Positions 1-64,000 of a DNA stretch of 64,000 nt are shown here, in pieces. The notes under the pieces were generated by a model. The model was not told the DNA's origin. It saw only the letters and a program-made list of their open reading frames with translations, and searched no databases. Origin of the DNA: Pempheris klunzingeri (taxonomy: Eukaryota > Chordata > Actinopteri > Acropomatiformes > Pempheridae); assembly GCF_042242105.1 (NCBI RefSeq), contig NC_092033.1, forward strand, positions 7,452,408 to 7,516,407. The letters run 5' to 3'. How positions within the stretch are numbered: the first letter of the stretch is position 1; each line of letters opens with the position of its first letter. A program made the position numbers and the translations under genes.

Positions 1-842
1 GTGGTTTGGGGGAGAGAGGGAGGCGGAGGCAGTCCGGTCTGACGAGTGGATGCTGCTCCTGGAGAAGTCGAGGTTTCGAGGGGAGGGATGGGTGAGGTTC
101 GGGTAAGACGGGGTGGAGATGTTTTAGAAGTTAAAGGTGAGAGCGATGTGGAAATGGATGGTGTTGGAACAGGAGAGGGAAGCTTGTGTGAGACAGTTTG
201 AGGTAGAGAAGAAGAAGGCAAATGTTTTGGAGGTAAAGTTGTGTTGGAGGGAGGAAACAGGTTAGCAGTGTGAAGAGGACGCTTCACAGAAGACGCAGGA
301 TTTAGAGGTGGTGCTATAGTTTTTAAGGATAATGTCAGATGTTTGCAGGGGTGAGGAAACAACTTGGAGATATTAGGGCAAGGTTTTTGAAGAGGAAGGT
401 GAGATACAGGGTGAAAATGGATTGGATCAATAATCAGAGAGGCTTTTCGGCCAAACTGAGGGAGTTTTGCAGCAGCAGCAGAGGGTGAGGACATGAGGAG
501 CTCTGTGTGAGATGTTTGGTAGAAAAGTGACACTGACATTTTAGAGGTAGCTGACAGCGGTTTAGTGGGATACAGAGGTGTAATAGAATCTTTTGACGAA
601 GACGTCGGGCTGAAGGCGGAGGTGGGTGATTTTGGGATTGCAGGAGCGTTGGAAGTGGTCGTGTTAGCAACAGGAGGGGTCACGGCTTTTGGTGCTGCCT
701 GAACCGATAATGAAAGAACAGGCCACACAGAGATGGTGAGAGCAGCAGGGAGGACAGAGACGGACAGAGAGGGAAACATTGATGGGGCGAGTGAGAGAAG
801 CAGCAGCAAACATCTTCTGCTCTTCTCTGTGACTGACAGCAT
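1..842 (-). CDS. 5' coding exon of an unrecognised secreted/membrane Ser/Thr/Pro-rich protein (partial)
   Basis: Read on the minus strand from ATG 842-840, the frame stays open for 280 codons to the window edge with no stop. That is unlikely by chance and is consistent with one coding exon continuing to the left. Ten bases upstream is a good acceptor (pyrimidine tract then CACAG, exon from about 850), so a 5' UTR exon probably lies further upstream. Residues 11-50 are hydrophobic and end in SVQAAPKA, like a signal peptide; Met22 is an alternative start giving a more classical one. The rest is rich in Ser, Thr and Pro, with N-glycosylation sequons NTT (Asn60), NIS and a second NTT. This fits a mucin-like ectodomain or a stalk. 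I do not recognise the family. In human the gene beyond WASL is a hyaluronidase, which this does not resemble. Confidence 0.6.
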   Translation of the reverse strand, partial: MLSVTEKSRRCLLLLLSLAPSMFPSLSVSVLPAALTISVWPVLSLSVQAAPKAVTPPVANTTTSNAPAIPKSPTSAFSPTSSSKDSITPLYPTKPLSATSKMSVSLFYQTSHTELLMSSPSAAAAKLPQFGRKASLIIDPIHFHPVSHLPLQKPCPNISKLFPHPCKHLTLSLKTIAPPLNPASSVKRPLHTANLFPPSNTTLPPKHLPSSSLPQTVSHKLPSPVPTPSISTSLSPLTSKTSPPRLTRTSPIPPLETSTSPGAASTRQTGLPPPPSLPQT

Positions 843-850
843 ATTTTCTC

Positions 851-2266
851 CTGTGTGAAGGAAAGGAACAAAAATCAAATCAAATAAAAACAAAAACAAA
901 TAGAACCAATCAGACTCCATATTACAGTTCAATAATACACACATACTGGCAGCCAAAGTTGCAAGACAATGTTTAAGATATCCTGTTGAATATATTTAGT
1001 GTATGCAAAGAACCTAGAACAAGCTAATGTCACAAACTTTAATAATGACAGTCTGATGTTTTTACCCTTCAGATTATTGCTTCTTTTACACATTTAAATT
1101 AAATGCACAACACAACATCACCTCTGACCTGAAAGCTCTCCTAATTCAAGATGAGCCAACCTTTACTATCCCAAACTGCTACTCAAAACTAACTTACAGA
1201 CTATATACATAAAAAGACACAATACCTGGTCATGCCTTCAGAGGAACGGTGTCACCATAAGCTGTGTTGAGCTGAGTGCAGAGAGTGAGCACATCCTTAC
1301 AAACTGACACTGTCTGAAATAGGTAGGGGAGGAGAGGCACGGTGGGCAGAGCTGTGTACAAGGATGCTCTCCTTTGTTTGTCTCAGCAAAACATCTTGTT
1401 TTAATCGCCCAGTGCCAAGTTTGGAACAGCGGAGGACGGCACACCTGGGTGTGAGGTTATGGAGTGTGCACTGTCCTCACAGTGAAGCACTATGAGAAGG
1501 ACATCGTCATGGAGCTTAGACTGTTATTGTCCTGGTGCTGACACTGGTGCTTGACACCTGGGATGGGGTAAACAAATAATTACACCAACAGAGGCCATGG
1601 AAGCAAACAGGATTTTTTCAAAACTACATGCACAACCAGCCAAAACCTTTACATTCTTGCCTTAGAGTTAGAAGACAGAAAGGTCTGACACTTAGATGGC
1701 AAGATGGAGCTGTATACTGATGGCATTAATACAAAAACAGACGGAAAAAAAAAAACTAAAATACGTCTATTTACTTTTAACCTTCATGTTACAAGTAATC
1801 ATATACTGCCAGACACCCTCTATGTATATGTATGTGTTTACATGTCTGCACAGGGATAAGTAACACCAAATGGTGGTGGTTGGTTCACAAGTTAGTGGCA
1901 CAGTGTGAAGAGTGGGATGGTGAACTTTGACCCTACTAGTTGTTTTCAGGTGGTGACGTGTGCACCCGTGTGTGTCTCTGTTAGAATAATACTACAAGTG
2001 AACTTCAGTAAAGAAAACAAGATTATGTCTCAGTGAAGAAAAAACTTGTTTTTGTCTCATGGCTACAGTATGGGAAGAACAAATGGGTTCAGTGTTAGTG
2101 ATGTATAACTTTCCCTTGATAGATTACATCCAAAGAAGATCAATAGAGTCAGAAGATGACAGTTTGCTATTCCTTACATATAGTTCAAATATGATGTTTT
2201 TTTCACAAGAGTCTTTAAGTAAAACAGCACCAAAATAAAAGACCTGCATTACACTATATGCCAGAT
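851..2266. other. Upstream flank of the left-edge gene, no coding exon seen
   Basis: Probable intron and/or 5' flank of the minus-strand gene at the left edge. I see no convincing exon, RNA gene or recognisable transposon. Short open frames here lack splice context or family resemblance. Confidence 0.4.
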
Positions 2267-2361
2267 TTAAATTAGATTAGATTAGATTAGATTAGATTAG
2301 ATTAGATTAGATTAGATTAGATTAGATTAGATTAGATTAGATTAGATTGGATTAGATTAGA
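2267..2361. repeat. (ATTAG)n pentanucleotide microsatellite
   Basis: About 18 tandem copies of ATTAG with one A-to-G change near the right end. Arrays of this type often mark the 3' tail of a degraded fish LINE, but no element body is recognisable beside it. Confidence 0.9.
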
Positions 2362-3539
2362 GCTGGCGTGTTTGCCTTACTAACAATGGATTAAACATGC
2401 TGAGACAAAACAAAATTGTTTTATGTATCGATTCAAAATAAGATATGTATATTCTTACCCCTTCTATCTTTTTCTGTCACCCTTGGCATCAAGTTCATCT
2501 GGTTTGGATTACACACTTACAAAGCAGACACCTGAGATTTCCTTATTCCTAGGCATGCATAGCAGGTCATTGTCAGGCATTTACAAAAGCATTGTAATAC
2601 TGTAGCCTCCATTGTTAGGACAGAAAAAACAATTTGTAGAAGGGCAGTAACTGTTCACCACAACTTCGTCACCCTCATCGTTCTCCTTGTATAAATGCAG
2701 GCAGAATTATGCACAATAGTACGAGATGGATGTTGTGTTTTTGCATACATGGGAAAATGTAATTTGATAAAGTAACCACCATCCAAGCACCATCCAGTGA
2801 TATAATATTTAGTGTAATGCTGCCATCTTATGGTTTAACTGCACAGATGGTGCAAGTTTCAGAAAGTGCATTTCCGTTCTTCTCTACCTCTAAGGTTCTG
2901 GTAAATTTGGTAAACAAATTCACCCAAATGAGAACAACTGTTCTGAATACAAATATCATAAAGTGTAAAATATATGGGGTAATATAGTATAGCTGATGGT
3001 GTAATCCAGTGGTTCCCTTTTTGGCTGCGAAAAGCAGAGTATGTTTTATCCATGACTTCCTCTCTGAGGTTGCATTTATATGTCTCTAAATTGCAAGCGA
3101 CTCAACCAAAGCTTGATGTCCCCTTCTGAAGAGGTAAAACAATACAGCGTTTTCCAAAAAATAAAAAATAAAATCTGTATTTGTAACAAACTGAAGCTAT
3201 GTCTATGTGTCAGCCAGTGATGTTACAGCTAAATCTGACAATAATTACCTTTGTCTGACTTTTTTCTGAAAAATTATGACTGTATGTTTTCATTATACTG
3301 CTGATCATCCTTTGCTCTTAAGGCTTTTTCACACTTTCACAAAGCAACTGGCCTCACAACCACCTACCACATCTGCTGCCGCTACAGTCTAAGGCTGCGG
3401 TCACATCACAATGTTTTGTACAACCCTCTCTCTCGGTTTAAATGGCAGATTGCAAAAAACGATGCATAGTAGTAGCTGTGCCAGCTAGCTTTAGCTAGCT
3501 CTCTATAACTAGCTAGCGCCATATTGTACAGCTCCAGGT

Positions 3540-3595
3540 ATTAAGATAAGATAAGATGTTCCTTTATTAGTCCCACAGTGGGGAAATTTATTGGG
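3540..3595 (-). mobile_element. LINE-type 3' tail remnant, reverse orientation
   Basis: Three copies of TAAGA followed by TTCCTTTATTAGTCCCACAG and GTGGGGAAATTTA. This resembles, in reverse, the 3' end of an abundant fish non-LTR retrotransposon with a (TATCT)n tail. It abuts the reverse-transcriptase relic directly to its right, which lies in the opposite orientation. Family naming would need a repeat library. Confidence 0.5.
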
Positions 3596-3792
3596 GCACT
3601 AATATTATCAGCTCCTTCAGTTCTTACAGTGTAACAAAAGGTGTCCCTCAAGGTTCAATTTTGGGTCCTTAATTGAGTGGTGTCAAGTCCATCTTTATGC
3701 TGATGACACTATTGTGTATTGTATAGATGACTCTGCACAACTAGCCATTGAAAACCATCAATTTTCCTTTAATGCTCTACAACGGGTCATCC

Positions 3793-3992
3793 CTATGTTC
3801 CCACAGCTCTCTGTTCCCACAGCCTTATGTTCACAGATTTCTAAGTAATCCCACATTTCTAAGTAATCTAACTTAATTTAACCCTCTAACCCTAACACAC
3901 ACATACAGACATACGTCTCGCTATTATATAGTTAGATTACTTAGAAATGTGGGAACATAGGGCTGTGGGAACATAGAGCTGTGGGAACATAG
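3793..3992. mobile_element. Palindromic MITE-like insertion inside the LINE relic
   Basis: The 200-bp segment starts CTATGTTCCCACAGCT and ends with its inverse, AGCTGTGGGAACATAG. Imperfect inverted arms of about 70-80 bp also share the block CATTTCTAAGTAATCTAAC. Within each arm the unit TATGTTCCCACAGC recurs two to three times. A short unique centre, with CCCTAACACACACATACAG, separates the arms. There is no coding capacity, so it would be a non-autonomous foldback element. Target-site duplication is not obvious. Confidence 0.7.
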
Positions 3993-4165
3993 ACACGCTC
4001 CCCTCTACAAGATGCTCTTATTCATCTTAAACTAGCACTTAATGCAAATAAAACAAAATTCATGCTGTTTACTAGAGCCATAGATATTGAGTATGATAGA
4101 ATGTGTACATCCACTACGAATGGAGCTAGCATTGAGAGAGTTATTGAATATCAATATCTTGGCAT

Positions 4166-4406
4166 TTTGCACTACTTTTTTGCACTGCAATTCTGCACTA
4201 CACCTACCTCTATTGAACATACCGTTGTTAAAGAGTTATATATTGTTTATATTGTTTATACTGTCCTGTATTCTTTTCCTTCTGTTGCAGTTTATTTCTA
4301 CTTTTCTCCTCACTGTACAGAGAGTCAAGCTTCACCAAGTCAAATTCCTTGTTTGCCTGTTCAAACTTGGCCAAAAAAGTTGATTTGATTTGATTTTTTG
4401 ATTTGA
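4166..4406 (+). mobile_element. Retroposed insertion with 7-bp target duplication, tail (TTGAT)n
   Basis: The segment is flanked by identical TTGGCAT copies at 4159-4165 and 4407-4413, and it splits the host LINE between its YLGI and WLDEKLT codons. The right end is an imperfect TTGAT-repeat tail, as in 3' ends of fish LINEs or SINEs mobilised by them. The body has no recognisable coding sequence, so it is a 5'-truncated LINE end or a SINE. Confidence 0.65.
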
Positions 4407-4520
4407 TTGGCATCTGGCTTGATGAGAAACTTACATGTAATTACCTTCATAGACAATCTTGTCAGAAAACTGTATCAAAAATTTTTACTTTTACAGAAAA
4501 TGAACCATCCACAGTATGAC

Positions 4521-7500
4521 TGATAGAAAGAAGATGGTTTAGGCCATTTTCCCATAAATTATGGATTTGGGGGGTGTAATTTACAGAAGTTTTTCTCCTT
4601 CCTCTGTTGAACCAATAGATATGGTCTGTCACTCTGCCCTCAGATTTATTACTAGTCACAGCCACAGCATATGATAAGGCAACATGATAAGGTGGGTTGG
4701 TTTTGGCAGGGATGTTTGATAAACATTGTTATTTGCTTAACTATATAGCCCTTGTTGGGAAGCAACTACCATACATCTGAATAATATTGGATTGGAACTT
4801 TGGACCCAACTTGATCAAATTACTTATTTATACTTAAGGTACAATCAATACTCTAACTTACACACGATTTAAAACTATGATCACAGACCTCCTTTATTAA
4901 ATTTGTAACAGATTTTTCTTTAATCTCATCTGTTTTGAGTTATTTTTATTTTGACCCTGGCTGTAAGTCAACATTATTAGAAAAGAAGGTAATGCCAGTG
5001 GTTCTTTGAGTTTGAAAAAAGGTTTGAAATGAAAAATGAAAAGATTTGTGCATGTAAGTGAACCTGTGTAATCATCTAATTCCTAATCACGAAGCAAAAT
5101 GCCACCATTAGCACACTGCAATACTTGCCTCTTTGAATATATTCCTGTTAAGGTGACCCCATCGTGATACTTCCAAAAATCCACATTGTAGAACAAGCTG
5201 AGGAGATGTGGAAAGGCCAACTTTATTAAATATTCATACACTGGCCTGTAGGGGATGTCTTCCTCCAGAATTCAAAATATAATATTCATGTTGTCCTCTT
5301 CCTTCCTTCTCTCATAACCTCAATGTTCCTTTGTTGTGGAAAGTGGGTCGCATGTTTCACAAGAGTAGCCCCAGAAGGTGTCTCTGCACTGGTGCGAGTA
5401 ACCCCCAAAACACATACAGCATTAACACGCAGATAATGCAGAGTTTCCCACTGCTAAAAAAAAGATTTCCCTGCTCATGATCACATATTCTTGTTAGCAT
5501 TCATCAGAAATGTCAGTTAGGTATCTTACACAATCAACAGTATCTGTTCCCAGTTCAGTTCTCCTGCTATTGTGTGAGTGAGTGCATACCAGGCAGTATT
5601 AGCTGTCAGTATCATTGGATGCCTGTGAATAGAGCATCTGTATCCTCAATACGTCAGTGGATGAACTCTTTATTTCCTCACTTATGTAATTGCTTACTTA
5701 AGTTATGACAGCCTTTAAGGAATTTGTTTTTTATGCACTGGAAACCAGAAAATCAGGACACAAAAAAAAGGAACTGAGGCCATCTGAGTTCCCTTTTATT
5801 TGCAGTAAAGTGAGACTATGGGTGTTATTAGCATTACGGATTTAGTCATCATCGTAGTTGACCAGCTCATGCCACTAATGCCACTTTGTAGATCTGCTTT
5901 TTTCTCTCTCACACACCCTTCTTTCTCTCATTCACTGCCCCAAAATGCCACTTTTTTCCTGTTCCTGCTTGAGGAACATAAGTGTTCTTGTAGATACTTA
6001 TTCAGGATGAGTCATCTGTAACGCTTCCATAACTTGCTGAACCACAGCTAGGTGGAGTAGCGCAGAGTTTCCTGAGGTGTTTCTCTGCCTGCCGGTCAGG
6101 TTTTTCAAGTTTGACAAGACTCTGATGAGGAGCAGGGAATTACGTTGAACCAGGTGGGAGTGCATGGAAGTAAATGTAAAAGAGAATGTACAGGACAGGT
6201 TAGGTTTATGCTCAAATTGAGTTTTTTAAGAAACAGTGAAAGATTGATCAGTGAGAGTTTAAAGGCACTATTTTAACTAAATGTCCTCATAATTTTCTCA
6301 TAAATATGAGTGAGTTCAGCAATCCACCCTTTACTGAAAACCATAATCTCATTATCAACTTGCCAAAGCTTTTGATATCAGAATACTTAATGATAAACCA
6401 AATTAATGCATCCCTTAAAATGTGTGTTGGTTTGTTGTAATGAAGTAAGGATTAATTGTAGTTTTTAGCTTCCACAATACAAATAGAGAGTTAAAATGAC
6501 ACCAAGTGAGTAAGATGCAGCTTTTGTTTTTTAACATGTGTATCCATATTTATCCTAACTGTGCAAAAATGAAGAAATAACCAAGCATGGATTGTCTTCC
6601 CTTCATGAAAAGCTGCATTTGGTTAATGTGCAGTGTCATTCACAACAGGTGTTACTTGTGACATTTGAGGCTGACATCTCTATAAGCGCCACAGGAACTT
6701 TCCCTCGCCCCATACTGGCCTGACAAGAGGGGTTAAATAGCCTGAGACACACTCCTGCACGCATGCATGATACAAACACTCACACGTGACGGCATGCACA
6801 TTTGTTCATGTTTACATGCAAACAGATAGATGCAGATTTATGGACGCACACACACTGTAATCTCTGCAGTCAGGACCCAGATGAAACAATAAAGGCCTTT
6901 GTTATGATCAAAACTAAGGATTGCATAATGATTGAAGGAGACAGACCAAAAAAGAGCCCAAAAGAAACCTCTCTATTACAAGTTGACTGACAGCTTGGCT
7001 AAAATTTTAATGAAATTTGTGCTTGAATAATTTAACACAAGGTGACATTTCACACCAGTCTGATGCACTGTGTTTACTTTATGTGGCAGCTGACAGCATC
7101 TACAGTAATATACATGTATGCAATGATTGGATGTGGACTAATAATAGTAATATCTGAGTATGAGTTGTACATGGAATATGAACATGCCATGAGTTTGTTT
7201 ACATACTGAGGCAAACTATGAATACATCAGAGTCAAACGGCTTGAAATTTGGGTCATGAAGATTATGGTAGAGCTTATGTCAAGTCAAGCTCTGCATGAA
7301 TCTGCACAAATTAGAATCCCTTCACTCATCAACTACATAAAAATGATGACAAGGAATGTGACACTTAGCAAGTTAAGAGACAGACCTACTTTATATGTAA
7401 GACCATGCAACAATTTGTTTCTAAGTAAGTAAAATGCTTATACAAGCTGCGCACATGTGGGAGAATAGGAGAATCACTTCTGGACTGTATTTATCACAAG

Positions 7501-8245
7501 GGAAAGTGTCTTCTTTGTATTACCTCTCAAAGACTGTAATCCTGCAAACAACACCCACTTATGAGCCTGACTGAGCATGCTGCAGAATATTACAAACACC
7601 CTAAGGTGCATTAGTGAAATGTGCATGAGCCATGCATGCTGCCCTTGTTCAAATATGCGTGTCTAAGTGTTGAGTATTTCTTATGAGGGGTAAAAGGTCT
7701 GATGTGAAAAAGATTTGGTTTGTAATACATAATCAATAAAATCTGTGTTTCATTTGGTGGTTTCAGTGACAGATATTATGGAAAAGTACACTGAAATGTA
7801 CACTTTGAAGCATATGTTAGACATGGCCGTCTTATCCCCAAGGCTAAGTATAGTAACTGGAGCAGTGTTAATTCTAATTCACTTTATTTATGGGCTATTT
7901 ATGGTTTACAGGAAGAGACCTGTGCATCCTCCCAGAGTTGTCTTAGTTCAGGGCAGCAAATCATGTCATGCTTTAGGGATTGTTAATCATTTTGGAAATC
8001 TCTGGAGCTGAATCATGAGCCTGACCTCTCTGACTTCAAGAATAGAATAGCACGTTATGATCAATTTAGGGAAATTATAATTTCCATGGCTCTTTTGTGG
8101 ACTTCTTAAAGTGTGGTTTTATCTTTGAATTAATTCTCACTCCAGTAATTTCTCTCACAAGGAGAATTGTATGCCATTATCTTTGCAACTTGCTCCTCAC
8201 TTCTTATCTCCTCCCTTTCTGCACTCGCACACATTCCTGTCATAA
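4521..8245. other. Intergenic sequence, nothing coding recognised
   Basis: AT-rich sequence between the LINE cluster and the wasl promoter. The longest open frames (88 codons or fewer) have no splice context, no upstream promoter signature and no family resemblance. I see no RNA gene. Confidence 0.5.
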
Positions 8246-8788
8246 AAGCCACGGGCGGACTGGACCAAACCATCTCCGTGGTGAGCGCGCTGACAATACT
8301 GATTTTATTAAGCAGAACTATCTCACCGGACTTTCTCCAGAATATACCTGCACATTAAAATAACTGTTATATAAACGCCTCGCCGTTTGCTGTGCCGAAA
8401 TCTCCTCTCAGTGATTATGTGGGACACAGTTGGGAGACGAGTGCACCCCATTCCCAGATAGTGGGCTCGTCCTGACTCTGCCATGTTGGATGGAGCTGGC
8501 TCCGGGCTCTCTGACGACCGGACTTCCCAGGAAAGTTTTCACCGTTTTCCGTCTTCGCCCCGCCGCTGCAGTTTTGACCTCATTTTAAAGAGGAGCGGGA
8601 GGTCGCGTTGCTCTCCCAAACGGCTTACATTTTGTGGCTCCCTACTCTTGAAGACCCCCGGGATAAGCCGAGCCGGTGTGAGGGGGTCGGAGGAAGGCCA
8701 CGGATGACCGAGGGATTGTTTATGTATCTTTTTGGATCTCATTTAACGAGTTACAGTCGGTGCATACTTTATAAACCAGTCACCAATA
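8246..8788 (+). promoter_or_regulatory. wasl: CpG-rich promoter and 5' UTR of wasl
   Basis: CpG frequency rises sharply from about 8250 and stays high to about 9200, against CpG-poor flanks. This is the pattern of a CpG-island promoter spanning the first exon of a broadly expressed gene. No TATA box is evident close to the start codon. The transcription start cannot be placed from sequence alone; a 5' UTR of a few hundred bases ending at 8788 is likely. Confidence 0.5.
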
Positions 8789-29132
<20,344 letters not shown>

Positions 29133-32100
29133 CGCTATTTTCTTTGTTTCTTTTTTTTTTCTCCCCTGCCCCTGGATGATTCTGACACTAAAATCGTTCT
29201 CGTCTTTCTAAAAAGAAATCTTTAATTTCAAAAATATAAATGTAAATGTTCTATCAAGTTGCTGTATATTTTTGTTGCCTTTATGCTTTTTTTATTAATC
29301 TGTGCAATACCTCATTTAATCTGTAAATGTTTGTCATTCTCATATCTTAGGTTGTTGTTTCCGTACCTTCTTCATGTCCGTCTCCATGTCCGTCTCTTGA
29401 TGGCAATATCTCACGTGTCTTGTTTTAACTATCTTCTGCTTTTTCCATCTCTGTGCGTCTCTTTCTCCTCCTCCCACGCCCCCGACTCTTTGATGTTTAT
29501 CACCTCCATCTGTCACTCAGCCATCCTTCATGTCTGCTGCCTCCCATCATCCCATCACACATGTTCCCTCCCTGTCACTCTCCCGTGTTCCCAGTCGCCA
29601 GATTAACATGTGCAATTTCACATCAAGCTGTCTCTTGAATCTTAGAGTTGAATGTTTTTTTGATCAGTGATGGAATGGAGGGCTTAGGAAATAAGTTGCC
29701 ACAAATCCTTCATCAGTTGTGTCATCATTGTTCGTCAGGAGGAAAAAAAAAAAAACTATTTTCATACCCTATTGCTCTCTAGTTTATTTTTACTTATTCA
29801 AATGATCCTAGTTTAGCACTCATATTTTCTTAAAACAAAGAAGAAAAAAAAGGAAAATGCTCTTTTTGGAATATTTAGCTTCAGTTGCTGTCGACTGTAA
29901 ATTTGCTCCAGAGTTTGAGTCTTGTTATATTTTTGCACAGATTGAAAGAGGAGACTCGCTGCATGAATACAGGACATTTTCAGGTCTGTATCGTTATTGA
30001 ACATACTACGCTTTAAGTAATGATGCACATGGACGTTAAGCAGTTTTAACCATTAACCCACCACACTACACACAGTTCACACATGGAGGTAGTCCACAGC
30101 TGGCTATCTGTTGTGAATTTTCGTTCTTTTTATGTCACACTACCGATTCAGTTGAAAGTTTTCTTTTCTTTTTTTTTTTTAAATCTTTTTCTTTTTTTTA
30201 CTGTAGCAAGCAGAGTATTAATGAATGTCTGTTTGTTGGAATCAGGTCATTCATCATGTACAGCTTGAGGAATAAAGACATTTTAGTTTTACACACCTCA
30301 TGCTTATAATGGGTCCATATGCTAAGTTACTACACAGACACAGCGGGGTTAAAGTGGTGTTCTTCCTGGTGTAGACACTAAGTGCTGACTCAGTGTGAGG
30401 AGAAACACTACATTCATGGCATTATTCAAACAAGTATCAACATTTTCATGACTAACTAGCAAATCATGAAGTGTAATATAGGAATAGCTTACTAAGAAGA
30501 ACACTACAGCTGGTCAGTTATTCCCTACAAAGACCAAGTAGGAAGAATTATTGGGAATTATCAAGTTTGGATAAAATACATATCGACATCTGACTGTGTG
30601 TTTGTTTAAAGGTGGATTTGTCACAAAGGACAGTTCTTTAAATAGTTAACCATTACAGTCACCAAAAGGATTGAAACATCTCCCTTATTTTCTATAAAAG
30701 ACATCTGCATTACTTGCTCTGTTGTGGTAGACTCATCCAGGCTAACTCAAAGCAAAGCAAAAGACTCTACTTAAGCATTGCTTGCATTTATCTTCAGCCA
30801 CAAGTGACATTTATGGATAAAATCTAAAAGCTACAGTAACAGCAGTGTAAATGGAAAAATAACTCCCATAAAGCAATGCTTCTTGTTAGTTTGCTAGCAT
30901 TAGCCAGCATATGCTAAGTGGTCGTACCAGACCAGGTAAGGCTGTAGCAGCAAAACCCCTGAGTTTATTGATTTGAGCAAGAGTGCATTTTATAGTTAAC
31001 AAATTCAACTGTTCATCTGTGAGGAGAAAAATGTGTCATTTCTTTATTAAAATGTGATTGACTGGCTTTAAATCTTTGCATTGAAGTGCGCCAGAGCAGC
31101 TAACTGCAGCTAACCCCTTTTTCTTTTAAGCCTCAAAGGTAAAGCTCTGCCTTTCAAGGGTTTCTCTATTGCAGCCAAACACACTTTGATATTAAGTTAG
31201 CACCGTATTGTCCTGTTTAAATAAAGAACATTTTGGAACATTATTCCTTGACAAGCTAACTAGCTTGCCAGCACTCATTGGATAGGACATGGATGCATTA
31301 TAAGAACAGGATACTGAAGGCAAAGATGGCGTCTCTTCAGTCCAATGAGAACTGCTTGCCTGGCAAAAAAGGTTCTAGCTTACGGTTAGGTTCACGGTTA
31401 TGCAGCCCACTGAAAATGCACAGTAATGTTCACCCCATGGCTTAAAATATACAAAACAAAGAGTAATAGTGTAGCATGTTTAAAGCTGGAGGTGTCCTGT
31501 CAGCAGTTTTACAGACATCTCTCTCCAAATGTTGGTCAATGGAGAAAATGGATCGTGATAATACTGCAAGTGGCCATTGGGAAAAGATTGGGAGCAATTC
31601 TGAGTGGCGGTATCCAGTTCTTATAAATACATCCATAGGATTGATCTAATAATTTAGCATTTACTAAAAAGCTAAAAAGTAGCATGCTAATGTTACATAT
31701 TAACATGTTGTGTGTTATGGGAGAACTAATAGAAATATGTCCTCACCAGTTTGACAAATATGCAGCAAAAACATCACAATATGGTTTTTTGTTCTTTACT
31801 GGTAGCCAATTTGCCAGACTGTTGGTGTCCTCTTTAAACTCTGTCTTTCGGAGACAAATTGCCACATGTTTGATGTAAGAACTGACCTCTTTTGTCGAAT
31901 ATCAAGATACTATTTGAAGAAAAAAAACCTAGCCATGTTTTCGCTGATGTTAGCTTCTGTAGGTAACTCGGTTAAGATGTTATGGACGCCAAGCCTCAAC
32001 AGCGAGGCTACTGAACTCTTTCATTGTACACTCCAATAAAAGGTTGATATTTACATGCTTTGGTATTTGGGCTTCTTTTACCCTCACAGCCAGATATAAA

Positions 32101-35100
32101 GGATGCTCCTGACCAAAACTGTCTTTTTAGGATGCACAATTAAACTATTGGCTTATTTTTGTATTTAAGGTTTTTGAGTGTAACTTTTTAAATTGATCCA
32201 AGTTGAGTTTTAACTATTAAGGTAAAGAGACCGTGATCCTTACGCTCAGACTTTACTTTTGTGCAGGGGAGCACAATCACATCTGCCAAGTGTGTAATTT
32301 GAGTGTGTGCATGTCCATGTGCAAAGAGTGCTGATTAATGGCCTCATCGGTTGCAATAGGAAGCCACACGGGGAGGTGGACAGATCTGATCTCTCTAACA
32401 GCTGAGCAGAGGATTATCTCAGCCTTTACTGCCATCATTTTGCCCCCTGAGCCAGGTAGAAATGAAAACTGGGTGAGAGGGACAAAGCATGAGCGCGGCT
32501 GGTTACTCTCGATAGCCACTTCCTCTTCAAATGGCTGCAAACCAAAAAAAGACTAATAGGAACTAAAAACTGGCCTTTCAGTAGTATTTTCAGTACTGTG
32601 ATTAAGTGTGACCAACAATTCTACGCCTCCACCATTTATTTTTAGTTGATGTCAACATCAGCTGACACCACACTGACCCTGTATCCGTTCCCTCTGCTGC
32701 AGAGCTTATGAGAGGGATTAGAGCAGGTATGGCACTTTCCACTAGTGTGGCAGCACTACTTGGATACAGTGCTTCCATAGAGACCCCGACCAACTCACAC
32801 AAAAACACAAGCATTTATAGAAGCGGTAGAGCACTATTTCTCACAATAATGAAGCATGAGCACATAATGTTGCTGCTGCAGTGCTGTAGATAATCACAGG
32901 TTGTATAAGAGGTCGAATATTTAGTGAATTTACCCTTAAATGCACTTGAAGGTAGATTTGTATTTTGGGAATTCAGCGGTAAGCACAGTGGAATATTTTT
33001 AATTTGTAAATCTTCAACACTACATGCCGACATGAAAGGAATGCAAAGGTCAAAGGGAGTGTTGTGACTGAGAAGTTTATGTTAAACGTGTGCGTTAAAG
33101 GAACACTTAACAATTTTGTTGTGTTTCAGAGGCTGACTGATATTTTATATTTCCCCATGGTGCATGAAAACCTCTGTCCATCATGAAAATAACCTTGAAT
33201 TGTATATGAGGATAATGCAGCGACCACCCTGAGTGCAGAAACCCCATTTACAAACAGGAAGTCTCTACATTTTATGCAGGAATTTTATGGAACGATCCCC
33301 CTATTGACATTTTTACAGATACGACAAAGTGCTGTGCTTGAGTAGAGGAAGTTTTATTCTTAGGACACTTGGCCTAAGGAATGCATTGTGCATACTGAGC
33401 TGCTATACTTAGGAGGGCCACCGAGGAGACTGATTTTCAACACGCAGAGTGAATAGGAGCTTAACTGGATTGTGTCCAAGTCTAGTTTAAGGCTGGATTG
33501 TCTACTGGATGTTCTTTATTCATGCAATATACCATCTTATAAATGTACTCTACTGTACTGCCCGTCCTAAACTTTTTCAACTAATGTTGTTTACTCAGCA
33601 TCCAGGTAGCCATTTGTGCTGGGATTTGAAATTATGTGTATCATTAATTTAGAATTTTCTTTCTTTTTTAGGGCAAAGTTATGATATCATTGCATGTTAA
33701 TGTTGTAGAAAGGATCTATTATTTTGAAAAGCCAGTGTTGCGTTCAAGTACTGACGGGAAGCTCCAGCAGCTAAGATTTCACAGTTAACATCAAACAACA
33801 ATTTTTTTATTTAACAAAACTATGTTGCTGAAAAAAGCAGACTCAGGAATAAAACAACAAAGAAATATAATCATTCTAAGAAGGACTAGTGTGCAGCTCC
33901 TTGTATTAAAAAAAGTTCAGCTTTCAGCTGCATTACCACACTTTATAATTGAATAAATGCCAATTTTTTTAAACCAATATAATAAGACCTCAACTTATTT
34001 TGGATTTTTTGAAAATTATTTTTATTCATTTATCTTTTTTTATTTAGTTAGTTATTCACCCATTCATCCATTTATTCTTTTATTTATTCAACGCACAATG
34101 GATCGCCATACTGTGAATTTCTCTGTCTTGCCACCCCTGAGGCTCTGACTGTTCGGTCTTTGAACAGCTGCACTGTAGATTTAGGATTCAGGGAGCTCTT
34201 CCAAGACACACAAACAAACGCAGGACCAGGATTAGGACAACTGATACTAATAGCTCACATCTCTCAGTCTCTTCCTTTCTCTCTCTCTCATCAGTCATCC
34301 CCCTCTCACATGCTCTTGATGTCTCCTCCCCAGACTGTCACCTCTCTCTCACAGTCTTTTTCACTCAGTCTCTCCCTCCATTTCTATCATGTCAATATAT
34401 CCCTCTGGACCAAGCATCCCAGTCTCTTGTTGGCTAAATCCTCCAGTTATTGTCCAGCTAATGTATTCCCACTGACCCACAATAAATCCAGAATAGTTAT
34501 GAACGGTACGTATTTTACCCTTAACTTTTTACTTGAAATTTTAACCTGCTTTTTGTAAATGGTTCAATTTTAATTTTGCATTTTAGGTGATCATACCAGA
34601 CCACCTAAAGCTCTAGCTTCAAATCCGCTCAGCGCATTGACCTGAAAAAGGGTGTCTCACTGCTTATGAGTTCCACTTTCCATTTTTAAGAGGGTGACTG
34701 TGCTATTTTTTTTCTTTCAAATGTTCCACAGTCTCACTTTGAAAGCATTATGTCGTGCAGCTCGAGTAGCCCACAGCTTTTCATTTGATCTTGTGATTTT
34801 TGTGTCCACGTCTCCTCTGTGACGTCTGCGGTGCTGGTAGTGAGTGTTTATCCTTTCCCTACACTTGTCACGCATTGTGGATTGTTCAAACAAAGTGCGC
34901 CAAAGCCCAGCTCTGTTGCGTACTGGCTGCAGTGGGTGTATTGTCAGTGTGTCAGACTGGGAATCTGCATCAGCGGTGCCTGAACAGTAAGCTGACTCAC
35001 TGATAAGAAACAGCGGCCATGCGTGCTTCTTACACTGCTGCGTGACATGATACAACTTATTCTGCAAAGAATAAGTCAATAAGACAATAAGACATGTAAT

Positions 35101-35464
35101 ATTGTAAACGCCAAATGGATATATTTGGAAATCAACACATCATTCAACAACAGATCATATTTACACTTTTACATGAAAACAGTGAATTAGAAAACTTATC
35201 AGTGAACAGTTCAGTCAACACATTTCAAAATTAAAATACAAATGCCATTTTCAATAATGCATAAATAAAAGATTCCCAAAATGTCTTATTGCAGTGCAAA
35301 TTTCCAGTATATTTTTTTGTCATAAGTAAAAATTCAGTTTTTGCGGGCATGTTTTCCTCTTGTGTTTTCATCATTATTGGTCACGCCATCATCATCATCA
35401 TCATCATCATGCAGACTCTCCAATTTCCATGGCAATGAATAGACGTGTTTTATTTCTGCGTGTA
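29133..35464. other. wasl 3' UTR and spacer between the converging wasl and lmod2 genes
   Basis: Bases just after the wasl stop are U-rich and AT-rich, as expected of a 3' UTR. AATAAA candidates on the plus strand lie at about 30271 (GAGGAATAAAGACATT), 31217 and 32033 (CTCCAATAAAAGG), so the 3' end cannot be fixed. The remainder to 35464 has no recognisable exon. A short (ATC)n tract lies near 35387-35410. On the minus strand an AATAAA sits about 14 bases after the lmod2 stop. Confidence 0.45.
30271..30276 (+). terminator. wasl: Candidate wasl polyadenylation signal (AATAAA)
   Basis: AATAAA 1.14 kb after the stop codon, downstream of a T-rich segment. It is one of several candidates (see also about 31217 and 32033); choosing among them needs transcript data. 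Confidence 0.35.
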
Positions 35465-38400
35465 TTATCGTAGATGGTATGGGACCTCCACCTGGAAAAT
35501 GACAATGCTATATCAGTTCTAAATGCAGACCATGACAAATATTTCTAAAGCACTGATGCTATGTAAGAAAAGCAATGGTGACAGCAAAGATAGGAATGAG
35601 AGGGATGAGTCAGTGGTCGTGACTGAGTAACATCAAAAGTTAGCAATTATGACCTCTGAGCCATGGGTACAAAAATGTGCCTCTCAAACCGCATTTCCCA
35701 TGAAATGGCCTCTTTTCATTATGAGGAGTAAAGCAAATTCATTGTGGTCATTTTTCCGGATGTTGGTGTTCAAACAATTGAAGAATTTTATTTTATATAG
35801 GTAATATGTTCAGTCTTATATATCTGTACCAGTATAAGTTGTTGTTTTAATAGATATAACATGCTAATTAGGCCGATTACGTTGCCTTTAGGCTGAGTCT
35901 GATTCGCTGTTTCCCTCTGTTTCCAGTCTTTATGCTATGCTAAGCTAATTATTTACATGGGTGAACGATTATAGCTGTTTCCTCGATAGGCTTGCAAACC
36001 TGGACATTGCATCAAATCTGTGTGTGACGTCGTCTGCAGCCTCAACAGATGAAGCGGGCTGATTTGTTGGATGTGTGTTGTTGGTGCGTGCTGTGGTAAC
36101 GTGTCATATCTGTCTTTATCAAAGCTCCACTGAAGAGTTTCTATAAATACCTGCATTAAGTGGCAGGAATTTCACAGCTAGGAGACCCCGCCATCTGAGG
36201 GCAGAGCTGATTTTCCACTCTAACAACGTAACAAGCTGTGCTAAAGCTTCAGCCAAGGTAATACTTGTCTCTCCTCTTGACGATAAAAAAATAGCAAGCA
36301 TTCATAATAAGAACACGAAAAAAATGTTCAGATGAATTAATTTGCTTTACAGTAACTGTTTGAAGTTGAAGCTGATTGTTCTCTTCTTCGTCTCATCATC
36401 TTTGTTTTCCATCCTTCTTTTTTTCTCTGTATCATCTTCCTCCTCTTCAGGGTAAGACTGGCTTGGCTGATATTATTATTGGCTATGTTTTATCTCTGTC
36501 TCTGGCTGTAAAAGCATTGTGATCATACCACAGAGCGTGCTGGTGGCAGGCAGACTTTTGTGTGCCCACCCCAGTGTAGAGGCAGAACATACCATGTCAG
36601 CCACAGAGATGAGTCAGACGCCACTGACTCTGTGTCATCCTCATCTAAATTAAACTAACTACTTGTTCAGTTTGCCTGTAGAGGGACTCTGCAGTTTTAC
36701 ATTATGTACATTGCTCGACTGCTTGTGTAGGAGGGAGATTTTTTTTTGTTGCCACTCTTCACTCAATTTATTTCTAAATAATCCAGATTCAGGCAGATAT
36801 AATGTTGACGGAACAATAAACTTATAATAGAATTGAAAAGGAAAAACATTAACATAAAATTTTGATCCATCTAAGCCGTCATTACCATTTTACCTCTAGT
36901 GGCACAAATCTGTCCACTCACCTGTCTCAGGCTGCGGACGCTGCTGTTGCGGATGGACTCCATCAGCTGGTCATGGGCTGACCTCATTGGCGTGGACGGC
37001 CTGCTGCCCTCCTCCCCTCTCCTCTCCACCGACACGGGCCTCAGCGTGTTCTTGAGCTCCTTCAGGATGCTACTGGTCTCGTCTTTCTCCAGCTCCCTCT
37101 CCTTCCCCCTCTTGCCCTTCTTACCTTTTGTCTTTCTCACCTTCTTGCTGCCCACCTCGTGCGCCTTGATGACCTCGGCGATCATCCTGGTGGGCTTCTT
37201 TTTCTCCTGCTGCGGGAGAGGTGGTGGCGGAGGAGGTGGGGGAGGAGGAGGAGGAGGTGGCGGGGGAGGAGGAGGTGGAGCAGGAGGAGTCTGTCTTTTA
37301 GCCAGGTCACTCCGGGGGAGTTTGGGTGAGGACCAAGGAGAGGCTCTGGGTGAGCTGTAAGGTGATGAACGAGGAGATCCTTTCTAGAGATGAAGAGAGG
37401 AACATGATAACTACATTTATAACCAGAAAGAGGCCAGTGGGCTCACTAATGGTGAAAGTTGCAGGTGTAAACAATAAGTGCAGTTTGAATTTAAGCATTC
37501 AAAGCAGTTGAGCTGTGAAAGTTTAGGCACCAAACAAGCAGTGAAAAATTTAAAAGACCTGAGTTGTGATTTGAAATGTAAGAGGTGAAAACAGTTAAAG
37601 TAGCTGAAAGCATTTTTGCATTTCAAGCACTGTGGGCAGTTGAATTGTCATCACAGACTGTATAAAAGAAGTGTAAATAGCTTCCAGGTCTGAAAAGTGA
37701 AGCCAAACTGGAAGTGCCTTAAATCTGCATTCGTTCTAAAGTCCCACCAGGGGACAAGTGTATGGAAGTGAGGAAGTGGAAGAGAAAGAGAAAATATGTC
37801 AACTTCTTGATTTATTACCTCGGTAAACACTTTCCCAATGAATTTATGATCTCAGTAATGAGTTTCAGGTGTTCTTCGATGAAGCATGATGTTCATTTAG
37901 TAAATCATGGTTTCATTTAGAGTAAAATAGACGATAAAACAGGGTGTGCTTTTTACTTTGTGACTAACCAGCCAGAGAAAGATAATGCCTAAACCTAGCC
38001 TATCAGAAGCAGAGGTCATTGCGAATCACCTCTGGCTCCAAACCAATATGGTGACACCCAAAATGCCAAACTCAAGGCTTCAAAACGTCGGTCCACAAAC
38101 TTCCAATATACAGTCAGTGATTGTCAGTTCAAACAGTTGAAGTATAGCTGAAATGTCAATCGATGTATAAACAACGACAGCAGTGAAAAACGTCTTGTAA
38201 CAAGTGGCCTTAGCGCTGAAAACAGCTGACCTGTCAGTGAAAGTGACTACAGAGAGCCTACAGTTGAATAACAGTTGAATTAGTAATTAAAGTGTAGCAG
38301 TAAAAGCAGTTATAGAGCTGAAGTGTGTGGGCTGTAAATAGTTGAGGTATCAGGAACTGTCAGCTGAACTGAACTGAATAATGTGTTTATTTCTAACTAC

Positions 38401-41251
38401 AGATAAATGGGTGATTACTGGTATTCAGTGATTATCAGTCAACAGGATGAACCAAGTGTGCCCGCTGTAGCTGCATAACATTAGCTTGTCGCTTGTCAGC
38501 TGAAGCTCTTTATACTGTTTTCACAGAGATGGGGACTTTGAACATTGAGAACAAAATAGAAGCAGGTTGGAACTGTTGGTCGTTGGACCCTGGTCCAACC
38601 AGACCAATCCAAATTTTATCCAAATTTTTTCACTTCACTCTGGAGCCAAGTTACATACCAGTGCAGTGGTTCTGGGGTTCACAGCTCCCTCGGGTGCTCC
38701 TTGTTGGCCCTGCTGCTGCTGTCTCTGCTCCTGCAGTCGTTTCTGTCTCTGGCGGTCCTGGTTCCTGGTGAGGATCCCCGTCATGCTCATCCTGGGTCCA
38801 GGCAGGTTGAACTGGTATCCCAGCTTGATCAAGGTGCAGTTTTCCCTCAGAATCTTCACCATCTCCATCTCTACCTATCGGGGGACAGATTGAGGAGGGC
38901 AGACATTGTTACACCTTGCAGATGCAGCTGGAGAAGAGGAACAGCTAACCAGAGTAAGGTGAAGATTTGTCTGATTGAGGTGAAATGGGAGGTGAGAGAG
39001 GAAGACTAACCTGTCCTCCGCACATGTGTCTCTGGTTGTGGAACCGAAGCTCAGTCAGGGTGGTGTTTCCTGGAAGCGCTTGCACCAGCGCCATCACGCC
39101 CTTCCCAGTCACATAATTGGATTCTATATTCAAACTGGTGATGGACGCGTTCTCCCTCAGCATCTTAGCAATAGCCACAGCCACAGGATCGTCGGCTCGG
39201 GTGTTGGCGAGGCTAAAGACCCGCACGTGTGTGTTTGACCTCAGTGCCTCAGCAAATCTGATTAGGGTTTCCTGAAGAGTAAAAATGTTTTTATTTCCAC
39301 TTGTCACCACCACCACCAGGTCAGAGCACCCCTGAGGACATCTAACACTTACATAGGGCCATTGTTTACCAAGTCCACCCGAGGGCTTGCACCTCATTGA
39401 AAAAAGCAAAGGTCATTTAAACTTGCTTTAAACTTTGCCAAGCTGTTAATTGAGAACACCATATTTTTGTTCATTTTCTAGTACAAAGTGTTTGTATCAA
39501 TATCAAACTACATCCAGCATTACATAACTATGGTAGGATGCCTGGTTCTAATCAACCAGCTGTTTTTTTGAGTTTTTCCTTCCCGAAGAAGGAGGGTCAT
39601 AAAGGGCAGGTGATGCCTCGGGCTGATCCATCGGACTGATCCATTGGCCTCATCGACTGCTGGACTCTTTTATTAGATTGTTTGTTAGCTTACACTTGTT
39701 TATTTCAGTGAACTTTGTAAAGCACTGTGAGACAACTCTGTTGTGATATTGGGCTATACAAATAAATTGAATTGAAATTGAATTGAATTGAATTGAATTG
39801 AATTGGTCCCATTCATTTACTCACAGTAGCGTTAATAAAGTAACCCTTCATCATTAAAAATGTTTTACAGTTTAGCTAATGATCTTCTACACTGATTAGA
39901 TTATTTTAATGTGTTTATGATTTAGGTCCTACGTCACGCTTTAAATGGTTGTACAGTTTATTAATGGATTAAAAGAAATCTGACTTATTTAACTTCCATC
40001 TGCTATTGAATACCTGATGAAACAAACACACACTTTTTGGTTCCAGCACGTCTGAGATTAATCTAAACTGAACTAATCTACTATTCTGACCAAACAGGGG
40101 AACGTGAAAGTCTTTTTTAACCTCAGTCAAGGATGTTCTTCTTTAGCTTTAGCACCGTGTTTACACGTGTTACTGATGTAAACAAACCTTAGAAGCATGT
40201 GTATTTATACCTGTGAGATATCGTCAATGTTGTTGAGATTAACCTCGGTGAGTTCAGGGTCGTTGCTAAGAGCTCGTTGGAGAGCTTCATCGACCACCGT
40301 TGGGTTTCCAGTCTGGTTTTGGTTGACGGGTGGAGGGGGAGGGGTCAGTCTCATAGGCTCCACCTTCTGCGGCTTCAGTAGCATTGGGGTGAAAGCCCCT
40401 GATGTCAGTGTCCCAGGATCCTTTGAGGGTTCAGGTTTTAATTTATTATCTTGTTCCTGGTCATCGTCATCCTCCTCATCTTCCTCCTCCTCTGTTACAG
40501 CTTCCTCACTCTCCTCTTCTTCTTCTTCATCATCTTCTTCTTCTTCTTCTTCTTCATTATCCTCCTCTTCTTCCTCTTCTTCTTCCTTCTCATTTTGTTT
40601 TTCATGCTTTTTCTGTTCTTTTTCATTTTCAACATCTTTTTCATCTTCTGCTCCACTGTTTTCTTCTGTCACACACTCTTCATGTTCTTCATCCTGTAAT
40701 TTGACAAAGTTATCCAGTCTTTGAAATGCAGTACGGGAATTATACATAATTGTTTTCTTAAAAACTTTAAGCTAAATTAACCCAGCTGGTTTTAACCTAA
40801 CTGTGGTTTTTAGTTTGTTTTATTTTCCCTCCCAGTAGTATCGCAATTTACTTCTTACTTTTAGCTTTTTTTTGTAGTGCCTTGACTTTCACCTGATACA
40901 ACTTCAAACAAGCTGGCTTTTACTCTGGCACATTACACAAATTCCGAGGAAATCTAATTACATGACATCACTGACCGGTTTAGGGCTTCCTCCACCTATC
41001 TCGTCCTCCAGCAGTCTACGTGTCTCATTTTCCCAGTACTTCATGAGGGCCTCTCTGCTGAAGGTGCCCGTTGGGGTCTTGTCCGTCTGGTCTCTCTGTC
41101 TGAGTCCTATGGGCACGTTGGCGTCAGGATCGATGTCAGCCAGCTCCTTCTCCAACTCAGCCAGCTCCTCAGGGCTGAGGGAAGCCAAAAGTTCATCCTC
41201 GTCGACATCTTCATACTTACTCAGCTCTCGACGGTAACCGAAACAGCTCAT
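35465..41251 (-). CDS. lmod2: Leiomodin-2, 6 coding exons, 574 aa
   Basis: Leiomodin-2 nucleates and elongates thin-filament actin at pointed ends in heart and skeletal muscle, with tropomyosin. Exons on the minus strand: 41251-40976, 40693-40211, 39271-39011, 38874-38659, 37383-36922 and 35491-35465; all join in phase 0. The start [14 protein letters not shown] and [15 protein letters not shown] match the tropomyosin- and actin-binding N-terminus. Exon 2 encodes a long Glu/Asp tract, then [22 protein letters not shown], opening the leucine-rich repeat domain. Exons 3 and 4 carry the repeats through [15 protein letters not shown]. Exon 5 has SSPY-SSPR-type repeats, 20 consecutive prolines, a Lys-rich stretch and the C-terminal WH2 ([20 protein letters not shown]). 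The final 27-nt exon (VEVPYHLR, stop) completes it. Human LMOD2 is 547 aa. Its place between wasl and asb15 supports lmod2 over lmod1 or lmod3. Confidence 0.95.
39541..39805 (+). mobile_element. L2-like LINE 3' end with (AATTG)n tail
   Basis: TTTTTGAGTTTTTCCTTCCC, then AAAGCACTGTGAGACAACTC, TGTTGTGATATTGGGCTATA and an AATTG-repeat tail. This is the typical 3' UTR pattern of fish LINE-2 (Maui-like) elements. It is 5'-truncated, lies in lmod2 intron 2 and runs antisense to the gene. Confidence 0.75.
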
Positions 41252-43083
41252 GACACAGCACAGATCAGTCGGTATGAGTTTAAACTACCAAAAAAAGAAG
41301 GACCAGTTCTTGTGTTGTGTATGATTCGATCTGGAGACCAAAATGAAGTAGCTGTGTGGGGATAGAGGTTCCAACAGAAAACAGGGTCCACCGTGAGGTT
41401 GCTGGAGATCCACGGACATAAGGGGTCATTGGAAATTCCCAATCGAGGTGATCCTTGCTGGGTGAAGGTGTTAGGACATACTGGGTCCAGTCAAAGGTGC
41501 TTCTGATGAGAGCCCGGCCGGCCGTGTTGCTTTGAGGGAGGGTATGTGTGTGTCTGTGTGCTCTTCCCTCTAATCTCCCCAGCTGCTGTTTAGGCCTTAA
41601 GAGAGGGATCAGAGGGGAGCGTACCACAGCGTGGGCCCCGTGATGCAGCGTCTTTTTTGGGAGGCACTGCTCTGAGAGACAGAGCCACAAAAAGCATGTG
41701 AGCTCAGAGACTGTGGCCTGCCGACGTAGCTGTCTGTCACCACGGTATGAGTGGCTTTGTTCATGGCCAAAAAAGACCAACTAGACCCAATAGAACAGAA
41801 CAAGAAAGACAAATGTATCACCCCAAAAAACATCACTGGCTCAGTCAATGCATGGCCATCAGCTAAGAGGTGTTGGCACATCCTCCATTGTTTTTGTCAG
41901 CTAAAATTTTCATACTCTTAACATGGCTGATGGAGATACATGTGGAAGCAGGGACAAAGAAAATAGCTGAGATCTGATAGGTTCATGGATGTGTTTTTAT
42001 AACATTTTTACACCACATTATGGTTATTTGACTCCAGGACTAATGTATGGACTGAGATACACTGTGTGTTCACCTCCCTGACCCAGTGAATGTCCAATAA
42101 TTTGAATTATTGGATGAATTGTCATGTCAAAGACATTCATGGTCTCCATAGGATGAATGATGTTGCATCACAGAATTTGTGTTGTAACGTAGCTTAAACT
42201 CAGTAGTAAGTCAGTTATTGGTGTTTTTATCTTTATTTTATTTTTCAAAATATAGACCTATTTGAGAGCAGATTTATTAAATTGAAAGTTACAAAATGCA
42301 ACCCAGCAGCGAGGTTAGCCCTGTGTCTCTCATATACATACACACTCCTACGTACAAACACATCATCACTCCAAACCCCTCAGTCTGGCACAGAGAACAT
42401 AATAAAATAATGATGTTATCAAAGGCTTATGAGGACACTTACAAGCCAGCACAAAGTGAGAATAATTATTATCCACACATATGGCTGTTTTCACTTAACC
42501 TGCCTGATTAGACCCTGTGCACACACCATGCTTTACATTTCTCTCACACTCCTGATAGGGTGGGACAACTACTACTTAAATCCTTTAGACTGGTTGATGT
42601 AGTTTGGTGACTTCATTGAATTCCCTGCCCAATTTCTCCTGGAGTTGTGATTTCCAAGAGGTGAAAACGCCTCTGTGGGTGGAGAGGACATTTAACACAT
42701 CCATCTATCTACGACTTTACAGTGCCGCCTAGAATGTAAGCAGTACATTAATAATATTGTACAAGACAGGAATTGGAAGAGCAGTCGGGAAATTCAGAAT
42801 TAAACAAAAATATCCAAGGCATAATATACTGCATCACTTTTGTGCAAAATAAGTAGGCTCCATAAAGAAAAGAGGCTTTTCAGTTGTTCAAGCCTGGGAG
42901 GAAATATTCAATACTTCTCCATTTCTCCATCCAGTCACACTGCAAGGCACTCCAGCTCATAACATACACAACTTAAATGAAATACGAAAGGGCTTTGAGA
43001 GTAATATATATTCCCATTTGGCCTTTTTTTAAAGAGTGACTTGTGCTTTTTTAAATTTGTGTTTGGCATAATTAAAATCAGTT
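41252..43083. other. Spacer between asb15 (3' end) and lmod2 (5' end)
   Basis: Both flanking genes read leftward. The part near 41252-41900 should hold the lmod2 5' UTR and promoter, and the part near 42250-43083 the asb15 3' UTR; TTTATT near 42272 is AATAAA on the minus strand. I see no further exon, and no perfect CArG or MEF2 site in the proximal lmod2 flank (CCAAAAAAGA near 41768 is one base off a CArG box). Confidence 0.4.
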
Positions 43084-46000
43084 TCACGTCGACGAGAAGT
43101 CATGATACAGGTCGCACCCTCTGTAGGTCAGGTAGTTCTTCAGTGACGGAGGAAAGGGGACAGCAGCCATTGCTTCAGGGTTATTCAGCGTCAAAAGGCT
43201 CATGTGATCTCTGATTACCAGTCGGCACAAGTGCTGCAGAGATCGTGGCTTGCCTGGAGACACAGAAACGAGCATATAGAGCTGGTTAAAACATCCTTAA
43301 ATTGGATCTTTGCTTAAAACTACAAGGTAATGGATTTGAAGTTTTACTCAGGATGTCAGAAATCTCATCCCACTCAGGACTCTTCTCCAGGATGCGTTTG
43401 AGGTTGGGACAGATGCTGACGTGGCTGACGTAGTCCAGGAGCACCCTTACAACACTGCCAACCAGATATGTCAAACACGACACCGACACAAACTCACAGA
43501 ACTGAAAGAGAACAAATCAGGGATCTGATTTATTGTATATGTTGTGTTATTGGCTTGATGAACTGACTGCTGTCTGTGTGTGTATATATGACTGCTCTCA
43601 CTGAAATGACGTTAGGTTGACTGTAAATCTGGTAGGCTTGGTTATGGAGTTCAATCCAGGTACTGTCGAGTTCATCGCCGTTACCATGGCAACACTGGAA
43701 ACACCTACAAGAGACGATATTGCAGAGATGAAATATTAAAATGTTAAATTCTAAATTCTTAAACATTGAATGCACATTTAGAAAACCTGATTTATTCAAC
43801 TGAAACCAAGCATGTTAGTTTTAATTTTACAGTTTCTAGCCGTACTTGTACACTTGATATCCATTATTGAGGAGCAGTCGCATCATGACGCGGTCCCTCA
43901 GGCTGTACTGCAGGGCTGTGGGGAACAGTGTGTTGGTGATCACCCTGAAGTAGCAATTAACTTCCGCCCCATAGGACAGCAGCAGCTGCACCAGCTCATA
44001 CCTGCAAATGACCAAAGGGAGACGTCAGATGGTTACTGCAACACAACCTATCCTCCATCACTTTGATAATGAACTAGAATGCACACAAATGTATGCTGCA
44101 CACCTCTCAGCACGTATAGCGACCAGGATGCATCGTAGTGGGTCCAGATCAGTTTTCGCTCCGGCTGCCAGCAGCATCTCGGCACAGGTCACATCACCGT
44201 TGGAAACGGCAAAGTACAGAGGAGTCTTCCTCAGATCCACGTAGTTCTCTGCAACAATACTCACATTTGATCTGGGGACAAGCTGCCAGCAACACGTCCA
44301 AAAGAGGGATTATGCCAGTGGTTTAAATGTAGTTTATTATCTACAAGATGTATTTATAAAACATTACTTTTTAGAAAGCTGTTGATTTCCATTCATTAAA
44401 CTACAGCAGGAAAATCAGCTTACAGATTTTAAAAACTTGCATGATGTTTCAAGCAGTGACTAAACCTGTCATTGGTGGTGCATTTAGGGACACTATAATG
44501 TAAGACTGTCAAGACTTATAGGCTATCTTTATTTAAAGATTCATATGTTGCCCTACCAGAGATGTGTGTGTCTAGCAAAGCATTGACGTCATATTTTTTC
44601 TCGAGAAGCAGCCTCAGACACTCAACCTGTCCCCCGTCAGCTGCTGAGTGGACAGGGTTCTGGCCTGAGAGGTAGATGGCTCTCTTCTTGGTGAAGGGGA
44701 TGAGAGTCCTCAGGATGCTACAGAGAGAAAGAGAGAGAGAAGGGAGAGACAAACAGGAAGACAGTGAGGGACAGAAACTGAAAAACAAATGCTAAAAGAA
44801 GAAAACAGGACATAGAGAAAAATGTTCATTAGATTGTGGTTTGAGCAACAGTGTTATTCAGTGACAGAGCTGAAACAGTGATACAATAAACAGAGGGCTC
44901 TTTGTGGAGTTGACGCGAGTGACAGCACTGCAGAGCTGTGAGGTGCAGGGAGAGACATGTTTCAGTCTACAGTTTGATCAAGTTGGCTGCAAAATAGGAG
45001 GAAAATAATGTTAATTTGTCTCAAGTCATTTTTTTTCTCTTAGCAACTGGGTTATCTTTCAAAACTCAGATATTTTCTAACTTGTGGCATGAGAATTTTT
45101 CCATGTCTAAAGCATCAGGATGATTGGAGGCCCTTTTGCATTGAGGTCAATGTAGCTTCAGGACACCGGGGTAAGCTCACAGTATGTGTCCCTCATATGC
45201 AGCTCTGTGGATGGGCAGTTGGCAGGCGTAGCTGGCTACATTCGGGTTGGCTCCGTGCTGCAGGAGCAGCTCGACACTGTCCAGGTTTCCAGACCCAGCT
45301 GCATCATACAGGACTGTGTCTCCATTGCTGGCCTGGGCATTCACGTCACCACCTAGTGGAGCGCAGGGGAATACAAAAATTGTTCTGTGGTGTTAATCAA
45401 TGCACAAACTCATGTCATGACTCATGTGAAGCATTACACAGTAGTTTGGTGTTTTACCATGCTGTATGAGTATATCCAAATCTTCAGTGTTGCCATATTG
45501 AGCCGCGACCCCCAGAGGAGTCACCCCATGACTGCCTCTTGTAGTCACTTGGGCCCCGTGTCGGAGCAGCAGCGTCAGAACAGCTGGACAACCCACCTGG
45601 TGCAAGAAATAGGAAGCAAGGATGTAAAGAAGGAAGGAAAGACGAAGGAAGGAGAAAATGTGACGTTGTCTCAGGATGTTGAGTCCTGATTCTCTCTTGC
45701 TCTGGTCAGTATTAGTGCTGCTTTGTTCACCTTTGCAGCTTCGTGGATGGCCATCCACTTTATGAGACACACCTGCTCCACAAAGGCGCCACTCATTAGG
45801 AGGGATGAAACCATGTCATATGATCTCTGTCTCACTGCTACAGTGTAGAGAAGACATAATGTAAAAAGGATGAAGGATGAATGAAGGATTTATTATTAAT
45901 GAAGGAGTCATAATTAAAAATTAATTACAAAATTAGGCTGATGACCACAGCAGTTACAGATGTTTTCACAAGAACAACAGCCATGCTAGCAGCTTGTTGA

Positions 46001-47746
46001 GGCCACAGTTTGTGCTAAATGCTAACCTCAGCGTGCTAACTTGCTGATGGTGAGCAGGTGTAATGTTACAGAGGACAGACCGAAAAGCTTTTTTATGATG
46101 ATAATAGCAAATTTGTGAAGGATTTACTAATGAATAACATCATTTGTAACTACAAAGTAGTAATACAATAATAACCCTGTTTAGGAACATGCTCTTAATA
46201 AAGGGAATGAGTGTGTTGTGTTGAGTTTGTGTTTGTGCTACCAATCAGCAGAGGAGACTCGTTCCTGCTGTTGGTTGTATGTGGTGAAGCTCCGTGCTGC
46301 AGCAGCATCCTGACGTTTTCCACCAGGCCGGCCTCTGCTGCCAGAGTCAGACACGTGTCCCCATCCTCTGTCTGCTCCTCCAGGGTCAGGTCAGTGGACA
46401 TCAGCACTGCTACAAAAACACCCATAAGTGTGGTTTATAGTTGGAAGTATACACACTCTACCTCTCCAGCTTCACTACGTACAGTGAATGGTTTTATCAC
46501 ATTAAACATGCTAGATTCTCTCCTGTTGCACCAAGCTCTCACCCTGCAGCACCAAATGCAGGATTTCTCGCTGTGGCTGTACAGCTGCAGCGTGCACAAG
46601 CAGTCGTCCCCTGCTGTCGCTCTCTCTGAAGGCAGACACTAAGCCTGTCAGCTTCTGCAGCGTATACACATCACCTGCGGAGACACAACCCAGACCCATA
46701 CAGGTCACACAGGGAGACGTTTGTAATTTTCATGCAATTAATGGAGCCTATTATTGTTAGATGAAGATATTGTTGTGCTAAAACAGGCCAAGGTGAGGAG
46801 AGTGACCAGTTTGGGAACCTCAGACTTTTTGCAGATGATGTGATCCCGTTGGCTTCTTTAGATCATGACCACCTCAAGCACAGTTTGCAGCTGAGCGTGA
46901 AGCGGCTGTGAGGAGCCTCGGCACCTCTGCAGCCAGGGTTATCTGCTAGAAAATGGTGGATTGCTCCCTTGGGAGTGAGATGCTGCACCAAGCAAGGGAG
47001 TTCAAGTATCATGGGGTCTTGTTCATGAACAGACGATGAACAGATGCAGTAATGTGAGCGCTGTTATGGGCCGTTGTGGGGAAGAGGGAACTGACCCAGA
47101 AGGTAAAACTCTTGATTTACTAGTCGACCTACATTCCAACCCTCACCTATGTTCATGAACCCTCAGTAATGACCGCAAGAACAAGATCACGGATGCAAGC
47201 GACCAAAGACATCCAGAGGGAGCTCAGAGTGCAGCTCTTTTACGTCGAAAGGAGCCAGTTGAGATTGTTTGACAATCTGGTCAGGTTGCCTCCTGGGCGC
47301 CCACTGCCACTGTGACCCAACCTCAGATTAGTGGAAGAAAATGGATGGACAGGTGGATAAAACAATGATATGCAGAGTTAAATAGGAACCTTACCTTTGT
47401 GAATTGCTGCCATTATCTTCATAAAGTCTTCACTGTTTGGTTCCTTCCTAATGAACCAAAGGAAAACAGTGGGCTAAATCAAAGCCCTTACTTCAGAAGC
47501 ACTATGGTAGAGCTTCACAACAACCCTTCAAGTATTTTATTCAGGTATTTATTATTAATAATAAAGATTAAAGAGGTGCTTTTGAAAGCCTTTTAATGAA
47601 AGCCTTTTGGACATGTAGACACTCTGCACTCTCTCTTACCTGTTTGTTTTTATTGGACATGGCAGCTTGTAGGCATCTTGAATGCTTTCTCGGATGGCAA
47701 ACTCAATAAGTTCCTCATTTATGCCTTCCTGCTCAAAGTCATCCAT
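43084..47746 (-). CDS. asb15: Ankyrin repeat and SOCS box protein 15, 13 coding exons, 588 aa
   Basis: ASB15 is a substrate receptor of Elongin B/C-Cullin-5 ubiquitin ligases, enriched in striated muscle. Minus-strand exons: 47746-47640, 47447-47395, 46674-46543, 46409-46242, 45837-45731, 45596-45458, 45352-45181, 44717-44557, 44248-44104, 44001-43846, 43704-43602, 43501-43348 and 43253-43084. All phases agree, and the 588-aa length equals the human protein as I recall it. The start [20 protein letters not shown] matches the family's ubiquitin-interacting-like N-terminus (IEFAIRESI). Ankyrin repeats follow, e.g. [52 protein letters not shown] and [20 protein letters not shown]. The C-terminal SOCS box contains [14 protein letters not shown] and [16 protein letters not shown]. 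An acceptor immediately before the ATG (TTATAG at 47748) implies an upstream untranslated exon. A LINE relic sits in intron 2. Confidence 0.95.
45970..46070. repeat. Teleost GCTAAC-rich interspersed repeat fragment
   Basis: The segment has GTGCTAAATGCTAACCTCAG and GTGCTAACTTGCTGATGG, resembling a common fish repeat rich in TGCTAA/GCTAGC words. It lies in asb15 intron 4. A second copy in different form is at 52463-52575. Confidence 0.45.
46780..47350 (+). mobile_element. Degraded non-LTR retrotransposon relic in asb15 intron 2
   Basis: Broken plus-strand frames read LRLFADDV (FADD reverse transcriptase box, about 46820-46845), then FKYHGVLFM (about 46998-47027) and later fragments ending [17 protein letters not shown] (about 47250-47290). 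This is the order seen in the 3' half of a LINE open frame. It ends near GGAAGAAAATGGATGGACAG, a typical GGAT-type tail. Multiple frameshifts mean no function. Confidence 0.7.
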
Positions 47747-49074
47747 GTCTATAACAAGGGACATAATGACAAGCACGGGTCTACATGTGTTTCCATATAA
47801 ATTCTGAGCCTCTTTTCCCTGAACCATTCATTGTCATGAAAGAGAGTTTTACACAAAATGTTGAACATGTTAAAGTGACATCTGTCTGTACTTTGAGCTC
47901 TGTTCACAGCTGCAGGCATGCAACTTGTTTATCAGCAAAGGGCTGGTAGCCTGGTGTCACCCCTGTTCACGCTCAAAATTGTGTCATGTGTGAGTACATT
48001 AGTATAAATCTGTCATAGCTGAGATGAAACCACAAAGTTGAATTGCCTTTTACGTTAGTCATGTCAGTCTGTCTCACCTGGTGATCTGAATGTGTGCCCT
48101 CGAACACTCTATCTTGCAGCCCGTGTGTTTTTGTTTTGCTGGGTCCGTAGCTGTCTGGGTTATATTTAGATGTGACCTGCTGCAGACGACCTGACTCAGC
48201 TCGGAGTGTGCCTGTCATGTTTTTACTTCCAACTGCACTGAGCAAAGTACTCCTTCCCTGATTTCTGAGACTTAACTCAAAAGATCAGATGTAAACAAAA
48301 CATGTTGTAAACACATTTGTGGGTGTTTGTCTCATTTCATTTGTAGAGCATAACAAGTACAAAACACTGTAATGTCGATATTACATTCCCACATTCCACA
48401 CAACAGTTGTCTCAATGGTTAATGATAATTTCTTACACATCCACTCCTTTTTCTCTGGATCTTCTCCTTTGTGACTAGTATTGATTTGAGAATGGAAATC
48501 AATAAAGGGTGGCTTTACATGGGTTTACTCACATCCTAACTGTATTTTCTCAACATCTCACTTCCACATCCACCAAATACGCCAAAAATTGGACAAATTG
48601 TAGAGATTAAATGTATATAAATATATTCTGATAATAATAAATGATAAAGTAATAAAACAAAGCTCATAGCTGAAGCTCAAACAGACCTCCCAACATTGAC
48701 AAAGACTTCTCATCATCTTGTTTTCACCTTCTAAACAGCAGCTTGAGGACTCACCCTAGCATATTCTAAGCGAAAAATTCCCTCGAGAGAACAAGCACCC
48801 ACTTTCTCCTGATGAACAAATTGATACGTGGGAGTTTATGGAAAAGTCTCAGACAGCGTCAGTGTGTGACACAGTGAGTCAGCCTGTAGGCGGCCTCTCC
48901 CCCACGTCAAAAGACCTCACCAATCTGTCTGGAGTGAAAGCAGACCGCCAGCCCATCCTCAAGTTTCACTACGCGCTTGGACATCACACACATGCACACA
49001 ATGAGCTCAGTCTTTAAACCAAAAACACTTAATTTCATGCACTGGATTTGAGTAACCACGGATTCTTGCTCCAT
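47747..49074. promoter_or_regulatory. Head-to-head spacer between asb15 and the kit ligand gene
   Basis: The two start codons face away from each other with 1.3 kb between. asb15 5' untranslated exon(s) should lie here or beyond, and the kit ligand 5' UTR and promoter should fall in about 48800-49074. CACGTC and CACATG E-box-like words occur near 48902 and 48989, but nothing here decides the regulation. No CpG island is evident. Confidence 0.4.
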
Positions 49075-52000
49075 ATGAGGAAGAAAGTAAGTAGAGGAAT
49101 TTCTTTTTTTCTCTCTTTTTTTACACAGATAGAAGATGGTCTAATTATATGTAGTATAATTAGTATAGTATTAAGTGTATAGACTAATATACTAATGCAG
49201 CTGTATCATATAGCTCGATTCTCACTTTTGTTGTGCTTGTTTAATAGCAGAATATTTGTATTTAGAATGAGAGTTTTCACACTTTTTGTGTATTCTTTGT
49301 GCCTTATCAGCTTTATTGTTGCCCTGAAATACAATAATGGCACAGGATCTCACACTGTAGTTTTGAGTGTTAAATGAAATGTAGCCTATTTGATTTTAAC
49401 CGTCATTCATTTTTCAATAGTGGAAAAAGTAAAGAGATCGTTCACTAAAAGCCAACTACTACAATTAAATAATGTTCCTGTAGAATTTAAAAGCACTCAC
49501 AATGACAAACACTTCCTTTAAGAGCTGCATTATTGTTGCATGAAGTCAGAGGTGTTTTAATGTGTTGTGGAAGTCGGCAGTAACTGCTCCATATACTGCT
49601 GCTGTTGCACCCTTTTAAAAGGACACAGTTTGCTTTCACTCAATATATTGAGTGAAGAAGAGTAGCGCGAGTTCTCCCATAAGTCCAACTGCATATTCAC
49701 TTCATTCTGCTACAGGAAAATATTCTACAAGAATGCTAATAATTTCTTTGAAGCAAACACAGTCCTGCCTGTGACATGAGTCACTTTAGAGTCTGTTGAT
49801 TCATCCAATTTGAGCTTGTTGTATGGTTTGAATTTAAAATCTGAAGCCTTCAAAGTAGCAAAGAGTCATTAAAGCTATCACATGCATGTGCTCCTCCTTG
49901 TGCTTTGCTGAAGTGAACCTTTTTGGTTATAATGAATGGGGTAAAATGCATCCACTGTCCAAATGGTTCATATTGTGGATTACTAACAGCTATTTTCTGT
50001 GTTGACTAAAATTATTTTCTTGATTTAATCTTTAATCTCTCTAAAAATAGTAAAAAAAAAAAATGCCACTTATTATTTCCCACACTCACAGGGTGAGTCC
50101 TGGGTGATGTCTTCAGTTTGCTTGTTTTGCCTTATGAACAGTCCAAAACCAAGACAAAAGAAAAACAACAAAAATATTCTCAATATTTGAGAAGCAGAAA
50201 TTTCTACTAACAAACGTGATTCTCAGCATTTTTGGCATCATACCAGTGTGAAGACTATCCATTCGTCCATTGTCTATACCGTTTATCCTTAAGGGTTGCG
50301 AGGGGCTGGAGCCAATCCCAGCTGACACTGGGCAAGAGGCGGGGTACACCCTGGACTGGTCGCCAGTCAATCACAGGATCAACACATAGAGATAGACAGG
50401 GTGAAAATCATTACAAACTAATATGAAAAAAAAAAAATCTCTTCTGTTTCTTCTGAATATTAACTCGATAACAAGCCCTACAGAAGTTTAAAATATTTGT
50501 CTAGTTTTTCTGCTCTAACACAACACTTTTATGAGAGATTTTTTGTCAGCAGCATGCATGTGTAAATAAGGCATCAGGAACACTGACCCTGCCTGATATC
50601 AGAGAACAAGTGGTGAGGGAGGTATTGTATAGATACAATTCTAATACATTTGAGTGGGTGTCAGTGGGGTTTTACTGGTCAGCTTCCAGGTGTCAAGGTA
50701 AAACTGAATTCATGTTGTCGTACTCTAATAAATGTAGTATATTAGGCCTATACCTGATGTAATGTAAATACACTGTTGATATGTTTTACCATTTCTTTGC
50801 CCTTCAGATCTTGAAAGCACCTTGTCTCCTCTTGAGTCTGTTCACAAGTTTGAATCTCTGCTCTGGAAAATTTGGGGCACCGATAACTGATGATGTGAGC
50901 AAACTGTCGTTATTGGTGAGATTACTGAGTTGCTACATGATTAATACATATCACATTCACATTCACATGATCTCCTGGTAGGTCTGTATGCTCTGTATGT
51001 TAAGAAACCATCTCACTGTGATCTTGTATCACTCATATTGCAAAAATCTCTGTCTGTCACTATTTCCATTGTAGAAGCAGAACATCCCTTCTGATTATGA
51101 AATTCCTGTTAGTTACATTCCCCAAGAAGTGGTACGTATGAAGAAGTGAAAGCAGATATATTGTGATTTAATACTGAAAGAAGGACGTTAACTTCTTTTG
51201 TACCTACATCTCCAGGCTGGCACATGCTGGGTGGTGTTAAATATCTATCCTTTGGAGCAAAGTCTTCGAAAGCTGGCCAGCATGTTTGGTGCCATCTCCT
51301 CCAACAAAGAAAACATTATGGTCTTCATTGCCATGCTAAAGAGTTTACGCTTCACCTTTGACCATGAGGAACTGGTGAGAAATCAGTGAGCACAGGCACC
51401 ATGTGCTATGAGAGTGGTTACTGGCAGTATATGAGATATCCATCCATTGCCTGCAAGATGTATTTGTGCTGTCATTCTAAGTTAATCATTTTAATTCTTA
51501 GTCTGCAGCAATCTACTGCGCAGTGCAAATAATCACTGCAGCTCAGTATCAGGAAGGAATATGTGATATTTTGGACATTCAGAGGCTGTTTTGCACATTT
51601 AATTGCATAATTGAGTGATGTTAAGATTGCTTGTTGTTGTCTGATCCCCCAGGAAACAGCGATGCAAGTCTTCCAGTGTCACTATCAGGAAGGGAGCTTA
51701 ATGTCTGGTCTTTACTTTGACTACATCAAAGACATCTTACACGCTGCCTCTCAAGGAACATCCGGCTTCACGTGCAAGCCACCACCATGCCTTAATCTGC
51801 AACAAACACCAGGTACATCATTCATTTACATTTACATTTTTAATTTTTAATGAATGCCTCAAAGACTATGGAAGCTTAGCAGCCTATTAGTGGGCAGATA
51901 TTGATTTGGGGTCAAGGACACACAGTTGAGGCCTGGAATTAGATATGCAACCTTGAACACACAGCTTATACAGGTAATTAAAAGAATTATATCATCAAGG

Positions 52001-53271
52001 GCTGCATTAAAGCCTTATGCAGGGAGTACTTGCAAAAGCCTGAAGTAGTTACGCCACTTGACATCTGAAAAGGGAACCAAAGTGAGTATTTTTTAGCGTG
52101 AATAACTGATCCATCACATGTGTAACTAAGCTTAAATCCCACCAGAATTCTCCCTACTTGCTCAATAAATAAACATTAAGAGAATTGGCCCTCCTGCTAT
52201 CAGATTTCTAATGTGTAACTGTAGTCAGTAGCCTAAAATTTCCAATAACATTTCCATCTTCCAGGGGGTCAGGAGGAGGGTCGTGAATACAGCTGGTTGA
52301 GGAGAACTCCTTTGCTTCTGGCTCTCATCCCCTTCACAGCCTGTGCTGTTATCTTAGTGTGGCTGGTAAGTAGGTGAACCAAGCCAGTGTGGATTATGTC
52401 CAAAACTTTGTTTTATGACCAAATACCTGCCAAACTAATCAGCTCCCCATCAACCACAGTTGTGCTTAGTGCTAATTAAAAATGCTAGCGTGCTAACACA
52501 CTAAGCTAAGAAGGTGAACATGGTCAATATCATGATAGCGTGTTGACGTGAGCATTCACAGGGATGCTAGCACATGTAAAAGACAACTTTGGCTATTTTT
52601 TCCCATCATTTTTCAAGCTCCTTTTTGCAAATTTACTGCATGTGTGCAAAGCCATAGTTAGCACACTATTAAGGCATATAATTTAATTCATATATAAGGC
52701 AATAATGTCAAATTCAAAAGGCATTAGTAGCCATTTTCAGCATGTAATCATGTCCTCAAATATCTCGAGTAGAACTGACTGTTTATAACACAAATTGTTA
52801 TCTTGCTTTTTGTAACTTTATGAGAACCCCCATCAACTATACTGACTCTTAGTCCTTGTGGTCTCTGTGGGTGAATCTAATAAAGCCAACATGATAATGT
52901 GCCCTCATTTCCGTGAGCACTCACAGGAAGTCAGTTCTTGTAAAATTAACAAATGCTCATCAAATATTTAGCAGTACTTTGAGGCTCTGTTATTACCTAA
53001 CGTAACGATGTCCGCTTTAGAGCTTTATTATCTGTTCATCATAGGAAACAAGACTAAAGAGCACTACTCAGGTGTGTCATTTTCTGTCCTTCTTTTTTAA
53101 TTGTAGGTCAAGTCTGGAAGGCGTTTACCGATGTGCAACGCTGAAAATAGCCAAATGGTACCTTCTGACATGATCCCAACTGTGTCTGTCTCCATCCCAC
53201 TTGAATCACTCACCCACACTGCTGACACTCAGCCAGTGGGGGAGGCGATCCCTGAACACGAGAGTGGATGA
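49075..53271 (+). CDS. kitlg: Kit ligand (stem cell factor), 7 coding exons, 253 aa
   Basis: Kit ligand is a membrane-anchored four-helix cytokine that binds the Kit receptor on pigment, germ and blood progenitor cells. Exons: 49075-49086 (MRKK only, as in the human short first exon), 50808-50915, 51075-51131, 51216-51374, 51653-51812, 52265-52365 and 53107-53271; phases agree. The signal peptide is residues 1 to about 24. The mature start ITDDVSKLSLL aligns with the human VTNNVKDVTKL region, and TCWVVLNIYPLEQSL with the HCWISEMVVQLSDSL region. Cys63 and Cys153 correspond to the human Cys43-Cys138 bridge. The transmembrane helix is at about 180-200, followed by an intracellular tail of about 53 residues. 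The linker from Cys153 to the membrane is short, with no counterpart of the mammalian cleavable exon-6 segment. Overall identity is low, so the call rests on exon pattern, Cys, membrane anchor and key segments. Teleosts have kitlga and kitlgb; I cannot say which. Confidence 0.88.
50258..50402. mobile_element. High-copy teleost interspersed repeat
   Basis: TCCATTGTCTATACCGTTTA, then GGGCTGGAGCCAATCCCAGC, GGGGTACACCCTGGACTGGT and CGCCAGTCAATCACAGG. I recognise this as a very abundant fish repeat, often seen at the ends of non-LTR elements. It lies in kit ligand intron 1, and no coding part remains. Confidence 0.7.
52463..52575. repeat. Teleost GCTAGC/GCTAAC-rich interspersed repeat
   Basis: AGTGCTAATTAAAAATGCTA, GCGTGCTAACACACTAAGCT and AAGGTGAACATGGTCAATAT, in kit ligand intron 6. 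The pattern matches a widespread fish repeat of unknown class. Confidence 0.5.
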
Positions 53272-55097
53272 AGCATGATTAATAGAAAAGGGAAATCTGG
53301 ACAGCAGTGTAACAACTCACTCTCCAGGTTGCTGTGTTTTTGGCAGGAGCCTGCCGGGTAGGCGAGTGTGGTCCGACACTCTTCCTCTGCTTTCACTCAT
53401 CAGGGTGCATGGACCTGAGCTACGAGAGAAAACTCACCTGCTGTGAAATTGTCCTGGCACCTCTGGCACTTCACCATCCAAAGAGGCTGTTTGGGACCAG
53501 AGGAGCAGCTCTCTAAACAATGGCTGGTTATCTTCCAAAATGGTGGAGTACATTAATTATCTCCTCTTGGCCTGTGTTTAGCAGCATTTGGCTGGCCTCT
53601 CTGAGCAGACTCGAGTTGATTTTTTTTTTTTTTTTTTTTGCATTCGTGCCACTCTGAAGTGTTGCCATTCAGGGTTTTGCTGTGCTCCAGTTTTGAGCCG
53701 CAATCAAAAGTATCGCTGGAGCCTCAGATCAAAAAAGATTAGCACGCTGGAGGATGTTATTTCATTGTGAGATGCGAGCCCTGTCATCAATTTGTTGGCC
53801 TGGTGGTTACAAAGACTGTCATTTCACTGTCAACATACTGAGTCCAAACCTGCTCCTGTGTTCTGACTTATACTGAAATTCAGAGTTCACGTTGACGCGT
53901 TTTCCTATCAGCACTGCCTTTAGGAAAACAACTGAAATGCAAAAGAAGTAAAAAGGGGAATTGAAGAATGTTGAGAATTGATCTCATGCTGCTTGTCTTG
54001 TACTTGTTGTTGACATTATTCAGTCACAAATTGCTGACCTGCCAGTCACAAACAACACGCCAAGCAGTTCAACAAGCGTCCTACTTTGTGTATCAAAGAT
54101 CTGACCAGATGGCAGATAGCCATCACTAGAGGCTTTGAATCCCGTCATTGTATTTCAAAGCTGTTGCCCAGTGATCTATAGCTGCTGCTCGGCCACAGTG
54201 AGTGTGTTAGAGTTTTTAAGGCCTCATTCACAGAGTCAATCACGTTCAGTCATGAGAACATGACTCCCCGAGTGTGAGCGCTCTTGTACTGTATGTGTAT
54301 GTGGAGAGAGAGAGAGCAGGAGACAGGACAGACAGGACGAGGGAAAGTGAGGGAGATAGGGATAGATGGATGGATGGATGGATGAGCTCAGTGAGAAGCA
54401 TAAGGAGGGCTTGTTCTCGTTACAAAAGAACTGGCCGTAGGCTGGAGGAAATGCCAGTTACAAACATGACTGATGTCGGCAGATCCCTATGAATTAACAG
54501 GCTAAGAATCTTTCCAGACCGCAGGCTACTTAGCTTCATCTACAGAGGATTGTAAGCATTTCAATAACAGTTTTCTGTATTCTAATGATTTACTTGCAAA
54601 ACACATCATTGACATACGGAAATATATAGCATTATTAAAAAGGTTTCATGTTTTATACAATGTACAACTTCTATGTTTTATTGTGTCTCTGATGTCCGAT
54701 TTGTATAATTTAGATTTTTTTCATTTTGTGAAAATGTGTATTTCTATTGTGAGGTATTTAAGTTATTTTGTTACAAGATAACCCACTTACAAAATGTAAT
54801 TTTCCTATAATTGTAATGTTGACAATGACAACAGACCAACTCAAGTAATGAATGTACGAGGGGGTAAACAACATACTGTCAACATTCTGGGAAAACACAT
54901 TATAACTTTGGAGTAACTAAATCGTCAATGTAATACACGCTACATTGGTGGGTCATGTAGCTGGGTGCTTGGTTTCTTATCTATCTATCTATCTATCTTT
55001 TTATGAAATTATTTTGTCCGCCCCTGTAAGTGGCCCATGAGCAAAACCATGTTGTCAATATCATGTTTATTCTGAGACTATTTGTCAGCAATGTAAA

Positions 55098-55187
<90 letters not shown>

Positions 55188-55619
55188 AGTATATTGGTAC
55201 ATCTTATTGTTGTTGTGGGGAATGTTCCCTCGTCGTCCTTTTAATTAAAAGAATTGAAGGACAACAGACAATTCTTGCTCAAAAAGATGCAAATTTCATT
55301 TAACAACGGGGTTGAGAAAATGTCTCCGTTCTTGGCTTTCAAGTAAAATAATTGGACTTGTCACAGCATCTACTGAAGCATCTCTGACATCTGAGGTCAT
55401 TTCAGGACAGGATGCATTTTTCGCTGCCGTGGTTACCGATTGTATCCATAAAATGCATCCATAAAATGTTTTGGTGATTCAATTTGTAATATTAAGACTG
55501 CATTTGTAGTTGCATCATAACTAATACATAAAGGGGAAGTCATAACCATCGTAATTCATATGACTGATTGCTTTTTGTGGTTTCTGCTCATACACACAAA
55601 CTTCACAAGACCGTGCTTT
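53272..55619. other. Kit ligand 3' UTR and spacer with microsatellites
   Basis: No further exon is seen. The region holds a T17 run near 53622, a short (GATG)n near 54365-54383, (TATC)n at about 54977-54998 and an (AT)n array at 55101-55182. The polyadenylation site of the kit ligand transcript is not obvious. Confidence 0.45.
55101..55182. repeat. (AT)n microsatellite
   Basis: About 80 bp of nearly perfect AT dinucleotides with TATACAT and TATGTAT edges. It is able to extrude as a cruciform and is likely length-polymorphic. Confidence 0.95.
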
Positions 55620-55833
55620 TATTTTATAAAGAAACATCCGCCGGAAACACTCCGACTTTTGTTTTGGAAAGCCGCTACCAGCGGTCGCCATTATTCTTCC
55701 TGGCTTGACGGTCGGAAATCAGGCAGTTAAATACTTTTAAACATTATATTTCGGGTTGAACTGCTGTATTGTCGGTCTATTTGTGGCGTCGGTTTATTTA
55801 ACTCATGTATTAGCGACGCAACGTGAGCACAGG
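55620..55833 (+). promoter_or_regulatory. Promoter and 5' UTR of the TIN2-domain zinc finger gene
   Basis: A CpG-rich, TATA-less stretch includes GCCGGAAAC (ETS-type GGAA core, near 55632-55640) and GTCGCCATTATTCTTCC (a YY1-type GCCATNTT-like word, near 55686), about 150-200 bases before the start codon. ETS plus YY1 near the start site is typical of housekeeping vertebrate promoters. Confidence 0.45.
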
Positions 55834-58800
55834 ATGGAGAAACGGTCTGATGCTACAGGTAAGTTAAGCTAAGCTAACATTAGCAAGCTAACAGTAGCTG
55901 CCGCCGAGAACTGCGATCAGAAAATCAGACGCAGGGTAAGCCATCTGTTGCAGTAAACTGGCTGTTCGCTTTTAATAGCACGTCCACATGCGTGTAGCAA
56001 AGTCTTTATCGGTTATTTTGGCGCTGTTAAGTGGTTAGCTGGCTGCCGAGCTAAGGCAGGGGCTGTCCGGGCGGCTTCATTTAAAATGAAATCATTCTTC
56101 CTCTCCGCGTGTCCCGATCGGTCGCTGCATCCTGCAACATCAACTACGACGACTCCCACAAGTAACAACAAGCGGCCTGCATCATCAATTTAAAGTAGGA
56201 ATGTAACTCGGCTGCTGTTTGGCGCTCATTCTCTTCACGACAGCTCATGCACACGCAGACGTGCACACTTTCAACCCCTCTGCAGCTTATCTGTAATGAT
56301 CAGAGCATGTCGTTAGCACTGCAGCGCCCCCCTCAGCAGCTTCTGACTCCACCTGCAAAACCAGCCCTGCTTTTGATTGTTAGTTTTTAACACACACGTT
56401 TTACAAACTCAGTGGTCCATTTCATTATCTCTGACTGAAGGGGATGTTTAGATTGTAGCTGAAGGGCAAGTAACACAAAGCACAAGTTAAAGCAATAAAA
56501 CGTGTGAATGTCTTCCTGCAATCTTTTTCTCACACTTTAGTTGGGAGACGGCAGCCAGTATAAAAAAAGATCTTTATATCTACTAGTTTAGATGTAGGGG
56601 ATGAGAGACACTTTTCTGTTCAGTGTATCAACGGGTAAATCCAATCTAAGAACTGGTTCAATTAAACATCCACAAAACAGTGACGTCAAAGACCTCTCTA
56701 TATGAAACGTAGCCAGCTTCAAACAAAAATCACTCTTCTGGGTTTTTATACATGCTAATATAAAATTTCCTAACTTTATCTTATGCTCTGCACAGGTGTC
56801 GGAGGTGCCCTTCCCCTTTCCTCCCTTCGCTTAATGGCTTCCCCCCTGCAGCTGACATACTCGTACATATGGCAGGTCATACGGCAGAGGAACGTGAAGC
56901 TGTACGGAAAGGTGGAGGAGTTTGTCACCATGGTGACACAGACTGTTCCCGAGCTCATGAGTTTGAAGCAGACTGCCCAGCTCATCTTGGGGTTGAGAGC
57001 AAGGGTGAGAGTTCATGTCCCCATCAAACATTGTGTAATGTATGTAAGTCAAAGATATAAAAACAGGAAATTCAAGTGGATAGGTTTAACACCACTCAGC
57101 AATTCATAGTTGCAAGCATCAGGGCTCAGTGTCATGTACAAAAACTGAGTAACACTTTGGATGTTGTCAGGTTTGTACCCTCCAGCTACTACACAGTTGC
57201 CACATGTGGTTATCACACCAAGCCTGTGATGCTCGGTCTCCAGGCTTCTCAAATGGCATTTGATGCTTCAGATTTGTTCCTTAAGGCTACTGAACATCAA
57301 AGTGTTCACACCACTGCTGATGAACTCCTTATGTGTCCTGTCACAAACCCCACACATTTAAAAAAAAAAAAAATAAAATCTGGTCAGCATGTCTGAGATG
57401 CTTAATCCTTATAACTTAATCGATACTTTATGTTCATCTGAAGTTTTTTTTGGTCAAGTTTGATTTGTGGTTTGTCTTATGACTATAATTTGTTCTTGTC
57501 CCATAGATAATTTTGGAATTGCTTCACAAAGATGGTCCACCAGATACCAAGGCTATTCAAACTCTCATAAATAAGCTGAAGGTGTCCACATCCTCAGGGG
57601 TAAGAATGGGAACTTTTTTTCCTCCTGAGAAAGATACAGTATGCAGTTGTGCTGGACTATGGAGCCTCAATATGTGACTCAAACCCGAATTAAAATATTT
57701 TCTTTGTTGCAGAAGGACTCGGAAGTGGAGAAATGTCAAACGAACTTCATGGTGCTGGTCCAAAATCTGCTTAAAAGCCATGCTGAGAGGAAGCGCTTCT
57801 TCCAGGTATCACATCTTTCTTAATGTGGTATGAGGCAGTGGTGGGCGGTCATGACGCACAGCCATTTTTCATTTTACTTACACGCTTGCAGATTATTTAG
57901 TCATAGCAGGTGCTTTGTGGCTGTGTTTTGAATAATGTGTTCAGCCGTTACAGTTTCACAATGCCGTGTCACAATGTTGTTAAACTACATATTTATCTCT
58001 TTGCAGGAAGTGTTTCCTGTTCAGTATGGCACAAAGTTCGATACAGCGCTGCAGGCTCTGACTGCAGGTCTGGTGTGCAAGCTGGAGCAACTTCTGCCTG
58101 TTCCAAATCTCTCCCAGGTGTGCACACATACTGTTAGGTTGACATTTTGTCTGGAGCATTCACACCAGGATGGGCCACAAATGGGTGCAAAATGCTTGAG
58201 TTCCTCTGAGTTCCACAAGTGTTTTGTAGTTGGTCTCTACACACAGACTGACACAAAAACTGAATTTAGGTGATAAGTAATATACATTACAGTATCTGGA
58301 AACATTTGTCTACAAAAGTCAACTTCTCCAGTTGCTTTAAGCCTTTTGAAAAAACACCTCAAACCAATTTTACTGTGTAGATAGAAATGAAAATAGCTCT
58401 AAAAACAACAATGTAAGAATTCAATAAAGACATTTAGTCAACCAATTTTATTTTAAGGGCTAGTTTTAAGATATTTTACTGGAGACATTTTAAAGCTTGT
58501 CAGGATCTGGAAAAATTAATACATCATTTTTTTATATTATTCTTGGTGAGCTTTTACAAGAAGCTTTTGGATGATAGAGATTTATGAAAACATGATCCAA
58601 CCAAATGAAATCTATACTGCCAACTCCTTCATTATTTCCATTTTCTGCTCCTCCACCTCAGCTCGGTTCCATGATCTCAATGGAGCCCACTATCTTGGAG
58701 GCATGTGGAGGCTTTATCCCTGAACCTGGGGACTTGAAGACTCTCCTCCAGCACCAGCAGGCCAAGGGACTCCTCAGTGTTAAAGGTAAGCTTTGGGTTG

Positions 58801-60590
58801 TTTGCATGAACATGTGATGGAATGCAGAAAGGGAAATCTTTTTTTAAAAAAGTGACAATTAATTTGACGAAGCTTTCTCCATTTGTGCAGCAACCATCTC
58901 ATCCTCTGTCGGCGACTGTGTGCTGTCTTCACTGGCCTTCCGGCCCAAACCCACAGAACCACCACCACTACCACCACCAGAATCACCAAAGCGATTAGAG
59001 GTTACTCTCAACGAAACAAGCCCAACCTCCCTCAGTGACACTGAAGATTTGGGATTGATGTCAGATGACTCTGACAGTCCGGCAATCTCTGCTACTGGGC
59101 CGCAGAGGAGAGGGCGATACAGTAATAAAGCAGCTGATGGGAGTGCTGTGAAGGAAAAAAGTGTCACAACAACAACACCTGAAAGCAAGAATTTGGTTCA
59201 AGAGAAGAGTGACAGTCAGGAAAAGTCTTCCACAACTCTACAAACAGGACAGGAAGATGAAGCAGCAGCAGCACAAGAGAAACCAGGAGCACAGCGGGGC
59301 CTGGCCTTAAAATCAATCCCTTTCAGGGTTGTTCAAATGCCCGTCAAAACTGCTCCAACCTTTCAGAGTGCTGGCAGTGCAGGAACAAAAGACGGCCAAA
59401 AGCCCCAGACTCAGCGAGTCACATTGCACCAGTGGGTGTCTCAGATTGCCACCAACACGCTCTCACTCCCAACCCTGCCACCACTTCCCCCAGCCAGGTT
59501 TAGCGCAGGTGACGACATGAAGCCAAGCATAAGAAGAAAAAAGCAAATCAGGCCTCCAGCTGATAGATTCACCTGCAGTGTGTGCGATAAGAGCTTCCCT
59601 TATCAGTCCAAGCTAATGGACCATGAGCGCATTCATACAGGAGAGAAGCCTTTCGTTTGCACGGCATGCAACAAAAGCTTCAGAACACAGGCGTTCCTCA
59701 ACAACCACCTGAAGACCCACAGCACGGCTCGGCCTTACGCTTGTGGCCAGTGCGGCAAGTGTTTCACCAAATTACAAAGCTTGACCAAGCATGTGCTGGC
59801 CCACAGCGGCCAAAAGCCCTTCTTTTGCAACATCTGCAACAAGGGCTTCACACAGTCCACCTACTTCAAAAGACACATGGAGTGCCACACAAGCCAGATG
59901 ACATTCCCCTGCAAGCACTGCAGCAAAAGCTTCCCAACGGCTTTCAAGCTGTCGAACCACGAGCGTTGGCACACCAGGGATCGTCCTCACATGTGTGAGC
60001 GCTGCGGGAAGAGATTCCTCGTCCCCAGCCTGTTGAAGAGACACATGGGCTACCACATTGGCGACCGCCAGTACCTCTGCTCACAGTGCGGAAAGACCTT
60101 CGTCTATTTGTCCGACCTGAAGAGACACCAGCAAGACCACGTGCCCAAAGCTAAGATCCCATGCCCCATTTGCCAAAAGAAGTTCTCTAGCAAGTACTGC
60201 CTGAGGGTCCACCTGAGGATCCACACCAGAGAGAGACCCTACCGGTGCTCCATATGCGAAAAGACCTTCACGCAGGTTGGGAATCTGAAAGTCCACATTA
60301 GGCTTCACACCAACGAACGTCCATTCAGCTGTGACGTGTGCGGGAAGACCTACAAGTTGGCGTCGCATCTGAACGTCCACAAAAGGACTCACACGTGCAA
60401 GAAGCCCTGGACGTGTGACACGTGCGGGAAGGGATTCTCCGTCCACGGCCTTCTTAAGAAGCATGAGCAGTTGCATACGAGGGACGCTAACCCTGACTTC
60501 TCTGGTAAACGGAGACACAGGGGTAAGCACAAGAAGCACTCCCTCAAGAGGAAGTACGATGAGGAAGACGAGGGTAGCGATGATTATTAA
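55834..60590 (+). CDS. TINF2 N-terminal (TRFH-like) domain fused to eleven C2H2 zinc fingers, 7 exons, 784 aa
   Basis: Exons: 55834-55858, 56796-57004, 57507-57599, 57713-57805, 58007-58117, 58662-58785 and 58891-60590, all in phase to TAA. Residues about 22-215 align with human TIN2's N-terminal shelterin domain. WQVIRQRNVKLYGKVEEF matches its WQVVRGRCVEHFPRVLEF region, LILGLRARIILELL its LCMGLKAKVVVELI region, and LVCKLEQLLPVPNLSQL its LCQLEKALPTPQAQQL region. In TIN2 this fold binds TRF2 and TPP1. A Ser/Pro-rich, partly acidic linker (about 229-440) follows. Then come eleven fingers at about 28-residue spacing, residues 445-747 (first FTCSVCDKSF, last WTCDTCGKGF), each with CX2C and HX3H. 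A basic/acidic tail ends the protein. No TRF1-docking FxLxP motif is seen in the linker. A nuclear, sequence-specific DNA-binding role is likely; a telomeric role is inference. I know no mammalian counterpart of the fusion. Confidence 0.9.
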
Positions 60591-60608
60591 TTAAAAAAAC
60601 ATGTCCGG

Positions 60609-60614
60609 TAATAA
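60609..60614 (+). terminator. Candidate polyadenylation signal of the zinc finger gene
   Basis: AATAAA starts 19 bases after the stop codon. Another candidate is at about 61610 (GCAGAAAAATAAACAC). The first would leave an exceptionally short 3' UTR, so the second may be the main one. Confidence 0.35.
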
Positions 60615-61985
60615 ATAAGGATGTTCTGATCAGGGGTGTCGGCTAACGCTGATTATTGATATGATTACTATTGACTATTAGAAAGCTACTGCATAAGTGA
60701 CCCTTTGAACCATGCTGTTTGTTACCACGTGGTGGGGATCACATCACCATGATGGTTTGGGTAGAGAAAACACATTTTGAATGATAGTGAGATCATTTTT
60801 TCTGATCATCGAATTTAAAGACTACCAATTTGTGACTTATTAGTCATATGGGTATTAGCTGGCACCAATCATTGCCCGGCCAGCTAGGGCATCTTAACTA
60901 ATCCAGTCCATTGTGTCAGTGCTGTTCTGCATAGAAGAGAGTGATATGAAAAAATTAGGTTAGGTAATGATGTTATCCTAAGGTGTCAAATTTTGAAAAA
61001 TACAAGGTAGCAACGCAGTATTTTTGATCCTCTGATCCCCTTTGGAGGTGTAATTTTCATTACAAAAATCTACAAAGGGTTAGAAGAAATCTTGTTTTCC
61101 AAACATTGTGCTTTTCAAGATGCTGAGTGAAGAATAGCCAACATTTAAGAGAAGGGCATCATGTAACCATTAAAATCATAGTACTTCAATGCATGGGACT
61201 GTAAATAATTTGTCTTCCATGTAATAAAATGTTGTAGTGTCAGTAGGAAACATTTTGTCTTTGTTACTGTATCAATGTTGGCATTGTAGTGATTCAAAAC
61301 TACTTTTAACATGTTTTTAGTTAACCTTGAACTGTACACATTACTCTCATTACTATTTTGTTTGAGTGAAAACAGATTAATTTGTGTTTATCAGAATTTT
61401 GCTTCTTACCCGCAGTAGATGCAGTTCTATTTTTTCCTTTGCTTTAACATTCATGATGTTGAAGTAACATGTGTGGACACAATAAACATGTGCAAATGTG
61501 TGCAGAGGTTGTGCTGTGAATCCTATTATAGCAGCCATGTATATAGATAAGCAACAAATAAGTGACACACACCTGTTCTTAATATCTTTTGTTTTTCATG
61601 TTTTGCAGAAAAATAAACACACATCAAAAGACTGATGTCTTGCTCGTTTTTATTCCCTTGTAAGTTAGTCTTGACTAAACTGCCCATCATGAGCCCTGAA
61701 TGGGACCTAAATATGGGTTCATATTAAGTCAGTCAACCTATTAGTGGCCAAAGGTAAAACATGATAGCTGTAATACTGACCTCTTTGACGTTATCCTTAC
61801 TGTACTCAGAGGTAATGATGTGTTGACGTGTTTAGTGCTGACAGCATCTGTGTCATTGGTAAATAAGCCACATTTTATGAGACAAATTCTGCATATAAGA
61901 GCCCATTTCCACTTTGCACTGTTAAGGAGGGCAAGACCGCTGACTCCGCCCTCAGCCGAGCTGTAACTACAGCAACCGCCATCTG
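60615..61985. other. 3' UTR and/or spacer, no gene recognised
   Basis: AT-rich sequence with scattered AATAAA-type words (about 61222 and 61610). I see no exon, RNA gene or clear transposon. Confidence 0.4.
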
Positions 61986-62041
61986 ATTGGCTCAAATAAT
62001 GTGACGTCATTAACGTCAGCGAAAGAAGCGCCATTTTGAAA
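61986..62041 (+). promoter_or_regulatory. Promoter-like cluster: inverted CCAAT box, CRE, YY1 site
   Basis: ATTGG (inverted CCAAT) at 61986-61990, a perfect CRE palindrome TGACGTCA at 62002-62009, a second ACGTCA half-site at about 62013, and CGCCATTTTG (a YY1 site often found at transcription starts) at 62029-62038. All fall within 55 bases, followed 75 bases later by an ATG. Ordered spacing like this usually marks a real core promoter. Confidence 0.6.
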
Positions 62042-62112
62042 ATAAGTCAAAAACGTTCACTAGCCATCATCTCTTGTTAGTTTTTATCAGGTTTAAGAAG
62101 GAATTAAGCGAC

Positions 62113-62400
62113 ATGGAGCCACCGGTTTTCTGGTACCGTGAGGAGGCTGAGGCACCTGTCATCTGCCTGCGTGTGGTCAGAAGAAAAAACACCTGAAGGA
62201 ATCTTTTAGAAACGAGAAAGTGTACAGGGAGATCTCAGGTGGACAGGTGGCCACGGGGATGAATCACTCGGCAAAACAGTGCAGGGAGAAGATTAAGAAG
62301 CTTAAACAGGAAAATAAAAAAACTAAATGACAGAAGTGGGGCTATCAGAAGGAACTTCAGGTGGTGTGACAGTAACACTGGCAGCAACACTGACACCTGA
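62113..62400 (+). pseudogene. Frameshifted Myb/SANT-like DNA-binding domain exon
   Basis: ATG 62113 starts a 28-codon frame (MEPPVFWYREEAEAP...) with the Trp and Glu spacing of a fish Myb/SANT-like domain, ending at TGA. The domain then continues in another frame: FRNEKVYREISGGQ and HSAKQCREKIKKLKQEN (about 62203-62327). It continues in a third frame with NDRSGAIRRNFRW (about 62327-62365). Two frameshifts break one recognisable domain, suggesting decay. Such genes are multicopy in fish and related to domesticated transposon-linked DNA-binding proteins. Sequencing error or unusual splicing could mimic this. Confidence 0.6.
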
Positions 62401-62559
62401 AGTCATGGTTTCACACATAGCTACAGGTGAGGTGTCTGTTGCTGTAAAAACTAAGTATTTAGGTGTCTGACCTGTGGTGTTTACAGACAAACATCACTGT
62501 TTGCAGATGTTTGCTTACCTGCAGCTCATTCCTGAGCTCTTGCAGATTGATCTGCTCCG

Positions 62560-62799
62560 GTGGACACTCCTGGAAGCTGTAACAGCACCTTCATACGCTG
62601 CCACACAGCTGTCCCCACAGAGAACCCAGGAGAACAAGGGTTCTACTCCATTCAACAGGGAGATGTTGACAGTCCGTCTATAGGTACCACAATAACCTCC
62701 ACTGCAGTGCAAACGTCAGCCAAAGGCAAGAAGTCGTGCTGTGGGATAAGAGATGAATATGTTCATAAAGAAGCTAGTTCACTGTCAAATGAAGTTTAA
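62560..62799 (+). other. Open frame of uncertain status between the SANT-like segments
   Basis: A 79-codon frame includes PTENPGEQGFYSIQQGDVDS, in the style of the linker of Myb/SANT-like proteins. An acceptor (TTACCTGCAG, 62515-62524) precedes it. It may be a remnant exon of the same broken gene. I recognise no domain. Confidence 0.25.
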
Positions 62800-62884
62800 G
62801 TTGCCTTATTGTAAAACATGTGCATACCACTGGTTGTGTGTTTAGTTTCATGATTTGATAGATTATAATCTGTTGCTTTCACAG

Positions 62885-62973
62885 TTACGCCGGCGTGCTG
62901 TTGGTCGAATAGAGAGGTCCAAGCATTGCTGACACTTTGGGCAAGTCCAGCTGTTCAAAAAGAACTTCTCAAT
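62885..62973 (+). CDS. Second Myb/SANT-like exon (partial domain)
   Basis: Bounded by TTTCACAG and AAT|GTGAGT. In one frame it reads WSNREVQALLTLWASPAVQK then ELLN, the first half of a Myb/SANT-like DNA-binding domain (Trp-x4-Val-x2-Leu-Leu-x2-Trp pattern). The second half of the domain is not seen downstream in the window. It could be a surviving exon of the gene whose first exon is frameshifted, or part of the same relic. Confidence 0.45.
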
Positions 62974-63659
62974 GTGAGTTTTACCTCATATTTTTGTAAA
63001 TTTGTCTATTTAATATTGACCAACAATGTGCTTCTATTCTAACTTGTATTTGTAAGTAATTTCTCTATGTTGCGTAGTTATGCTGCTTCTTTGGCTAGGT
63101 TTGTCTAGTAAAAATGACACACCTCGTGTTAGACAAGCAGTACAACAACATATTAGTGTCTGTTGTGGTGTCTGACTCAGATGGTGTTGGGATTGTGTCG
63201 CAGTGAGAGCTCAACTAAACCGCTGAATATCCAGCCTCATCTTGGTGTCATTCGGAAACCCACAGTGGGCTCCAACTACAATCAGGAGGTAAGTCTGAAG
63301 GTGTGGTGCAGAACTGAACTGAAAGCAGGAAAGTGCTGCAGAGTGGTGTGTTGATTATCAGTTTTATCAGCAGTATAAGCATCACAACATGTTGTAATGG
63401 AGATTTAAATAGGAATGTGTCTTAAGTTAGGCGCCTGTCTCCGCTTTTCACTATTGATTAATTATAATTTGTGTTGAATATTGATCTGAAGTTAATTTTG
63501 ATAGATTCCACTCCAGTTGTCTTCTTCAGCACCTTAGCAAGGCTGTAGCTGTGTGTGGCCGACGCTGACCTGAGGCTCTGTTGTTCACATGAAAGGGACA
63601 AGCAAGCTCCTCTGTTGTTTCTGTAAGAGACAGAAGGGAAAGGTTGCTGAGCTGTACAT
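62974..63659. other. Sequence after the SANT-like exon, status unclear
   Basis: An open segment with possible splice signals is present at about 63181-63288 (GACTCAG acceptor, CAGGAG|GTAAGT donor). Its translation shows no recognisable domain, so I do not call an exon. Confidence 0.3.
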
Positions 63660-63796
63660 GGTCAAAGGCACACTCCAATTTAAAGTCCAAAGGTCAAAGG
63701 CAGACTCCAATTTAAAGTTCAAAGGTCAAAGGCAGACTCCAATTTAAAGTTCAAAGGTCAAAGGCAGACTCCAATTTAAAGTTCAAAGGTCAAAGG
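63660..63796. repeat. 32-bp minisatellite, about 4.3 copies
   Basis: Four consecutive 32-bp units start GGTCAAAGGCAGACTCC and end AATTTAAAGTTCAAA, at 63660, 63692, 63724 and 63756, plus a partial unit at 63788. Units 2 to 4 are identical; unit 1 differs at two positions. Each junction reads CAAAGGTCAAAGG, close to a DR1 nuclear-receptor element. Confidence 0.95.
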
Positions 63797-64000
63797 AAAA
63801 GTCCAAGTTAAGAAGAAATTCTCTTTTAACCGTTTTAGTCTGCAGAGGTCATTGAGGACATTCTCCATGGATCTCCATCTGACTTCGCACGAGTCAATAA
63901 TCACTCCCCTCATATGCTCAGGATGGGCCTCATGTTGTTTAGTCTTTATGACGTAGTTCTTTGATTTTTTTCTTCTCCACTATCTCTGTTATTCCCTTAG
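63797..64000. other. Right window edge, possible exon
   Basis: TTTTAG followed by TCTGCAG gives a weak acceptor near 63839-63846. The frame after it is open for about 40 codons to a TGA near 63962. I recognise no domain and do not call a gene. Confidence 0.2.

Follow-up and report, generated by a model that had tools for sequence, protein, structure and literature searches.

The window, that is the whole stretch of 64,000 nucleotides analyzed here, lies on contig C22 of a genome of 646 Mb. At positions 55834-60590 of its plus strand it carries a gene predicted to encode a telomere-protein domain followed by an array of zinc fingers. Its features, in the numbering of the whole stretch, are the following.

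55834..55858, plus strand: predicted exon 1, with the start codon (A at -3, G at +4)
56796..57004, plus strand: exon 2, where the TINF2_N domain begins (from 56870); a similar exon is found in all 15 other loci
57507..57599, plus strand: exon 3, TINF2_N, phase 0-0 (frame and exon similarity search)
57713..57805, plus strand: exon 4, TINF2_N, phase 0-0 (frame and exon similarity search)
58007..58117, plus strand: exon 5, end of TINF2_N, with A and G at the positions of human F152 and E153 (Pfam and domain alignment)
58662..58785, plus strand: exon 6, an extension past the Pfam domain, similar in paralogues
58891..60590, plus strand: exon 7, with linker, eleven C2H2 fingers, basic/acidic tail and stop codon TAA (frame and Pfam)
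58911..58946, plus strand: motif at the start of exon 7, GDCVLSSLAFRP, similar in canonical tinf2 and in paralogues
58891..59573, plus strand: linker, collinear for some 199 residues with exon 7 of canonical tinf2 (score 114; highest of 300 shuffles, 79)
59574..60476, plus strand: the eleven C2H2 fingers, measured from the first Cys to the last His (strict motif and Pfam)
60610..60615, plus strand: first AATAAA, 20 bases past the stop (motif search)

Structure of the gene and its product

When joined, the seven exons form an uninterrupted frame of 784 codons (the TAA being counted within the end coordinate), with fitting phases and with AG/GT at every internal exon border, which bears out the sequence-only reading of seven in-phase exons making one protein. 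The fusion itself is confirmed, as the scan against Pfam placed a full-length TINF2_N domain at residues 34-177 (168.3 bits against a cut-off of 29.4 bits, E 1.9e-49, all 149 profile positions) and recognized 11 zf-C2H2 stretches in the same frame, and the strict motif C-x2-C-x12-H-x3-5-H likewise occurs there in eleven copies. By that motif, no other frame of the 64-kb window holds two or more fingers. In a search of solved structures at E<=10, the sole match to residues 1-218 was the TRFH structure of human TIN2, 5xyf (E 5.1e-12, 49.2 bits). KRAB, SCAN, BTB and ZAD were all absent from the 18 Pfam matches of the protein at E up to 1, and residues 1-444 matched none of the bacterial and archaeal models of NCBIfam. 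Because the motif at the start of exon 7, which reads GDSILASLSLPP in canonical tinf2, shares one uninterrupted frame with the fingers, the seven exons very probably belong to one gene and not to two neighbors. An exon-7-type start and fingers in one frame were in fact seen, by eye, in at least seven of the 14 zinc-finger loci (the window gene, L014, L018, L019, L020, L021 and L022).

TINF2_N loci in the genome

Across the 646-Mb genome, 32 six-frame matches to PF14973 could be grouped into at least 16 TINF2_N loci, a number to be taken as a lower bound, with nine on C22, three on C15, two on C20 and one each on C23 and C24. C2H2 frames lie downstream on the same strand at 14 of the 16, window included; the framing of this gene as a single odd fusion was therefore wrong, and we reject the idea of one exotic fusion, the window gene being one of 15 non-canonical loci (14 with C2H2 frames and one with Myb/SANT-like units). 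By a loose motif, the C2H2 loci carry 8 to 21 fingers each, apart from the arrays of L015 and L023, which are split over two frames (4 and 13 fingers in the former, 4 and 5 in the latter). L009 has no C2H2 frame and carries about seven Myb/SANT-like units across about 6.5 kb, the first of which is joined in frame to the TINF2_N exons via a 29-base exon and matches Myb_DNA-bind_4 with 63.4 bits.

The exons of the 15 other loci were modeled from their likeness to the window exons, with a partly manual choice for L015, L017 (exon 1 among others), L018, L020, L021 and L023. In all 15 final models, exons 2-5 are divisible by three from the start of the frame and exon 6 leaves one base, exons 3 and 4 being merged in L023. 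These shared phases are partly built in, since the search accepted only GT/AG candidates with phases 0-0 for exons 3-5 and 0-1 for exon 6, and the result is best read as saying that homologous candidates of the required kind exist at the other loci. A GT donor is present in 73 of 74 cases, the exception being exon 6 of L021, where no GT candidate was found and a GC donor was set by eye.

The canonical tinf2 gene

Whether the genome also holds a separate canonical tinf2 had been left as a question, and it does. L017, on C23, has 10 exons that join into an open frame of 535 codons, a TINF2_N domain scoring 180.8 bits in Pfam, and a match to the human TIN2 structure (64.5 bits, E 7.7e-17) that is stronger than the 49.2 bits of the window protein. 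Neither C2H2 fingers nor Myb/SANT-like units were found at this locus. Its product has the C-terminal tail KTKHGTYVPTLREY, a pattern which in a search of the window and the other 15 loci occurred only in L017, and its last residues, KTKHGTYVPTLREYS, resemble the C terminus of human TIN2L. The locus is flanked on one side by a homeobox gene of the homez type, whose best match in the PDB is 2ecc (Homez), and on the opposite side by dhrs4 and a CAS-type SH3 gene; human HOMEZ, DHRS4, EFS and TINF2 all lie within 14q11-q12. With no fingers, a TIN2L-like tail and these neighbors, L017 is identified by its sequence as the canonical tinf2. The tail, the structure match and the neighbors also led us to reject the reading in which the window gene would be this fish's own tinf2, although a tree forced to place it beside L017 is less likely but not firmly rejected (log-likelihood lower by 13.4, p-AU 0.089). 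The zebrafish ortholog of Tinf2 is reported to be enriched on TTAGGG DNA, and zebrafish tinf2 mutants to develop normally (PMC11846949). Such normal development would also be compatible with redundancy among relatives.

In a tree of the 16 fish TINF2_N domains and human TIN2, L017 falls outside the other 15 fish copies with support of 81/92, which falls short of the star level. The tree gives good support to three tandem pairs, leaves 10 of its 14 inner branches open and does not fix the place of the window copy. Its closest paralogue is 47% identical, and the fish domains are 22 to 29% identical to the human one.

Contact residues, linker and constraint

In human TIN2, the substitutions A15R, F152A and E153A are reported to abolish the pull-down of TPP1 and TRF2 (PMC8262337). 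At the aligned positions, L017 carries V/W/E and the window copy T/A/G, so that, judged by these TPP1-linked positions, the window copy does not qualify as a shelterin subunit of the TIN2 type. Of the 15 non-canonical copies, five (L009, L010, L011, L013 and L016) retain the pair of an aromatic residue and E at F152/E153, while an A at position 15 is found in none of the 16 fish copies, L017 included. The TRF1-docking motif FxLxP, searched as [FY]xLxP, is absent from the window protein, as the sequence-only reading had said; its use of that absence as an argument for repurposing does not stand, because the canonical L017 lacks the motif too and the absence does not discriminate. The lack of A15 in any fish copy and of FxLxP in L017 make the human contact rules imperfect guides here. 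According to one report, direct binding of TERF1 to telomeres originated in therian mammals, and TERF1 and TIN2 are missing or unenriched in several other vertebrates (PMC5309834); the lack of [FY]xLxP in both fish proteins fits such a therian origin.

Arg does not occur at helix position -1 in any of the eleven window fingers, and His occupies position 3 in one of them. We could read finger contacts in 13 of the 14 arrays (for L015 in the second frame only, and leaving out L023 because its fingers lie in two frames), and the other 12 arrays have 0 to 2 such Arg each. An array binding TTAGGG is disfavored by the lack of Arg at -1, under recognition rules for C2H2 fingers that are crude and do not amount to a site prediction, and since none of the 13 arrays has more than two Arg at -1, this residue says little on the window copy in particular.

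The linker of the window protein aligns with exon 7 of L017 with a score of 114, and still with 82 against a best shuffle of 69 when its first 25 residues are removed. With L017 as the reference, the comparison took in 8 of the 14 other non-canonical linkers (L010, L011, L012, L016, L019 and L023 being left out), and these showed a likeness at the start alone or a score near that of shuffles, L022 being intermediate (score 58, with 0/300 shuffles, and 4/300 without the first 25 residues). Outside the domain, the window protein thus preserved more of TIN2 than the compared relatives did. As the likeness is greater than one would expect of a generic linker that has drifted, it may retain part of what TIN2 does outside the TPP1 groove. 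The linker also contains a P-F-R-x4-P string, reminiscent of the region of human TIN2 that is mutated in dyskeratosis congenita; this likeness was left aside, as the string was not seen in L017.

The dN/dS values of the TINF2_N exons are low in the three tandem paralogue pairs, none of which includes the window copy (0.26, 0.19 and 0.23), and are consistent with constraint on the domain.

Discussion

C2H2 families led by KRAB, SCAN, BTB or ZAD share a common plan, in which an N-terminal protein-interaction domain is followed by a linker and a C-terminal C2H2 array, and each has multiplied in one lineage. The family described here has the same plan, with one leading domain, a linker, a C-terminal array and several paralogues, but its leading domain is TINF2_N. 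We consider it likely, on the evidence gathered above, that the window gene belongs to a TIN2-derived, domain-led C2H2 zinc finger family whose domain docks a partner at a DNA site chosen by the fingers. The protein, which is presumably expressed, would then probably be a regulator of genes or chromatin and not a shelterin subunit, and the most likely account of the gene is that a part of the telomere machinery was reused in gene regulation. The preference of the sequence-only reading for repurposing is supported by the separate canonical tinf2 and by the altered TPP1-linked positions. In such a history, a copy of tinf2 would have retained its N-terminal TRFH-like domain together with exon 6 and the beginning of exon 7, would have lost the TIN2L tail and gained a finger array, and would then have multiplied (nine of the 16 loci lie on C22). 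The fingers would bind a specific DNA site, probably one other than TTAGGG, the TRFH-like domain would dock a partner, probably through a short peptide as in human TIN2, and the protein would bring this partner to the site chosen by its fingers, where it may affect nearby genes.

The window protein resembles the shelterin bridge TIN2 (TINF2) in its N-terminal TRFH-like domain, and the canonical tinf2 of the same genome in the arrangement of the exons, in exon 6 and in how exon 7 begins, as well as in the linker. It differs from TIN2 in the eleven fingers that stand in the place of the TIN2L tail and in the residues linked to TPP1, and L017 differs from it in lying outside the group of 15 copies. 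A TRFH-type fold joined to a DNA-binding part is also the plan of TRF1 and TRF2, where that part is a Myb domain, and L009, with its TINF2_N and Myb/SANT-like units, comes close to it; the window protein, however, has C2H2 fingers, and the Myb_DNA-bind_4 type of the first L009 unit differs from the telobox Myb of TRF1 and TRF2. The FiNZ proteins of cyprinid or cypriniform fish are likewise described as an expansion of C2H2 genes with a lineage-specific N-terminal domain, but their domain is a different one, reported to act in the repression of transposable elements (PMC10547256, PMC11603059), and the word TINF2 is absent from the main text of both papers. Among the matches listed in a search of the open-access literature (titles and the beginnings of abstracts, subscription papers and preprints lying outside its scope), no account of a C2H2 family led by TINF2_N was found. 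The family is thus of a known kind and, as far as we have seen, TINF2_N is new to that kind as a leading domain. Entries for such proteins very likely exist in databases, because the same Pfam model gives 190.7 bits for human TIN2, 160 to 192 for three of the zinc-finger paralogues and 88 for L023, and near-equal fish and human scores despite 22 to 29% identity suggest that fish relatives are among the sequences behind the model.

Other readings have to be weighed against this one. For the family as a whole, it is conceivable, albeit unlikely, that the TRFH-like domain, set on C2H2 arrays at 14 loci or on Myb/SANT-like units at one, recruits shelterin peptides, or peptides like them, to internal sites of the chromosomes; if so, telomere proteins and the control of genes or repeats would have partners in common. 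Another proposal, which we find rather improbable, is that the window protein is a shelterin accessory whose domain has remained able to bind a peptide of Terf2, Tpp1 or another shelterin member, and whose fingers anchor it at repeats of telomeric, subtelomeric or interstitial location. Its full-length TINF2_N and the linker collinear with canonical tinf2 would suit such a role, other C2H2 proteins are reported at telomeres, and redundancy could explain the normal zebrafish mutants (PMC11846949); the T/A/G residues at the TPP1-linked positions, the eleven fingers devoid of Arg at -1 and the existence of a canonical tinf2 all argue against it, as does the lack of FxLxP, although L017 lacks it too. 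To an equal degree we doubt that the TRFH-like domains of the paralogues form homo- or heterodimers, as SCAN or BTB domains do, and pair their finger arrays with no outside partner: the TRFH domains of TRF1 and TRF2 dimerize and 16 TINF2_N loci coexist in this genome, but the TRFH domain of TIN2 is described as a scaffold that binds motifs of TPP1 and TRF2 (both points on TRFH domains as given in a review, PMC7617103). That two neighboring genes were misread as one, or that this is a decaying pseudogene, is highly improbable, for although the model comes from sequence alone and the finger frames of L023 are broken in two, so that some copies may be decaying, the window gene has an open seven-exon frame with AG/GT borders, the start of exon 7 and the fingers share one frame in it and, by eye, in at least six paralogues, and C2H2 frames follow TINF2_N at 14 of 16 loci.

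The loci described here show that a core domain of telomere protection has multiplied and become attached to DNA-binding arrays in a vertebrate that retained its canonical tinf2 alongside. Should the domain still bind peptides of the TRF2, TPP1 or Apollo type, 15 genes could compete with shelterin or divert it; should it not, TINF2_N would join KRAB, SCAN, BTB and FiNZ among the leading domains of vertebrate zinc finger families. Naming fish proteins automatically from a TINF2_N match alone would, moreover, give these genes the wrong label of telomere proteins. As to the fingers themselves, in the three tandem pairs, where synonymous sites of the finger exons are saturated or close to it, contact positions changed in 19/32, 26/48 and 31/40 cases against 73/127, 81/191 and 89/158 for the other positions. 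With respect to a fast change of contact residues, as in KRAB zinc fingers, these figures are suggestive in two of the pairs and flat in one, too little for a claim.

Myb/SANT-like units at TINF2_N loci

In a non-canonical paralogue of the window gene, about seven Myb/SANT-like units stand in a row after the TINF2_N part, with KFY-type exons interspersed, the frame having been read at the first junction only; its predicted plan is TRFH-like plus Myb. Two Myb/SANT-like pieces also lie directly downstream of the zinc finger gene in the window; because the first shows an apparent frame change near 62151-62196, they may represent either a small gene or the remains of one.

L009 5834-7228 and L034 817-4951 (C22:7.728-7.736 Mb): TINF2_N plus Myb/SANT-like paralogue
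Window 62151-62327, +: Myb/SANT-like piece 1, 33.1 bits
Window 62869-63042, +: Myb/SANT-like piece 2, 12.9 bits, weak, below cut-off

Exon 7 and the linker

In both this paralogue and the canonical tinf2 (L017), the GTAAGA donor of the following intron contains the stop codon of the long exon 7 (L009 6295-6302; L017 4733-4740), so that retention of the intron would yield a short form and its splicing a long one, predicted forms that parallel TIN2S and TIN2L. Linker residues 359-369 of the window protein, KSIPFRVVQMP, contain P-F-R-x4-P, the spacing of the human TIN2 disease-mutation region; no P-F-R-x4-P was seen in L017, and the likeness is perhaps due to chance.

In a further TINF2_N paralogue (L023 4914-6148; C24:0.49 Mb), the fingers are divided over two reading frames, through decay or assembly error.

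Neighbouring genes

The extents of the other window genes were judged by eye and their domains taken from Pfam.

27293-27907, +: two WH2 motifs preceded by a proline-rich stretch; presumably WASL-like
36874-41365, -: proline-rich frame and LRR-like frame below cut-off; presumably leiomodin-like
45396-45815, -: ankyrin repeat; presumably ASB-like
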